Shown: positions 1-64,000 of the stretch, in pieces | How the letters are laid out: each line of letters begins with the position of its first letter | How positions within the stretch are numbered: the first letter of the stretch is position 1 | Program-made: the position numbers and the translations under genes | Source of the DNA: Nitrosospira sp. | GTDB taxonomy: Bacteria > Pseudomonadota > Gammaproteobacteria > Burkholderiales > Nitrosomonadaceae | DNA: 64,000 nucleotides | Direction of reading: 5' to 3' | NCBI GenBank assembly: GCA_013821425.1 | Contig: JACDGV010000008.1 | Span: 1-64,000, forward strand | The notes under the pieces: model-generated | What the model was told of the DNA's origin: nothing | Seen by the model: the letters and a program-made list of their open reading frames with translations, nothing else | The model's database searches: none

Positions 1-151
1 CAAAGGTCCGCTGATACCAGATCCAGAATATCGCTACCAGCAGCATGGTGATCAGACCAAATTTGTACCACCTGGAGTCGTACCACAGCGACATGTCGTA
101 GTCGCGACCTCCCGACTTCGCCTGGCTAGGAGTTTCTAGTGTAGTTGCCAT
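1..151 (-). CDS. amoC: Ammonia monooxygenase subunit C, N-terminal part (runs off window)
   Basis: Only the first 50 codons are present; the gene continues past the left edge. AmoC is an integral membrane subunit of ammonia monooxygenase, which oxidizes ammonia to hydroxylamine. The visible protein starts [10 protein letters not shown], then has [16 protein letters not shown] and the start of a membrane helix ending in IWYQRTF, the recognisable AmoC N-terminus of ammonia oxidizers. The ATG at 151 is preceded by a strong AGGAGGT ribosome binding site. Leftward transcription is the usual first-gene position for an amoCAB operon, but a lone amoC copy cannot be excluded because the downstream genes lie outside the window. 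Confidence 0.95.
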
Positions 152-597
152 GTCATTTACCTCCTGTTACTTGATAAGTTGAAAATCACCATCATCGGTG
201 ATGGTGCAAACACCGACAGCGATAATTTGACTTGAGTAGCCACCTGAAGTTCCTCTCCTGTTTTGCTGATTTTAGATCCGGTTAATGTAAGACTCCGCGG
301 AGTTGAAAAAGATCAACCCAGCTGCTTCCTGCACGCTCGAGGGGGCAGCTCTTCTCTTGGGATTCACGGTTCCCGCGACGTTTGCATGGCACCAGTTGTC
401 TCACAGGGTGCCGGACAGCTTTGCCGGAAACTTGTTTTGGTAGGTCCCGCTAGCCCGTTTTAATGCCCCCGGCCAAGGCAGAAGCCGGTAAAATCAGCAA
501 AGCCAACCACTTCATTCCGTGAAAAGAATGGGTGCGCTGGCCGGCCATGCGGCAGGCAGGTTGCCATTCCCTCGGCGTCACTCCTTTTGGAAACATC
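152..597 (-). promoter_or_regulatory. amoC leader and amoC/lolA divergent intergenic region
   Basis: About 445 bases without a convincing gene lie between amoC (minus) and lolA (plus). On the amoC side it holds a perfect hairpin (8-bp stem CACCATCA/TGATGGTG, loop TCGG) at 187-206, about 36 bases before the ATG, and a perfect 12-bp palindrome ACTCCGCGGAGT at 292-303. I see no textbook sigma-70 promoter for amoC. The hairpin would lie in the 5' UTR and could influence mRNA stability or translation; the palindrome could be an operator. Both roles are inference. Confidence 0.5.
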
Positions 598-1213
598 ATG
601 AACTTTCGCGGACGATCTTGTTTTTTTTTGCTGTTCTGTTTAATCAGTCCTGTAATCGAGGCCAGTGCGATCAGCAGCCTAAAGAATTTCATGCAGAATG
701 CGCATACTGTGCGGGGGGTGTTTCTACAGACGGTTCTCGACAGAAATGACCGGGTGGTGCAAAGCGGCAGCGGTACCATGCAATTTGAGCGCCCAGGCAA
801 GTTTCGATGGGTTTATGAGAAACCGTACGAGCAATTGATTGTCGGCGATGGCGCCCGTATATGGTTCTATGACCAGGACCTTAATCAGGTAACCGTGCGC
901 ACCCTCGACGCGGCCATTGGCAGCAGCCCTGCCGCATTGCTGGCGGGAAGCGGCGACATCGAAGCCAGTTTCGATCTTGAGGAAATCGGCTTGCGTGGGG
1001 ATACCGAATGGTTGGAAGCGAAACCAAAAGCCAAGGAAGGAGCGTTTGAACGGTTGCGACTGGGATTTGCACCAGACGGTACACTGAAGGTTATGGAACT
1101 GCATGATCATTTTGGCCAGACTACCATACTGACATTTTCCCGGCTGGAACAGAATTCCAGGCTCCCACCAGACTTGTTCAAATTCACTCTACCCGAAGAC
1201 GCAGACTTAATCA

Positions 1214-1221
<8 letters not shown>
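598..1221 (+). CDS. lolA: Outer-membrane lipoprotein carrier LolA
   Basis: Periplasmic chaperone that takes lipoproteins from the LolCDE complex to LolB at the outer membrane. From the ATG at 598 the product is 207 aa, close to the usual ~200. It starts with a signal peptide (MNFRGRSCFFLLFCLISPVIEASA) and continues with family features: SLKNFMQNAHTVRGVF, GTMQFERPGKFRWVYEKPYEQLIVGDG, and WFYDQDLNQVTVR. An in-frame start at 532 would add a run unlike a signal peptide, so 598 is preferred. Its stop overlaps the GTG start of rarA by 8 bases, implying co-transcription; lolA-rarA-serS is a common proteobacterial order. Confidence 0.93.
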
Positions 1222-3980
<2,759 letters not shown>

Positions 3981-4120
3981 TAAAGGAACATTACTGAATC
4001 ATCCTCCGAAAACGCACTTCGGCGGGCAACTGAGTGGAGCGCTTCCGACAGGAGCGCGGCAGCCTGTTTTGGCGAGCACGCGATACCGTGAATTCGGCCT
4101 CAAGCCGCAGCCGGGCTTAC

Positions 4121-4687
4121 TCAAATGCTGCATCCATCCTCGCTGCACGTAGCATTTTCAGGGCTAGCCGGAGTTGTCCCCTCCAAGTCCGCACGTTTCA
4201 CGATTTCTTCGGAAAGCAGCGTGCCAATTGAGAACCCCATCGTGAGGTCGCTTACGTGACCAAATTTGTGTAAGCGGATGCGGCCGGATTTGTCGATCAG
4301 GACGAGGGTCGGAGTTCCTTGCATCTGATAGGCGCGCATGGTCAACGGTACGCCTTGCGCAGGCCCATCGTACTTATCGATGCCAATGGGAAAGCGCAGC
4401 CGGTACTCGTGCGCGAATGCCTCTAGGGCGTTACGGCCCATCACTTCATGATGCTCGAAAACAGTATGCAGTCCTATTACGGCTACCTGGCTCGAGTCAA
4501 ATTCCTGGTATATTCGCTGTGCCTGTGGAATGCCTACCTGCACGCAACCAGGACATAACATTTGAAACGTATGCAGCACAACCACTTTACCGCGAAGCGA
4601 CGCGAGCGTAAGTGGTTGTGGTGAGTTGAGCCACCCCGACGTCTGCAACTCCGGGGCCGTGCTCATCTCGTTTGCGGTTTCCATCAT
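4121..4687 (-). CDS. TlpA/AhpC-TSA-type thioredoxin-fold protein
   Basis: Thioredoxin-superfamily protein of 188 aa. The redox motif is CPGC at residues 45-48 (HTFQMLCPGCVQVGIPQ), and the cis-Pro region is QGTPTLVLIDKSGRIR, as in TlpA/AhpC-TSA proteins. There is no signal peptide, so it is probably cytoplasmic. The tail carries an extra pair of cysteines (CSEDGC) just before the stop. The ATG at 4687 follows a GAGGAG site. It may reduce a thiol or peroxide substrate; the real partner is unknown. It is not obviously in an operon with the P460 gene upstream, 464 bases away. Confidence 0.8.
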   Translation of the reverse strand: MMETANEMSTAPELQTSGWLNSPQPLTLASLRGKVVVLHTFQMLCPGCVQVGIPQAQRIYQEFDSSQVAVIGLHTVFEHHEVMGRNALEAFAHEYRLRFPIGIDKYDGPAQGVPLTMRAYQMQGTPTLVLIDKSGRIRLHKFGHVSDLTMGFSIGTLLSEEIVKRADLEGTTPASPENATCSEDGCSI

Positions 4688-5151
4688 GCTCGCCTCCTCA
4701 AAAATGGTTCATCATGAATTAACCTGAATAGTCCCCGCCCTTTGCCCGTATGAGACGTTTGTCCAATGGCTGCGGGATTTCATAGCCTCCGGCCAGGGGA
4801 ACAGGGGAACAGGGGAATGGGAACTGTCACGTCCCATTTTGGAGCAAGCTCTCCCATGAAGCTCACCCGTTTGGATGCCGGCTAAATAGGGCGCCGCTTT
4901 CGGAGTTCGCAAAAAATAGGGCTTACACGACTGCGCCCCTTTTCGCGAAACATACACTTACGTCCTTGCAGCATACCTCGAATACGATATTTATCGATAT
5001 CAGGGAACTAGTGAAAAAGGCACTTGGTTTGAGTGATTCCGCGTCAAATCCGGGGGGTGCCCACTCCAGGCTGCAACCTGGCTCGCAGCGTGTCACTTAT
5101 TGATAATGCGCGCCAGGTCCTCATTAGAGTGTTTCTATAATTTCCGTGTAT
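4688..5151. other. Intergenic region between P460 and the TlpA-like gene
   Basis: No credible gene. The only internal structure noted is a short tandem repeat of AGGGGAAC (three units, about 4795-4818). The stretch must carry the end of the P460 transcript and the promoter of the TlpA-like gene, but I cannot point to either signal with confidence. Confidence 0.4.
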
Positions 5152-5742
5152 TTACTTCGATTTCGCGGCACGTAATACGGGATAGTGTTGCGTGAAGACC
5201 ATGTCCTGGGCGGCGTTGGCCTTGTGGCAGGCCGCACAGGCATCATCCGGTTGCGCCGCTGCCCTCGGTTTGTCATCAAAGCCGAAGTATGCCCAATTGT
5301 TAGGCCGGTCTGCAAACCGCTTCGTATCCTTCACCGTGGCCGCGATCCCAAGGAATTCACCAGGAAAGTATCCATTCCCGCTGGCGGATTGCTTCGTCCC
5401 CACACTAGCCAACTCCTTGACTATGATTGTGCCGCTACGGAACTCTCCGGTTTTTTTATAATGAGCCCAGCTGGTGGGATCAATATACACATTATGAAAT
5501 TCCGGAAACGCGGGCTTCCCATCGTTCATATCCTTGGGTGTCACGGGTGCGCCAACGAAAATCCACTCACGGTAATCGGTCGGGCGTACAAGCTCGCCCG
5601 CCTTGTTGAATTTAGCATACTCCTTGCTATGATGGCTGTAATCAGCTGCAATGGTGGGCCGAACCTGCACACTCAGTGCACCGGTCAGCAGGAAGACCGG
5701 AAGGCTGGCTAATGTTCCTTTTAAAAGTTTTTGTTCTGACAT
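5152..5742 (-). CDS. cytL: Cytochrome P460
   Basis: Periplasmic mono-heme enzyme family of ammonia oxidizers that oxidizes hydroxylamine and NO, with heme c bound by a CxxCH motif and cross-linked to a lysine. From the ATG at 5742 the protein has 196 aa: a signal peptide (residues 1-33), P460 core (YREWIFVGAPVTP, EFHNVYIDPTSWAHYKKTGEFRSG) and CAACH at 169-173 near the C-terminus. From memory of the Nitrosomonas europaea protein, K109 (in GTIIVKEL) corresponds to the cross-linking lysine. At the position of the gating glutamate the sequence reads LGIAATVKD, with Ala134 instead of Glu. An upstream in-frame start (5835) gives an unlikely N-terminus. Confidence 0.92.
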   Translation of the reverse strand: MSEQKLLKGTLASLPVFLLTGALSVQVRPTIAADYSHHSKEYAKFNKAGELVRPTDYREWIFVGAPVTPKDMNDGKPAFPEFHNVYIDPTSWAHYKKTGEFRSGTIIVKELASVGTKQSASGNGYFPGEFLGIAATVKDTKRFADRPNNWAYFGFDDKPRAAAQPDDACAACHKANAAQDMVFTQHYPVLRAAKSK

Positions 5743-7168
5743 TTCAAAACCCAAAATAGGAATGACAAAAACTGGCTCTAACGCTTCCTTTATACAGCCG
5801 CCATAATAGTAGACAGAACCCTGCAGCTTCGTCAAGAGTCCATTTGTTCATAGCGGGCAATCGCGCACGGTGTTAAAACGGGATTAATGGACTTGGCTCG
5901 CTCTACGGCTCGTCATGAACCAGCCGTGTTCCAGTCTGGGGTTCAGAACAGACCCGGAACCGGAATGTCGATAAAGCGGGATAGTAATGCCATTACGGAT
6001 CGTACCCGCTTATATAGAGTTGATTGGGGGTAAAGGATTGAGGGTAGTGAAATGCAACGGGCGTTTTTTGAACGGGCGTTTGAGGATGCTGATCCACTGC
6101 TATTTCATATTATTCATATCGTCACCCATCGGTTTGTTCCTTTGTGTGATACGAAGGGAAGCCCTGAGCAAGTCCCATGCGGGCGCGACGGGTTTTTGTG
6201 CGGTGAGATGCGCGAAAGGCGACAACGCGAATGGTTGGGATCCCGCAACGGCCTGCAGGCGCCAAGGAGACTCAAACGCGGCCGGCATCCCTGACGCTGC
6301 CCGATCCCCGCTTGACTGGCCCCCGGGGTAATGCTTTGGGGGCGCTCCGCGGAGGACTTGTTCAGGGCTTCCGAAGGAAACGTTTGCCCGGCTTCATACG
6401 CTCATGGCAAGATGACGTTCAGATAAATCGCCACTTAGCAGCCGATCTTATCCACAATTCCAATGGGGTAAAATTACCACAATTTCAAGAGGGGAAAATA
6501 CCGATTTTTAGAATAGGGGCATTATTAATTTTGATTAATCGGATCGCGTTTCTTTCCTTGTACCCCAAATTTTGGTGTGATAGAATTTCGCCCTGTTTCG
6601 TAGCGGTGCCTGTCGTAAATAACTGAAACGAATAACATTGGAAATTCGAGAATACTGAATCATGCTGCGGAGGAAAAAAGGGGTTATAAATCACTGGATG
6701 CCGCGTTGCCTGGGATTATCAGGCCGTCCGCCTTTTCATGCATTTTGATACCTGGACTGGAAAGTGTACGCGAAATGCATATAGACGGGTACTTATTCGA
6801 CACACATGGCGCTCTGCAATTTTCCGCGCATCTCCTGTTTTGTAACGGATCGTAGTACGTAAAAGATCGTGCGTTTTTGATGGGCGCGCATGAAACTTTT
6901 TCAGTCGAACTTTGAACTTATGGAAATGGCTTTATTCTTAGTGTGTGGAATTCGCATAAGACTACAGAATAACATAATTAACGACATTCGCAACATGGTT
7001 ATTTTCTAACCCAGGCATTTCAAAAAAAATGGGGCATCGGCATCTCTGAAACTGACAGCGCCGATGCGCGGGAGTATATGGAGGCGGACGGCTTCTGGGA
7101 GCTGACCGACATGTGGAATTTTAGAGTGATTGGCTCGTACGGTATCAGTCATCAAGTTGGGGGGAAAT
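5743..7168. other. Long intergenic region upstream of the first oxidase cluster
   Basis: About 1.4 kb without a gene I can support. It contains a 216-bp paired copy of the dispersed repeat (6157-6372) and, from about 6376 on, AT-rich sequence leading to coxB, where the cluster promoter must lie. Short reading frames here overlap the repeat or lack a ribosome binding site and family features. Confidence 0.5.
6157..6372. repeat. Paired dispersed repeat with GC-rich cargo, 216 bp
   Basis: Left arm GGAAGCCCTGAGCAAGTCC at 6157-6175 and right arm GGACTTGTTCAGGGCTTCC at 6354-6372 are inverted copies of the family core. The inside, especially 6252-6345, matches in reverse orientation the inside of the larger element at 20118-20765 (shared landmarks GCCCGATCCCCGCTT and GGCGCC-AAGGAGAC). 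The two elements are therefore related composite units rather than chance hairpins. Confidence 0.8.
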
Positions 7169-8305
7169 ATGAGCAGTAAAGCAGTAGCAACCATGGTGGG
7201 GGTTTTGGTGGTGGCGATGTATTCCGGGTTGGGAATGGCGGCGCCGGACCCTTACCAGTTAAATTTACCCGAACCGCAGAGCATCATCGCCGAGCAGATA
7301 TATGACATGCACACGATGTTGTTGTGGATCTGCCTGGCGATATTCGTTGCCGTGTTTGGGGTCATGTTTTACTCCGTGTTGAAACATCGCAAGTCGCTGG
7401 GTTTTCCGGCTGCAAACTTCCACCACAGCACCACGGTCGAGATCATCTGGACCATCATCCCGGTTCTCATTCTGGTTGGGATGGCCTACCCGGCTACGAA
7501 GACTATCATTGCCATGAAAGACACTTCCAGTCCGGACATCACCATCAAGGTTACCGGCTACCAGTGGAAATGGGGCTATGACTACCTGACGGGGGAAGGC
7601 GAGGGGATCAGTTTCCTTAGTAGCCTCTCCACTCCCAAGGCGCAGATAGAGAACGCCGCGCCCAAGAGCGAGAACTACCTGCTGGAAGTGGACAGGCCGC
7701 TGGTGGTGCCGGTTGGCAAGAAAGTACGTATTCTGCTGACGGCCAATGACGTGATTCATGCCTGGTCGGTGCCGGCATTGGGAGTCAAGCAGGATGCCAT
7801 CCCCGGCTTCATACGCGATACCTGGTTCACGGCTGACAGGACTGGCACCTATCGGGGTCAATGCGCCGAGCTATGCGGCAAGGAGCATGGATTCATGCCG
7901 GTGGTGGTGGAAGTGGTCGAGCCGGAGCAATACGCCCAGTGGGTGGCTGAACAAACGACGCAATCGGCTGCGGCGGCGGTCGATGCCAGCCGGGAGTTCA
8001 CGATGGACGAGCTCAAAGCCGAAGGCGAGAAAGTTTATGCCGCCAACTGTGTTGCCTGCCACCAGGCCAACGGACAGGGGATTCCGGGGACTTTTGCCCC
8101 GTTGGTAGGATCCAAGATTGCCACCGGCCCCAAGGCCGACCATATCGACATTGTCATAAATGGCAAGACCGGCACGGCAATGGCTCCATTCAGGCATTTG
8201 TCGGACATGGACATCGCGGCGGTGGTCACCTACGAGCGCAACGCCTGGGGCAACGCTGCAGGCGACGTAGTGCAGCCATCCGAAATCAACGAATTCAGAA
8301 AATAG
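7169..8305 (+). CDS. coxB: Cytochrome c oxidase subunit II with C-terminal cytochrome c domain
   Basis: Subunit II takes electrons from cytochrome c through the CuA centre. It has 378 aa: signal peptide, two membrane helices (about residues 45-65 and 85-105), a CuA cupredoxin domain with VIHAWSVP and [13 protein letters not shown] ligand residues, then a fused class I cytochrome c (CVACH) with a candidate axial Met in TAMAPF. The ATG at 7169 follows GGGGGGAA, better than the upstream frame start at 7130. First gene of an eleven-gene oxidase and assembly cluster; ctaD follows after 16 bases. Confidence 0.95.
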
Positions 8306-8321
8306 CATCAAGGAGAAAGCC

Positions 8322-9902
8322 ATGGCAGCAGTAGATCACGACATCGCACACGCGCACGACGATCATCACCCCACGGGCCTGATGCGTTGGATAGGCGCCA
8401 CCAACCACAAAGATATCGGTACGATGTATCTGTGGTTCAGTTTCATCATGTTCCTGACAGGGGGCGTGATGGCCCTGACTATCCGGGCCGAACTGTTTCA
8501 GCCGGGCATACAGATCGTCAACCCGGAGTTATTCAACCAGTTGACCACCATGCATGGCCTCGTGATGGTGTTCGGGGCCATCATGCCGGCCTTCGTGGGT
8601 TTTGCCAACTGGCAGATACCGATGATGATCGGTGCCCCTGACATGGCATTTGCGCGGATGAACAACTGGAGCTTCTGGCTCTTGGTGCCGGCGGCCCTGC
8701 TGTTGATAAGCTCGTTCTTCGTGCCGGGTGGCGCGCCTGCGGGCGGCTGGACAATTTACCCGCCATTGTCCGTCCAGATGGGGATGGGGATGGATATGGC
8801 CATCTTTGCTCTTCATATTATGGGTGCGGCATCCATCATGGGGTCGATCAACATCATCACCACGGTTCTTAATATGCGCGCGCCGGGCATGACGCTGATG
8901 AAGATGCCGCTATTCGTTTGGACCTGGCTGATCACTGCCTACCTGCTGGTGCTGGCAATGCCGGTGCTGGCGGGAGCGATTACCATGCTGCTGACAGACC
9001 GCAACTTCGGTACCAATTTCTTCAACGCGGCAGGCGGTGGCGATCCCGTGATGTTCCAGCACATTTTCTGGTTCTTCGGGCACCCGGAAGTCTACATCAT
9101 GATTCTGCCGGCATTTGGCATCGTCTCGGAGATCATCCCGACCTTCGCGCGCAAACCGCTGTTCGGCTACTCGTCGATGGTTTACGCCACTGCTTCCATC
9201 GCCATTCTCTCCTGCATCGTCTGGGCGCATCACATGTTTACCGCAGGTATGCCGGCGGCCGGCCAGCTGTTCTTCATGTATGCCACCATGCTGATCGCGG
9301 TGCCGACTGGAGTGAAGGTGTTTAACTGGACTGCCACGATGTGGCGCGGTTCAATGACCTTTGAGACCCCCATGCTGTTTGCCATCGGCTTCATTTTCCT
9401 GTTTACCATCGGCGGCTTCAGTGGTGTTATTTGTGCCATCGTTCCGATAGACATACAGGTGCAGGATACCTATTATGTGATTGCACACTTCCATTACGTG
9501 CTGGTATCAGGCGCATTGTTTGCTCTGTTTGGCGGCACCTACTACTGGTTGCCGAAATGGACGGGGCATATGTACGATGAAACGCTGGGCAAGTGGCATT
9601 TCTGGCTATCAATGTTCTTCTTCAACCTCGCCTTCTTCGTGCAGCACTTCCTGGGGCTGGCGGGTATGCCGCGGCGCGTTCCCGACTACGCGCTGCAGTT
9701 TGCGGACTTCAATATGATTTCCAGCATAGGGGCGTTTGGTTTTGGCTTAACGCAACTGTTGTTCCTCTATGTAGTGCTGAAGTGCATCCGCGGTGGTGAA
9801 AAAGCACCTGCCAGCCCGTGGGAGGGTGCGAAGACGCTGGAATGGACCTTGCCATCTCCAGCGCCATACCACAGCTTTGAAACGCCCCCGGTCGTGAAGT
9901 AG
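8322..9902 (+). CDS. ctaD: Cytochrome c oxidase subunit I (aa3-type, A1 family)
   Basis: Catalytic subunit with heme a and the heme a3-CuB centre, reducing O2 and pumping protons. The 526 aa include twelve predicted membrane helices. Ligand segments are clear: [11 protein letters not shown] (heme a His), GHPEVYI (CuB His with the cross-linking Tyr and the A1-type Glu), WAHHMFTAG (CuB His pair), and AHFHYVL (heme His pair). The ATG at 8322 is preceded by AAGGAGA. It lies between coxB and a tiny assembly gene. Confidence 0.97.
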
Positions 9903-9916
9903 GAACGGTGACTGAT

Positions 9917-10021
9917 ATGAAGAATGATGCAGAAAGAAGGCGCGGCGCAATCAAAACAGCGCTCTTTCTGCTCGCATTCGTAGTGGGGATTTATCTTATG
10001 GTAATCATAACCTGGTCATGA
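9917..10021 (+). CDS. Small cytochrome oxidase assembly protein (34 aa)
   Basis: A very short gene between ctaD and ctaG. It encodes 34 aa: a charged start (MKNDAERRRGAIKTA) and one membrane helix (LFLLAFVVGIYLMVIITW). Its TGA overlaps the ATG of ctaG as ATGA at 10018-10021, a sign of translational coupling. Betaproteobacterial oxidase clusters commonly have such a ~35-40 aa single-helix protein at exactly this place, annotated as a small assembly protein. Its biochemical role is not known to me. Confidence 0.75.
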   Translation: MKNDAERRRGAIKTALFLLAFVVGIYLMVIITWS

Positions 10022-10575
10022 ACGTAGTCAACGCCAACTCGGTAGTAATGAAGAAACTGCTGGTTTTTACAGTGGTCATGTTTGTCTTCGGCTTCGCTTT
10101 GGTGCCCTTTTATGAAAAGATCTGCGAAGTGACAGGCCTGAATAACCTGTTGCAAGCGGATACGTTGGTGGAGAATCCGCAGGTCGATACGGCGCGCTGG
10201 GTAACGATAGAGCTGGATGCAAATGTACGCGGCCTGCCTTGGCAGTTTAAACCCCTCCAGCGCAGTGTCAGTGTTCATCCCGGAGAGATGGTGCAGGTAA
10301 TGTACGAAATCAGTAATAACTCCAACCGGGAGATTAACGGGCAGGCAATACCCAGCTATAGTCCCCAGTTGCTCGCGAAACATCTGAAGAAACTCGAGTG
10401 TTTTTGTTTCAGCAAACAGGTGTTGAAGCCAAACGAGGTGCGGCAGATGCCGGTTCAATTCATGATTGAATCAAATCTGCCAGCCGATATTAATACCGTT
10501 ACTATTTCCTACACATTTTTTGAGCTTGGCACCAACAACGCGGCAGCGATGCGCGATAGCGGGAATCGCAGTTGA
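10018..10575 (+). CDS. ctaG: Cytochrome c oxidase assembly protein CtaG (Cox11)
   Basis: Cox11-family copper chaperone that inserts CuB into subunit I. It has 185 aa, one N-terminal membrane helix (LLVFTVVMFVFGFALVPFY) with the conserved LVPFYEKICEVTGLN start of the periplasmic domain, and the copper-binding ECFCFSKQ motif followed by the typical FMIESNLPADINTVTISYTFF end. It overlaps both neighbours: ATGA with the upstream small protein and 4 bases with the DUF2970 gene. Confidence 0.95.
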   Translation: MNVVNANSVVMKKLLVFTVVMFVFGFALVPFYEKICEVTGLNNLLQADTLVENPQVDTARWVTIELDANVRGLPWQFKPLQRSVSVHPGEMVQVMYEISNNSNREINGQAIPSYSPQLLAKHLKKLECFCFSKQVLKPNEVRQMPVQFMIESNLPADINTVTISYTFFELGTNNAAAMRDSGNRS

Positions 10576-10781
10576 AAGAAAAAAAAGCAAAGTTGGATGG
10601 AGGAAAGCTGCTACAAATATCAGGAGCCGTATTTTGGGCATTTTTCGGAGTCCGCAAACAGAGCGACCTTGAACTGGATGCAAGCACATTGACTCCCGCC
10701 CAAGTGATTATCGGGGGAATCGTAGGGGCCGCCCTGTTTGTGGGGAGCCTGATGTTACTGGTTAGTTTGGTAACATCCTAG
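10572..10781 (+). CDS. DUF2970 membrane protein
   Basis: 69-aa protein starting at TTG 10572 inside the ctaG stop. It has a soluble start, the conserved VFWAFFGVRKQSD segment, and one strong C-terminal helix (VGAALFVGSLMLLVSLV). DUF2970 proteins sit in oxidase clusters of betaproteobacteria and are presumed to help oxidase assembly; no reaction is known. A GGTAACA/TGTTACC hairpin spans the stop (about 10768-10787) but has no T-run. Confidence 0.8.
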   Translation: MKEKKAKLDGGKLLQISGAVFWAFFGVRKQSDLELDASTLTPAQVIIGGIVGAALFVGSLMLLVSLVTS

Positions 10782-10839
10782 TGTTACCAGTTAAATTCGC
10801 AGCATTGAAAAATTAATTATTTGACGCAGGAGAAAGAGC

Positions 10840-11691
10840 ATGAGCCAAGAAGTGGGTCACTATTACGTTCCGCCGCCGTCGATCTGGCCGATCACGGGAT
10901 CGATCGCACTGTTGTTCATGGGATTCGGTGCGGCATTTTCGGTCAACAAGCTTCCGCTAGGATATGGGCTACTGGCAATTGGTTTTGCCATACTCATTTA
11001 TATGATGTTCGGCTGGTTTGGCACGGTGGCCAGGGAAAGCGAGAGCGGAAAGTACAACAAGCAAGTCGATGGCTCCTTCCGCTGGGGAATGAGCTGGTTC
11101 ATCTTTTCCGAAGTCATGTTTTTTGGCGCCTTCTTCGGCGCACTATTCTACATGCGCATCTTTACGCTCCCCGATCTTGCGGGCTTGGATAGTAAAATTC
11201 TGTGGCCTGACTTCACCGGAGAATGGCCCTCGGCGGGTCCTGGAATTACCGAGAAATTCATGGCAATGGGTCCATGGGGTCTTCCGGCAATAAATACCCT
11301 GATACTGCTGACCTCCGGCGTGACTGTCACTTGGGCACACTGGGCGCTCAAGCTGAACAAGCGCGGGCAGCTCAAGCTGGGATTGTTTCTCACGTTTGCG
11401 TTGGGATTTATCTTTGTTGGTCTGCAGGCATACGAATACGGGCATGCCTATGACGATCTCAACCTCAAGATGACAACGGGAGCCTATGGCGCCACGTTCT
11501 ACATGCTGACCGGGTTTCACGGCTTCCATGTAACATTGGGTTCCATCATGCTGCTGGTCATATGGTTCCGTGTACTGGCGGGACATTTCACACCCGAAAA
11601 CCACTTTGGTTTCGAAGGTGTGGCCTGGTACTGGCACTTCGTGGACGTCGTCTGGCTGGGATTGTTCATCTTCGTTTATTGGCTTATATAG
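10840..11691 (+). CDS. ctaE: Cytochrome c oxidase subunit III
   Basis: Seven-helix core subunit that stabilises subunit I and its proton uptake. The 283 aa contain family landmarks: HYYVPPPSIWPI at the start, FRWGMSWFIFSEVMFFGAFFG, LTSGVTVTWAHWAL, LTGFHGFHVTLGSIML, and WYWHFVDVVWLGLFI at the end. The ATG at 10840 follows CAGGAGAAAG. The gene is convergent with the short DUF2909 gene, 25 bases away. Confidence 0.96.
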   Translation: MSQEVGHYYVPPPSIWPITGSIALLFMGFGAAFSVNKLPLGYGLLAIGFAILIYMMFGWFGTVARESESGKYNKQVDGSFRWGMSWFIFSEVMFFGAFFGALFYMRIFTLPDLAGLDSKILWPDFTGEWPSAGPGITEKFMAMGPWGLPAINTLILLTSGVTVTWAHWALKLNKRGQLKLGLFLTFALGFIFVGLQAYEYGHAYDDLNLKMTTGAYGATFYMLTGFHGFHVTLGSIMLLVIWFRVLAGHFTPENHFGFEGVAWYWHFVDVVWLGLFIFVYWLI

Positions 11692-11716
11692 GACCAATTA
11701 ATAAGCCGTCGCCCTG

Positions 11717-11905
11717 CTAAAGTGATATGAATCCCAGGTAGGTTCCTGACATTAGCAGGGCGAATAGAAGAACCGATAGACCGATGCGGAACGTCAGGGA
11801 CCGGACAGCACGAGTACTTTGTCCTTTATCCTTGACCATATAGTACAAGGCGGATCCCAAGCTGGCGAATATGAAAAGCAGAAACAGTACGACGGCGATT
11901 TTCAA
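11717..11905 (-). CDS. DUF2909 twin-transmembrane protein
   Basis: 62 aa with two membrane helices (residues about 3-22 and 40-60) joined by a basic loop (KDKGQSTRAVRSLTFR). This is the usual shape of the DUF2909/twin-TM protein placed between subunit III and surf1 in betaproteobacteria, often in opposite orientation as here. Function unknown. An 11-bp inverted repeat, CGCCCTGCTAA at 11710-11720 and TTAGCAGGGCG at 11752-11762, brackets its 3' end. Confidence 0.8.
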   Translation of the reverse strand: MKIAVVLFLLFIFASLGSALYYMVKDKGQSTRAVRSLTFRIGLSVLLFALLMSGTYLGFISL

Positions 11906-11966
11906 GATCGGGTCCTGTAATTATTAAGTCCTGGAACAAGTTTAGCGGAGTTCGGCATACTATCCA

Positions 11967-12689
11967 ATGACTATTTTAGGCTGGCGTTTCGCGCCGCGAT
12001 TATGGTCCACAATAGCTGCAGCGGTTGTCATAACTATCATGGTTCAGCTCGGCAACTGGCAACTTTCTCGCGCTCAGGAAAAGGAGTGGAGACAAGAACA
12101 GCTGGATAGACTATCAAACGAACCGGCGATCGTATTGCCGGCGCTGCCGGTAATACTTGAGGATTTTCAATATCGTCAGGTCGAGGTGCGGGGGGAGTAC
12201 ATCCCGGAGCACACCATATATCTGGACAACAAGATTCACCGGGGTGTTGCCGGTTATCACATAGTCACACCGTTACGGATCGGAACGAGCACAATGCATG
12301 TGCTGGTAAATCGAGGTTGGGCGCCTGCGGATAGTGATCGTAGCAAACTGCCGCAAGTCCCCGTCCCAGCGGGTCAGGTGGTGGTTTCAGGTATTGCGAC
12401 GACCGCGGTGCAGAAAACACTGGAACTGTCAAAAGAAATTGTGTCCGGACAAGTCTGGGCAAATCTCGATCCTGATCGTTACCAGAGTATTACCGGCATC
12501 GCCTTACAGCCGGTGATGATACTGCAAACCGATGATGTGAAAGATGGACTGGTTCGCCAATGGGCAAGGCCGGACTCAGGTTCGGCCAAGAACTGGGGTT
12601 ACGCAGTACAGTGGTTTTCCATGGCGCTGGCAGTGCTGATAATTTATCTGGTGTTAAGTGGCAAACGAGATCGCTCCAAAAAAGAATAG
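11967..12689 (+). CDS. SURF1-family oxidase assembly protein
   Basis: SURF1 proteins help insert heme a into subunit I. This one has 240 aa with the expected two terminal membrane helices (LWSTIAAAVVITIMVQLGNWQL and WFSMALAVLIIYLVL). Family signatures are visible: LGNWQLSRAQEKEW, RQVEVRGEYIPEHTIYLDN, HVLVNRGWAP, and NWGYAVQWFSMA. The ATG at 11967 is the first good start. It overlaps the next gene by 32 bases. Confidence 0.93.
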   Translation: MTILGWRFAPRLWSTIAAAVVITIMVQLGNWQLSRAQEKEWRQEQLDRLSNEPAIVLPALPVILEDFQYRQVEVRGEYIPEHTIYLDNKIHRGVAGYHIVTPLRIGTSTMHVLVNRGWAPADSDRSKLPQVPVPAGQVVVSGIATTAVQKTLELSKEIVSGQVWANLDPDRYQSITGIALQPVMILQTDDVKDGLVRQWARPDSGSAKNWGYAVQWFSMALAVLIIYLVLSGKRDRSKKE

Positions 12690-13263
12690 GCGAACGCTGA
12701 TCTTGCTGCTGGTTTTATTGGCTGCACCGATTATTGCCTCTTATGCGCTGTATTTCTGGGGCGTGCGGCCGGATAGCATTAACTACGGCGAATTGCTCGA
12801 AGTAAAACCCCTGGCAGGGACCGCTTCGAATATGGGTGATCAGACGATTTTTCGCATGCGTCAGCTTCGGGGAAAATGGGTGCTGGTTTCGGTGGACTCG
12901 GGAAAATGCGATGAACAGTGCCAGCAAAAATTATTCTACATGCGGCAGGTGCGATTGATCCAGAACAGGGAAAAAGATCGGATAGAACGGTTATGGTTGG
13001 TCGATGACGGAAAAGCCCCGGCGCCGGAGATTGTGAACAAGTTCGAGGGTACATTGTTGGTTGACGCGCAAAATAGCGATTTACTCCCGGCTCTCCCCGC
13101 CGACGCCTCGTCCCGTGATCACATCTATGTCATAGATCCCATAGGAAACCTGATGATGCGTTTTCCCAAAGACCCTGATCCGGCTAAGATGGCGAAGGAT
13201 ATAAAGCGGCTACTCCAGGTATCCCAGTTGGAACACGCGATGGGAACCGATCAAAAGCATTAG
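12658..13263 (+). CDS. Membrane-anchored thioredoxin-fold protein of the oxidase cluster
   Basis: 201 aa from GTG 12658: a short basic start, one membrane helix (LILLLVLLAAPIIASYALYFW), then a periplasmic domain with RGKWVLVSVDSGKCDEQCQQKLFYMRQV. The KCDEQC pair sits where SCO and thioredoxin-like proteins carry their redox or copper cysteines, and HIYVIDPIGNLMMRFP matches the SCO-type strand. It is a regular but uncharacterised member of betaproteobacterial oxidase clusters; a role in copper or thiol handling is inferred. ctaA normally follows it but is absent here. Confidence 0.75.
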   Translation: MANEIAPKKNRRTLILLLVLLAAPIIASYALYFWGVRPDSINYGELLEVKPLAGTASNMGDQTIFRMRQLRGKWVLVSVDSGKCDEQCQQKLFYMRQVRLIQNREKDRIERLWLVDDGKAPAPEIVNKFEGTLLVDAQNSDLLPALPADASSRDHIYVIDPIGNLMMRFPKDPDPAKMAKDIKRLLQVSQLEHAMGTDQKH

Positions 13264-13371
13264 AGCGACATTTAGACACCAGTTCTACGATTACACGCAG
13301 CACGGAAATTCGGGTATGTCATGCAACTCGGTTCAATGCATACGTATATCTGTGATGATTAGGAGAATATC

Positions 13372-14268
13372 ATGACTACAACTAGCATCGATTGGCAGCA
13401 GACCGGATCGCGAATCCAGCAGTTTTATCGATTGACCAAACCGAGGGTCATCTCGCTCATAGTATTTACCGCGTTTATCGGAATGTTTCTTTCCGTCCCG
13501 GGCGCTGTTCCATTAGACGTGCTGATATTCGGCACGCTTGGAATTGCCCTTGTAGCTGGCGCGGCTGCCGCGGTGAATTGCCTGGTGGAGCAGAAGATAG
13601 ACTCGGTTATGGCGCGAACCCGGGGCAGGCCGCTGCCCAGAGGCACGGTGACTTCACCCGAGACCCTGTTTTTTCTGGCCCTGATCGGAGGATCCGGCCT
13701 GCTCATACTCCACCAGCTCGTGAATCCGCTAACCATGTGGCTCACGCTCGGCACCTTTGTCGGTTATGCAATCATATATACCGTGATACTGAAGCCCATG
13801 ACGCCCCAAAACATTGTTATTGGAGGTGCTTCAGGCGCCATGCCTCCTGTGCTGGGTTGGGCCGCGGTTACAGGCGAAGTTACGGCGGATGCGCTCATTC
13901 TGTTCCTGATAATCTTCGCGTGGACCCCCCCCCACTTCTGGGCATTAGCCCTGTACCGCAAGCTTGAGTATGCGAAGGTTGGCATGCCCATGCTGCCGGT
14001 AACTCATGGCGAGAAATATACGCGCTTGCAGGTCCTGCTGTACACGCTGATTCTCATCGCCGTGACGCTGATGCCTTACGCAACGAAGATGAGCGGCCTC
14101 ATCTATTTAGCTGGCGCGGCGGTGCTGGACGGAATATTCCTGTACTACGCGGTGAAAATCTACCTTCACTATACGGATGAGATAGCAAAAAAAGCCTTTC
14201 GATATTCGATCGTCTACCTGGCGGCACTGTTTGCGGTACTGCTAATAGATCATTACATCCGCTTCTAG
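13372..14268 (+). CDS. ctaB: Protoheme IX farnesyltransferase (heme O synthase)
   Basis: Membrane prenyltransferase that converts heme b to heme O, the precursor of heme A. It has 298 aa, nine predicted helices, and the prenyltransferase site around [21 protein letters not shown], with the second loop at [10 protein letters not shown]. The start [20 protein letters not shown] is typical. The ATG at 13372 follows TAGGAGAA. It lies between the thioredoxin-fold gene and sco1 on the same strand. Confidence 0.95.
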
Positions 14269-14276
14269 GTTTCTAA

Positions 14277-14903
14277 GTGGCTGTGCATATGACGCTCCGG
14301 CCCTGGTATGGGGCCGTAGCATTGTCGGTCGTTTTTTTTCTTCTGCCCGTCGCGTTAACAGCATGTGGCAACAGCGCGAAGCCCGATTTTCTTTCGACGG
14401 AAATCACCGGTGCAAATTTAGGCAAGGATTTCAAGCTTGTCGACCACACAGGTAGAATCCGTACCCTGGCCGATTTCAAGGGTAAGGCGGTAGTATTGTT
14501 TTTTGGATATACCCATTGCCCCGATGCATGTCCCGCCACAATGGGGAATATTGCCGCCGCGCTCAAAAAACTGGGAGCGGAGGCGCAGCGCGTGCAGGTC
14601 TTATTTGTTACCGTTGACCCGGAACGTGATACTCCAGAGCTCCTTGCGCAATACCTGTCCGGATTCGACCCCACGATTCTTGGCCTTTCCGGCAGCGTGC
14701 AGGAAATTCGAGACCTTGCTGGTGAATTCAAAGTGTTTTATCAGAAGCAGGCGGGAGATACGCCGGAACATCACACCGTCGATCATTCCCTCGGCACCTT
14801 TATTTACGACACTGCAGGAACACTTCGCTTATACCTCAGCAACGATAAAGATGGAGATGTCTTTGCTCATGACATCGCAGAGCTATTGAAAACATCAGGA
14901 TAA
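14277..14903 (+). CDS. SCO1/SenC copper chaperone
   Basis: Copper metallochaperone/thiol oxidoreductase for the CuA site of subunit II. From GTG 14277 it has 208 aa; an ATG at 14289 is an alternative. A lipobox-like LTACG (about residues 27-31) suggests an outer-face lipoprotein. The copper site is THCPDACPATMGNI (CxxxC) and the third ligand His is in HTVDHSLGTFIYD. It begins 8 bases after ctaB and ends the oxidase cluster. Confidence 0.93.
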   Translation: MAVHMTLRPWYGAVALSVVFFLLPVALTACGNSAKPDFLSTEITGANLGKDFKLVDHTGRIRTLADFKGKAVVLFFGYTHCPDACPATMGNIAAALKKLGAEAQRVQVLFVTVDPERDTPELLAQYLSGFDPTILGLSGSVQEIRDLAGEFKVFYQKQAGDTPEHHTVDHSLGTFIYDTAGTLRLYLSNDKDGDVFAHDIAELLKTSG

Positions 14904-15016
14904 AGATATTTAGCAAAGATGCTTGTGTTTCTTGTGTTACGAAGTCGTACGGAAACGTGGATCCACGACAGGAGGATATTAACCGGATGAAAAAGTAAAT
15001 TTAACCGGAGGCCATT

Positions 15017-15063
15017 GGAAGCCCACGCATAACTTCACATCGCCGGGACTTGTTCAGGGTTTC
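15017..15063. repeat. Dispersed repeat arm abutting the stop of the FAD-oxidase gene
   Basis: A good arm GGACTTGTTCAGGGTTTC occupies 15046-15063; a degenerate facing arm (GGAAGCCCACGCATAACTT) lies at 15017-15035. Read on the minus strand, the arm begins immediately after the TAG stop of the FAD-linked oxidase. The rest of 14904-15064 has no gene. Confidence 0.65.
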
Positions 15064-15064
15064 T

Positions 15065-16495
15065 CTAAGGGAACAGTTTACCGGGATTGAGGATATTGTT
15101 GGGGTCGAAGACTCTCTTAATATCCTTCATCAGGGCCAGTGTCGGGGGATCAACTTCCTTTTCGATGTAAGCGCGTTTTTCGCTACCCAAGCCGTGTTCG
15201 CCAGATAAAGTACCCTTAAGGCTAATGACCAGATCGAATATCTCATTCAGACACTGCTCCGCGCGGGTCATTTCATCCGCGCAATCCGGATTCACCAATA
15301 GATTGACATGGATGTTCCCATTTCCAGCATGTCCAAAATTCACATTTGCGATCCGGTATTTTCTGCTCAGTTGCGTTAACCCGTCTAAAAACTCCGGTAA
15401 TGCTGATACCGGGACCACCACATCTTCGTTAATTTTTTTCGGTGCGATGCCGCGCAATAATGGCGACAATGTCTTACGAGCCAGCCATAAAGATGCGGTA
15501 TCCGCCGTCGCCTCCGCTTGAATCAAACCGCCATTGTGGCATGCGCGCAGCACAGCGCCACGTGATTCCGAGATGGATCGTTCAAGTCCATCCACCTCAA
15601 TCATCAACATCGCACCGGCACCATTTGGCACCATATCCGGGAAGCGGCTGCGTATCAGGTTGAGAGAACCCGTATCCAGGAACTCAAGCGCACTGGGGGT
15701 TTGCGGAAGCGCCATAATCTGGACTATCGCCGCTGAGCAACTTTTAATATCACGGAAATATGCAGTTAGGCCGGACCAAGCCTCGGGAAGAGGCGTGAGC
15801 TTGAGCGTTGCTTCGGTAATGACCGCTAGCGTGCCTTCCGATCCGACCAGCAGTCGTGTAAGATCATAACCGACAACACCCTTGGTGGTGTAGCAGCCAG
15901 TCCTGATCATATCACCTGCGCCAGTAACCGCTCTCAATCCCAGCACATGATCGCGCGTCGTACCATACTTGACGGCGTGGGGTCCCCCCGCGCAGGTGGC
16001 CAAGTTTCCCCCGATGCTCGAGTAGGCTGCGCTGGAAGGATCCGGAGGCCAAAAAAAACCGGCGGGTTTCGCTGTATCCTGCACGGACTGGTTTAGAACC
16101 CCTGGCTCCGACACGATTACACGATTGGCCGGGTCGAAGACGACAATGCGCAACATCCGCTCCAGTGACAAGGCCACGCCACCATGCTCGGGAAGACTCC
16201 CGCCCGAAGTGCCGGTACCTCGTCCACGCGGCGTAACCGGAACACCAAACTGGTTACAGAGCTTGACAACTGCTTGTACTTCTTGCGCCGTAACAGGAAA
16301 TATTACCGCATCCGGTGGGAAAAGCTTCCGGCTATTATCGTAAGCGTAGGCGTAACAGTCGACGGGGTCAGTATAAAACCGGTTCGAAGGGAGAAGTTCT
16401 CCAAGTCGAGCAATGCAATCAGGCTGGAGCACACGCAGCTGTCCCCGTTTCGGGGGGCGCGCGAAACCCAACGATGGAATGAGCGTAAGACGCAC
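15065..16495 (-). CDS. FAD-linked oxidase, GlcD / D-lactate dehydrogenase family
   Basis: Flavoprotein dehydrogenase that oxidizes a 2-hydroxy acid (glycolate or D-lactate type) and passes electrons to the respiratory chain. Up to 476 aa. The N-terminal FAD_binding_4 domain shows PRGRGTGTSGGSLPEHGG and GGNLATCAGGPHAVKYG; the C-terminal domain has NFGHAGNGNIHVNLLV and GTLSGEHGLGSEKR, ending NPGKLFP. The start is uncertain: family members normally begin about 20 residues further in, near the GTG at 16432. It stands alone, with its TAG stop directly against a dispersed repeat arm. The exact substrate cannot be read. Confidence 0.9.
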   Translation of the reverse strand: MRLTLIPSLGFARPPKRGQLRVLQPDCIARLGELLPSNRFYTDPVDCYAYAYDNSRKLFPPDAVIFPVTAQEVQAVVKLCNQFGVPVTPRGRGTGTSGGSLPEHGGVALSLERMLRIVVFDPANRVIVSEPGVLNQSVQDTAKPAGFFWPPDPSSAAYSSIGGNLATCAGGPHAVKYGTTRDHVLGLRAVTGAGDMIRTGCYTTKGVVGYDLTRLLVGSEGTLAVITEATLKLTPLPEAWSGLTAYFRDIKSCSAAIVQIMALPQTPSALEFLDTGSLNLIRSRFPDMVPNGAGAMLMIEVDGLERSISESRGAVLRACHNGGLIQAEATADTASLWLARKTLSPLLRGIAPKKINEDVVVPVSALPEFLDGLTQLSRKYRIANVNFGHAGNGNIHVNLLVNPDCADEMTRAEQCLNEIFDLVISLKGTLSGEHGLGSEKRAYIEKEVDPPTLALMKDIKRVFDPNNILNPGKLFP

Positions 16496-16790
16496 AGTTC
16501 AGAGCCGCGCGGATCGTCGAGGGCGCTGCGAGCCCCTGTATAGGCCCCCGAGCCAAAAGACTTACCCTGTGTCCGGTGCAGACCCGCGCTGTCGACCCTG
16601 GAGCCTCATGCGACCATCGGTCCCAGTCCCGGCAAATCGGTTATCCTCCCCATGCCGCTCTCGAGACTTGGCCCACTGTTGGCATTTACTGCTCCTTAAC
16701 GTGAACTTTTGGGTGACTATTTCTTCGGATAACTATTTCAAGCCGGCATTATAACCCCTTCCGGAAGATATGCCCGACAGGTCTCCCAAC
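16496..16790 (-). promoter_or_regulatory. Leader region with -10 element and possible 14-aa leader peptide
   Basis: Nearly 300 bases between the dolP-like stop and the FAD-oxidase frame. On the minus strand a TATAAT hexamer lies at 16748-16753 without a good -35. About 60 bases further, AAGGAG precedes an ATG at 16685 that opens a 14-codon frame (MPTVGQVSRAAWGG) ending at 16641. The remaining GC-rich stretch to 16496 can form local hairpins. I could not match it to 6S, 4.5S or tmRNA. A translated leader or an sRNA are both possible; this is inference. Confidence 0.3.
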
Positions 16791-17378
16791 TCAGTTGACG
16801 TATTCAAAAACCTTTACCACCTTCCGCACACCACCTGTGGCCTTCGCGATGTCTACCGCACTTTCCGCTTCTTCGGCCTTTACCAACCCCAGCAAGTACA
16901 CAACGCTATCTTCGGTTACCACTTTCACGTGGTTAACCCTGAACATGCCCCCGTCCATGAAGCGCGCTTTCACCTTGGATGTAATCAACGCGTCATTACT
17001 ACGGGAAGCAAACGAGCTCGCTTCCGATACCGAGATTTCATTCGTAACGCCCCGTACGTGTTCCACACCTCTCACTATAGCTTCGATCTCTTTTCTCGCG
17101 GTTTCGGACGGAGCTTCGCCCGTCAGCAACACGTGACGGTTGAAGCTGGTAACGTTCACATGAGCGCCCCTTCCAAATTTTTCGCTTATAAGCCGCCCAC
17201 TTTTCAGCTCTACGGCTTCATCCTCAACGAACATCCCGCTAGTACGCCGGTCCTGAGATACTGCAACCCCCGCGCCCACCCCGGTTACAACGCCGGTTGC
17301 GACCAGCAGGGCGCAGCCAGAGAGAGATTGCAACAACAGCGCCAGCAATAGCAGCTTTTTCCAACGAAAATTGCGCAT
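16791..17378 (-). CDS. DolP/YraP-like dual BON-domain lipoprotein
   Basis: Outer-membrane-linked periplasmic lipoprotein, 195 aa. The signal peptide ends in a lipobox (LQSLSGC, residues 16-22). Two BON domains follow, about residues 68-130 (VNVTSFNRHVLLTGEAPSE) and 145-193 (VKARFMDGGMFRVNHVKVVTEDSVVYLLG). In enteric bacteria DolP supports outer-membrane integrity at the division site. The nearby order rsmI - yraN - dolP is conserved in proteobacteria; the diaA/SIS gene often found between yraN and dolP is missing here (only 150 bases). Confidence 0.88.
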   Translation of the reverse strand: MRNFRWKKLLLLALLLQSLSGCALLVATGVVTGVGAGVAVSQDRRTSGMFVEDEAVELKSGRLISEKFGRGAHVNVTSFNRHVLLTGEAPSETARKEIEAIVRGVEHVRGVTNEISVSEASSFASRSNDALITSKVKARFMDGGMFRVNHVKVVTEDSVVYLLGLVKAEEAESAVDIAKATGGVRKVVKVFEYVN

Positions 17379-17528
17379 CGATTACCTCAACGAATGAAAA
17401 AACCATGGGTGGAGCAAAGAACTTCTTTTAGCAGCCCAACCAGTTTCAGAACTCAAATTAGCGCTTGTTGCTGCCGCAACTCGCGCCGTCAGAGAGCGGA
17501 CAATCCCGAAAATCATGGCTGATGGCCG

Positions 17529-17915
17529 CTATTCATCAAAAGCATTCCTGATCCACTCAATACTCTCTCCCCCCCAACCGGATAATAACACCGCATCGAA
17601 CCGGCACGGCGGGGCAGACTTCAGCGAGGCGAGATAATGCCGTGCCGCATATATCAATTTCTTTTGCTTAGACAACGTGATGCTGGTGCCAGCGCCGCCA
17701 AAAGTTGTACTTGTGCGCATCCGTACTTCAACAAATACCAATGCTATTCCGTCGCGCATGATGAGGTCGATCTCGCCAAAACGGCAGCGGTAATTTCTTT
17801 GAAGCAAAACCAGATTCCGGCGCATAAGAAACAATTCCGCGCAACGCTCAGCCTCGCTACCGTTCAAGTCACGCTCCCTTAAGAATCCGCCAATGCCAGC
17901 CCGGATCATAAACAT
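17529..17915 (-). CDS. YraN / UPF0102 endonuclease-like protein
   Basis: 128-aa member of UPF0102, a predicted Holliday-junction-resolvase-like nuclease fold. The family core is visible: GSEAERCAELFLMRRNLVLLQRNYRCRFGEIDLIMRDG followed by FVEVRMRTSTTFGG, where the Glu, Asp and (Q/E)VK-type residues form the putative active site. The last position reads EVR rather than the usual EVK. It is divergent from rsmI, its normal neighbour, with 62 bases between the starts. The cellular role is unknown. Confidence 0.85.
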   Translation of the reverse strand: MFMIRAGIGGFLRERDLNGSEAERCAELFLMRRNLVLLQRNYRCRFGEIDLIMRDGIALVFVEVRMRTSTTFGGAGTSITLSKQKKLIYAARHYLASLKSAPPCRFDAVLLSGWGGESIEWIRNAFDE

Positions 17916-17977
17916 GGGGGTAATATATTCTACAATGCTACTCTACCGTTAGCCATCAGCCGAGCCAATATAAATTC

Positions 17978-18865
17978 ATGAAGGACATAATCGCCGCCGG
18001 CACGTTATACGTAGTCGCCACACCTATAGGTAACTTGCGCGACATTACCCTCCGCGCACTCGATATACTGGCGGGTGTGGATATCATTGCCGCGGAGGAC
18101 ACCCGTACCACACGGCATTTGCTGACGCATTACGCGATTGCAAAGAACCTGATGGCCGTGCATCGGCACAACGAAAGCATGGCGGCTCACAAAATCGCCA
18201 GTTTGCTTTCGGGGGGCAAGGCGGTGGCCCTGGTCGCCGACGCAGGAACTCCAGGAATTTCCGATCCCGGAGGCATTCTCGTAAAAACAGTGCGAGAGCA
18301 AGGTCACCCTGTTGTCCCTGTACCCGGTGCCAATGCGGCAATCTGTGCCCTGTCCGCATCCGGGATCACCACACCCCATTTTTTATTTTACGGATTCCTT
18401 CCTGCAAGCGCGGGATCCAGGCGACGGGAACTGGCAGAGCTAAAACAATATCCTTGTACTCTGGTTTTTTACGAAGCGCCTCACCGCATTCTCGAGTGCG
18501 TCTCGGATCTCGCCGAGGTTCTTGGGGTACATCGTCAGCTCACCATTGCCAGGGAACTGACGAAATTATTCGAGAGCGTTCACATTTGCGCGCTCGGTGA
18601 GGCTATCGACTGGTTTCAGGCTGACCCTGATCATCGGAAAGGCGAGTTCGTGCTGTTGCTCTCCGGGGCCGAGACCCGGGACGAGGGCAAGCTGAGCGAT
18701 CAGACCCAAAGCGTACTAAAGCTCTTATTGCAGCACTTGCCGCTCAAACAGGCAGTAAAGGTCGCTGCGGAGATAAGCGGGCAGAGTAAAAATATGCTGT
18801 ACTCGCTGGCGCTGTCGCTGAAAGACGGAACCGAAGATGAGATACGGCCCAATTCCAAATCCTGA
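17978..18865 (+). CDS. rsmI: 16S rRNA (cytidine-1402-2'-O)-methyltransferase
   Basis: Ribosome modification enzyme that methylates C1402 of 16S rRNA at the 2'-O position. It has 295 aa of the SAM-dependent tetrapyrrole-methylase fold: LYVVATPIGNLRDITLRAL at the N-terminus, AAEDTRTTRHLL, VALVADAGTPGISDPG for SAM binding, and LVFYEAPHRILE. The ATG at 17978 fits the family start. Single gene facing away from yraN. Confidence 0.95.
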   Translation: MKDIIAAGTLYVVATPIGNLRDITLRALDILAGVDIIAAEDTRTTRHLLTHYAIAKNLMAVHRHNESMAAHKIASLLSGGKAVALVADAGTPGISDPGGILVKTVREQGHPVVPVPGANAAICALSASGITTPHFLFYGFLPASAGSRRRELAELKQYPCTLVFYEAPHRILECVSDLAEVLGVHRQLTIARELTKLFESVHICALGEAIDWFQADPDHRKGEFVLLLSGAETRDEGKLSDQTQSVLKLLLQHLPLKQAVKVAAEISGQSKNMLYSLALSLKDGTEDEIRPNSKS

Positions 18866-19057
18866 CGGGCTCCCATATAAGCACTTTTCTGCCAGCAGGC
18901 GCGGGGCAAGCAAGTTCAGGCAAGCATAAACCCTGCTGGCGCTGGCGCAAGGATGAGGCACCCATTATAATAACCGCTTCGCATGTTGCAGTTCACCTGA
19001 TTCTTGCGAACTTGGGTAGCCCCCACGGAAATTTAACTTTTTGGAGAGAGATTAACT

Positions 19058-19297
19058 ATGAAAACACCCGCTACCTTTTATCACGCTGGCTGTCCTGTAT
19101 GCGTCGAGGCCGAGCGTCAGGTTGCTGATGCTTTGGACTCCAACCGATATGAGGTTGAACTCGTACATCTTGGCGAACAAAAGGACCAGATCGCTGCCGC
19201 CGAAGCGGCCGGTGTTAAATCGGTACCCGCTCTTGTCATCAACGGAGCACCTTTCCATATCAACTTTGGCGCTCCCATTTCAGCGCTAAAGTCCTGA
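19058..19297 (+). CDS. Small thioredoxin/glutaredoxin-like protein
   Basis: 79-aa thioredoxin-fold protein with a CPVC redox motif at residues 12-15 (FYHAGCPVCVEAE) and a cis-Pro loop in GVKSVPALVINGAPFHINFG. No signal peptide, so cytoplasmic. The ATG at 19058 follows GGAGAGAG. A strong intrinsic terminator starts 12 bases after the stop, so it is a single-gene transcript or the end of one. The substrate is unknown. Confidence 0.8.
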   Translation: MKTPATFYHAGCPVCVEAERQVADALDSNRYEVELVHLGEQKDQIAAAEAAGVKSVPALVINGAPFHINFGAPISALKS

Positions 19298-19308
19298 TTG
19301 TAGAGATT

Positions 19309-19335
19309 GGCGGGCGGATAGCCCGCCTTTTTTTT
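19309..19335 (+). terminator. Intrinsic terminator after the thioredoxin-like gene
   Basis: Perfect 7-bp GC stem GGCGGGC (19309-19315) and GCCCGCC (19321-19327), five-base loop, followed by eight T residues. Classic Rho-independent terminator for plus-strand transcription. Confidence 0.95.
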
Positions 19336-19652
19336 GCAATCTGCCATAGAAAACCCGTACCAGTATTAAAACCGGTACCGGCATCTTTTTCCTAACCGAT
19401 CCCAGGTCCCGCTTAAATTCCTTATCCCTTATCTCATATTTCATATACGCGATTCTCGCGTCTCTGCGACGCCCGTTTGGTAGTGGTAGAGTCATCCCCA
19501 GCAAGTCTCCTCTTTCGACCGGTTTCTATTTGCCGATAGAGCTTAAGCATTTCTCAGCACATAATCAGCGGAACAAGAACACCCTTCTCTTTTATACTGG
19601 CTTCTGGATAAACTTATAAGTCAGTATCAGTAATACTATGCTGGAGGAAAAA

Positions 19653-20099
19653 ATGGAACTCATTCTATGGCGTCATGCAGAAGCTGAGGAAGGTTCACCC
19701 GATAGCGCACGAAACCTCACCGAGAAGGGACTCAAGCAAGCACGGCTTATGGCGGCATGGTTTGAGCCAAGGCTACCGAAACATATCCGTATCATCGTTA
19801 GCCCTACTGAGCGTACCCGGCAGACTGCCGAAGCTTTGAGTGACGATTTCGAAACCCTCAGGGAAATTGGACCAGGCGCATCTGCGAATGCAATCCTGAG
19901 TGCTGCAAATTGGCCAGAGGCGAGAGGCGCAGTCCTCGTAGTGGGGCACCAGCCTACACTGGGAGAAGTTGCAGGCCTGCTCATGTCGGGGGAGCCGCTA
20001 GGCTGGCATATCCGGAAAGGCGCGGTCTGGTGGTTTAGTCACAAGGGAACCAGCGCTCAATTGGTTTTGCGTACTGTCATGTCCCCCGAAATGCTCTAA
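19653..20099 (+). CDS. sixA: Phosphohistidine phosphatase SixA
   Basis: Small histidine phosphatase (148 aa) that removes phosphate from phosphohistidine on signalling proteins; in E. coli it acts on the nitrogen-related PTS. The active-site motif is LILWRHAEAE near the N-terminus, with IIVSPTERTRQTAE and VLVVGHQPTLGE as the second Arg and His segments. The start at 19653 is chosen because GGAGG lies 6 bases before it; the upstream in-frame ATG at 19638 would put that site inside the gene. A permease-less PTS is encoded at 45765-48153, a plausible partner by inference only. Confidence 0.88.
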   Translation: MELILWRHAEAEEGSPDSARNLTEKGLKQARLMAAWFEPRLPKHIRIIVSPTERTRQTAEALSDDFETLREIGPGASANAILSAANWPEARGAVLVVGHQPTLGEVAGLLMSGEPLGWHIRKGAVWWFSHKGTSAQLVLRTVMSPEML

Positions 20100-20117
20100 T
20101 GCGCATCACATCCATAG

Positions 20118-20765
20118 GGAAGTCCTGAACAAGTCCTCCCCGGAGCGCGTTGCAGTAAAATCGGGAAGACCACAAAGGCGCACGACACCGGTCGTAGCCT
20201 GGTCTACGATGCCAAGGAGTGCAACGAAGTGCGCCCCAAAGCGTCGCCCGAGGGGCCCCGCGAAGCGGGGATCGGGCAGCGGCGGGGATGCCTGACCGCA
20301 TTTGCGTCTCCTTGGGCGCCTGCAGACTGCTTCGGGTCGCATCTTCCTGGGGAAGGCACTGCTCCACCCTTTCGCGGCCGTGCCCCAAAGCGTGTCGCCC
20401 TAGGGGCCCCGCGAAGCGGGGATCGGGCAGCGTCGGGGATGCCAGAGCGCGCTCCTTGTTCCGGGGGCGCCCGCACACCGCTTCGGGGTCGCATCTTCCT
20501 GGGGAAGGCACTGCTCCATCCTTTCGCGGTCGTGCCCCAAAGCGTCGCCCTAGGGGCCCCGCGAAGCGGGGATCGGGCAGCGTCGGGGATGCCAGAGCGC
20601 GCTCCTTGTTCCGGGGGCGCCCGCACACCGCTTCGGGGCCGCATCTTCCCTTCGGAAGATACCGCTCCGCTCTACGCGGTTGCAACCATTCGCGTTATCG
20701 CCTTTCGCACATCCCATCCCCCAAAGCCCCGTCTCGCGCCCGCGGGGGACTTGTTCAGGGCTTCC
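20118..20765. repeat. Composite paired repeat with ~150-bp tandem cargo, 648 bp
   Basis: Left arm GGAAGTCCTGAACAAGTCC at 20118-20136 and right arm GGACTTGTTCAGGGCTTCC at 20747-20765 face each other. Between them about three imperfect tandem units begin at 20234, 20383 and 20535 (periods 149 and 152), each with CCCCAAAGCG and GGGGATCGGGCAGCG landmarks. Open frames crossing this block on either strand repeat the same low-complexity peptide and are artefacts. The element is related to the one at 6157-6372. Confidence 0.85.
20234..20685. repeat. Tandem repeat, ~150-bp unit, about three copies
   Basis: Units start at CCCCAAAGCG at 20234, 20383 and 20535. Copies two and three are nearly identical over most of their length; copy one is more diverged, and the last ends around 20685 with changed sequence after CGCATCTTCC. 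The units are GC-rich and palindrome-rich (GGGGCCCCGCGAAGCGGGG). This is the cargo of the 648-bp composite element. Confidence 0.85.
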
Positions 20766-21039
20766 TTAGACCGTTACAGCCCGCTCGCGGCCCGGAACCT
20801 GTGATTGGTTGTCACGCCGAGCGCGGTCCCTCGACGCTAGCGCCCCCGTGGTCGCGGGACACTGTGTTCGATCTCGTACATACATGTCCCACAATCTCCT
20901 TTACCGTAACCGTACGTCCTCAGGGGTCGCCTGGAGGAGAGGTGGCTTATGTAATGTCCGCTCGTCCCGGAAGGAATCAACTGCTTGTGTTTAGCGCGGG
21001 CACGTTCTTCAGAAGCTTCTCAACGAGAACAGGTCGGTA
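20766..21039. other. Intergenic region before the HemJ-like gene
   Basis: No credible gene and no repeat arm. The sequence must hold the promoter of the HemJ-like gene, but I cannot identify it. Confidence 0.3.
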
Positions 21040-21564
21040 ATGAGAAAAATCCGCTCAATTCCCGCTGCAACGCTAGCTGCTCTGGCTTGCTCCAGCCCGG
21101 TTTTAGCACATACTGCATCACTGCATCTGGTTTCGCCGCTGGATATCTCGGTAAAAATTCTGCATCTTACTTTCATGTTTCTTTGGGTCGCCGGGTTGGT
21201 TTATCTGCCCGGCCTCTTCCTGGCCCATTCGACGACGGATAAGTTAAATACGGAACGCGTAAGAGCTATCGAACGTACATTATTCTTCTGGATCACCACG
21301 CCCGCGGGCGTACTGACTATAATTTTAGGCATCTGGTTGACCGGCATCCACGGATTTGAAGGTGGATGGCTGCCTGTCAAACTATTGCTGGTGTCTCTAT
21401 TGGTGTTATTCCATCTATATTGCGGGAGGGTTATATTTCGCGTCAGGCATGAGCGCTCGTCCCACGGCCCCTTGTTTTTCCGCATGCTGAAACAGATTCC
21501 ACTGTTTCTTCTGGTGCTGGTTGTGTTGCTTGCCGTCGCCAAGCCTATCTTGGCTCACCTTTAA
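21040..21564 (+). CDS. HemJ/CopD-like membrane protein
   Basis: 174 aa with a cleavable-looking start (IPAATLAALACSSPVLAHT) and four membrane helices. ILHLTFMFLWVAGLVYLPGLFLAHS and ERTLFFWITTPAGVLTIILG resemble the first two helices of HemJ (UPF0093, a heme-binding protoporphyrinogen oxidase), including the conserved His; annotation pipelines also call such proteins CopD-like. The extra N-terminal segment is unusual for HemJ. It is convergent with the second oxidase cluster. A role in heme supply to that oxidase is inferred from position only. Confidence 0.6.
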   Translation: MRKIRSIPAATLAALACSSPVLAHTASLHLVSPLDISVKILHLTFMFLWVAGLVYLPGLFLAHSTTDKLNTERVRAIERTLFFWITTPAGVLTIILGIWLTGIHGFEGGWLPVKLLLVSLLVLFHLYCGRVIFRVRHERSSHGPLFFRMLKQIPLFLLVLVVLLAVAKPILAHL

Positions 21565-21600
21565 GGTTGACGCGGTAGGGACGTCTCCAATAAGTCTTAG

Positions 21601-21622
21601 GGAAGCTCTGAACAAGGCTTCC
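21601..21622. repeat. Single dispersed repeat arm after the HemJ-like gene
   Basis: GGAAGCTCTGAACAAGGCTTCC at 21601-21622, preceded by CTTAG, is a single family arm 36 bases after the HemJ-like stop, between two convergent genes. The arm is itself partly self-complementary (GGAAGC...GCTTCC). No facing partner found. Confidence 0.65.
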
Positions 21623-21780
21623 AGGGGGCGATAGTGGCGCGTGAAGCTTCTCCCGAATATCGGCAGGTTTCTGACAAGCCGGGCCTGTCGGGATAATAAC
21701 CTCCGGGCCAGGGTATGAGCGAAGGCAGAGTCGTTGCAAGTGGGAATTTATCAGGTATTCCTGTTGAGCAATGAAATAAG

Positions 21781-22239
21781 CTATTCCCCCGTTCCGATAA
21801 GGTGTCGGAATACCAGATGCCCCCCTAGCCAACCCGCCAATGAAAGCATTGCGACGGTAGCTCCTGACAGAACCAATCCCCAAGGCATGATGGCGCCCAT
21901 GTCTTGCCATCTCAACACTAAATTCGCCATTGCCAGCGAAAGCCCCATGATTGCAGAAATAAAGTGGTTCCAGCTCTCCACGTGCTCCCGAATTGCCCGA
22001 ACCGTAATAAAATCTATAAAACCGGCCATTGCGGCGACCGCGCCGCCGGCCAAGCCCGCGAATATAAGCCAGAAGGACCCTCTTGCCCAAAACGGATCTG
22101 CTGTCCACAGGTAAGCTAGGTCGGAAGCAAACGCTCCAAAAAGGAATCCTATCGGAAAGTTGATCAGCATCGGATGGATGGGGTGCCCGCGAAGTGAAAG
22201 CGTACTCGGCACTCGTTTTGTGATGCGAGGTATTTTCAT
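21781..22239 (-). CDS. DUF2231 membrane protein
   Basis: 152 aa with about four membrane helices and the family signature GHPIHPMLINFPIGFLFGAF near the N-terminus, plus FWLIFAGLAGGAVAAMAGFID. DUF2231 proteins are of unknown function and often lie beside cytochrome oxidase or c-type cytochrome genes, as here. Last gene of the minus-strand oxidase-2 cluster, 39 bases after ctaG-type caa3 assembly gene. Confidence 0.82.
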   Translation of the reverse strand: MKIPRITKRVPSTLSLRGHPIHPMLINFPIGFLFGAFASDLAYLWTADPFWARGSFWLIFAGLAGGAVAAMAGFIDFITVRAIREHVESWNHFISAIMGLSLAMANLVLRWQDMGAIMPWGLVLSGATVAMLSLAGWLGGHLVFRHLIGTGE

Positions 22240-22278
22240 GTCGCTGTTCTCAAGTGAGAATGGAAGGAGTTGGCTCAG

Positions 22279-23193
22279 TTATATCGCTGATGAATGTATG
22301 CTGGAAGCCTGGCGTCGTGCGTTCTCGAGGCCCCTTGCAATCAACGCCAGACCTGCAGCCAGGTAAACGGCCGATGTCGGTATCCACATGATAAGTCCAG
22401 CGAGTTGCTGGTCCTCGAGCGGCGATAAGGTCGACAGCGAAAAACTGGCAAACCGCTCATACAGAGGAGTGGGGGCAAAGGTAAGCAGAGCACCCAGCAC
22501 CCCCATGTGCATAAGGGTTGCTAATGCCGCCATCGCCCCGGATCCGAACCCGTCCGCCTGGCTTCCAGCCTTTAGCAACGCCCACCAAAACAGCAATGCG
22601 GTGCCGAATAAAGTAACATGCTCAATGATATGAATTGCCTCGTTCGCAAGCGCCAGGTTAAAAGGCCCTGGCGCATGCCAGAACCAGATCACCACGCCAT
22701 GTATTGCAGTCGCTGCCAGCGGCCCCGGCAGCACTAGCCAGCGCGGAAGATCAAGGCTTCGCCACCAGCGCAAAATTCGGGCTTGAGATGGCTGAGGGAA
22801 GCTTAATAAAACCGGTATCCATGGCCTGCCCAATGCGAGCAGAGGTGCGGCGACCGCGATCAATACCATGTGTTGCACCATGTGCAACCACAGGTTTGAC
22901 CGGCTCAGCGCCTCAAGGGGCCAAAACAATGCCGCAACCAGCGCGGTTATTCCAAGATAAAAGCAGCCACCCTGCCATTGCCGGATGCCCCGGCCTACGC
23001 CGGCCCGTCGCCACATCCTGATGAGACCGCTGCCATAGGCACTTGCAGCAACCAACATAAGAACAAGCCCGAGTAAATTGGCTATCCCCAGCGTATCTGG
23101 TTCTAATGCAACATGCGCCGCAACCGGCTGCGAAAAAATCAGCGATACAGGGACCACGATGGCAAGGGAACGATTTCGCATGGTCATTGGCAC
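22279..23193 (-). CDS. Cytochrome c oxidase assembly factor CtaG, caa3 type
   Basis: 304 aa of the Bacillus-type CtaG family (unrelated to Cox11), an integral membrane protein needed for caa3-type oxidase assembly, probably in copper delivery. Seven or more helices; signatures LWLHMVQHMVLIAVAAPLLALG, VIWFWHAPGPFNLAL and IIEHVTLFGTALLFWWALL carry the conserved His residues. It overlaps the upstream small membrane-protein gene by 10 bases. Its presence shows that oxidase 2 brings its own assembly route, distinct from the Cox11/SURF1/SCO set of oxidase 1. Confidence 0.88.
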   Translation of the reverse strand: MPMTMRNRSLAIVVPVSLIFSQPVAAHVALEPDTLGIANLLGLVLMLVAASAYGSGLIRMWRRAGVGRGIRQWQGGCFYLGITALVAALFWPLEALSRSNLWLHMVQHMVLIAVAAPLLALGRPWIPVLLSFPQPSQARILRWWRSLDLPRWLVLPGPLAATAIHGVVIWFWHAPGPFNLALANEAIHIIEHVTLFGTALLFWWALLKAGSQADGFGSGAMAALATLMHMGVLGALLTFAPTPLYERFASFSLSTLSPLEDQQLAGLIMWIPTSAVYLAAGLALIARGLENARRQASSIHSSAI

Positions 23194-23570
23194 GGATGCA
23201 GCAGCAATACAGGAAATCCCACCAGGATCGTTGACAGGAGAGCGAGACCGGATGTCATCATCATCAACAGGCCGGTAAAGCGATTTCGGGTTCCCGCTGT
23301 CGTTTTCTCGTCTTCACTATTGCCGCGGGCGGCAGCACGCCAACTCGCAAACCCTACCCAGCCTAATGCCCCAATCGAGCCCAGCGCCGCCATCGTGATT
23401 GCCACAAGCCCCAACGTCACCGTGTTGACACCTAATAGTTCGGCATCGGACAACCCTTTTTCACAGCCCACGGACAGGTAGGCATAAATAACCACGAAGT
23501 ACGCCGCCCATATTACGAAGCCGCTTATCACTCCACGCCAGCCATCGAGTCTGTAATCGCTCAGTGTCAT
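23184..23570 (-). CDS. Small membrane protein of the oxidase-2 cluster
   Basis: 128 aa with three predicted helices (about 12-32, 48-72 and 98-122). I do not recognise the family. It sits between the ctaD-ctaE fusion and caa3 CtaG, overlapping the latter, so it is very likely translated and may be a small oxidase subunit or assembly helper. SVGCEKGL and the final LLLHPCQ contain its only cysteines; no metal motif is clear. Confidence 0.65.
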   Translation of the reverse strand: MTLSDYRLDGWRGVISGFVIWAAYFVVIYAYLSVGCEKGLSDAELLGVNTVTLGLVAITMAALGSIGALGWVGFASWRAAARGNSEDEKTTAGTRNRFTGLLMMMTSGLALLSTILVGFPVLLLHPCQ

Positions 23571-23617
23571 TGCTCGGTATCCTTATGCGGTCGTCCTCGC
23601 TCAGTGCGATTATCGGG

Positions 23618-26161
23618 CTAGAGCATCGCTGGAAAAAGATAGATCACCCCAAAACCCAACAGCCACTGAAACACACTGTAATGCCAGAAAATCGAACTTA
23701 CCCGCGTTTCCAGCTGTCGGCTCACGGTGATGTACCCGAACCAGGAGCGAAAGAACACGAACCCTGCCATTAGCATGGCGATAACGATATGCACCAGGTG
23801 GAAGCCTACGATCGTGTAGACGAGGGAAGCATAAGCGTGCTGTTGCGGGCGCATGTCGAAGTCAAGCAGCATTAACGTCTGTAGCACGAGGAACGCGAAC
23901 CCAAGAACCAGGGCGACGAGCTGGCCGTATCTGAAGCGAACACTCGCCCCCTCCCGTCCACATCTTGCCGCCCAGACTACTACCGCGCTGCTGGCCAGTA
24001 AAACCACTATCCCGATCAACGGGAACGCTAACGAGCCAGGCGAATGGTCAGCCGGAGGCCAAGCGTCCGAAACCGTCCAGAGGAAGAAATAAGCGAAGAG
24101 AAGCGAACTGTAGAGCACCGCGTCAGCCATGATGGTAAAGCAGACCGCCCACCATCCCGGAGCCTGGGGACTTGCATACTGGATCGGCAAGCTGACGCCG
24201 CAGCCGGCATCCACAATGTCTGGAGCCTGCCGGTGGCCGGTGGTCCAAAGCCACACCAGGGCCGCTACCACCACAAGCGCCCCCCCGATCGCTGTCAACA
24301 CATAGACTCTTGCCAATAACCCAAAAAAGAACAGCGCCAACGGAAGCGCGGTAAGTAACGGTATCCAGGTTGATTTGGAGATACGAATTACCGACTCCGG
24401 TTCTCCCGTTACGGTGTTTGTCCCCAGGAGTTCACGCTGGTCCGAATCCGGATTGCCGAGAAAGAGTTCTCCCCGGTTCATTTTGTTCACCAATTCTGCC
24501 TGGCTCCATAAAGGATCTCGTCCCTGTACGCGTGGAATACTGATGAAGTTATATGTGGGAACCGGGGCTTCAATCGCCCATTCGAGCGTGCCCGCATTCC
24601 ATGGGTTTCGATGAGCCCGTTTTCCGAACAGAAAATGCAGGATGACATCCAGGAGCACAAGGGCAATCCCCGCGGCAAGCAAAAACGATCCAATGGTCGA
24701 GACCAGGTTCAGCCAATCCCAACCCAAGCCCTCTGCGTAGGTGTGAACCCGTCGCGGCATGCCGAGCAATCCGGTAAGGTGCATCGGCAGGAAAGTCACG
24801 TTGAACCCGATAAACATCAGCCAGAAGGGCGCGCGGCCGAGCGACTCCGAATATCGCCGGCCCGAAAACAATGGAAGCCAATAATAAAGGCCCGCAAACA
24901 GGGGAAACACCATTCCCCCAATCAGGACGTAGTGCAGATGGGCAACCACGAAATGCGTGTCGTGCACTTGCCAGTTGAATGGTACCAGGGCAAGCATGAC
25001 CCCGGTCAGTCCGCCCAATACAAAAATGAAAAAGACACCGAGTACGAACAAGAGGGGGATCGTAACAACAGGCCTCCCATTCCACAACGTTGCGATCCAC
25101 GCAAATATCTGAATCCCGGTGGGGATGGCTATTGCCATGCTGGCCGCCGCAAAAAAACTGAGCGCGAGCTGGGGAATGCCTACCGTGAACATGTGATGCA
25201 CCCATAGCCCGAAGCTAAGAAACCCGATTGCAATCACGGAAAGAACAATCCACGTATAGCCGGCTATAGGGCGACGTGCGAACGTCGGTATAATCATCGA
25301 AAGCATCCCCGCTGCCGGCAGAAAGATGATGTATACCTCTGGATGGCCAAAAATCCAGAAAAGGTGCTGCCACAGGAGCGGATGCCCGCCGCGCCCGGCG
25401 TCGAAGAAGACGAACCCGAAAGCGCGTTCGATTTCCAGCAGGATACTACCGAGTATCAGCGCGGGAAACGCGAAAATGATCATAAATGAGGTGATAAGGA
25501 TATACCATGCGAACAGCGGCATGCGATCAAGCGACATCCCGGGGGCCCGCGTCTTGAGTATCGCTACGATAAGTTCGATAGCGGCAGCAACAGCGGAAAC
25601 TTCGGCAAAAGTAACCCCGATCAGCCAGAAATCGGTATTCGGACCCGGCGAGAATTGCGCATCGGTCAGTGGCACGTACATGAACCAGCCGCCATCCGGC
25701 GCGGATCCGAAGAAAAAACTCGAATATAGAAAAATGCCGCCGAACAGGTAGCACCAGTAGCCAAACGCGCTCAAGCGCGGAAATACAAGATCACGCGTGC
25801 CGATCATCTTGGGGATCAGGTAAACGGCAAAACCTTCCAGAATTGGCACGGCGAACAAAAACATCATCGTTGTGCCGTGCATGGTAAAAAACTGCCGATA
25901 GATCCCTTCGTCAAGCACGTCATTTTCCGGAAGCGCAAGTTGCACCCGCATAAGCATCGAGAGCAGTCCGCCGAGGACGAAGAAGACGAATCCCGTTACA
26001 ATGAAGCGGATTCCGATGCTCGTATGATTGACTGCGGACAGTCGCGCGATACCGGGAGGCGTTCCCCAGATTGCCTCAAACCGATGATGCAGCCTGGAGC
26101 TTCTATCCGCCCCCCCGGTGTCGGCAACAGTTGCGGCGGCAGTATCATCCCGCGTGGTCAT
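23618..26161 (-). CDS. Cytochrome c oxidase subunit I-III fusion
   Basis: 847 aa. Residues about 1-560 are subunit I: TMHGTTMMFLFAVP, GHPEVYIIFLPAAGM (A1-type with Glu and cross-linking Tyr), WVHHMFTVG and AHLHYVLIGG for hemes and CuB. Residues about 650-847 are subunit III-like helices ending VGFHLVHIVIAMLM and FWHYSVFQWLLGFGVIYLF. The middle, about 560-640, is a soluble loop and linker. Such I-III fusions occur in caa3-type clusters. The ATG overlaps the coxB2 stop as ATGA (26158-26161), so the two are translationally coupled. Confidence 0.93.
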   Translation of the reverse strand: MTTRDDTAAATVADTGGADRSSRLHHRFEAIWGTPPGIARLSAVNHTSIGIRFIVTGFVFFVLGGLLSMLMRVQLALPENDVLDEGIYRQFFTMHGTTMMFLFAVPILEGFAVYLIPKMIGTRDLVFPRLSAFGYWCYLFGGIFLYSSFFFGSAPDGGWFMYVPLTDAQFSPGPNTDFWLIGVTFAEVSAVAAAIELIVAILKTRAPGMSLDRMPLFAWYILITSFMIIFAFPALILGSILLEIERAFGFVFFDAGRGGHPLLWQHLFWIFGHPEVYIIFLPAAGMLSMIIPTFARRPIAGYTWIVLSVIAIGFLSFGLWVHHMFTVGIPQLALSFFAAASMAIAIPTGIQIFAWIATLWNGRPVVTIPLLFVLGVFFIFVLGGLTGVMLALVPFNWQVHDTHFVVAHLHYVLIGGMVFPLFAGLYYWLPLFSGRRYSESLGRAPFWLMFIGFNVTFLPMHLTGLLGMPRRVHTYAEGLGWDWLNLVSTIGSFLLAAGIALVLLDVILHFLFGKRAHRNPWNAGTLEWAIEAPVPTYNFISIPRVQGRDPLWSQAELVNKMNRGELFLGNPDSDQRELLGTNTVTGEPESVIRISKSTWIPLLTALPLALFFFGLLARVYVLTAIGGALVVVAALVWLWTTGHRQAPDIVDAGCGVSLPIQYASPQAPGWWAVCFTIMADAVLYSSLLFAYFFLWTVSDAWPPADHSPGSLAFPLIGIVVLLASSAVVVWAARCGREGASVRFRYGQLVALVLGFAFLVLQTLMLLDFDMRPQQHAYASLVYTIVGFHLVHIVIAMLMAGFVFFRSWFGYITVSRQLETRVSSIFWHYSVFQWLLGFGVIYLFPAML

Positions 26162-27183
26162 TGCAGGCTCTCGAGATAAGTGGCGATTTCGCGAACAGTA
26201 TCGCGGTCCAGCTTGGGGTAGGCCGGGATTCTGTCGTTGAATTTGATGCGCTGGTTATCAACGATCCAGATTCCGATATTATCCGCACTGGTCTCCAGCA
26301 TTCCGGCCCCTATCGTGCGGCGGCTTCCCACATGCGTCAGATCGGGACCCCTTGTCCCTCGCGCGGAAGTCCCGCGGATGGTATGGCATTCCCCGCAGCT
26401 GGCGGATAGAAATGCGTCGCGTCCGCGCGCGAGCACAGGGTTTACCGGGAGCCGGGAAACCTGACGCTGAAGCATTTGCCACCGCTCGAACTCCTCGGGT
26501 GTTTTCGCAATAACAAAAAAAGCCATGCGAGCGTGCTGGCTACCGCAAAATTCGGCACACTGGCCACGAAACACTCCTGGCTCATCAGCCTGCAGAAGCA
26601 GCTTGTTGACTTTACCCGGGATAAGATCTTTTTTCCCGGCCAGATTAGGCACCCAGAAACTATGGATGACGTCTTCAGTGGTGAGCTCAACCTGTACTGC
26701 TCTTCCTGCCGGGATAAGGATCTCGTTGGCGGTAACGACAGATTCTTTATCGGGGTAGCGTACCTCCCACCACCATTGCTTGCCGGTGACTTCGATTTTA
26801 AGCGCATCCCCAGGTGGCGAGGTCAGCCTGTCTCCGAGTTGAACCCCATAGGTCAGCAGTGCGGTAATGGTTATCACGGGCAACGCTACCCCGCCTCCAA
26901 TAATTAAAGTCGAGCTTCCAATCCGCCATCGATGATCCGGGTTTTTCAGCAGTGCATAGAGAGCCATGGCCATAACCAGGCTGAGAATGACTAACGAGCC
27001 CAGAAACATGACCCACCACGCTTCGTAAATGGCGCGGGCGGCGACACCCTTGGGGTCAAGCGCAGACTGAATTCCAGAGCAGCCGCCAAGTAGCGGCAAG
27101 GTGCACATCCGGGCAAACGGAACCCATCTCCGTGCCCGGCGCGAACGTTGCGGTCGATTTTCCGGGGGATAAGAACTCGCCAA
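26158..27183 (-). CDS. Cytochrome c oxidase subunit II, cytochrome c fused, second copy
   Basis: 341 aa from a TTG at 27183; a later start such as the ATG at MCTLPLLGG is possible, where LLGGC resembles a lipobox. Two membrane helices, then CuA domain (VIHSFWVPNLAGKKDLIPG, QCAEFCGSQHARM) and a C-terminal cytochrome c with CGECH. The heme c axial Met normally found in a MPAYP-type motif is replaced: the sequence reads DRIPAYPKL with ATC for Ile. Another Met (GAGMLETS) is the only close substitute. First gene of the coxB2 - ctaDE - orf - caa3 ctaG - DUF2231 run. Confidence 0.9.
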   Translation of the reverse strand: MASSYPPENRPQRSRRARRWVPFARMCTLPLLGGCSGIQSALDPKGVAARAIYEAWWVMFLGSLVILSLVMAMALYALLKNPDHRWRIGSSTLIIGGGVALPVITITALLTYGVQLGDRLTSPPGDALKIEVTGKQWWWEVRYPDKESVVTANEILIPAGRAVQVELTTEDVIHSFWVPNLAGKKDLIPGKVNKLLLQADEPGVFRGQCAEFCGSQHARMAFFVIAKTPEEFERWQMLQRQVSRLPVNPVLARGRDAFLSASCGECHTIRGTSARGTRGPDLTHVGSRRTIGAGMLETSADNIGIWIVDNQRIKFNDRIPAYPKLDRDTVREIATYLESLQ

Positions 27184-27264
27184 AACTGAACCTTATGACC
27201 TGGGATTAAAAAAGATGCCTTCGCTGCAGCAACCTCTGCCCGCAAACGCGTGGATGCCATTTGG

Positions 27265-27300
27265 CGTCGCAGTACCGGTGCGGAAACCGGTACTGCGACG
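27265..27300. other. Perfect 15-bp stem-loop between fusion gene and coxB2
   Basis: CGTCGCAGTACCGGT (27265-27279), loop GCGGAA, and ACCGGTACTGCGACG (27286-27300) pair without mismatch. No T-run follows on either strand, so it is not a classic terminator. It lies between the stop of the SDR-SPW-VKOR gene and the start of coxB2 and could be an intercistronic mRNA-stability or processing element. Confidence 0.75.
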
Positions 27301-27329
27301 AGAGCTCAAGGCGCAGGCGCAATGACTCC

Positions 27330-29855
27330 CTAATTTCTCTTTAACGCGCCGATTGAGGTCCACCGGTCCCACGCGCCGTAATGGCTTTTGATCGGACCGA
27401 CCGGCAAGGCAAGGAGGATCAATAATATTCCGGCTATTATGCTTGCAGCGGCGCCTGCGCCCGAATAGCCTGCTAACAGCAAAGGCGCCGGAATCAGCCA
27501 TGCACCAAAAATGATGTTGGTGAAACGCAGCGGACGTCCTACTTCGCTCAGAGCCATGATCGAGAACGTGACGACCAGCGAACCGATCAGATGGTCACCA
27601 TTGGCAGCTGTTCCCGTTGTGTCGAATATGATCCGTGAACACATCAGCCCGACGCCGATGACAGTGCTTGCAGCCATGTTCCAGGTGAAGCGGACCCCTG
27701 TTTGCATTATCTCCCGCAGCACGGCTATCGGTGGCCCTTCAAATAGGCTGGAATGATCTGTCGTGCCGCCCTCCATCGTGTCTCCGTGCCACAGTACATG
27801 CCATAGTAACTTCCCTTTCTTCCGCCGGTCTTTCAGGAATTGCAGTGTTGCCAGGATTTCGTCAAACGAATAGGGGATCTGCAGCAGCATCGCTGCTGCG
27901 GCAATCAGGCATAAGGTGCACCAGGTGCCGATAACGATCGGCTGGATAATGATGAAGAAGATACTGACTGCGCCGAGCGGTACAATAAGTATACCGAAGA
28001 ACAGCACGACCCATGGCATGGTTCGCCACCGCCGCCTGTCGCCGATAACCCCCGTTAGAATTTCCATTACATACACCGTCGCGCCCAGCCCGGCATCGGC
28101 GACCGGCCATGCTTCGGATACGTCGGAAGTGATGATGCGCGCGGTGCCGTCGTCAAAGAACGGATCCCAGACACTATTGATGTGGCCCAACTGAAAGGCG
28201 GCCATATAGCGCGAAAGGAAAAGGCCGACGAATGCCAGCGCTACAATTGGAATTCGGTTGGTCATCCCCGAGGGACTGTAGCTCCAGCCCGGAGGCGTGT
28301 CTGGTCCGCTCGTCCGGGCGATTGCACTGATACCCGGAGGAGGTGATACGACTACCGCAAACAAGATGACGAGCGCACCGACCAGGGTGTCGTTGGCGTA
28401 GACCGCCGCACTCGGGGTCCAGAAAATGATCGGCGCGAACAGTAGCCAAATCCCCAGAAGCGCAGTGACCCAGCGTGCCCAGCCATAGTCGCGGGACAGC
28501 GACAGAAAACCAAACACCACGATCAACACGCCCGTGACGACATCACTCGCGGTCATCCAGGTCGCTGACATCGCGAGGCCGCGCTGAGACGGCGAGGCAG
28601 GTTCCTCTGTCACCATCCACGATTCCGTAAGGCCAAAAATGAAGGGACTCGATATCAGCCACAGTCCGAGCGCCACATTGGCAAAATGACACCATACGGT
28701 TTGCCTGTGATCGTGACGCTCCTGTTCACGGCTTTGCGCGATAAGGGCCGCGCTCGGAAGATCGCCCTCTTCCATTTCTTCCAGCCACAAGGGCGGCGCA
28801 ATTTTATTGCACTTGTACCAGGCCCCAGGGTCTTGTTTCAAATTGGCGACGATTTTAGGCAGTGTTTCACGCAGGGTATACCTAGGGCGCCAGTTCAGCA
28901 GCGTTCTGGCCCGGGAGATATCCAGCTCGAAGTGGTCGTCCGACAACGCCACCATAAACGGCTTGACGAAAGGTTCAATTCCCCGGTCGATACTATCGGG
29001 AATGACGTCTTCCATCTTGTGCTGCAGCCATGCACCGGCAACGGCAACCGTTTTCGGAACCTGATGTGTGCTCCAGGGTTCACCATGAATCAGCTGCCCC
29101 ATCAGGTTCTGCAATCCTTCATAGCTCTCCGTGGCCGGATCGCCTATCAATAGCGTGGTTTCCTCTGGCAACTGGGTGCGCCGCTCGACCGCCTGGCGAA
29201 ATGCCCGCGCTACGTCATCAATATGCAAAAAGGACTGGCCGTGCGAAGCGTTGCCAGGAAACACACGGCTCTGCAGTTGCCGCTCGTAGATGCGTTGAAT
29301 CTGGGTGCTGATAGAGGGTACTTCTCCCCAATCGGTATAGACGCCCGCCAGCCGCAATATCACGTAAGGAATACGCCCGTGATGCGCGCGCACCTCCTGT
29401 TCCGCCGCCACCTTGGATTGGGGATACGGCCATTTTGGCTCAAGGGGTGCATCCTCATTTATCGGCAGGCCGGGTTTGGTCGGCGCATGCACCAGCATGG
29501 TGCTTGCATAGATGAATTGCCCGACCTCAAACGCCTGAAGCGCTGCCAACAGCCGTCGTGTGCCCTTGACGTTAACTGTTTCATACAGCGGGTTCGGCTC
29601 ATCGGAGAAGTCGTAAAAGGCAGCGAGATGAATGACAGAGGCAATGCGCTGCCCGTGGCGCTGACGTAATTGCTCGAATGCACTGGTGACAGCTTGATCG
29701 GATGATATGTCGACGGTGATGCAACTGGCGGAACCTGGATCGCACTTTTGTTCGAAACCGACTACAGTATAACCATCTCCCAGTTCCTCTTTAATTGCTG
29801 TGCCGATCCTGCCTTCCGAGCCAGTGATGAGAATGAGTGGCTTTTCCGTTGGCAT
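27330..29855 (-). CDS. Three-module fusion: NAD-dependent epimerase (SDR) - SPW repeats - VKOR
   Basis: 841 aa, one uninterrupted frame. Residues 1-~360 are an extended SDR: NAD motif TGSEGRIG (G12, G15, G18), catalytic YPQSK around residue 150. Residues ~385-505 hold membrane SPW-type repeats (LGLWLISSPFIFG, GIWLLFAPIIFW). Residues ~530-670 resemble vitamin K epoxide reductase with the redox pair WCTLC (C646, C649). A last SPW-like part (AWLIPAPLLLAGYSGAG) closes the protein. Predicted inner-membrane protein with a cytoplasmic sugar- or lipid-modifying head and a quinone-linked disulfide-forming domain. It lies directly upstream of coxB2; substrates unknown. Confidence 0.8.
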   Translation of the reverse strand: MPTEKPLILITGSEGRIGTAIKEELGDGYTVVGFEQKCDPGSASCITVDISSDQAVTSAFEQLRQRHGQRIASVIHLAAFYDFSDEPNPLYETVNVKGTRRLLAALQAFEVGQFIYASTMLVHAPTKPGLPINEDAPLEPKWPYPQSKVAAEQEVRAHHGRIPYVILRLAGVYTDWGEVPSISTQIQRIYERQLQSRVFPGNASHGQSFLHIDDVARAFRQAVERRTQLPEETTLLIGDPATESYEGLQNLMGQLIHGEPWSTHQVPKTVAVAGAWLQHKMEDVIPDSIDRGIEPFVKPFMVALSDDHFELDISRARTLLNWRPRYTLRETLPKIVANLKQDPGAWYKCNKIAPPLWLEEMEEGDLPSAALIAQSREQERHDHRQTVWCHFANVALGLWLISSPFIFGLTESWMVTEEPASPSQRGLAMSATWMTASDVVTGVLIVVFGFLSLSRDYGWARWVTALLGIWLLFAPIIFWTPSAAVYANDTLVGALVILFAVVVSPPPGISAIARTSGPDTPPGWSYSPSGMTNRIPIVALAFVGLFLSRYMAAFQLGHINSVWDPFFDDGTARIITSDVSEAWPVADAGLGATVYVMEILTGVIGDRRRWRTMPWVVLFFGILIVPLGAVSIFFIIIQPIVIGTWCTLCLIAAAAMLLQIPYSFDEILATLQFLKDRRKKGKLLWHVLWHGDTMEGGTTDHSSLFEGPPIAVLREIMQTGVRFTWNMAASTVIGVGLMCSRIIFDTTGTAANGDHLIGSLVVTFSIMALSEVGRPLRFTNIIFGAWLIPAPLLLAGYSGAGAAASIIAGILLILLALPVGPIKSHYGAWDRWTSIGALKRN

Positions 29856-30083
29856 GCGATTTCCCGTTTAGCCGTCATTAGCGGTGCGCAGATGGTGCGC
29901 TCGTTGTTTGTTTTTAAAGCATCGCTATCGTCGCTCTCCGCCCTGGTTTACACGTGGCCCGGGAGGGGACTCGTTCCACCCTTACGGTTCCGAGAAAGAA
30001 TCCTCCTAGTGATGCCGCAAAACTTTACCCCACAGGACCAGTCTCCTGACTTTCAGCCCTCAACGTTGGAGCTGGTTAATTAG

Positions 30084-30575
30084 TTACCTCACCCGACCGG
30101 AATCCAACCGAACGGTTTGGGGGTCTGTATAGGGCGTGTCATCGTAGGGTATGTCCGGTGAGTCCGCAGGTTCTGTGTAAGGCTTCGCGCCGTAATAGGA
30201 GTGGACCGTGCTTTGCCAGGCTGGGTCCGCCATATCTGGCCAGTCATCGTTATCGAACCCCGGTGCAGATTCGAGGCGCGCCTTATCCACGTTGAGTATG
30301 AAGCGCTCGTTCCGAGTATCCAGCTTGAGCACGTTCCATGGCACAGCAAAAAGCTTGTCGCCCATACCCATCAGTCCGCCGTAGGATAGCACCGCATATG
30401 CAACTTTGCCGTTGTTCATGTCCAGCATGATGTCCTTGATATCGCCAAGGTCTACTCCCTCACTATTGTAAACATCGTTGCCAATAAGAGTGTCGGCACC
30501 CATCACATGGGGTCCCGGCCCCTTCTCGTCGTACCGTTTGTACATGCCGTAGATATCTCGATCGAGGTAACTCAT
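30084..30575 (-). CDS. PRC-barrel domain protein
   Basis: 163 aa with a PRC-barrel core (VMGADTLIGNDVYNSEGVDLGDIKDIMLDMNNGKVAYAVLSYGG) at about residues 22-75 and an acidic, Pro-rich C-terminus (PDIPYDDTPYTDPQT). The barrel is an adaptor fold found in RimM and photosynthetic reaction-centre H subunits; stand-alone versions are often stress-linked and of unknown role. The ATG at 30575 follows AGGAGAT. It is 228 bases upstream of the fusion gene on the same strand. Confidence 0.85.
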   Translation of the reverse strand: MSYLDRDIYGMYKRYDEKGPGPHVMGADTLIGNDVYNSEGVDLGDIKDIMLDMNNGKVAYAVLSYGGLMGMGDKLFAVPWNVLKLDTRNERFILNVDKARLESAPGFDNDDWPDMADPAWQSTVHSYYGAKPYTEPADSPDIPYDDTPYTDPQTVRLDSGRVR

Positions 30576-31349
30576 GTTTATCTCCTAATGATAAATTCGA
30601 TAATCGTTGACGGTATCGATGCAGGCGCTGTCATTGCAAGGATAAAGAGCGGAGTTGACGTGATCCGTTCGGTAACCCACACACGACCAGCGCCTTCACG
30701 ATTTACAACCTGCTCTGGCAGCTTACGTGACTGCACTGGTCCTGATCTTGAAGTATATTGAAACTCCGCAGTCCGAAAGAAGAGGCGTGCGCTTCTCTTC
30801 GCTCACAGCTCAATAAAAGAAGGGCAATTCAACAGCTTCTCTATGGCTGGCGGTGCGAGGACGGCGGGCAACGCTCTAGTCAGACAGCCAAGTGTGCGAC
30901 CCATCACCTTGGTGTGGGCATTGATTTTTTTGCCGCACCGCGGGCGCACGGAGGATGGGCGATAATCGGCTGGAAGCCGCGGTCCTTGTTGCCCTGGCCC
31001 GTTACTCTTGTCAAATCGTGCTCTTCAAGCCGATCCGAGGCAAACGCGTTGGTGTTGCACGACGCCAGATCCTCCTGGGACCGAGGGACCTCGATAAGTT
31101 TTAATGCAGCAGATCCCCTTACCGTCGGCCTGGTCCAAGGCCGGTGCGAGGTCTGGGCTGCTGCATCCCTAAGGTCTATCGTCACTCTGTCTGCGGGTAT
31201 GTGTGCGGTATCGCACAGATTGATTGGTTGCAAAGGAAATAATAGGAGCCGCAAAACACATGCCAATATACTCCGGTCCTATTATTCACTGAGGCCGACC
31301 TTGGAATAAGCTTCAAGTACGAGCGTCGCTTTTTAGCGATTGAACAGCC
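30576..31349. other. Gene-poor region between PRC-barrel gene and a zinc-ribbon-like gene
   Basis: About 770 bases. Frames of 183 aa (plus) and 120 aa (minus) overlap here, but neither has a ribosome binding site, a recognisable domain, or normal composition, so neither is called. The promoter of the PRC-barrel gene should lie near 30580-30650. Confidence 0.4.
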
Positions 31350-31577
31350 ATGGCTCTTTATCAAGACAATAGTTTTCTTATTCAATCCCGACATCCTTAT
31401 TTCAATACAAGGATTGCCCCAGGTACAATTGTCTCCGTCTCGGGAATCTACAGATGCAAAGGCTGTGGGCAGGAAATAGCACTTGCGGAGAGTCAGGCAC
31501 TACCGACTCAGAAGCAGCACCAGCACAGATTCGAGTTGGGTCCCTCAAGCTGGGAGCTTATCGTTCTGGTCTGTTAG
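31350..31577 (+). CDS. Small CxxC zinc-ribbon-like protein
   Basis: 75 aa. The centre YRCKGCGQEIALAESQALPT has a CxxC as in small zinc ribbons and the tail ends SSWELIVLV. I recall a family of ~70-aa proteobacterial proteins with the same plan (MALYQDNSFL start, GIYRCxGCGxEI, LPxQxHHQH), sometimes labelled protein L; function unknown. The TAG stop is immediately followed by GGAAGCCC, the start of a dispersed repeat arm, as for other genuine genes in this window, which supports the frame. Confidence 0.6.
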   Translation: MALYQDNSFLIQSRHPYFNTRIAPGTIVSVSGIYRCKGCGQEIALAESQALPTQKQHQHRFELGPSSWELIVLVC

Positions 31578-31916
31578 GGAAGCCCCGCACAGATACGAGC
31601 AGCCTGTGGGCAATGCGGGTTGGCACGTCCCTGGCTAATCACGGCATACGCTAATTTCATAGCACATTGAATTTACTCCGGACTGCCGATGTGCCTCTGG
31701 ACATCGGAGTGACGTATCCCGCTGCCCTGCAGTAGCGACTGGCACTAAACTGTAGTGCGGGCCGGCCGGTGCGGCGGACGCCCGGATCAGCCGGCGAGTG
31801 CGAACCCGACCGTCAGCGGCGGTTATCCTTTAGTTGGGGGCAGGCAGAACTAGAAAAATCCTCGACGCCTAAACCAACTATTCCACTCTTGTTGATATTC
31901 AACTAACTATTGGTTT
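31578..31916. other. Intergenic region with a degenerate repeat arm
   Basis: Begins with GGAAGCCCCGCACAGAT (31578-31594), a diverged copy of the dispersed repeat arm. The rest, up to the tRNA gene, shows no gene. Confidence 0.45.
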
Positions 31917-31993
31917 TGGCGCGCCCAACACGATTCGAACGTGTGACCCCCGCCTTCGGAGGGCGGTACTCTATCCATCTGAGCTATGGGCGC
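31917..31993 (-). tRNA. tRNA-Arg, anticodon CCG
   Basis: On the minus strand GCGCCCA...TGGGCGC forms the acceptor stem, with a D arm (GCTCAGATGGATAGAGT), anticodon arm CCGCC-CTCCGAA-GGCGG giving anticodon CCG, and T arm CACACGTTCGAATCGTGT. CCA is encoded at 31919-31917. It reads CGG codons. Confidence 0.95.
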
Positions 31994-32126
31994 GAATATG
32001 GGGAATTTTCCTGATTAGCTGATAGGATAGCGTTTTTTGGGTTCCCCGTCCAACGCAAACAGATCACGCTTTTGCTTCATCAAGCGTGAATCGATACAAT
32101 AACCACTTTTTTCTTGGGGAGTAATC

Positions 32127-32672
32127 GTGAGCGGCAGCGAAGACGAAGGCCATTCCTCGGCTATCAGGACACCGGCGCAATTGATTGCGGTCGTTATAGC
32201 CGCTTTTGCATTTCCGGTTGTAATTATTTTGCTGGTGGCACAACTGGTCACCGGTGACAGACCGATAGATCAGAACAGTCCCGTTTATTCGGACGAAGCC
32301 GTGGCAAAGCGCCTGAAACCGGTAGGCGAACTGGTAGTGGCAAGCGATTCTTTACTGGCCGGGGCGCAGCTTGCAGAGGGAGCCGGCGAGCCGGCGGCTT
32401 CGGCACCTCTGACGGATACAGATTCAGGAGAAGACAGGATTAAGGCGATCTATACCGCAAGTTGTGCCGCCTGCCACACCACGGGCGCCGCAGGCGCTCC
32501 CAAGCTCGGCGACAAATTGGAGTGGGCATCGCGCATCAATGCCGGCAGCGACGTCCTCTATGAAAGCGCCCTGAAAGGCAAGAACGCGATGCCCCCCAAA
32601 GGCGGTAATGCCAGCCTGTCCGACTCCGACGTGAAGGCAGCAGTGGATTATATGGTGAGCCAATCAAAATAG
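32127..32672 (+). CDS. Membrane-anchored cytochrome c5-like protein
   Basis: 181 aa from GTG 32127. One N-terminal membrane anchor (LIAVVIAAFAFPVVIILLVAQLV), a Pro/Ala-rich linker, then a class I cytochrome c with CAACH and axial Met in KNAMPPKGGNASLSD, the cytochrome c5 pattern. Probably a periplasmic electron carrier facing the oxidases. It lies alone, 133 bases past the tRNA on the opposite strand. Confidence 0.88.
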   Translation: MSGSEDEGHSSAIRTPAQLIAVVIAAFAFPVVIILLVAQLVTGDRPIDQNSPVYSDEAVAKRLKPVGELVVASDSLLAGAQLAEGAGEPAASAPLTDTDSGEDRIKAIYTASCAACHTTGAAGAPKLGDKLEWASRINAGSDVLYESALKGKNAMPPKGGNASLSDSDVKAAVDYMVSQSK

Positions 32673-32878
32673 TAAACTGAACGTGTAGATAGAAGTCATG
32701 GGCGATAGGAGCCTGTATCGCTCTTGTTTATTGGGATCAGCGTTTATCCGAGAGGAAGTAGGCCATCTCCGTTGTGTGCGACGCGGAGCCCAGTATGCAA
32801 TCAGGCAGTCTCGATTCATCCAGGAGTTTCAAAGGATGGGAAGATCGCATAACCTTTCGAATTCTGGCTCCTGAAAAT

Positions 32879-33706
32879 ATGGCGACGTTCGCGATCGGTG
32901 ATCTGCAAGGCTGTTATGAGGAATTCAGAGCGCTTCTGGACCTGATTCACTTTGACCGTACGAAGGACAGGCTGTGGCTCGCAGGGGATCTTGTCAACCG
33001 GGGCCCCGACTCGCTGCCGATATTGCGGTTTGTCCGAGACCTAAGTGACGCCGTAACAGTTGTGTTGGGAAATCATGATCTCCATCTGCTCATGATTGGC
33101 GCAGGATGCGCCCGCTTGCATCGGAGTGATACGCTGCAGGATATACTCGGAGCGCCTGACAGGGGCGAACTGCTCGATTGGTTGCGGCAACAGAAGCTGC
33201 TTCACGTGGATGGTAATTATGTCATGGTGCACGCGGGCTTATTGCCGTCATGGGGTATCATGCAAGCCGCCCAACTAGCGAGAGAAGTCGAGGCCGTGTT
33301 GCGGAGCAATGACTTTCAGGCGTTCTGCTCGCACATGTATGGGGACCTGCCAGACCGCTGGGATGACAAGCTCACGGGTTATGAGCGCTTGCGCGTGGTC
33401 ATTAACGCCTTGACACGCATGCGTGTGTGCACGCCCGACGGGAGAATGGATTTCTCCCATAAGGGGTTGCTCAAGGATACACCCGCGGGTTTCCTCCCTT
33501 GGTTCGAGGCACCATCGCGTGCCAGCCGGGACGCCACCGTCATCTGCGGGCACTGGTCCGCGCTGGGTCTGGAAATCAGAAGCAATCTGATAGCGCTGGA
33601 CACCGGTTGCTTTTGGGGAGGGAAGCTTACTGCTGTTCGTCTTGAGGACCGGGAGGTGTTCGAGGTGACTTGTGCGGCACGGGGAGAGACAAGGCAAGGG
33701 CAATAG
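32879..33706 (+). CDS. apaH: Bis(5'-nucleosyl)-tetraphosphatase, symmetrical
   Basis: Hydrolyses Ap4A to two ADP, limiting stress dinucleotides. From the ATG at 32879 (MATFAIGDLQGCYEEF) it has 275 aa, matching E. coli ApaH (~280); the frame is open back to 32774 but the extra residues are not family-like. Metallophosphatase motifs: GDLQGC, GDLVNRGPDS, LGNHDLHLL, MVHAGLLPSW, and CGHWSALG. The last 80 bases overlap the end of the convergent acyltransferase gene. Confidence 0.95.
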   Translation: MATFAIGDLQGCYEEFRALLDLIHFDRTKDRLWLAGDLVNRGPDSLPILRFVRDLSDAVTVVLGNHDLHLLMIGAGCARLHRSDTLQDILGAPDRGELLDWLRQQKLLHVDGNYVMVHAGLLPSWGIMQAAQLAREVEAVLRSNDFQAFCSHMYGDLPDRWDDKLTGYERLRVVINALTRMRVCTPDGRMDFSHKGLLKDTPAGFLPWFEAPSRASRDATVICGHWSALGLEIRSNLIALDTGCFWGGKLTAVRLEDREVFEVTCAARGETRQGQ

Positions 33707-34442
33707 CCTGTTCCGCAGCACGCGCGAGCTCTCGTCGGTTCTTGCCGCTACTGCTTATCGGGTCGGCAAATATCAGTTCTACATCAATGCGGCGCTGCCT
33801 CAATATTCGCCCCAGGGATACAGTCAGCGGAATTTCCACATAGGGGGCAGCCGTGCTAAGCTTTCCGGTAACGTCGGTATATCGTATCGCCACAGGGTAC
33901 AGCATGGCTGCGACCGTTACCGCCGGTTGCAGCAGGGAGGCATGAAAATGTTTCAGCGCCGTGCCATCACTGGTGGTGCCTTCCGGGAACACCGCGACCC
34001 GGTCTCCGATCATTAGCGCTTCGCTGATGCGGTCGTTTATCCGGGCGGTGTCGCTACGCTTTGAGCGCTCAATGAATAGTGTTCCCGCGTTCCGGCTCAA
34101 CCAGCCCAATAAGGGCCAGCCGCGGATTTCGGCTTTGGCCACGAAGCGCGCGGGGCATACCGTTATGAGGGAGTATACGTCCAGCCAGGAAACATGATTA
34201 GCGGCCAGCATCGCCCGCTGTATTTCTGCGGAGGGGGGCGTGCCGCGATAGCGTAACCTTATGTTTAAAATTGAAAGAAGGCGTGCCGACCAGTTCCGAG
34301 CCATGCGCCTTTGTCCTGGCTGGGCGAGATGGGGATAAATCGCGGATTGAGCTAGCCCGGAAAAGACATGCAGCACGAAGCGGATGGTGCGAACAGTCCG
34401 TGTCAGACGGCTGGTAGGGGTGCTGCTAGTGACGTTTCGCAT
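33627..34442 (-). CDS. 1-acyl-sn-glycerol-3-phosphate acyltransferase (PlsC family)
   Basis: Membrane-associated acyltransferase of phospholipid synthesis, 271 aa. The HX4D motif is NHVSWLD and the glycerophosphate-binding motif is VFPEGTTSDG, with IERSKRSDTARINDRI between them. One N-terminal hydrophobic segment. It could make phosphatidate or act on another lysolipid (e.g. ornithine lipid); sequence alone does not decide. It converges with apaH and shares 80 bases of its 3' end with it. Confidence 0.87.
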   Translation of the reverse strand: MRNVTSSTPTSRLTRTVRTIRFVLHVFSGLAQSAIYPHLAQPGQRRMARNWSARLLSILNIRLRYRGTPPSAEIQRAMLAANHVSWLDVYSLITVCPARFVAKAEIRGWPLLGWLSRNAGTLFIERSKRSDTARINDRISEALMIGDRVAVFPEGTTSDGTALKHFHASLLQPAVTVAAMLYPVAIRYTDVTGKLSTAAPYVEIPLTVSLGRILRQRRIDVELIFADPISSSGKNRRELARAAEQAIALALSLPVPHKSPRTPPGPQDEQQ

Positions 34443-34509
34443 GACCCTCCATATTATCGTTCAAATGACCATGGCCTGATCGGAAAGCCAAGCTCGGGAT
34501 CTGTTGCCC

Positions 34510-34528
34510 CGGCCCTCCGCAGGCTTCC
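34510..34528. repeat. Remnant of a dispersed repeat arm after the SlyB-like gene
   Basis: On the minus strand GGAAGCC then TGCGGAGGG, immediately after the TAG stop of the lipoprotein gene. It looks like the family arm with the middle deleted (core GGAAGCCCTGAACAAGTCC followed by TCCGCGG). Confidence 0.4.
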
Positions 34529-34990
34529 CTAGTGGGAAACGCGCGAAACTCCACCTCCCCCTAGGATTCTCACCCGCTCGCCCGGCTTGAATTCCTCGTC
34601 AGCTTCCTGTGTTATCGATACCAGAGAACCATTATCCAGTTTGACGGTTATTTCCAGTCCCTTTCTACCGGTAACCCCTTGTTCCATCGCTTGACCCACA
34701 AGACCGCCCCCGACTGCGCCGAGGACAGCGCCGATAGCGCCGAGCTTGCCGTGTGAAACGGTGCTGCCGCCGATACCGCCGGCGATACCGCCTGCCGCTG
34801 CCCCGATGCCGCTACGGGTGCCTTCGATCTTTACTTCCCGCACACTTTCCACGACGCCAGTGCGTACGCTCTGCTCCTGCCGGGCTTGACCGCGAGTGTA
34901 GTCGCTACCCGAGGATCCCCCCGCGCATCCCGTCAAAATGATGACAGGCGAGCATATCAGCATGATCGTAGTGAAATTCGTCCAATTCAT
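34529..34990 (-). CDS. Glycine-zipper outer-membrane lipoprotein (SlyB-like)
   Basis: 153 aa from the ATG at 34990. Signal peptide with lipobox LTGC at about residues 19-22, then a glycine zipper (GIGAAAGGIAGGIGG, GAIGAVLGAVGGGLVG) typical of the SlyB/17-kDa antigen family, and a C-terminal beta domain (LEITVKLDNGSLVSITQEAD). Such proteins stabilise the outer membrane. The TAG stop runs directly into GGAAGCC of a dispersed-repeat remnant (34510-34528). It lies 10 bases after the kinase gene on the same strand. Confidence 0.85.
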   Translation of the reverse strand: MNWTNFTTIMLICSPVIILTGCAGGSSGSDYTRGQARQEQSVRTGVVESVREVKIEGTRSGIGAAAGGIAGGIGGSTVSHGKLGAIGAVLGAVGGGLVGQAMEQGVTGRKGLEITVKLDNGSLVSITQEADEEFKPGERVRILGGGGVSRVSH

Positions 34991-35000
34991 AGCGCCCTCA

Positions 35001-35936
35001 CTAAAGAATGCGGCTGCCGAAAATGTCAAAATATCGCTGGTCTATTTCGTCCCGGGTAAAACTGTGGTTCTGCCCCCCACGCTGGGCAATCTTGAGCGCG
35101 CCCATAAGGGATCCGAGCTGTCCTGCACTACGCCAATCCATCTCGTGAGTGATCCCGTATAGCATCCCTGCACGATAGGCATCGCCACACCCTGTCGGAT
35201 CAATCAGTTTGCCGGCGTCGACCGCGGGGATTTCAACCCGTTGGCCGCTCGAATATACTACTGATCCTTCTGCGCCTTTTGTGACAATCAGGGCCCGCAC
35301 AAGTTTCGCCATCGCTTCCAGCGTAAGCCCGGTACGTTCATGCAGCAATTGGCCCTCATAGTCATTAACAGCGATGTAATCCGCCTTGTGGATAAAATCC
35401 AGTAATTCCTCGCCATTAAACATCGGCAGCCCCTGGCCAGGGTCAAACATGAAGGGAATGCCCGCCTCATAAAACTCGCGCGCATGCTGCACCATGCCTT
35501 CTCGTCCATCCGGAGCAACGATACCAAGGGACACATCTTTCGCCTCGGAAACGTGGTTTTCGTGGGAGTGGTTCATTGCCCCCGGATGAAAGGCCGTAAT
35601 CTGGTTATCAGCGAGATCGGTAGTTATGAATGCCTGGGCGGTAAAGGTACCCGATATCTGGCGTATGTAATTTTGAGCAAGGCCGAGATTCTTGAGGCGG
35701 CTCGCGTATGGTTGGTAGTCGTCTCCCACGGCGGCCATGATCAGCGGGTCGCCTCCGATCATCTGCAAATTATAAGCAATATTGCCGGCGCAGCCACCGA
35801 ACTCCCGGCGCATATCCGGGACCAGAAAAGCGACGTTAAGAATATGAATCTTTTCCGGAAGAATGTGATTCTTGAAGTGATCCCTGAATACCATGATGGT
35901 ATCGTAGGCGATCGAACCGCAAATCAGTGTATGCAT
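35001..35936 (-). CDS. PfkB-family kinase (adenosine-kinase-like)
   Basis: 311-aa carbohydrate/nucleoside kinase. PfkB motif 1 is in EFGGCAGNIAYNLQMIGGDP; motif 2 with the catalytic Asp is DPTGCGDAYRAG; the ATP site VTKGAEGSVVY precedes it. The start MHTLICGSIAYDTIMVF matches betaproteobacterial proteins usually annotated as adenosine kinase or carbohydrate kinase, and this is the best guess. No other kinase substrate can be read from the sequence. It is co-directional with the SlyB-like gene downstream and gcvPB upstream (54 bases). Confidence 0.85.
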   Translation of the reverse strand: MHTLICGSIAYDTIMVFRDHFKNHILPEKIHILNVAFLVPDMRREFGGCAGNIAYNLQMIGGDPLIMAAVGDDYQPYASRLKNLGLAQNYIRQISGTFTAQAFITTDLADNQITAFHPGAMNHSHENHVSEAKDVSLGIVAPDGREGMVQHAREFYEAGIPFMFDPGQGLPMFNGEELLDFIHKADYIAVNDYEGQLLHERTGLTLEAMAKLVRALIVTKGAEGSVVYSSGQRVEIPAVDAGKLIDPTGCGDAYRAGMLYGITHEMDWRSAGQLGSLMGALKIAQRGGQNHSFTRDEIDQRYFDIFGSRIL

Positions 35937-35990
35937 GTATGTCGAGGATGGCGGGTAGAAGGATAATTTCCCATAGCCCTTGATCAGGGC

Positions 35991-37439
35991 TTAAGCTTGC
36001 TTCCAGACTAAATCCAATTCCCGTGCCGCCTTCACGTCGTCCAGCTTGCGCACCGGGGTCGTATGAGGCGCATTTTTTACCAGCTCTGGCTGATTATGCG
36101 CTTCTTCGAGGATTTCCTTCATGGATGCGACAAAAGCATCAAGCGTTTCCCTGGATTCGGTTTCGGCCGGTTCAATGAGCAGGCATTCCGGCACCAGAAG
36201 AGGAAAATAGGTAGTAGGGGCATGGTAGCCCTTATCCAGCAGCCGCTTTGCCAGGTTCATGGCGGTTATCCCCGTTTTTTCCTTCAAGTCCTTCAGCGTA
36301 ACGATAAACTCGTGGCTGGCACGGCGGCTTGGATAGGCGATTTCAAATCCTGCCTTGCTCAGTTCCGCCATCAGGTAATTGGCGTTGAGGGCCGCGAACT
36401 CGGCCACGCGATGCATGCCCTCCGCCCCCAGCAGGCGTACGTAGACATAAGCTCGGAGCAGGACGCCGGCGTTGCCCATGTGCGCCGAAAGCCTGCCAAT
36501 GGACTTTGGCATATCCTTTTCCGTCAACCAGCGATATTTCCCTTGTTCCGCCGCTACTATCGGCACCGGCATAAATGGCAATAAACGTTCGGCGACGCCT
36601 ACCGGGGCAGAGCCCGGACCGCCGCCGCCATGGGGAGTTGAAAAAGTCTTGTGCAAGTTGATGTGTATGACATCGAAACCCATATCGCCAGGCTTCACCT
36701 TCCCCAGTATGGCGTTCAGGTTGGCGCCGTCGTAATATAGCAAACCGCCTGCCTGATGCACAATCTTGCTCATTTCGGCCACATTCTTTTCGAACACGCC
36801 GAGTGTCGAGGGATTGGTCAGCATTAATCCCGCCGTGCGGGGTCCGACCGCTGCCTTCAGGGCCTCCATGTCCACATCGCCTTCCTTGTCGGTGGCTATC
36901 TCCACTACCTTGTATCCGCACATCACCGCAGTCGCAGGGTTGGTGCCGTGAGCCGCATCAGGCACGATGATTTCGGTGCGCGGTGAGTCCCCGCGCGACT
37001 CGTGATATGCTTTTATCATCGCAATGCCAATCAACTCCCCCTGCGCTCCTGCCATCGGGGTGAGGCTGACTCCCGCCATACCCGTGACTTCCTTCAGTAT
37101 TTCCTGCAGCTCGTACATGCATGCGAGAAAACCCTGACCGGTGCTCTCGGGCGACCGGGGGTGCCGCGCGAGAAACTGAGGCAGCATTGCCAGGGAATTG
37201 CATGCCCGGGGGTTGTACTTCATCGTGCAGGAGCCAAGCGGATAGAATTGCGTATCTATGGAAAAATTCTTTTGCGACAGGAGGGTGTAATGACGCACCG
37301 CATCCATCTCGGATACTTCCGGCAGCAAGGGCGGTACTTTACGCACCAGGTTCGCAGGAATGCCCGTCATTTCCGGGGGGGTCGACGGAGACTGGGAATA
37401 ATTGCGGCGTCCGGGGCGGGAGTGTTCAAATATCAACAT
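35991..37439 (-). CDS. gcvPB: Glycine dehydrogenase (decarboxylating) subunit 2
   Basis: C-terminal half of the two-part P-protein of the glycine cleavage system; decarboxylates glycine using PLP and passes the aminomethyl group to GcvH. 482 aa. The PLP-binding lysine is in [17 protein letters not shown]; other marks are [13 protein letters not shown] and [10 protein letters not shown]. It lies after gcvPA but separated from it by tpx, an unusual insertion. Same strand as the rest of the gcv run. Confidence 0.96.
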
Positions 37440-37508
37440 TTATGAAATCCGGGTCGTGCGGTAAGGTTAAAAAAAAGAAAAAACGTTTCCATGCTTCAAG
37501 TTCCCCGG

Positions 37509-37564
37509 CATTCTCTTCGCGTGGGACTTCATTCTCTTCGCGTGGGACTTGTTCACAGCTTTCC
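37509..37564. repeat. 21-bp tandem repeat plus dispersed repeat arm after tpx
   Basis: CATTCTCTTCGCGTGGGACTT occurs twice head to tail (37509-37529 and 37530-37550). The second copy runs into GGACTTGTTCACAGCTTTCC (37545-37564), a family arm whose outer end touches the TAA stop of tpx on the minus strand. A slippage duplication of the inner part of an arm would explain it. Confidence 0.75.
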
Positions 37565-38059
37565 TTACTGCAAAGCAGCCAAAACGGCTTCATAGTCAGG
37601 CTCATCCTTGATTTCAGGCACGAGTTCGGCATGGATAATCCTGTCGTTTTCATCCAGTACCAGGACGGCGCGGGCGGTTATGCCGGCGAGAGGACCGTCG
37701 GTAATGGCAACGCCATAGTTTTTCATGAACTCGGCCCCTCGCATGGTCGAAAGTGTCACGACCTTGTCCAATCCTTCAATGTCGCAAAAGCGGCTCATGG
37801 CAAAGGGCAGGTCCGCGGCGATGATCAGCACAACCGTATTATCCATGTTACTGGCTTTCTCGTTGAACTTGCGGGTAGACGTCGCACAGACCGGAGTATC
37901 GAGACTGGGCACGATATTGAGCACTTTTTTCTTGCCGGCAAAATCGGCCAGCGTGACCTCCTTCAAATCCCGGTTGACCAGTGAGAACTCCGGCGCCTTG
38001 TCACCCACTTTCGGGAAGGCGCCTTCAACTTTGATGGGATTGCCGGCTAGAGTGACCAT
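37565..38059 (-). CDS. tpx: Thiol peroxidase (atypical 2-Cys peroxiredoxin)
   Basis: Reduces peroxides using thioredoxin. 164 aa, usual length. Peroxidatic Cys in [15 protein letters not shown] (residue 60) and resolving Cys in [13 protein letters not shown] (about residue 94), as in Tpx. The start [25 protein letters not shown] is canonical; an AAGGAGAA site precedes it. It sits between gcvPA and gcvPB on the same strand, 53 bases after gcvPA. Its TAA stop abuts a dispersed repeat. Confidence 0.96.
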
Positions 38060-38112
38060 GCTATTCTCCTTAATTTACAGGTAATACGGTTTTTGGAGGG
38101 AAATGCGGTAAC

Positions 38113-39474
38113 TTACTTTCCAGTTGCGAGGACCGTTCCGAGATGCTCGGTGTAATTTTCCAGGTCGGCCGAAGTTTTCGTCTCGGTCGCGCATACCAGC
38201 ATTGCAATGCCGAGTTCCGGATAATAGTCGTCAAGGTTGAGCCCGCCGAGCAGCCGCCGGGTTTTAAGCGCGTTTAATACATCTTCGGTTGGTGCCGGCA
38301 GCGAAACCACTGCTTCGTGAAATACCGGCCCGTTAAAGACTCGTTTCACGCCCTCATGGGTTTCCAGCTTTTGCAGCAGGGCCAAGGCGTTTGCGTGGCA
38401 CTGCGCGGCGATCCGGCGCAGGCCTTCCGGTCCTGTCAAGGCCATGTATATTGTCGCCGCAGTGACCATCAAGCCTTGATTGGTACAGATATTGGAGGTA
38501 GCCTTGGAACGGCGGATATGCTGTTCACGTGCTTGAAGCGTAAGCACAAAGCCGGGTTTGCCATCCTGATCGGTAGTGCGGCCAATAATGCGTCCCGGCA
38601 TCTGACGCACGAGGGCCTGCTTGCAGGCCATGAAACCAAAATAGGGGCCGCCGCTCGAAAGGGGAATCCCCAGGGGTTGTCCCTCACCAACAGCGACATC
38701 CGCGCCTTTTGTCCCCCATTCGCCAGGAGGGACAAGGATTGCCAGTGCCATGGGGTTGACCACCGCGATAGCCAATGCGTTTCTGCTCTGCGCCCAATCG
38801 GTGAGTGCATCGACATCCTCGAGCACGCCAAAAAAATTGGGCTGGGGAATCACGAGTGCCGCGAAATCGTCTTTGGCAAACTCATCCAGAGCGTCGACCG
38901 GGGTTTGGCCTGACTGCTTGCAGTAGGGTACTTCAATTACATCAATGCCCTGATTCCGGACAATGGCGCGCACAACGCTACGATAGACAGGATGAACGGT
39001 TGCCGGAACCAGAATCCGGCGCGAGGACTTATGGGCGCGCACCGCCATCAACGCCGCTTCTGCGAGGGCAGATGCGCCGTCGTACATGCTGGCATTGGAT
39101 ACGTCCATTCCAGTCAGCGATGCCATCATGGTCTGATATTCATAAAGCAGTTGCAGCGTACCCTGGCTGGCTTCGGCCTGATACGGGGTATAGGAAGAAT
39201 AAAACTCGCCGCGGGTGGTTATCTGCCATACCGCAGCGGGAATATGGTGTTCGTAAGCGCCCGCGCCAATGAAATTGAGGTAGCGTCCATCCACCTCGGC
39301 TCGTTCCAGCATCAACCGCGTGATGTCCATTTCACTCATGCCTGGCGGAACCTGTTTCAGGCCTGCGCTGATCAGGGCCGGAGGAATCTCATCGAATAGA
39401 TCATCAATGGAATTTGCGCCAATGCTTGCTAGCATTGCCTGGATATCTTCGTCAGTGTGAGGAATGAACGGCAT
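38113..39474 (-). CDS. gcvPA: Glycine dehydrogenase (decarboxylating) subunit 1
   Basis: N-terminal half of the split P-protein, 453 aa. Family segments: [52 protein letters not shown], and [18 protein letters not shown]. It forms the active heteromer with GcvPB. Gene order on the minus strand is gcvT, gcvH, gcvPA, tpx, gcvPB. Confidence 0.96.
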
Positions 39475-39566
39475 AGTTTGAGCAGAGAATCACAAAGTGA
39501 ACGGTAAAGGGTGAAAAATGCAAGGCGGGTGATGGCGTCCTGGTTCCGGGGTTTACCCAGGCAGCG

Positions 39567-39956
39567 TCAATGGTCTTCACTCTCGCAAATATTTTTATAG
39601 CCCGCCGCGTCGAGCAGCGTACTGCATTCGTCGGCATTATCGGGCTTCAGCTTGAAAAGCCATCCTGAATAGGCATCCTGGTTGATCTTCTCGGGGGCCG
39701 ACTCAAGCTCGGTGTTGACGGCTATTACCTCTCCGGCGACAGGCGCGTATACATCGGCTGCCGCCTTGACCGACTCGACGACAGCACACTCTTCTCCTTT
39801 CTTGAGTTTTCGCCCTATACTCGGGGTTTCCGCAAACACCATGTCGCCAAGCAGCTCTTGCGCGTGCTGGGTAATACCGACAGTCGCGGTCCCATCATCT
39901 TCAAGCCTTACCCATTCGTGGGATTTCGTGTACTTCAAGTTATCTGGAATACTCAT
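39567..39956 (-). CDS. gcvH: Glycine cleavage system H protein
   Basis: Lipoyl carrier protein, 129 aa, that shuttles the aminomethyl group from P to T protein. The lipoyl-lysine motif is [14 protein letters not shown], with the lysine at about residue 65. The start [21 protein letters not shown] is typical. It is 28 bases after gcvT and under the same riboswitch. Confidence 0.97.
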
Positions 39957-39984
39957 GTTATTGCTCCGGAATTAATGAGGTTTG

Positions 39985-41082
39985 CTAGTCGATATCCACC
40001 AGTATCTTGCCATTACGCACGAACGGATATTTTACGGCCTTTGCACGCAACATCCTGTCTCGCACCGCTACCAGTACTTCATCCCCCGGAGAGACATTCA
40101 ACGGCATGCGTGCCAGTGCAATGGATTTATTCAGTGTCGGAGAAAAGCCGCCGCTGGTGATCTCACCTTCGCCTTCATTCGAGTCGCCCTCCGCGGCAAC
40201 CTTCTGATGACTGCGGAGTACCCCGCGGTCAATTAAAACCAGGCCGATCAGCTGGCGTATTACGGTCGTTTCCATGAGCGCCTTTTTTCCGATAAACTCA
40301 CGTTCGCTTTTCAAGTCAACCGTCCAGCCCAACCCCGACTCCAGGGGGCTGGTGGTTTCATCCATGTCCTGACCATAAAGATTCATGCCTGCCTCAAGCC
40401 GTAACGTATCGCGTGCACCGAGCCCGGCAGGTGCTACGCCTGCGGCATAAAGAGCATTCCAGAACCCCGCCGCGTCCTCCGACGGCAGCATGATTTCAAA
40501 GCCGTCCTCGCCGGTGTAGCCGGTTCGGGCGATAAAATGCCTGCCGACCACCGTTGCCTGGAACAGCTTCAGGTTTTCCGTCTCAGCCCGAGATCCCGCA
40601 ATGACTTGCCAAACCTTCGCACGGGCACGCGGTCCCTGAACTGCGATCATGGCCAGATCACGGCGCGGGGTCAGTTTAAGCTCAGGGGCGATCTCATCGC
40701 GTTTCGCCTGTATCCACGCCATATCCCTGTCGGCGGTGCCCGCATTGACAACCATCCGGAAATGCGATTCCGTCAAAAAATAAATGATGAGATCGTCCAG
40801 CACACCACCCTGAGGATTGAGCATGCAGGAATAGAGCGCTTTACCCGGCTGTGTCAGCTTATCCACGTTGTTTGCGATCAGTTGCCGCAAGAAATTCCGC
40901 GGGTTTGTACCCTCGATATCAACAGCAAGCATATGAGACACGTCAAACATTCCGGCATCAATACGTACCTTATGATGCTCATCAAGCTGGGAACCGTAGT
41001 GCAGAGGCATATCCCATCCGCCGAAATCGACCATTTTGGCCTTCATGTCGCGGTGGGTCTGATTAAGAGCGGTTGTTTTCAC
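39985..41082 (-). CDS. gcvT: Aminomethyltransferase (T protein)
   Basis: Transfers the methylene group from GcvH to tetrahydrofolate, releasing ammonia. From GTG 41082 (VKTTALNQTHRDMKAKMVDFGGWDMPLHYG) it has 365 aa, the usual size; the frame continues upstream through the riboswitch but that part is RNA, not protein. GAGG lies about 8 bases before the GTG. Folate-binding region RTGYTGEDGFEIMLPSEDA and the C-terminal barrel are clear. Confidence 0.95.
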   Translation of the reverse strand: MKTTALNQTHRDMKAKMVDFGGWDMPLHYGSQLDEHHKVRIDAGMFDVSHMLAVDIEGTNPRNFLRQLIANNVDKLTQPGKALYSCMLNPQGGVLDDLIIYFLTESHFRMVVNAGTADRDMAWIQAKRDEIAPELKLTPRRDLAMIAVQGPRARAKVWQVIAGSRAETENLKLFQATVVGRHFIARTGYTGEDGFEIMLPSEDAAGFWNALYAAGVAPAGLGARDTLRLEAGMNLYGQDMDETTSPLESGLGWTVDLKSEREFIGKKALMETTVIRQLIGLVLIDRGVLRSHQKVAAEGDSNEGEGEITSGGFSPTLNKSIALARMPLNVSPGDEVLVAVRDRMLRAKAVKYPFVRNGKILVDID

Positions 41083-41094
41083 AGATCGATACCT

Positions 41095-41134
41095 CAAAAA
41101 AAGGGGTGAAGTCATGGCAAATGACCTCACCCCT
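41095..41134 (-). terminator. Intrinsic terminator in the gcv leader (riboswitch expression platform)
   Basis: On the minus strand AGGGGTGAGGTCAT and ATGACTTCACCCCT (41134-41121 and 41115-41102) form a 14-bp stem with one G-U pair and a five-base loop, followed by TTTTTTT. The gcvT ribosome binding site comes straight after. The terminator side overlaps the end of the second glycine aptamer, the arrangement expected for transcription control. Confidence 0.85.
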
Positions 41135-41327
41135 CTGTCCCTTTTACCTGAGAGATTACGGAATGTCTCGTTCCGTGTGCCCCTTCGGTGGCCGAACTCT
41201 ACGTCGGCACTCTCCAGATTGCCCTTTCGCAAGCAGTCTTCAAGGATCATATCAACCTGATCTGCACCTGAGCGATTCCGGGGGGTTGCGCCTTCGGTGG
41301 CGACAATGAACTGGCGCTCTCTTCCGC
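41128..41327 (-). promoter_or_regulatory. Tandem glycine riboswitch
   Basis: Two aptamers in a row upstream of gcvT. The first, from about 41327, begins GGAAGAGAGCGCC and has GCCACCGAAGGCGCAA and CGCTCAGGTGCAGATCAGG. The second has GGAGAGTGCC, GGCCACCGAAGGGGCA and ATCTCTCAGGTAAAAGGGACAG, ending near 41128. The paired GCCACCGAAG and CTCAGGTAAAAG-type boxes are diagnostic of gcvT-type riboswitches. Glycine binding is expected to turn the glycine cleavage genes on. Confidence 0.95.
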
Positions 41328-41677
41328 TTGGAAAAAATGGCAGAACTTGAACTATACTCCAGCAACCGGGGTCAAGACAAGGCATATAAGAGGCGCATAA
41401 GAAACGAAACCGGACCGGATGTAATGTAGGTGTTCCAGAATCGACAGGAGAGAACTCGCCTCGTCCATTCTGCGGCGGACAAGCCCGACGTTAGTTTGCT
41501 CATGCGCTTTCTTTCATGAACTCTGAATTAACAGCAGTTCATTCAGGCCGGCCACCTACTGGCACACCTCTTCGGCGGGCACGTGTTCCGAGGACCTGTC
41601 CAGGGCTTCCCCTAGGCAGGAAGGGGGGTGGCAGCGCAATAACACTGATACTGAAGCACGCACACACATGAGGGAAT
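41328..41677. other. Intergenic region upstream of the riboswitch and exeA-like gene
   Basis: Divergent region. It contains a dispersed repeat arm, GGACCTGTCCAGGGCTTCC, at 41592-41610 followed by CCTAG. The gcv promoter should lie within about 60 bases of 41330 but I cannot name it. Nothing else recognised. Confidence 0.45.
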
Positions 41678-43237
41678 ATGTATCTTAGCCACCCTGGCAC
41701 GCCTCAACAGCCATCCAACCCTCCATCGGCAAACAGTGTTTTTTTCGAGGGTGCAAACCGCGGGGCGACAGTGGATGCGCTCATTTATGTACTCACGCAT
41801 GGGGAGGGAGCAGAGGGCGTCATTAAAGTCACCGGTGATCAGGGTAACGGCAAAACCCTGCTTTGCCGGTTGTTGATGGAACGGTTACCAGCACGAATGG
41901 AAATCATTTATCTCGCCCAGCCGGATTCTTTGCGAGAAGAGCTTCTCCGTTCAATAGCGGAGAAATTGAATTCGAGCCCTGCGAGAAGCGGCGCGACCAC
42001 GCCGCCCCCAACAAATACAAACGCGATAGACGAGCTGGAAAGTGCCCTGAGCGAGAAACGCATCGCGGGAAGGCGCATAGTGCTACTGATCGACGACGCC
42101 CATACTTTACCGGACGACGCGCTGGAGGCGTTGAGCGTGCTATACGATAGCCAATCCCGCCACCACAAGCTGTTGCAAATCATCCTCCTTGGTCAGGCCG
42201 GCCTGGATAGTAGACTGGCATTGCCGCGAATGCGCAAGTTGAGGGGGAACATTAGCCATAACTATATCCTGACACCGCTTACCGCTAAAGTAGTGAAAGA
42301 GTACCTGACCTGGCGCCTGCGTGCGGCGGGCAATCGTGGTCCCGATATCTTTACCCTTCCTGCGATAAAGCTGATCACTATGGCCTCGGGCGGTCTGATT
42401 CGCCAATTGGACATATTGGCTGATAAATCCGGCCTGGCCGCATCTGCCGCCGAAACGCGCGAAATACAGCCCATCCATGTCAAGGCGGCGGCGTTGGAGT
42501 CCGGAATTAAGCCTCGCTTCAGTTGGGCCAGCTGGAGGGATGCACAAGACCTGCCAAGCCCTCGTGTTGCGCGTGCGAGCGTCATCTTTTCTGTGACAGC
42601 TCTGCTAGTGTTAGCCGTGCTGGGTTGGGACGTTTTGCATACCCCGCCATCAGACGTGACTGCCACAACAGCCCCGCTCCCGATTGGAGCGGTTACATCC
42701 GCTCCAGCCGCGGTCCTCGTTCCTATCCCCACGACCTCCACGCCCGTAGCGACTATGAGTTCCATCGGTCCGCCTTCCGTTGCCGCTGTGATCCAGTCCG
42801 ATCCGCCCGGCGAGACTACCGCAAGGATGCCGGCTTCCATACCGATCAACCCAGCTCCCGCAGCCGGTCAGGACAACCCCGCCAAAATTAATATTGCCGG
42901 TGTCAAATTGGCAGGATATGCGTTGCTGGAGCAGCGAGTTGCGGCTACTCAAAAAATCATGGGCATGACAAACGGCAGTTCGTTTACGGTTCAGCTATTT
43001 GCTACCGAAAATATCCAGCCTGATCGTATGGAACGGTTCCTGGTACGCGCCCGGAGTCTAATCGATCTATCCGATCTCTACGTCCATCCGGTGACTAACG
43101 GTAACCAGGCTAAATTCAGAGTCACGTATGGTATCTATTCCAGCCGCGATCAGGCGAATGCCGCAGTGCCGCGGCTTCCCGAAAGATATCGGACATCTTT
43201 CCAGCCCGAACCGTATACCTTGAGCGAGATACACTGA
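41678..43237 (+). CDS. ExeA/MshM-type AAA ATPase with C-terminal SPOR domain
   Basis: 519 aa. Residues ~20-265 are an ExeA-like AAA ATPase: Walker A GDQGNGKT, Walker B VLLIDDAHTLP, sensor IILLGQAGLDSRL, then RGNISHNYILTPL. One membrane helix (VIFSVTALLVLAVLGW, about residue 305) is followed by a long Pro/Ala/Thr-rich linker and a SPOR-like domain (SFTVQLFATENIQPDRMERF...FRVTYGIYSSRDQANAAV) that would bind denuded peptidoglycan. This plan matches cytoplasmic-ATPase/periplasmic-SPOR proteins of secretion or cell-envelope assembly (ExeA, DamX-like). The exact system is unknown; no secretion genes are adjacent. Confidence 0.8.
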   Translation: MYLSHPGTPQQPSNPPSANSVFFEGANRGATVDALIYVLTHGEGAEGVIKVTGDQGNGKTLLCRLLMERLPARMEIIYLAQPDSLREELLRSIAEKLNSSPARSGATTPPPTNTNAIDELESALSEKRIAGRRIVLLIDDAHTLPDDALEALSVLYDSQSRHHKLLQIILLGQAGLDSRLALPRMRKLRGNISHNYILTPLTAKVVKEYLTWRLRAAGNRGPDIFTLPAIKLITMASGGLIRQLDILADKSGLAASAAETREIQPIHVKAAALESGIKPRFSWASWRDAQDLPSPRVARASVIFSVTALLVLAVLGWDVLHTPPSDVTATTAPLPIGAVTSAPAAVLVPIPTTSTPVATMSSIGPPSVAAVIQSDPPGETTARMPASIPINPAPAAGQDNPAKINIAGVKLAGYALLEQRVAATQKIMGMTNGSSFTVQLFATENIQPDRMERFLVRARSLIDLSDLYVHPVTNGNQAKFRVTYGIYSSRDQANAAVPRLPERYRTSFQPEPYTLSEIH

Positions 43238-43392
43238 CCGGCAAGGATCCCCTGAAGCTGCCAGTTTCGACGGTAAGGCATGACAGGACGACTAAATGCG
43301 AGATTCCTGAATAGCTTCTAAGGTTCCCGGACACGGAAACAGAAACCCGTGATGTTACAATGCAGCTGTTCCGTTAGATGTCATATTGATCC

Positions 43393-44688
43393 ATGCCCGC
43401 GCCACGTCTCGCTACCGCTCTCAATAGCCCCACTCTCGATCTGGAGAGGTCCATCATTGATGGCGTATCCGTGATCGAGCATTGGCTGCGCAATGAATGG
43501 CAGAAGCATGCCGTGCCGTTTTACTGCTCGGTCGATTTGCGGAATAGCGGTTTCAAGCTGGCACCGGTGGATACCAACTTGTTTCCGGGCGGTTTCAACA
43601 ATCTTAATCCGGAATTCATGCCGCTGTGCGTGCAGGCGATGATGACGGCGGTTGAGAAAATATGTGCCGGGGCCCGAAGCGTTCTGTTGATTCCCGAAAG
43701 CCACACCCGCAATATCTCCTACTTGCAAAACGTGGCTACGTTACAAGCTATCATGCGGCATGCCGGGCTCGACATTCGAATAGGTACCCTGCTCCCGCAT
43801 ATCACCGCCGCTGCCGAGGTTGATCTGCCTGACGGCGGCAAACTCACCCTGGAGCCGGTTCAGCGCAGGGGCAATCACCTGGTTGTTGACGGCTTCGACC
43901 CATGCGCCGTGCTTCTTAACAACGATCTCTCGAAAGGCATACCAGGCGTTCTGCAGGACCTGGAGCAGATCGTAATTCCTCCCCTTCGCGCAGGATGGGT
44001 GACCCGGCGCAAATCACAGCATTTTAACGCTTATGATGACGTGGCAAGACAATTCGCTCTCCTCATTGGCATCGACCCATGGCTCATCAATCCCTATTTT
44101 GCCGCATGCGGAAAAATAAATTTTCATGAGAAGAAGGGCGAAGATTGCGTTGCCAGTACCGTGGATGAAATTCTGAGCGACATCCGGGAAAAATATGCCG
44201 AGTATGGTGTCAAGGAAGACCCCTTTGTTATTGTCAAGGCCGACGCGGGCACCTATGGCATGGGTATCATGACGGTGAAGGATGGCGCGCAGGTTCGCGC
44301 GCTGAACCGCAAGCAGCGCAACAAGATGGCGGTGGTGAAAGAGGGCCTCCAGGTAACCGAAGTTATGGTTCAGGAAGGGGTATACACATTCGAAAGCATT
44401 AAGGATGCGGTGGCAGAGCCGGTAATCTACATGATCGACCGATACGTGGTGGGCGGGTTCTACCGGGTGCATACCGGGCGTGGTATCGATGAGAACCTGA
44501 ATGCTCCGGGTATGGAGTTCGTGCCGCTCGCCTTTGAAGATACCTGCCTGTTGCCAGATCGTGATGCACGTCCGGGTTCTAGTGCCAACCGGTTCTATGC
44601 TTACGGCGTAATCGCCCGGCTCGCATTACTTGCTGCAGCGCAGGAACTGGAGAAGAGCAAGACCCGCACTAAAGCCAACGTCGCCTAG
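43393..44688 (+). CDS. gshA: Glutamate--cysteine ligase (betaproteobacterial/ferrooxidans type)
   Basis: First enzyme of glutathione synthesis, 431 aa, of the class found in Acidithiobacillus and betaproteobacteria rather than the E. coli type. Recognisable segments: STDLRNSGFKL-like YCSVDLRNSGFKLAPVD, FPGGFNNLNPEF, VKADAGTYGMGIMTV for the ATP-grasp-like core, and YMIDRYVVGGFYRVH. gshB follows in the same direction after 91 bases, as is usual in this group. Confidence 0.92.
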   Translation: MPAPRLATALNSPTLDLERSIIDGVSVIEHWLRNEWQKHAVPFYCSVDLRNSGFKLAPVDTNLFPGGFNNLNPEFMPLCVQAMMTAVEKICAGARSVLLIPESHTRNISYLQNVATLQAIMRHAGLDIRIGTLLPHITAAAEVDLPDGGKLTLEPVQRRGNHLVVDGFDPCAVLLNNDLSKGIPGVLQDLEQIVIPPLRAGWVTRRKSQHFNAYDDVARQFALLIGIDPWLINPYFAACGKINFHEKKGEDCVASTVDEILSDIREKYAEYGVKEDPFVIVKADAGTYGMGIMTVKDGAQVRALNRKQRNKMAVVKEGLQVTEVMVQEGVYTFESIKDAVAEPVIYMIDRYVVGGFYRVHTGRGIDENLNAPGMEFVPLAFEDTCLLPDRDARPGSSANRFYAYGVIARLALLAAAQELEKSKTRTKANVA

Positions 44689-44779
44689 CGGACCAGGCTC
44701 AATCGTAAAAGAACATCCCGTTGGTCATTCCGTTCTTGTGCGCCGGTGATAACAATAACAACGAGGGGAGTCCACGCTC

Positions 44780-45754
44780 ATGAAACTTGCTTTTATTCTC
44801 GACCGTCTCGATTCAATCAAAACGTATAAAGACTCGAGTTTTGCCATGATGCGTGAAGCCGTAACCCGCAGCCATGAACTTTTCGTTATGCAGCAAGGGG
44901 ACATAATCTGGAGGGGGGACAAGACGATCGGGTTTGCGTGTTCGCTAGAGCTGATTAGCCAGGATGACGCCACCCGCTGGTATGCGGTCGATAAGCCGGA
45001 AGAGGTGCCGCTCGAGGAATTCGACGTGGTGCTGATGCGCAAGGACCCCCCCTTCGATATGGAGTACGTGTATAGCACCTATATGCTGGAACTGGCGGAA
45101 AACCGTGGCGCGCATATCGTCAATAGTCCCCGGGCGATTCGCGATCATAACGAAAAGCTTGCGATAGCGAAATTTTCCGAATATACCCCGCCCACACTGG
45201 TTACAAGGCAGGAACACCTAATTCGCGATTTTCTTGCCGAACATCGCGATATCGTACTCAAGCCGCTGGATGGCATGGGTGGTGCGAGCGTGTTTCGTCT
45301 TCACAGCGCCGATCACAACCTGGGTGTGATCATTGAAACGCTGACGCATTACGGCACGCGCACGGTTATGGCTCAGCGGTATATTCCTGAAATTGCCCAT
45401 GGCGATAAACGCATCCTGCTGATAGCCGGTGAGCCGGTACCTTATACCCTCGCGCGCGTCCCCAGGCCTGGGGAATCGCGTGGCAATCTTAATGTCGGTG
45501 GTACCGGGATAGCGCAACCGCTCACCCCGCGCGACCGTGAAATTGCGGAAGCACTCGGTCCAGCGCTGGCGGCAGAGGGACTAATGCTGGTAGGGTTGGA
45601 TGTGATTGGGGACTACCTCACAGAGATAAATGTAACCAGTCCTACCTGCATGCGGGAAATTATGGATCAGACAGGCTTCAACGCGGCAGCAATGATGATT
45701 GATGCGCTGGAAAAGAAGTTTAAGACAAATTTGCAATCTGACATAGGAAGCTGA
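44780..45754 (+). CDS. gshB: Glutathione synthetase
   Basis: Adds glycine to gamma-glutamylcysteine. 324 aa of the ATP-grasp family: MKLAFILDRLDSIKTYKDSSFAMM start, MRKDPPFDMEYVYSTYMLE, LKPLDGMGGASVFR (ATP loop), and GLDVIGDYLTEINVTSPTCMREI at the C-terminus. AGGGGAG precedes the ATG. It is followed after 10 bases by the PTS EIIA gene, so gsh and PTS genes are probably one operon. Confidence 0.96.
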   Translation: MKLAFILDRLDSIKTYKDSSFAMMREAVTRSHELFVMQQGDIIWRGDKTIGFACSLELISQDDATRWYAVDKPEEVPLEEFDVVLMRKDPPFDMEYVYSTYMLELAENRGAHIVNSPRAIRDHNEKLAIAKFSEYTPPTLVTRQEHLIRDFLAEHRDIVLKPLDGMGGASVFRLHSADHNLGVIIETLTHYGTRTVMAQRYIPEIAHGDKRILLIAGEPVPYTLARVPRPGESRGNLNVGGTGIAQPLTPRDREIAEALGPALAAEGLMLVGLDVIGDYLTEINVTSPTCMREIMDQTGFNAAAMMIDALEKKFKTNLQSDIGS

Positions 45755-45764
45755 CAGCCGCCGC

Positions 45765-46178
45765 ATGATTGGAATTTTGATTATCTGCCACGGCGATCTC
45801 GGCAATAGCCTTGTCCGTTGCGCTAACCACGTTATGGGCGTGAAGGCCCCATATCTGGTGGACCTGAGCATTACCATTCAGGACGACCCCGATGCCGCAA
45901 CAGCAAGAGCGCGAGCACTGATCAATCATCTTGATAGGGGCGAGGGGGTGCTTATATTGTGCGATATCTGCGGTGCAACTCCCTGCAATATAGCAACCCG
46001 GCTGATCAGTCCAGGTAGAGTGGAGTGCCTTGCTGGCGTCAACCTGCCCATGCTTGTAAGAGCGCTTACGTACCGGGACGAATCGCTTCCGGCAGTCGCG
46101 GAGAAGGCGTTAATCGGGGCCAGGGATGGCGCCCTCCGTCTTTCTTGCGAGGCAGCAGAATGCAGTATAAAGAGGTAA
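45765..46178 (+). CDS. PTS EIIA component, mannose/fructose family
   Basis: 137 aa. The phosphorylated histidine is His9 in MIGILIICHGDLGNSL; the fold is EIIA-Man (LILCDICGATPCNIATRLI). There is no EIIB or EIIC gene in the window, so it likely acts as a regulatory phosphocarrier instead of a sugar importer. The HPr gene begins inside its last 19 bases. Confidence 0.88.
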   Translation: MIGILIICHGDLGNSLVRCANHVMGVKAPYLVDLSITIQDDPDAATARARALINHLDRGEGVLILCDICGATPCNIATRLISPGRVECLAGVNLPMLVRALTYRDESLPAVAEKALIGARDGALRLSCEAAECSIKR

Positions 46179-46429
46179 AAATCGTGAACAAGCTGGGACT
46201 CCACGCACGTGCTTCCGCGAAGCTCACGCAATTGGCGTCCCGATATCGCAGCGAGGTATGGTTATCACGGAATGATCGGAAAGTTAATGCAAAGAGCATT
46301 ATGGGGGTGATGATGCTGGCCGCGAGCCAGGGGGTTACCTTGGGCGTCGAGACAACCGGCGTCGATGAGAGTGAAGCGATGCAGGCAATCGTCAATCTGA
46401 TCGGGGATTGTTTCGGAGAAAGTGAATGA
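46160..46429 (+). CDS. HPr phosphocarrier protein
   Basis: 89 aa. Phospho-His15 lies in NKLGLHARASAKL and the regulatory Ser46 in KVNAKSIMGVMML, both as in HPr. The ATG at 46160 gives the canonical start, overlapping the EIIA stop; longer in-frame starts are not plausible. It overlaps ptsI by four bases (ATGA). Confidence 0.95.
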   Translation: MQYKEVKIVNKLGLHARASAKLTQLASRYRSEVWLSRNDRKVNAKSIMGVMMLAASQGVTLGVETTGVDESEAMQAIVNLIGDCFGESE

Positions 46430-48153
46430 GCTTTGCGCTGCACGGGGTGGGCGTATCCGGCGGCATAGCGATAGGGCGTGCTCATCTTGCTTCTCATGCC
46501 GCCCTCGAGGTGGCACATCATGTCGTGCCGGAGAACCAGGTCAGCAACGAAATACTTCGGCTCGACACGGCCATCACAGCGGTTCGTGAAGAGCTTGAGA
46601 CACTGCATTCCTGCGTTGTCAGCGGCCCCGCCGCGGCTGAATATGGCGCGTTTCTTGATTTACATCAAATGATCCTGGACGACCCAACGCTTTCCGCTGC
46701 GGCAAAAACCTATATTGCGCAAAACCAGTGCAATGCCGAGTGGGCTATTACTCAACAGATGGATGTGTTAATGGCGCAATTTGAGGAGATTGAGGATTCT
46801 TATCTCCGCGAACGAAAAACTGACGTGATACAAGTGGTCGAGCGCGTTCTAAAAGTTTTGCTGGGACACCCGGGCTATATCCCGGCCCCGCCCAAACGTG
46901 ATGGCGACAGCATTCTGGTTGCTCATGATTTGAGCCCTGCCGATGTAATTCAATACAAGCAGCAATCGTTTAACGCATTTCTGACTGACCTGGGCGGCCT
47001 GACGTCGCACACGGCAATAGTCGCGCGCAGTCTTAACATTCCATCCATTGTTGCGCTTCATCATGCTCGGCGGCTCATCCGTGACAATGACATTCTGATC
47101 ATTGATGGTAGCCAGGGAGTGGCAATCGTCGATCCTGACGAACATGTGTTGTCAGAGTACCGGTTGCGCCATAGCCAGCTGGAACTGGAGAAGCAGAAGC
47201 TGAAGCGTATAAAAACCACCGTTGCGGCGACGCTCGATGGCACGACGGTCGAATTGCACGCCAATATCGAACTGCCTCCGGATGTCGAACAGGTAAAGGA
47301 GAACGGCGCGACAGGCATAGGCCTGTTTCGCAGCGAATTCCTGTTTCTCAATCGAGACAGCTTGCCTGACGAGGATGAGCAATTCGAGGCCTACCGCAAC
47401 GTGGCGCGAAAAATGCGGGGCCTGCCGGTCACCATACGGACCTTCGATCTGGGAGCGGACAAGAACCTTGACCCCACAAAACGCGTTGCGTCCAATCCCG
47501 CATTGGGGCTGCGCGCCATTCGCCTGTGCCTGGCTGAACCGCAGATGTTCCATACTCAGTTGCGTGCGATTTTACGGGCTTCCCATTACGGTCAGATTCG
47601 TATTCTGGTGCCGATGCTTTCCAGCGTTTCGGAAATTACTCAGACGATGCACTTCATTGAAAATGCCAAGCAAAGTTTACGCGGCGAAAAAATTCCTTTC
47701 GATGAGAAAATACAAATCGGTGGCATGATAGAGATTCCCGCTGCGGCGCTATGTCTTGACGTTTTTATGCGCAAGCTGGATTTCTTGTCCATAGGTACGA
47801 ACGATCTGATTCAGTATACGCTTGCCATAGACCGAGCCGACGATTCTGTAGCTTACCTCTATGATTCGCTACACCCGGCCGTGCTGCGACTCGTGGCGCA
47901 CATCATACGAAGTGCCAACCGAACCGGAACACCCGTTGCGGTCTGCGGTGAGATTGCGGGAGATGTAATATTCACGCGGCTCCTGCTGGGTTTTGGGCTA
48001 CGCTTGTTTTCCATGCACCCGGCACAGTTGCTGACGGTAAAGAGAGAAGTCTTGCGTAGTAACATGCCGAATATCATTCCTCTCGTCCAGAAAATACTGA
48101 AAGCCGATGACCCGGAGAAAATTCACGTGTTGTTGGCAAAGCTGAACAGCTAA
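46426..48153 (+). CDS. ptsI: Phosphoenolpyruvate--protein phosphotransferase (enzyme I)
   Basis: 575 aa. The active-site histidine is H195 in GGLTSHTAIVARS; the PEP-binding domain shows TGIGLFRSEFLFL, RTFDLGADKNL and GTNDLIQYTLAIDRAD with the catalytic Cys in PVAVCGEIAGD. It would phosphorylate HPr and through it EIIA. Operon order gshA-gshB-EIIA-HPr-EI is conserved in betaproteobacteria; the link to glutathione is positional. Confidence 0.95.
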   Translation: MSFALHGVGVSGGIAIGRAHLASHAALEVAHHVVPENQVSNEILRLDTAITAVREELETLHSCVVSGPAAAEYGAFLDLHQMILDDPTLSAAAKTYIAQNQCNAEWAITQQMDVLMAQFEEIEDSYLRERKTDVIQVVERVLKVLLGHPGYIPAPPKRDGDSILVAHDLSPADVIQYKQQSFNAFLTDLGGLTSHTAIVARSLNIPSIVALHHARRLIRDNDILIIDGSQGVAIVDPDEHVLSEYRLRHSQLELEKQKLKRIKTTVAATLDGTTVELHANIELPPDVEQVKENGATGIGLFRSEFLFLNRDSLPDEDEQFEAYRNVARKMRGLPVTIRTFDLGADKNLDPTKRVASNPALGLRAIRLCLAEPQMFHTQLRAILRASHYGQIRILVPMLSSVSEITQTMHFIENAKQSLRGEKIPFDEKIQIGGMIEIPAAALCLDVFMRKLDFLSIGTNDLIQYTLAIDRADDSVAYLYDSLHPAVLRLVAHIIRSANRTGTPVAVCGEIAGDVIFTRLLLGFGLRLFSMHPAQLLTVKREVLRSNMPNIIPLVQKILKADDPEKIHVLLAKLNS

Positions 48154-48462
48154 TATAGCGCTGGCACCTGGAATTTCGCCCCAGATTGGCATGGATTGGA
48201 CGAATTGACCCAGTTGCGGTTTGAACATCGACACCGGCGTCTGCTCACAGATTGAGCTTGTGTTCGCAGTTGGGTTTTTGAAGGCGCGTTTGTCTATAAT
48301 TTATGGTTCGTGTCTATTTGTTGGTTATGAGCCAGGAGCCTTCGCAACTATTAGCGTGAGATCTACCGGTTCGGCACTTGTTCTGCTGGCGTATGACAAC
48401 ACAAAAAACGTTTTCGCACTTTATTGCCCTTGAACAATCCTCCTGAACATGTTTTCACATTA
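48154..48462 (+). promoter_or_regulatory. metX promoter: metX upstream region with candidate promoter
   Basis: A TATAAT hexamer at 48295-48300 with a weak TTGGGT at 48270-48275 (19-base spacer) is the best promoter candidate. The resulting leader of about 150 bases does not match the SAM-II or SAH riboswitch cores I know. No gene otherwise. Confidence 0.35.
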
Positions 48463-49590
48463 ATGCAAGATTCCGAGTCAACAGGCAACATCACTCCGCA
48501 AATCGCGCATTTCGACACACCTCTGCATTTAAAGAGCGGCGCCGTGCTCGACAACTACGAGTTGGTGTATGAAACGTACGGAGAACTTAACGCGGCCAGA
48601 TCCAACGCCGTGCTGATTTGTCATGCCCTCTCAGGCAACCATCACGTTTCAGGTCATTATGCAGACGATCCGAAGAGCGTGGGCTGGTGGAATAATATGA
48701 TCGGGGCCGGCAAATCCATCGATACACAAAGGTTTTTTGTGGTGGGGGTCAATAACCTGGGGGGATGCCACGGCTCGACCGGTCCTGCCAGTATTAACGC
48801 CAAGACAGGCAAGTGCTATGGCGCAGGTTTTCCGTTGGTAACGGTGGAAGACTGGGTACAGGCACAGGTTCGGCTAGCCGACCACCTTGGCATCGATCAG
48901 TTTGCCGCCGTGGGAGGCGGGAGTCTGGGCGGGATGCAGGCGCTGCAATGGACACTCGATTTTCCGGCAAGGGTGCGGCATGCGCTGGTGATTGCAGCCG
49001 CTGCCAGATTAACCGCGCAAAACATCGCTTTTAACGATGTCGCGCGCCAAGCCATCATCACAGACCCCGATTTCTACGGCGGAGATTACTATTCGCACGG
49101 CGTAGTGCCCCGCCGTGGCCTCAGGCTTGCCCGTATGCTGGGCCACATTACCTATTTATCGGACGACTCGATGGCTGCGAAATTCGGCCGGGAGTTGCGT
49201 AACGGGGCGCTTGCATTCGGTTACCACGTGGAGTTCGAAATAGAATCCTACCTGCGCTACCAAGGAGATAAATTTGCCGACCAGTTCGACGCTAATACCT
49301 ACTTGCTAATGACCAAGGCGCTGGATTATTTTGACCCCGCATATCAGCACAACAATGACCTGAGTGCGGCATTTCGTGCCGCAAAGGCAAACTTCCTCGT
49401 GGTATCGTTTACCACCGACTGGCGTTTCTCCCCGGAGCGGTCGCGTGCAATTGTCAGAGCGCTGCTGGATAACGAATTGAACGTCAGTTATGCGGAAATT
49501 ACGTCGAGTCACGGGCACGATTCCTTCCTGATGGAAGACCGCCATTACCACAAGCTGGTGCGGGCCTACATGGACAATATCGTTGTCTAA
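48463..49590 (+). CDS. metX: Homoserine O-acyltransferase
   Basis: Activates homoserine for methionine synthesis. 375 aa from the ATG at 48463; a TTG at 48424 is an alternative without better support. Alpha/beta-hydrolase features: nucleophile Ser in [34 protein letters not shown], and catalytic His in SSHGHDSFL. Whether the acyl donor is acetyl- or succinyl-CoA cannot be settled by eye. The TAA stop is followed with no gap by GGAAGCCCTG of a dispersed repeat. metW, its normal immediate neighbour, lies 1.2 kb downstream. Confidence 0.93.
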
Positions 49591-49616
49591 GGAAGCCCTG
49601 AACCGGTCCTCCGCGG
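49591..49616. repeat. Dispersed repeat arm directly after metX stop
   Basis: GGAAGCCCTGAACCGGTCC followed by TCCGCGG, preceded by CTAA that includes the metX stop. Single arm; no facing partner in the next 1 kb. Confidence 0.7.
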
Positions 49617-49735
49617 AAGCGGGACGTGCCCGCCGGGTGTTCGTCAGCCGTGGTCGATACCTTTCCTTTCCTTTAAACCTGAAGGGCCGGTATTTGGCCG
49701 CTACCCATACGCCCGGTACGCTTGGGCCGACGTTC

Positions 49736-49978
49736 CTACGAAGCGGATTTTACGTTGTTTTCTGCCCGGTCGGCGTTCACACAATCGGGGGTCTGATCAA
49801 AAGTATCGGGGTTGGCCCTGCATTTCGCGAGCGTCTCGGCTCGTTCGGAAGCGTGTTTCTCATACCATTCCACGGACCGAATGTCCTGGGGGTCGCGGAT
49901 TCCGCACGCCGTTAGCATCGATATCATTAGCATGCCCGATAGGACTGGAACAGCGGAAACGTTCATTTTCATCTTCAT
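49736..49978 (-). CDS. EexN-like lipoprotein
   Basis: 80 aa from the ATG at 49978. Signal peptide and lipobox (LTACG, about residues 21-25), then SVEWYEKHASERAETLAKCRANPDTFDQTPDCVNAD. The pattern WY-x-x-H-x-x-ER-x-x-x-L-x-x-C-x-x-NP and PDCVNA is that of EexN, a small lipoprotein first described in conjugation entry exclusion on plasmids. It is opposite to metX and metW and splits that pair. No conjugation genes are near, so it may be a domesticated or stranded copy. Confidence 0.7.
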   Translation of the reverse strand: MKMKMNVSAVPVLSGMLMISMLTACGIRDPQDIRSVEWYEKHASERAETLAKCRANPDTFDQTPDCVNADRAENNVKSAS

Positions 49979-50781
49979 GATTTGAACTCTTAATAGAATG
50001 ATACGGGTGTGAACCAATTTCCATTTTCGCCCCTGGACAACTCCAGGGCTAGAAGCTCAGGCCGATGGCCTGTTTCCGTGGTTTTGGCTATGTTCCCATT
50101 TTTTGTTGTGGCAACGGTGGAGTGGAACGTTAATAAACCTTTTTCTTCGCAAGCCACCAAGCCACAAATTTCTAGCGTGGCGCATGATTATTGCATCCCA
50201 AGGCACTTTGCTCTGTGCGCTACCCAACCCAACCTGTAAACAGCGTAGAGAAAACCACCTATTGATTCAGCCTCTCGTGGAGTTTGCGCAAGTCGCACCG
50301 GCTGGACTCATCCTGCCATCGCTTTCGCTCTCCATGTCTTGAACGCATGTCAGTCGCGCAGCGGACGTTTCCAGGGGACTATTCTCGCCTCCCGCCAGCT
50401 TGTGATGAGTTTATTCCCGGAAGGAATTTTGATAGCGTGTATACGACTATTCCCGATTATCGTACTGATCGCCACCGCTCTAGAATTTCCTTGTCCCATG
50501 TGGTTTCGCTTCTGCGGGGAATATTCTTTATACTGCGGTAGGCGGCCCCCTCGCAGGGTTTTTGTTTTTTGAAAGGGGGTTCAAATGGCTTCGCGTCTGG
50601 AGCCAGTCTGATATGTCCTGACCCCTTGCCTCACGCGGACCACGCAGTTGGTCCAAATTTGCCTTTAGACGCTAAAATAGTCGGATTTCGTTACTTCCCT
50701 TCCACGCTTACTTCCTTCACGTCTGGTTCCTGACTAAACCATGATGATGGCGAGCGACCAGGGCCTGTATAGTCAAGCACT
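49979..50781. other. Intergenic region between the EexN-like gene and metW
   Basis: About 800 bases with only short frames lacking ribosome binding sites or domains. No repeat arm seen. It probably came with whatever separated metX from metW. Confidence 0.4.
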
Positions 50782-51447
50782 ATGTTTTTCACAACACGAA
50801 TGAGTCCTCTGAATACTGAAGACGTGACGGACACTACCACTCCATCCATTGTATCTCAACCTGCCTCCAGGCCTGATTTTGCTGCGATCGCAGAGTGGGT
50901 CACGCCGCGCGCAAAAGTACTTGACCTTGGCTGTGGTGACGGATCATTGCTGTGTTTTTTGCGCGATGCGCGCAACATCCACGGCTATGGCGTGGAAATA
51001 GACGATGCTAATGTTCTGGCGTGTTTCAACAATGGGGTTAACGTTATTCAGAGCGATCTGGAATCAGGGCTGCAAAGTTTTGAGTCAGGGTCCTTTGATT
51101 ACGTAGTTCTCTCGCAAACCCTGCAGGCGGTAAGGCACACCGAAGGAATAATCAGGGAGATGCTGCGGGTAAGCAAGGAAGGGATCGTTTCATTCCCGAA
51201 TTTCGGCTACTGGAAAAACCGCCTCCAGGTTTTGACCGGTCACATGCCTGTTTCTGAAACATTGCCTTACCAGTGGTTTGACACGCCTAATATCCATAAC
51301 TGTACGCTGGGCGATTTTGAAGAATTCTGCAGCCATCACGGTGCCCGTATCCTCGAGCGCAGGGTGATGAACGGCGGCCGTCAGATCGAATTCATGCCTA
51401 ACCTTTTGGGAATGCTGGCTTTTTACCGTTTTGAACAGCAGAGGTAG
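50782..51447 (+). CDS. metW: Methionine biosynthesis protein MetW
   Basis: 221 aa, class I SAM-methyltransferase fold: VLDLGCGDGSLLCFL, YGVEIDDANVLAC, FDYVVLSQTLQAVRH, and SFPNFGYWKNRLQVL are the MetW signature. In many bacteria MetW works with MetX in homoserine acylation or its regulation. The first ATG at 50782 and a second at 50800 both lack a strong ribosome site. It converges with ampG, with two bases between the stops. Confidence 0.93.
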   Translation: MFFTTRMSPLNTEDVTDTTTPSIVSQPASRPDFAAIAEWVTPRAKVLDLGCGDGSLLCFLRDARNIHGYGVEIDDANVLACFNNGVNVIQSDLESGLQSFESGSFDYVVLSQTLQAVRHTEGIIREMLRVSKEGIVSFPNFGYWKNRLQVLTGHMPVSETLPYQWFDTPNIHNCTLGDFEEFCSHHGARILERRVMNGGRQIEFMPNLLGMLAFYRFEQQR

Positions 51448-51449
51448 TA

Positions 51450-52838
51450 TCATTTCCTGGGCGCCAGAGAATCGACAGTTTCAAATTTGGCGCGTCCTGC
51501 CAGCCATACCAGCAACAGAACCGGAAGGCCAAGCAAGGCGGTGCCGGTAAAAAAGCTGGCATACCCGTAAGCATCCACGAAGTCGCCGCTGAACCCGGCG
51601 ATAAATTTTGGCAGCAGCAGCATGACCGAACTGAATAGCGCGTACTGTGTGGCAGAGTAGGCCGAATTGGTCAGGCCGGATAGATAGGCTATAAAAGCGG
51701 ATGAAGCGATGCCGGCCGAAAGGTTATCCGCAGAGATGGTGAATATCAGCCCGGTCAGGTCGTGCCCGCGTCCGGTCAGCCATACGAATAGCAGGTTGGT
51801 CGCGGCTGACAACACCGCCCCGAGGAAAAGAGTGCGCATGATGCCGATTTTTGCCGTCAGCACCCCGCCTATGGCTGCGCCGGCGATAGTCATGATGACT
51901 CCATAAACCTTGGAAACTGTCGCCACCTCGGCCTTGGTGTATCCCATGTCGACATAAAACGGGTTGCTCATTACCCCCATTACCACGTCGGAGATGCGGT
52001 ATATGGAGATGAGTGCCAGAATCAGCAAAGCCTGCCTGCCGTGTCGGACGATAAAGTCGCGGAAGGGCGCGACTATTGCTCCATAAAGCCAGGCTAGCAG
52101 TTGCGTGAGCCGAGCGTCCAGATTCCATTTCGCCAGGGCTTTCCGGGCATGAGCTTCATTATCCGAGATGAGGTGAGTAACGGGAACATCCGGCTCTCTT
52201 ATGATGAGGGTGGTAACAATCCCGACCCCCATGCAGGCGGCCATGGCAAGATAGGCGGTTCTCCAGGGAGCGTAGTCGTACGTCGTCGCCGAGGGGTCCA
52301 CCGCCGCTGCTATCCACAGCGCTCCAGCAGAAGCCAGAATCATCGCTATACGGTAACCCGCCTGGTATGTCGCAGCCATGGCTCCCTGTAGCCTCAGGGC
52401 TACGGCCTCGATTCGATACGCATCCAGTGCGATATCCTGAGTGGCCGAAGCGAAAGCGACAGCCAGGGCAAAAAAAACCATATACGTCAGATTTTCCAGG
52501 GGATCGGTGCTGGCCATCCCGACGAGTGCGAGAGCAATAACCGTCTGCGACAGCAAAAGCCACGCACGCCGCCGCCCAAGTAATCGAGTCAGGACTGGTA
52601 ACGACAGGCGGTCGACCAGAGGGGACCACATCCATTTGAAGCCATAAGCCAGCCCTATCCAGCTCAAGTGACCGATAGTGGAACGATCGATTCCGGCCTC
52701 TCGCAACCAGAATGAAAGCGTGCCCATTATTAATAATAAAGGCAACCCAGCGGAGAATCCTAGTGACAGCATCCCTAACACCCTGGGGTGGGTGTAAATG
52801 CGAAAGGCATGCAACCAGCTGGACAGGACAGCCAACAT
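51450..52838 (-). CDS. ampG: AmpG-type muropeptide permease (MFS)
   Basis: Inner-membrane major facilitator that imports GlcNAc-anhydro-muropeptides for cell-wall recycling. 462 aa, about 12-14 helices. AmpG marks: HPRVLGMLSLGFSAGLPLLLIMGTLSFWLREAGID, GLAYGFKWMWSPLVDRL, and GRRRAWLLLSQ at the N-terminal half; FIAGFSGDFVDAYGYASFF near the end. The ATG at 52838 is typical. Confidence 0.92.
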   Translation of the reverse strand: MLAVLSSWLHAFRIYTHPRVLGMLSLGFSAGLPLLLIMGTLSFWLREAGIDRSTIGHLSWIGLAYGFKWMWSPLVDRLSLPVLTRLLGRRRAWLLLSQTVIALALVGMASTDPLENLTYMVFFALAVAFASATQDIALDAYRIEAVALRLQGAMAATYQAGYRIAMILASAGALWIAAAVDPSATTYDYAPWRTAYLAMAACMGVGIVTTLIIREPDVPVTHLISDNEAHARKALAKWNLDARLTQLLAWLYGAIVAPFRDFIVRHGRQALLILALISIYRISDVVMGVMSNPFYVDMGYTKAEVATVSKVYGVIMTIAGAAIGGVLTAKIGIMRTLFLGAVLSAATNLLFVWLTGRGHDLTGLIFTISADNLSAGIASSAFIAYLSGLTNSAYSATQYALFSSVMLLLPKFIAGFSGDFVDAYGYASFFTGTALLGLPVLLLVWLAGRAKFETVDSLAPRK

Positions 52839-53025
52839 TTACCTTAACGCCGTTATTTTGGCGGCAGGTATTCTTCCTGGCACGGTGAGGGAATATGGCC
52901 TGCAGGATCGCTGTGTAATTCTATGAGCAGGAGATGATGTGCGTTTTATTCCCCAGGATGCCAACGTAGCAACCTCCTGCACGGGTTTTCCCATAAATTT
53001 CACAATTTCGTTGCCAATCATACCT

Positions 53026-53823
53026 CTAAGTGCACGGACTGGGATCGAGATTGTAGTCGTAGTCGTAGTCGATAATAAGCGGTGCATGGTCTGAGAAACG
53101 TTCCGTTTTGTAAATCGAAACCCCGGTAGCCTTGCTCGCGATTTTGGGGGTAGCGATTTGGTAATCAATGCGCCAGCCAACATTTTTTGCCCACGCTTGT
53201 CCCCGATTCGACCACCACGTGTATTGGTTCGGCTCCTGATTGATCCGGCGGAATACATCGACAAAACCCAGATCCTCGAAAACTCCGGTAAGCCAGTTAC
53301 GCTCCTCGGGCAGGAAGCCAGAATTTTTTTGATTGGAGCGCCAGTTTTTTAGATCGATTTCCTTGTGCGCGATGTTCCAGTCTCCGCACAAGATGATTTC
53401 ACGGCCGCAATCTGCCAGCCTTCTCAGCATGGGAAAAAAGCGTTCGAGAAAAAAAAACTTTGCCGCCTGGCGATGCGGCCCGCTAGAACCGGAAGGAAAG
53501 TAAATCGATATCACGGTCAAAGGCCCGAAGTCAACACGCAGATAGCGCCCTTCCGCATCGATTTCGGGAACATCAATACCCTCAACGACATTGTCCGCCT
53601 TGTGCCGGCTATAGACGCCCACCCCGCTGTACCCTTTCTTTTCGGCACAGTGGAAATAGCCGTGGTAGCCGTCCGGCGATGCGATTTCGCGAGTGATGTC
53701 TCCAACCTGTGCCTTCAACTCCTGCACGCATACAATATCCGCCCCCTGCATCGGTAACCATTCCAGGAACCCTTTGTTTGCGGCAGAACGCACGCCATTC
53801 AGGTTAAGCGTTATAATCCGCAC
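53026..53823 (-). CDS. xthA: Exodeoxyribonuclease III / AP endonuclease
   Basis: Base-excision repair nuclease, 265 aa. Catalytic segments: ITLNLNGVRSAANKGF, VCVQELKAQ (metal Glu), YSGVGVYSR, CGDWNIAH (Asp/Asn pair), and FSDHAPLIIDYDY (His). It is divergent from pyrE with only 20 bases between the starts, so the two promoters must overlap the opposite gene or lie within it. A run of DYDYDYN closes the protein. Confidence 0.95.
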   Translation of the reverse strand: MRIITLNLNGVRSAANKGFLEWLPMQGADIVCVQELKAQVGDITREIASPDGYHGYFHCAEKKGYSGVGVYSRHKADNVVEGIDVPEIDAEGRYLRVDFGPLTVISIYFPSGSSGPHRQAAKFFFLERFFPMLRRLADCGREIILCGDWNIAHKEIDLKNWRSNQKNSGFLPEERNWLTGVFEDLGFVDVFRRINQEPNQYTWWSNRGQAWAKNVGWRIDYQIATPKIASKATGVSIYKTERFSDHAPLIIDYDYDYNLDPSPCT

Positions 53824-53843
53824 GTCTTTTTCCCCTGGTTATC

Positions 53844-54491
53844 ATGGCAATGTCCGATTTCAGGCAGGAGTTCATCGATTTCGCCATAAGCCGCGACGCG
53901 CTGTGTTTCGGTGAATTCAAAACCAAGGCGGGGCGGATGTCCCCCTATTTTTTTAATGCCGGACGGTTTAATGACGGTGACTCCCTCAGGAAACTCGGGC
54001 AATTTTACGCCAAAGCCATTCTTGCCGCCCGTCTTCCGCTCGATATGTTATTTGGTCCAGCCTATAAAGGCATACCCTTGGTCAGTACCGTCGCCATTGC
54101 TTTGGCGGAAATTGGCTATAATTATGCTTTCTGCTTCAATCGCAAAGAAGTAAAGGACCATGGCGAGGGTGGCAACCTTGTTGGCGCGCGGTTGGCGGGT
54201 CGGGTGCTGATTGTGGACGATGTAATTTCCGCTGGTGTCTCAGTAGATGAATCGATTAGCTACATTCATACCTCAGGCGCTGCGCCAAGCGGAGTCATCA
54301 TCGCCCTCGACCGGATGGAACGGGGTAGTGGCGGGCTTTCAGCGCTACAGGAAGTTCGCAATGCTCATAAAATCCCGGCTATAAGCATTATTGGCCTGGA
54401 CGATATCGTAAAATACCTGCGTAGCAGGATGGATCTGGCGTGCAATCTGCCCGCGATGGAAACCTATCGTGCTCTTTATGGCGCTGATTGA
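53844..54491 (+). CDS. pyrE: Orotate phosphoribosyltransferase
   Basis: Pyrimidine synthesis enzyme, 215 aa (213 if started at ATG 53850, MSDFRQEFIDFAI). PRPP loop VLIVDDVISAGVSVDE; other family segments GRMSPYFFNAGRF, GPAYKGIPLVSTVAIAL and NRKEVKDHGEGGNLVGA with the catalytic Lys. A single gene transcribed away from xthA. Confidence 0.96.
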   Translation: MAMSDFRQEFIDFAISRDALCFGEFKTKAGRMSPYFFNAGRFNDGDSLRKLGQFYAKAILAARLPLDMLFGPAYKGIPLVSTVAIALAEIGYNYAFCFNRKEVKDHGEGGNLVGARLAGRVLIVDDVISAGVSVDESISYIHTSGAAPSGVIIALDRMERGSGGLSALQEVRNAHKIPAISIIGLDDIVKYLRSRMDLACNLPAMETYRALYGAD

Positions 54492-54582
54492 TCCGGGGAT
54501 CGCAAATGATGAGCGTACGCTCCAGTCTGTCTGCAGGCAGATGCTTTTTGTCGCGTTGGGGACGAAAATGTTGTGGTGCGGG

Positions 54583-55071
54583 TTATGGTATTCGGCGCGT
54601 TTCCGCTGACCCTGCCGCGGGCAGGTTGAGTTCTCCTTCAGCTTCGAAGCGCTGCCCCCTGCCGAGGCCCGGGCCGCCGAGCAGGCCGCGCAGCCTGTAA
54701 TCAGCTTTAGGCTTTGTAAGGTCGCCTCTGGCTAGTTCGAATGCCTGGTGCAGAATTGCCGTAGCGGGTACCGACACTGGCACGGTGATTACTGTTTCCC
54801 CAAAGCGCGGGACGGTACCGCGCTTATCGCTCACTCCACTCGCGAAGGTCTTGCCGCGTACATCCAGATCAACTGCGATCCCGTCGTAATCAAATGGCGT
54901 GCTGGTATGATTCTGTACCCTGAGCTGCACTGCGAAGCGTGCTTCCATGCCTTTTCCTTCCAATGGCTCGATTCCGGCTAGGGTGATTCGGAGCGGATCA
55001 TGCTGTTGCAACACCGCGCATCCCGAAAGGATGAAAATAAGAGCAGAGACTAGTGATATGCCTGTGTTCAT
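54583..55071 (-). CDS. LEA type 2 domain lipoprotein
   Basis: 162 aa from the ATG at 55071 (MNTGISLVSALIFILSGCAVL) with a lipobox at about residues 15-18. The rest is a LEA_2/WHy-type immunoglobulin-like domain (LRITLAGIEPLEGKGMEARFAVQLRVQNHTSTPFDYDGIAVDLDVRGK). Bacterial members are periplasmic, of unknown function, sometimes stress-associated. It faces away from rnpB. Confidence 0.82.
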   Translation of the reverse strand: MNTGISLVSALIFILSGCAVLQQHDPLRITLAGIEPLEGKGMEARFAVQLRVQNHTSTPFDYDGIAVDLDVRGKTFASGVSDKRGTVPRFGETVITVPVSVPATAILHQAFELARGDLTKPKADYRLRGLLGGPGLGRGQRFEAEGELNLPAAGSAETRRIP

Positions 55072-55169
55072 CGGTTTGCCAATTCGTGAATAGCAAATCA
55101 TACTCGGATATTGGAGTAATGGAGTGTCTGCGCTTGCTTTCTGTTATATGGCGTGCATCCATGTGGGAT

Positions 55170-55199
55170 TTGCCTCTTTCCTTCAAATTGGGATATTAT
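55170..55199 (+). promoter_or_regulatory. Sigma-70 promoter of rnpB
   Basis: TTGCCT at 55170-55175 and TATTAT at 55194-55199 with an 18-base spacer. The predicted RNA 5' end at 55207 lies eight bases after the -10, as expected. Confidence 0.75.
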
Positions 55200-55206
55200 C
55201 CGTGTT

Positions 55207-55504
55207 GAAGCTGGCTAGACAATCGCCGCTTGCCTTCGGCATTGAACGGCAAGGGGAGGAAAGTCCGGGCTCCACAGAGCAGGATGCCGGTTAACGGCCG
55301 GCCGCCGCGAGGTGAGGAATAGGGCCACAGAGACGAGCGTATTAAGTTACGGTGAAACGCGGTAACCTCCATCCGGAGCAAGACCAAATAGGCAGGCGTT
55401 GATGCTGCTCGCTGAGCCTGCGGGTAGGTCGCTTGAGCGTGCGGGTGACCGTGCGCCTAGAGGAATGATTGTCCATGACAGAACCCGGCTTATCGGCCAG
55501 CTTC
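55207..55504 (+). ncRNA. rnpB: RNase P RNA, bacterial type A
   Basis: Catalytic RNA that trims tRNA 5' ends. It begins GAAGCTGGCTAGACAATCG and ends CTTATCGGCCAGCTTC, closing the P1 stem. Universal parts are present: GAGGAAAGTCCGGGCTCC, CGGTAACCTCCATCCGGAGCAAG, CAAATAGG, and GACAGAACCCGGCTTATCGG. About 298 bases, shorter than the 377 of E. coli, mainly because the P12-P14 region is reduced. Confidence 0.97.
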
Positions 55505-55569
55505 TTTTTAACTCTTTTTCCACAACCATAGTTACCCGTAGCTACCCGTAATTATCACCCCCCAAGAAA

Positions 55570-55600
55570 AAGCGGCTTCAACTTTCGTTGAAGCCGCCAG
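55570..55600 (-). terminator. Intrinsic terminator of nirK
   Basis: GCGGCTTCAAC and GTTGAAGCCGC form an 11-bp stem with a four-base loop (plus-strand TTTC). On the minus strand it is followed by TTTTTC, about 25 bases after the nirK stop. Confidence 0.88.
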
Positions 55601-55623
55601 TATTATTGAAGCCCGGGGTTGTT

Positions 55624-56748
55624 CTAGTGATCCATGGCCGGAGCTGAATCCGGGTTGGGTTTCTTGAGCTGCTCCATGAGATCGTTGTCCCATTCGCCCT
55701 CGACGTTCATGTGTGCAGCCGCGCCCAGCAATACCGCCTCGATCAGGTTATGGCTGAGGTAGACGTATAAGCCGGGCTGCTTGAACTCGTACAAGGCCGC
55801 TACCGCTGCGCCACCGGGAACAAACCAGGTTTCCTGGTTGGTGATCGGAGTATCGGCAAAGGAGCCGCCCTGCCACACCAGGTCGCCATGGCCGCCGATC
55901 AGGTGAGGACGTGAATCGCGATTGGCCTGGGAATGGATGAACAGCACCTTCTCGCCCACGTTGGCCTTGAGTGCGTTATCCCCGGTCAGGGCACCTGCTG
56001 CGCCATTGAAGACGACATGGGTCGGGACAAGCCCCTTGGACAGTTCGAGCATCTCATGCATGCCTTCGGCAGGCGAACCATAGGTCTTGTACTTGCCATC
56101 CTTATCCTTGGGGATATAGTAATCCTGCTCGCCGATGTAGTAGGCGCGGTCATAGGTTATGGACTTGCCCTTGGCATCCTTCAGGCCGTCGCGCGGCAAT
56201 ACCATGATGGCGCCGTTCATGCCGGACAAGACGTGAAACGGAATCATGGTGCCCCCAGGGGCGCAGTGATAGACAAATACCCCAGGCTTGGTGGCCTTCC
56301 AGCGCACCACCACATCTTCGCCAGGGGCAACCAGGGTCAAGCCGGCAGAGCCCAGTTGGCCGGTGGCGGCGTGGAAGTCAACATTGTGCGACATGGAGCT
56401 TTCCTTCGGGTTGACCAGTGTCAGCTCGACATAGTCATCCTGATGCACGACGATCAGCGGCCCGGGAACCGTGCCGTTGAAAGTCAGGGCCCATACCTTT
56501 GTCCCGTCAGGGGCAATGTCCACTAGCTTCTCTATCGTTTCCATGCGGATCTTCACTACCTTCGGACCACCCTTGGCCACCTGGTCGTGCTTCGGCACGA
56601 AAGGCGGAGCCACCAGCTCCTGGGTCACCACCGGTAATTTGGAAATGTCTTTTGACGTCAACTTGTCTAAAATACCCGCGCTGGCCATCGGGACAGCGCT
56701 CATGCACAGCACTCCCAGTCCGACGACCCCTTGAACAACTTTGTTCAT
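55624..56748 (-). CDS. nirK: Copper-containing nitrite reductase
   Basis: Periplasmic enzyme reducing nitrite to NO. 374 aa: signal peptide ([24 protein letters not shown]) and two cupredoxin domains. Type 1 and type 2 copper ligands are visible: [12 protein letters not shown] (His, catalytic Asp, His), [18 protein letters not shown] (His-Cys, His, Met), and YLSHNLIEA (His); the catalytic His is in [13 protein letters not shown]. The C-terminus ends in a Pro/Ala tail. GGGAGGG precedes the ATG. Single-gene unit with its own terminator; a MITE-like element lies 93-304 bases upstream of its start. Confidence 0.97.
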
Positions 56749-56840
56749 GTTTCCCTCCCTATATGTTTATCACTGCGCATCCTGTGCGCCATTTTCACCT
56801 GCCATGCGTCCAGTGCTGACATCATCCCACCCTTTTCTGA

Positions 56841-57052
56841 AGAGCATCTCTAAGAATTCAAGGAACCCGACCGCGCCCGCCCCCCCGTCACTGCACGGCA
56901 AGCGCCGCCCGCCGGCTGGAGGGCGGCCGGTTGCAGCGGGCTCCAACCGGCAGCGCCCGGCAGGGCGCAGAAGTGAAATTTCGGGGGCTTGGGGAAGAAA
57001 AACATTTTCCGGGAGCAACATAGCGGCAAATTGGAATTCTTAGAGATGCCCT
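56841..57052. mobile_element. MITE-like element upstream of nirK, 212 bp
   Basis: Terminal inverted repeats share a perfect 16 bases, GCATCTCTAAGAATTC (56844-56859) and its complement (57034-57049), with AGAG/AGGG and CAA/CCAA flanks. The interior is very GC-rich and rich in short palindromes and carries no gene. Size, inverted ends and lack of coding capacity fit a non-autonomous transposable element. Target-site duplication is not obvious. Confidence 0.65.
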
Positions 57053-57332
57053 AAAGAGCGAAGGCCCGGCAACTATACAGCTTTACAATTTGTGTGTCCA
57101 TGCAGTCCTCATCAAGAAATGGGGTGTGCTGGACACAAACGGAAAAGATATTCGAAACCTCATCATTGGTTTTCGTTTAAGGCGTGCTTTCAAGCTGTTG
57201 TAGACTCTTTGGGTAGTTCGCGTGTCAAGGGTGGACTGAAGAACTCTGTTTTTATTCTCGACTGGTTTGTTATACAATCCGCGATTGTTCAAGCCAAAGT
57301 TGAGCGTAAGATTAATAGAAACCGGAGATATC

Positions 57333-57929
57333 ATGAATAGAATTGTCGAGCGGGTTGTAAGATTGGCAGGGGCAATGTTGCTGGCAACGGCGGCTCTACC
57401 CGTCCATGCGCAACTGATGCTCGCTCATGAAGGTCATCATTCGGGAGACTGCGCCATAAAAACGGGAGCGTTTCCTGTGGCCTTCAGCGCTTACGAAAAA
57501 CCCAAGGGTCAGCTTCCGCCGACTCATGCATATTGCGATCATGTTCCAAATACGGGCGAGTTGATTATCACGGTTGATTTGACGGATCCGAAGTCTCGCG
57601 AGATCCCTATAGCGGCGCGTTTGGTGATGGAGGGGCATGGAGAAGGCGGGCACGAGATTTTGTCTTTGCCACCAAAGGAATACCCCTCGGGCAGTATTAC
57701 AATTGCTGCGAATCTCGATGATCTGGGTCAGTATGTTTTGCTATTGGAAACCGAGAAGGCTGGCAAAATGACCACAGCCGTGCGTATTCCGATACGTGTA
57801 GGGGGCGGCGGAGGTCATGGTGGGCATGGTTCCGGATTAGGTGTCGCGGAGATCGCCTTATTGGTGGGTGCTGCCGGTATCGGGGCTTTCTTCTGGTTAC
57901 GCCGCCGTCCGACCGTAAAGGCATCCTGA
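57333..57929 (+). CDS. Secreted His/Gly-rich protein with C-terminal membrane anchor
   Basis: 198 aa from the ATG at 57333 (AACCGGAGATATC before it gives a GGAGA site). Signal peptide ends around LPVHAQ; the mature part has HEGHHSGDCAIK, a second Cys in AYCDH, and domain strands (NTGELIITVDLTDPKSREIPIAARL). A His/Gly linker (GGGGGHGGHGSG) leads to one membrane helix and a basic end. No family recognised. His content and position beside nirK suggest metal contact, but this is a guess. Confidence 0.7.
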   Translation: MNRIVERVVRLAGAMLLATAALPVHAQLMLAHEGHHSGDCAIKTGAFPVAFSAYEKPKGQLPPTHAYCDHVPNTGELIITVDLTDPKSREIPIAARLVMEGHGEGGHEILSLPPKEYPSGSITIAANLDDLGQYVLLLETEKAGKMTTAVRIPIRVGGGGGHGGHGSGLGVAEIALLVGAAGIGAFFWLRRRPTVKAS

Positions 57930-58327
57930 GCTCCCCCTACGATCCCGAGTGCGACAAGTGGTTCCCCGGGGTGTTGTATGTCTTTAGCAGAGCGTTATGT
58001 TGATGAGGATCCCATCGAAGCAGGGTGTTTGGAATAAAGCTCGGAGGTGATAAAAATTAGAGGACTTAGAGTAGAGGACTTAGAGGACCCAGGGAGGGCC
58101 CATTCCTGGAGCTGTTCCAATCCGTACTGGCTAACAACTAGCTTTTCCGCAGCTTCCCCCTACGTATTTTTCTGACTCTTCAATAATGGGCTCCGGCATG
58201 TTACCGCCGGTCTGATCCGGCTTTTTGAGCGTAACTATGCTTGATCGGGTCGGGTGATTTTCGAGGACAAAGAGGATAAGGAGGGGAGGCAACTGCAACA
58301 GGCGGTGCCGAATTTGCGGGCTGATTA
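57930..58327. other. Intergenic region before the spt gene
   Basis: About 400 bases with no gene. It holds a short direct repeat of AGAGGACTTAG (within 58057-58089) of unknown meaning. No terminator for the sphingolipid operon is evident. Confidence 0.35.
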
Positions 58328-59515
58328 TTATTGGAATAAAGTTTTACGCAACGCGCCAAATGCTTCGCCGACGTAAGCCATTTGTTCAACGCTATGGGCC
58401 GCGCTGACACTGCAACGTACCAGCGACTTCCCTTCAGGAGCCGCTGGCGGTAATATCAAATTCACGTAGATACCTTTTTCAAGCAGACCTTTCCAGAGCG
58501 CAAGTGCTTGTTGAGGCGTATCAAGTATGGCGGCGATAATAGGGCTGGGCTCCGGGCCCAGTTGATAGCCGAGTTCCTGGAGCCGCGAATAGAGTTGTCG
58601 GGCATTCTCCCATAGTTGCCGCCTCAATTCCGTACCATCGCGCAATAATTTGAGTGCTGCCCGCGTTGATGCAATGGTAGCGGGGGTCGGCGACGCCGTG
58701 AATATATACGGCCGGCTGACGAACCTTAATTGGTCAAGTTGCGCGTGATTGCTTACGCAAAAGCCTCCGATACTGCCGAGACTTTTGCTGAAAGTGCCGG
58801 TGATAAAATCAATTTGGCCAACTAGTCCTTTTTCTTCGACCAGCCCCTGACCTGTCTTGCCTAGTACGCCAAGTGAATGTGCCTCATCCAGAAGGAGTGT
58901 GCTGTCGTAGGCATTTTTTATTTTTACAATCTCCGCCAGTGGTGCCCGGTCGCCCAGCATGCTGTAGATGCCCTCGACAATGATCAGCGTAGAGCGCGAT
59001 CGATCACCCAAGCGGTGAAGGCGCTTCTCCAGGTCTGAAATGTCATTGTGGCGAAACCGGATGATTTCGGCGCCACTCAAACGGCACCCGTCGTAGATAC
59101 TTGCATGAGAGTCGCCATCAATAACGATGACATCGCCGACCCCTGCCAAGCCCGAAATCGTGGCTAGATTGGCCTGATAACCTGTCGTAAAGACGATGCA
59201 GGATTGGCTGTGGTAAAACTCGGCGAATTCGCGTTCAAGGGCACGGTGACCGATATAGCTGCCGTTTGCCATGCGAGACCCGGTAGTACCCGTGCCCTCG
59301 CTATCGATCGCGTTATGTGCTGCTTTCAGACATTCCGGCGCAAAGGTAAGTCCCAGGTAATTGTTGGTACCCAGGAATAATATGCGGCGCCCATCGATTT
59401 TCGCCTCCGTGGAAGAATAAATTTCTTCTATCGGGGTACCAAAAACTTCGATACCTGCGGGCAATAGGGCTTTTCGTGCCGCAGCTACAGCATCAAGTTT
59501 ATCCAGCAAACGCAT
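58328..59515 (-). CDS. spt: Serine palmitoyltransferase (alpha-oxoamine synthase)
   Basis: PLP enzyme joining serine with a fatty acyl thioester to make the long-chain base. 395 aa. Marks: NNYLGLTFAPECLKAA, GTGTTGSRMANGSYIGH, DGDSHASIYDGCRLSGAEI, LLLDEAHSLGVLGKTGQG, and the PLP lysine in TGTFSKSLGSIGG, then RPYIFTASPTPA. The sequence follows Caulobacter Spt closely, and differs from BioF/KBL. Its ATG overlaps the acyl-carrier stop by one base (TAATG). Last gene of the minus-strand sphingolipid operon. Confidence 0.88.
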   Translation of the reverse strand: MRLLDKLDAVAAARKALLPAGIEVFGTPIEEIYSSTEAKIDGRRILFLGTNNYLGLTFAPECLKAAHNAIDSEGTGTTGSRMANGSYIGHRALEREFAEFYHSQSCIVFTTGYQANLATISGLAGVGDVIVIDGDSHASIYDGCRLSGAEIIRFRHNDISDLEKRLHRLGDRSRSTLIIVEGIYSMLGDRAPLAEIVKIKNAYDSTLLLDEAHSLGVLGKTGQGLVEEKGLVGQIDFITGTFSKSLGSIGGFCVSNHAQLDQLRFVSRPYIFTASPTPATIASTRAALKLLRDGTELRRQLWENARQLYSRLQELGYQLGPEPSPIIAAILDTPQQALALWKGLLEKGIYVNLILPPAAPEGKSLVRCSVSAAHSVEQMAYVGEAFGALRKTLFQ

Positions 59516-59784
59516 TACTTGGGGGATTTTATCTGGTGAATCAAATTTGCAAGCTCATGAACAGTCTGAACGTCTGCAAGAGCGTTAAGTGGAACAGAAA
59601 TGTCAAACTCATCCTCCAGTTCCATTATGAGGTTTAATAACTTGACGGAGTCGATGGCAAGCTGGTTAATAAGGTCTGTTTGGGGCGTAATTTCCACATC
59701 GGGGTCGCAAAATTTTCTGAGATGCATGCAAAGTGCGTGCAGGATGTCGTTGTAATCGCTCGCCATGGCTGACTCTGAAATCAT
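59515..59784 (-). CDS. acpR: Acyl carrier protein for sphingolipid synthesis
   Basis: 89 aa from ATG 59784, or 83 from ATG 59766 (MASDYNDIL). The phosphopantetheine serine is in LAIDSVKLLNLIMELED, with Val after Ser instead of the usual Leu. It would carry the acyl chain handed to serine palmitoyltransferase, as AcpR does in Caulobacter. It begins 11 bases after the SDR gene and overlaps spt by one base. Confidence 0.8.
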   Translation of the reverse strand: MISESAMASDYNDILHALCMHLRKFCDPDVEITPQTDLINQLAIDSVKLLNLIMELEDEFDISVPLNALADVQTVHELANLIHQIKSPK

Positions 59785-59794
59785 TAAACCGGAA

Positions 59795-60709
59795 TTATAT
59801 CGCTTGGGGTAAGGCTTCACGCAACCGGATACGAGGTTGCCAATCCGGAAGCGCCTTGGTTAGGGGAATGATGTCGCATACCCAGTCCGGATGTTGCAGT
59901 TCCCGGACTTTGCCTGGAGTGAGCATCGGCGCGTATCGTAGCACGCGGGCCGCCCATAAATTAACAGTTGCAACCAGCGAAACGACGGGTGCAGGCAGAA
60001 AGATGCAGCGAACCGGGCGCTGCCAGACATCTTGGGCGATCGCTGCGACGGATTTGCTGTCATAACCTCCAGGCATTCCGTCATCAAGCTCATAGGTGCC
60101 AAGCACGGGAACCTTGGTGGAAAGCCAGCACATCACAGCAGCTACCAAATCACTCACGTGCAATAAACCAAAGCGCATCGCGGGTTTTCCCACCATTGGC
60201 AATACACCGCGCCGGGTCGCTCTAAAGAGCGGGCTCATTTCCTTATCTCCCGGACCATATACGGCAGTCGGGCGGAAAATCGCGCACGGCATCAAATTCG
60301 AGTAGTCACTCAGCAACTGCTCAGCCATGCGTTTGCTCGTTGCATACCAGGAAAGCTCCGGCTTTCTGGCGGCTAAGGAAGATATAAGGAGAAAGCGGGG
60401 CGGGACGGCTTGCTGAGCCAAAACACGCAAAAGATTGCCGGTACCTTGAACGTTGGTATGAACGAAGTCCTCAAGAGAACTTCCCCGGACCTGGCCAGCA
60501 CAATGCACAACAGCAATAACATCTTTGACGAGGCTCCGCAATGCATCGAAATTATCCAAATCACCTTCGATCCATTGCGTGAATTCATCATCTGCCCGCC
60601 GGCGCCTAGTCAAGGCCCTGACCTTCCATCCTTCCCTGATCAGGGCCTGTAAAAGCGCATGACCAATAAAGCCGGTGGCACCGGTCACTGCCACCAAGGA
60701 CTGTGGCAT
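59795..60709 (-). CDS. cerR: NAD-dependent epimerase-like ceramide reductase
   Basis: 304 aa extended short-chain dehydrogenase. NAD motif TGATGFIG near the N-terminus, VVHCAGQVRG, catalytic YATSK at about residue 124, and RPTAVYGPGDKEM. In Caulobacter the neighbouring NAD-dependent epimerase of the spt cluster (CerR) reduces the 3-keto group of the ceramide precursor; the same position here supports that role. Begins six bases after the acyl-ACP synthetase stop. Confidence 0.78.
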   Translation of the reverse strand: MPQSLVAVTGATGFIGHALLQALIREGWKVRALTRRRRADDEFTQWIEGDLDNFDALRSLVKDVIAVVHCAGQVRGSSLEDFVHTNVQGTGNLLRVLAQQAVPPRFLLISSLAARKPELSWYATSKRMAEQLLSDYSNLMPCAIFRPTAVYGPGDKEMSPLFRATRRGVLPMVGKPAMRFGLLHVSDLVAAVMCWLSTKVPVLGTYELDDGMPGGYDSKSVAAIAQDVWQRPVRCIFLPAPVVSLVATVNLWAARVLRYAPMLTPGKVRELQHPDWVCDIIPLTKALPDWQPRIRLREALPQAI

Positions 60710-60715
60710 CTCTGG

Positions 60716-62575
60716 CTATTTGTCCCCGGATTCGGCTGATAGCGGGTCTGTCAGATTTGTTCGCTGCATGAAACCTTGACGTGCCGCGAAACGCGAAAGC
60801 TTGCCGGACGAGGTCCGGGGTAAAGTATGCGGGGGCACCAGTTCAACCAGACAATTAACCCCGAATGCCATATACACGAGTCGTTGCAACCGGCTGGTAA
60901 GAGATTGCCGGTCTGTTATTGATGTTAACCGGCACTCAATGACCAGAACAATCGTTGTGGCGTCATTAGCGTCGGTTATTCCAAAGGCGGAAACTTCCCG
61001 GGTTCTCACCTCTGGTTGCTGTTCGGCAAGTTCCTCTATATCCTGAGCGCGGATATTACGCCCATTTACGATAATAACATCTGTGCGGCGGCCGGAAACA
61101 TAGAGGTTACCTTCAAAAACGAAACCCAGATCACCAGTGTCGAGCCAATTTCCGGGTTGTAACGTCTTCTGGGTATCCTCCGGATTATTGAAGTAGCCGG
61201 TCATGATGCTGCTGCCTCGCACCAGTACACTGCCTACTCTCAGGTCCGGCAGTTCCAGACCGCTGTCATCAACCACTTTAACCGTATGCCCCGGCAGTGG
61301 ACGGCCACAATTTACAAATTCGCTATACTTCCTGCCTTCTGCTTGTAACCGGATCGCCATCTTCCTGTCCACCAGGGTTCCCGCATCAACGCGCAGACTC
61401 TGAAAGCCTTGGCCTACCTGAGAAAAAGTTACAGCAAGCGTTGATTCGGCCAACCCATAGCAAGGGAGAAAGGCGCTCGCATTAAATCCCGCAGGCCCAA
61501 ATTTTTCGGCAAAATTTCTCAACGTATCTGGCCGGATCATCTCCGCCCCGACTCCTGCCGCGCGCCAACTGCTAAGGTCAAGGTCTTCCAGGTCCGAATC
61601 ACGAACCCGCAGGGTACAAAGTTTGAGTCCGAATGGTTGGCTAAACGCAACAGTGGCACGATTTCGGGCAATCAAACGCAGCCATTGCAGGGGTCTGATG
61701 GCAAAATCACGGGTAGCCAGATAGTCAACGGAGACTTGTGCCACCATTGGTGCCATCACCATGCCGACCAATCCCATATCGTGATAAAACGGAAGCCAGG
61801 ACGCACACCGATCACTAGGATTTATTTCCAGCCCATGCCGGACAATTCCCTGGAGATTACTCATTAGCGCGCGTTCGGTTATGATCACGCCACGCGGAGT
61901 ACGAGTGCTACCCGACGTGAATTGCAGGTAGGCGATTTCGTCAGGATGATTTGATGGCAGAGCGACGTCCGCAAGAGAGCGATCTCCAAGCTGCTCCGGC
62001 GTGCCGACCCAGCGTAATTTCCTCGATCCCTCGGCAGCTTCTCGCAGAAAGCCAACATAATCCAAGTTAGCTACGGCAGCGCTTGCCTGGCCAGCTTCGA
62101 GCATCCCGCGAAGCTGTTGAACGTATACGGCGTGACTTCCCAGATTCACTGGCACAGGCATCGCATAAGGAATCAAACCTGCATAACGGCATGCAAAAAA
62201 CAATTCCACAAACTCCGGAGTCGTGTCGGCAATGATAGCGACGCGATCACCGCGGACCAACCCAAGACCCGCGAGGCGTTGTGCCGAAATGCACGCGTTT
62301 TGCCTTAGCGCCTGATAAGAAAGGACCGAACGCAGATTGCCTCTTGCATCGTAAAAATTATACCCTGCGGTTCCTGACGCCGCATATTCCAGCGCAGCGG
62401 TCAAGGTTTCGAAGTCGGCCAATCTTTGGGCCTGAGTGTTATACGTAGGTGTCGGGGTTATTGTTGTGGCCGATTCGCTCGATAGCCGGCCATCAAACGC
62501 TTGCGTCAGCGGGGCGTTCAACTTCGCTACTGTTAAACTCAAAGTTTTCCCCTCCGAATTAATGGAACTAGTCAT
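60716..62575 (-). CDS. aasR: Fatty acyl-AMP ligase / acyl-ACP synthetase
   Basis: 619 aa from the ATG at 62575; an in-frame start at 62608 exists. ANL-superfamily motifs: LQFTSGSTRTPRGV (P-loop, one Arg instead of Gly/Lys-rich), LPFYHDMGLVG, CYGLAESTLAV, WLDTGDLGFV, GRRTDVIIVNGRNI and a final RTSSGKLSR lysine. The length and YHDMGL motif are those of fatty acyl-AMP ligases. It would activate a fatty acid and load it onto the acyl carrier protein of this operon (AasR in Caulobacter). First gene of the four-gene run. Confidence 0.85.
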   Translation of the reverse strand: MTSSINSEGKTLSLTVAKLNAPLTQAFDGRLSSESATTITPTPTYNTQAQRLADFETLTAALEYAASGTAGYNFYDARGNLRSVLSYQALRQNACISAQRLAGLGLVRGDRVAIIADTTPEFVELFFACRYAGLIPYAMPVPVNLGSHAVYVQQLRGMLEAGQASAAVANLDYVGFLREAAEGSRKLRWVGTPEQLGDRSLADVALPSNHPDEIAYLQFTSGSTRTPRGVIITERALMSNLQGIVRHGLEINPSDRCASWLPFYHDMGLVGMVMAPMVAQVSVDYLATRDFAIRPLQWLRLIARNRATVAFSQPFGLKLCTLRVRDSDLEDLDLSSWRAAGVGAEMIRPDTLRNFAEKFGPAGFNASAFLPCYGLAESTLAVTFSQVGQGFQSLRVDAGTLVDRKMAIRLQAEGRKYSEFVNCGRPLPGHTVKVVDDSGLELPDLRVGSVLVRGSSIMTGYFNNPEDTQKTLQPGNWLDTGDLGFVFEGNLYVSGRRTDVIIVNGRNIRAQDIEELAEQQPEVRTREVSAFGITDANDATTIVLVIECRLTSITDRQSLTSRLQRLVYMAFGVNCLVELVPPHTLPRTSSGKLSRFAARQGFMQRTNLTDPLSAESGDK

Positions 62576-63189
62576 CTTTTTATAATGTAAAGAATTTCGG
62601 TCGGACACACATCAAACCTCTGGTTGCAATATCTCTCGCCGCGAGCCTACAACTATCACCAATTCGATATGCTGCAAACGCAATCTCGTGACATATATAT
62701 ATTTCCCAAGTCACGGCATATAGCTACGTTTCAAACGAAAAAAATGACGTTCGGATAAATCGTGGGTCTTGCCTGAGGGTTGCAGGAACGAAGGCTCCAT
62801 TCTGTACGAGTTATCAGCCAAGATAAAGAGATTTTGGAGAATGCAAGGGAAATGTGTGGTATTTTTGCAACAGTTGATTTGAGGTATCGCGCACCCCGAA
62901 AATGGTTGGTGGCGCAAGGTAAAAAGGTGGCTGGCTATCAGTCGCCGACTCCCCTGGCCTTCTCTGGCCCGGTCGCGTTTTAGTTTTGGACGGCAGGCGG
63001 ATTACGATGCGATGTTCAGGGCTTCCTTAGAGAAATTCCGTATGTATGAGTGCATGGAGGCGCGTCGGTGCAAGGCGACAAGGCGTACGATAGATCGCGG
63101 TCAGGGGCTTTTACAATGCGAAGCTGCAATTTCAATACGATAAGCCCTGTTCTCTTCCCTCGCGCCGCCCCCCGGCCATCGGGAGGTCC
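62576..63189. other. Intergenic region upstream of the sphingolipid operon
   Basis: About 600 bases. It includes a short dispersed-repeat arm remnant, TTCAGGGCTTCC at 63015-63026 followed by TTAG. The operon promoter should be close to 62600 but I do not see a clear one. A 67-aa plus-strand frame here was not accepted. Confidence 0.4.
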
Positions 63190-63534
63190 TCACGCTCCGA
63201 CCCATGCCTTCGCGTCAGCATAATCATTGAACACTCGGATGTCAGCATCAACGAAAAGATTAGAGACCCAGGCACCCCAGGCCTGCCACTGGTTGTGCGT
63301 AATTATCGCGATCCGGCCAAACTCATTGCCGTGGTCCCGGATGAACTTGATATCTTCCCATGCGACATCTACTGTGTAGTCCAGCATGTCACGCCAGTCA
63401 AACAGCACATTAACTTTGCTGTCGAAGCGGGACTTGTAGAGCACCTGCTCCTCGAACTCCCTGAAGTCGGCCAGGGTAAATTCACCAAAAACAGCAACGC
63501 TGATCCAATTGTCGGTTTCCTGAATCGTGATCAT
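63190..63534 (-). CDS. SpoIIAA-like (STAS/CRAL-TRIO fold) protein
   Basis: 114 aa from the ATG at 63534 (MITIQETDNWISVAVFGEF). The pattern ITxxxxxxxxVxVxGxFTLxDFxxFE...VNVLFDWRDMLDYTVDVAWEDIKFIRDHG...RIAIITHNQWQAW is that of PF11964-type SpoIIAA-like proteins. Function unknown; small cytoplasmic protein. It follows the Rieske oxygenase gene by 33 bases on the same strand. Confidence 0.8.
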   Translation of the reverse strand: MITIQETDNWISVAVFGEFTLADFREFEEQVLYKSRFDSKVNVLFDWRDMLDYTVDVAWEDIKFIRDHGNEFGRIAIITHNQWQAWGAWVSNLFVDADIRVFNDYADAKAWVGA

Positions 63535-63567
63535 GGCTAATCTCGGGGGGAGGGTGCACACACAAAG

Positions 63568-64000
63568 CTACATGGTTACAAGACGGGGCTCGATTTCGCG
63601 CCGCAGAAATTTGTGGAAGTGTACCATGCCATCTTCCATGGGCGACTGATATGGGCCGGTTTCGTTTAAACCCTGTTCATATAGCGCCCGGCGTCCGGCC
63701 GTCATCAGCTTGCAAATTTCATCATCTTCTAATGCTGTTTCGCGGTAGGCAGCCTGTTCCGCCTCCACAAATTCGCGTTCAAACAAAGCTATTTCCTCCG
63801 GGTAATAGAACTCGACCACATTAGTGCACTGCTCTACGCCAGTAGGGTGTAGCGTACTGATGATCAGTACATGGGGATACCACTCGAGCATGATGTTCGG
63901 ATAGTAGAGCATCCAGATCGCGCCATGCCTTGGCAATTGTCCTGCCGTCTGGCACATCAACTGCTCGTGCCACTTTGCGTAAACGGATGTGCCAGGACGC
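63568..64000 (-). CDS. Rieske aromatic-ring-hydroxylating oxygenase alpha subunit, C-terminal part (runs off window)
   Basis: The frame enters from the right edge (RPGTSVYAKWHEQLMC...) and ends at 63568 after about 143 codons. The visible part is the catalytic domain end: WMLYYPNIMLEWYPHVLIISTLHPTG and EDDEICKLMTAGRRALYEQGLNETGPYQSPMEDGMVHFHKFLRREI, the typical C-terminus of ring-hydroxylating dioxygenase alpha subunits. The Rieske cluster and most of the iron ligands lie outside the window. Its substrate is unknown; proximity to the lipid operon is noted without further claim. Confidence 0.8.
   Translation of the reverse strand, partial: RPGTSVYAKWHEQLMCQTAGQLPRHGAIWMLYYPNIMLEWYPHVLIISTLHPTGVEQCTNVVEFYYPEEIALFEREFVEAEQAAYRETALEDDEICKLMTAGRRALYEQGLNETGPYQSPMEDGMVHFHKFLRREIEPRLVTM

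Follow-up and report, generated by a model that had tools for sequence, protein, structure and literature searches.

We found that the window, a stretch of 64,000 nucleotides from Nitrosospira sp., carries the genes aasR-cerR-acpR-spt on its minus strand (58328-62575), in the order and with the enzyme types described for Caulobacter. Very probably these four genes form the first half of a split Caulobacter-type pathway for dihydroceramide and phosphosphingolipid, of which the activities, the product, the transport and the physiological role are predicted.

The four-gene operon and its serine palmitoyltransferase

The first gene of the operon, aasR (60716..62575, minus strand), encodes a fatty acyl-AMP ligase-type acyl-AcpR synthetase (PRK09192, 862.7 bits, cut-off 600; Pfam AMP-binding, E 6e-56) with 45% identity to its counterpart near the E. 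coli spt, and its reading frame starts at ATG 62575, the choice of the earlier note, or at GTG 62608. Six bases separate it from cerR (59795..60709, minus strand), whose product is an extended SDR of 304 aa (Epimerase, E 1.1e-28; 46% identity with the E. coli homologue), a predicted 3-oxo-sphinganine or oxo-ceramide reductase in which the stretches GATGFIG and YATSK are presumably the SDR motifs. The dedicated acyl carrier protein encoded by acpR (59515..59784, minus strand; PP-binding, E 2.9e-11) is 47% identical to its E. coli homologue across 57 residues, and we take the Ser of DS in LAIDSVKLL to be the attachment serine; GTG 59820 is a possible start, with which acpR would overlap cerR, but ATG 59784 is more likely and leaves a gap of 10 bases. 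The acpR stop overlaps by 1 base the start codon of spt (58328..59515, minus strand), which encodes a serine palmitoyltransferase of 395 aa (Pfam Aminotran_1_2, E 9.7e-56). Among the matches listed, no NCBIfam model reached its cut-off for the AcpR and CerR proteins. The earlier note had read these four tightly packed genes as the Caulobacter spt-acpR-cerR-aasR set, and this reading stands, with the same gene order and with Pfam and NCBIfam identities well above chance.

Spt scored 592.9 bits against NF047599, the curated serine palmitoyltransferase equivalog (threshold 500), and its best PDB sequence match was the serine palmitoyltransferase 2x8u (E 2.8e-125). The notion that it is a mis-assigned BioF- or KBL-type enzyme of an unrelated acyl-ACP pathway draws on the shared fold family and on the 333 bits obtained with the BioF model; however, Spt remained under the respective cut-offs of the other models listed (BioF, KBL, ALAS and CqsA-type), and the same genome carries a separate BioF of its own (L002). 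In the Spt tree, a branch with support of 97/97 lies between Spt and the six BioF-type outgroup rows. Of these six, four exceed the BioF threshold, and the other two have BioF as their top model but fall short of its threshold. All 200 bootstrap trees kept the 12 Nitrosomonadaceae Spt rows apart from the six. The first tree comprised 54 of the 80 named loci (26 were omitted as near-copies, short contigs or by thinning), 15 of the 31 phylum proteins and 3 of the 32 family proteins; for the second, 25 more of those 86 rows were omitted, including four long end branches. The phylogeny against BioF, KBL and CqsA proposed in the earlier note thus bore out the separation from BioF-type enzymes, the only outgroup in the tree, which held no KBL, ALAS or CqsA rows; KBL and CqsA are excluded by the model scores only. 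The mis-assignment is largely refuted and its probability is negligible.

The active site bears on whether a genuine Spt would use serine. The equivalents of Lys265 (PLP lysine), His159 (stacking), Asp231, His234 and Arg390 are conserved in the window Spt, in all 32 family proteins and in all 31 other phylum proteins compared. At the position of Arg378, the residue that contacts the carboxylate of serine in S. paucimobilis SPT (PMC3794620), the window Spt and 32/32 family proteins compared have Leu, which would suit an operon that makes another alpha-oxoamine lipid, either from a different amino acid such as alanine or glycine (1-deoxy bases) or with a signalling ketone as product; the available text of PMC10196870 describes that Sphingobacterium multivorum SPT also takes alanine and glycine, though far less efficiently. 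Nevertheless, E. coli SPT has Leu at the same site and, in the accessible part of PMC9386255, incorporates labelled serine, so Leu does not refute Spt function. Arg occurs in only 14 of the 31 other phylum SPTs, and therefore Arg378 does not define the whole group. The serine use of the E. coli enzyme, the conservation of the remaining active-site residues and the co-occurrence of CerS, kinase and CPG-type genes make another alpha-oxoamine lipid unlikely. It is still less probable that the genes, though inherited, are unexpressed or have lost their function here: this is a draft genome, but the frames are open, the catalytic residues are conserved and Spt is above the cut-off in 119 of the 125 family genomes.

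Ceramide synthase orthologue and putative head-group genes on other contigs

The earlier note placed the ceramide synthase outside the window and suggested searching the genome for it. Indeed, a protein search of the genome with E. coli YghO gave a sole match, a CerS orthologue on another contig, C7 (49% identity, E 9e-124), and the Caulobacter-type dihydroceramide set (aasR, cerR, acpR, spt and cerS) is thus complete within one genome. YghO matched no model in Pfam or NCBIfam, so CerS lay beyond the reach of the Pfam family search, and it took the YghO protein as query to recover it. Among five GNAT-type matches to PF13480 in the genome, the three best, on C24, and one on C1 were rejected as CerS candidates by their gene neighbours; those on C24 adjoin deacetylase-, glycosyltransferase-, NUDIX- or NAD-synthase-like genes, as read from the translations.

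The cerS gene heads a cassette on C7 in the order cerS-NTP transferase-lptF-lptG-DAGK-Tam41-like. The CpgB-like gene beside cerS (L075:6791-7804) is a predicted ceramide-kinase-like gene (DAGK_cat, E 1.6e-16, with a visible GGDG motif), and the Tam41-like gene, a CC_1161-type candidate, matches Tam41_Mmp37 weakly (E 0.063), while the Tam41-like protein of L168 reached E 4e-5, just below the gathering score. Contig C34 holds a CpgA-like CDP-alcohol phosphotransferase gene (C34:20323-21534, CDP-OH_P_transf) and a CpgD-like COG1213 cytidylyltransferase gene (C34:15682-16380), the latter found with a query from the syntenic cluster of L126 that was taken as CpgD by looks and is not Caulobacter CpgD. 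From cerS, the C7 cassette and these two C34 genes, we therefore predict ceramide phosphoglycerate as the product, as in Caulobacter.

In the proposed pathway, AasR would activate a free fatty acid and load it onto AcpR, and Spt would condense acyl-AcpR with L-serine to 3-oxo-sphinganine. N-acylation by CerS and reduction by CerR, the order of which is still debated, would yield dihydroceramide, which the CpgB-like kinase may convert to ceramide-1-phosphate. The remaining C7 and C34 genes would then build the phosphoglycerate head group (CPG, CPG2), and the LptF/LptG-type pair adjoining cerS may transport the lipid to the outer membrane. Published work covers the biochemistry of homologues from Caulobacter and E. 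coli (PMC10331486, PMC12275187 and the available text of PMC9386255).

Distribution and possible origin in the Nitrosomonadaceae

The ceramide gene trait is near-universal in the family, with CerS in 120 and the kinase in 121 of the 125 genomes beside the count for Spt given above, and rare elsewhere in the order (Spt in 2/291 sampled genomes). The named loci are the best 80 of at least 587 from the contig scan, of which 25, including two titled only Betaproteobacteria or Burkholderiales, were counted as Nitrosomonadaceae and 55 as others. The four genes have the same order and strand in 25/25 of these family loci and in 36 of the 55 others, some of which are short contigs; 40/55 have all four genes, and in 8/55 (including L168, L172 and L173) the four genes, cerS, the kinase and the Tam41-like gene lie in one stretch. 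The region directly upstream of aasR in Nitrosomonas sp. Nm51 (L167) holds cpgA-, kinase- and Tam41-like genes, and in 9 of 15 phylum loci the Tam41-like and kinase genes form a pair close to spt on the other strand.

By Spt similarity, the host groups with Nitrosospira/Nitrosovibrio. Its contig breaks within amoC (window positions 2-118), and this truncation may mean that draft assemblies lose repeated amo operons; a search for amoA (PF02461) gave no match in this assembly and matches in only 67 of the 125 family genomes. AMO gave no match in 13/13 genomes of relatives of the ammonia oxidizers' Spt (L168, L170-L174, L176, L180, L181, L183, L190-L192), where the controls were also silent, and this negative is weak because the model matched only in the family search, which misses many drafts.

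In both the Spt and the CerS trees (the latter built with one sequence below 330 aa, L212, omitted), Nitrosomonadaceae stand beside MAGs titled gammaproteobacteria, two of which hold both halves as one divergent cluster. An Spt origin common to the nitrifiers of Nitrosomonadaceae and Nitrospirota found no support, as Nitrospirota form their own, distant clade in both trees. The genes forming CPG2 are patchy across the family. Some matches (24/121 genomes for the kinase, through one stop codon; 6/105 for the phosphotransferase, through one or two) read through stops, which may indicate copies that are broken or simply aligned beyond their end. We consider the chances about even that the Nitrosomonadaceae have had anionic phosphosphingolipids as a core feature of their outer membrane since the founding of the family. 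In this reading, a single gain from a source related to certain gammaproteobacterial MAGs would have brought in the complete cassette, with ceramide synthesis, head group and dedicated Lpt-type export, separately from other betaproteobacteria, and the cassette would later have split. The last head-group step, cpgA together with cpgD, would then have been lost in one piece in some species of the window's genus and in a sister genus. Such a loss in part of the family would lead us to expect two kinds of lipid, CPG alone and CPG2.

Discussion of nitrifier membranes usually centres on phospholipids and intracytoplasmic membranes. In Caulobacter, the ceramide phosphoglycerate lipid affects outer-membrane charge and the response to detergent and polymyxin (PMC11324152), and the same properties could be affected if nearly all ammonia-oxidizing betaproteobacteria make this lipid, which could then also act as an environmental lipid marker. 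Further, strains of Nitrosomonas and Nitrosospira would be expected to contain sphingoid bases, with CPG2 confined to those that have the cpgA/cpgD pair.

Comparison with known systems

The earlier note described a membrane trait not usually attached to nitrifiers, which overstates its novelty: in the available text of Padilla-Gomez 2022, the same gene set is named in the ammonia oxidizer Nitrosomonas eutropha (Neut_0458-0461 and Neut_1100; PMC9386255, Fig. 9 legend), and a 2024 paper predicted CPG2 for this species (PMC11324152, section 9). The gene set itself is therefore not new, and our analysis adds its near-universality in the Nitrosomonadaceae, its rarity in the rest of the order, its tree placement and the patchiness of the CPG2-forming genes. 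A literature search for nitrifier sphingolipids and membrane lipids found no measured sphingolipid, in a coverage that leaves out most subscription journals and so is not proof of absence.

As in the window's genome, N. eutropha C91 has aasR, epi (cerR), acpR and spt under successive locus tags and its cerS at another site, according to the portion of the source available, and its head-group genes, with CPG/CPG2 predicted, lie in further regions; it is reported without orthologues of Caulobacter CC_1166-1168 and CC_1158. Unlike C91, the host here belongs to the Nitrosospira/Nitrosovibrio lineage and has its cpgA- and cpgD-like genes on the separate contig C34. The aasR-cerR-acpR-spt genes, CerS and the putative ceramide kinase resemble those of Caulobacter crescentus (CC_1165-CC_1162 and CC_1154, in the region CC_1168-CC_1152), as do the candidate CDP-alcohol phosphotransferase, the candidate nucleotidyltransferase and the LptF/LptG-type pair, although C. 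crescentus has them in one region and the window's genome spreads them over three contigs. Orthology to the CC_ genes is indirect, drawn from synteny and from domains described in the literature, because no Caulobacter title is among the best 80 of at least 587 loci. Finally, the five ceramide genes share 45-54% protein identity with the yghO-aasR-cerR-acpR-spt-lptG-lptF region of E. coli strain DS26-1 (L044), where no DAGK or Tam41-like homologue was found in the 12-kb stretch and where, unlike in the window's genome, all five ceramide genes lie in one stretch.

The ceramide operon and its serine palmitoyltransferase

Four closely packed ORFs on the minus strand (58328-62608) are transcribed in the order aasR, cerR, acpR and spt, with 6 bases between aasR and cerR, a 10-base gap or an overlap between cerR and acpR depending on the acpR start codon, and a 1-base overlap between acpR and spt. 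The serine palmitoyltransferase (SPT), acyl carrier protein, epimerase-like reductase and fatty acyl-AMP ligase claimed in the earlier note were borne out by Pfam domains and NCBIfam models: AasR has an AMP-binding domain and scored 862.7 bits as fatty acyl-AMP ligase (cut-off 600), Spt has an Aminotran_1_2 domain and scored 592.9 bits with the SPT model NF047599 (cut-off 500), and CerR (Epimerase domain) and AcpR (PP-binding domain) met no listed NCBIfam cut-off. Moreover, Spt fell under the cut-offs of the BioF (333 vs 426) and KBL (320.6 vs 460) models and of each remaining oxoamine model listed for it in NCBIfam, and its top solved structures by sequence are SPTs, 2x8u being the best. GC content is 52.6% in the operon and 54.0% in the window. 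Simple scans found 1 promoter-like site, where shuffled sequence averaged 4.1, and 8 terminator-like sites, where it averaged 5.6 (sd 2.8); neither count stood out from background.

His159, Asp231, His234, Lys265 and Arg390 (S. paucimobilis SPT numbering) were all present in the aligned window Spt, 32/32 family proteins and 31/31 other proteobacterial SPTs. Position 378 is Leu in the window Spt, all 32 family proteins and E. coli SPT, and Arg in 14 of the 31 non-family SPTs. According to excerpts of PMC3794620 and PMC6148460, S. paucimobilis SPT uses Arg378 to bind the carboxylate of serine, and an excerpt of PMC9386255 reports that E. coli SPT used labelled serine with acyl-AcpR. Because the E. 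coli enzyme with the same Leu uses serine, Leu378 would be a variant of the SPT group, not a loss of function.

For the phylogeny against BioF, KBL and CqsA proposed earlier, we built a careful Spt tree (61 rows, support as two-figure values), in which six outgroup rows, four above the BioF cut-off and two scoring best against BioF but under it, split from every Spt at 97/97. Since these rows are all BioF-type, the tree tests Spt against BioF and separates it from BioF-type proteins, and KBL lies outside its scope.

Ceramide synthase and candidate head-group genes on other contigs

The genome search for a ceramide synthase, placed outside the window by the earlier note, was run with E. coli YghO, taken from the locus where it adjoins aasR-cerR-acpR-spt, and matched a single protein on contig C7 (139161-140276, 49% identity, E 9.1e-124). 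This cassette lies on a single strand and comprises cerS, a MobA-like NTP transferase, two LptF_LptG permeases, a DAGK_cat kinase and a last gene whose Tam41-like match is weak. Contig C34 carries a CDP-alcohol phosphotransferase (20323-21534) and, about 4 kb apart, a CpgD-like nucleotidyltransferase (15682-16380), found with a presumed CpgD from the syntenic cluster of another genome. Near the phosphotransferase gene is an HTH_21-domain fragment (7365-7961 of locus L232, from C34), presumably transposase-type, which may explain the separation of that gene from the C7 cassette.

The four-gene half and the cerS/kinase half appear to be parts of one system. Among the best 80 of at least 587 loci, a single stretch held the four-gene operon, cerS, kinase and Tam41-like gene in 8 of 55 non-family loci (L168, L172, L173, L196, L198, L201, L221, L222), and CerS lay within the fetched flanks in 37/55 non-family loci, some on short contigs, vs 0/25 family loci. 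In the closest three (L168, L172, L173), Tam41-like, kinase, LptG, LptF and cerS genes are divergent from the adjoining aasR-cerR-acpR-spt; the NTP transferase was present in L173 and was not found in the clusters of L168 and L172. Nitrosomonas sp. Nm51 has phosphotransferase, kinase and Tam41-like genes immediately upstream of aasR, and in 9/15 loci of the phylum sample the Tam41-like and kinase genes were close to spt but on the other strand.

In Caulobacter, excerpts of PMC11324152, PMC10331486 and PMC12275187 state that ceramide phosphoglycerate (CPG) requires the kinase CC_1160 and CC_1161, and its further derivative CPG2 requires CC_1159, CC_1158, CC_1153 and CC_1152. The phosphotransferase was matched in 105/125 family genomes (6 with stops read through), the search being negative in 6/23 of the window's genus, 9/9 of genus g4 and 5 other family genomes. 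Among 19 genomes searched for both genes, all of the window's genus, the CpgD-like gene was present in exactly the 16 with the phosphotransferase and was not found in the other 3 (1 in 969 under random placing, phylogeny ignored). We infer two predicted lipid types in the family, CPG and CPG2.

Distribution and origin in Nitrosomonadaceae

Spt passed its cut-off in 119/125 family genomes, CerS was matched by YghO in 120 and the kinase in 121 (E 1e-40, 24 matches reading through one stop). The Spt exceptions are G006, G017 (a fragment cut off at a contig edge), G028, G039, G056 and G119; G056 alone among these reaches 90% completeness. This genome (91%, with amoA) lacked both Spt and CerS in our searches and retains the kinase (one stop read through) and phosphotransferase; loss of ceramide synthesis and missing contigs are both possible. 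Two family genomes encode an additional CerS-like protein that is divergent (about 37% identity; L136, ~9242-10360, in G042 and L137, ~1055-2191, in G009), with no other cassette genes in the fetched stretch. Spt passed in 11/300 genomes of the order sample (9 Nitrosomonadaceae, 2 others), that is 2/291 outside the family if unlisted misses belong to other families, and in 36/398 of a phylum-wide sample, including one further order member (G754).

In the Spt tree, all 12 Nitrosomonadaceae rows fell into a single clade (100/99), whose sister group is L168 and L172 (100/98), followed by L170 and L190 (98/93); other betaproteobacterial SPTs (Sulfuritalea, Methylotenera, Burkholderiales MAGs) formed a distant clade and Nitrospirota SPTs a further separate one. 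A quick CerS tree (57 rows, SH-aLRT support alone) matched the Spt tree: nine CerS of the family grouped together (97), L168, L172 and L170 joined them at 99, and the CerS of other betas and of Nitrospirota stood apart. The divergent L136 and L137 were far away. This agreement between the trees is consistent with the ancestor of Nitrosomonadaceae having gained the cassette once. L168 is a MAG with a divergent ceramide, kinase and Lpt cluster and an Spt 69% identical to the nitrifier protein; its record title, Klebsiella pneumoniae, is probably wrong. Eight loci whose titles read Nitrospirota, Nitrospirae, Nitrospirales or Nitrospira (L176, L180, L181, L183, L191, L192, L194, L195) carry aasR-cerR-acpR-spt, with cerS nearby in seven, in a clade distinct from the ammonia oxidizers.

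Relation to known ammonia oxidizers

The most similar Spt among named relatives (best 80 of at least 587) are from Nitrosovibrio and Nitrosospira (85%). The window starts within amoC (match at 2-118, E 5.3e-8); the gene (2-151, minus strand) has its start codon at 151 and its far end truncated by the contig edge. A search for amoA in this 99.86%-complete assembly found none, and amoA was found in 67/125 family genomes; many draft assemblies of the family may be missing their repeated amo operons. A copper nitrite reductase (TIGR02376) lies at 55624-56748, and near it a 220-aa ORF with a hydrophobic C-terminal stretch (57267-57929, plus strand) matched no family in Pfam and NCBIfam at E 0.001.

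In the literature covered, which was partial and excluded supplements, we found no published statement of a family-wide core distribution of ceramide genes, of a shared origin with intact gammaproteobacterial-MAG clusters or of the cpgA/cpgD split. The novelty that the earlier note implied for ceramide genes in a nitrifier does not hold: according to excerpts of PMC9386255, Padilla-Gomez et al. (2022) named Neut_0458-0461 of Nitrosomonas eutropha aasR, epi, acpR and spt, and Neut_1100 its N-acyltransferase, and an excerpt of PMC11324152 gives this species good orthologues for at least 13/17 cluster genes, spread over three regions, and predicts that it makes CPG and CPG2. Since that set is already published, the ceramide gene set of an ammonia oxidizer is known, and the window adds another member.
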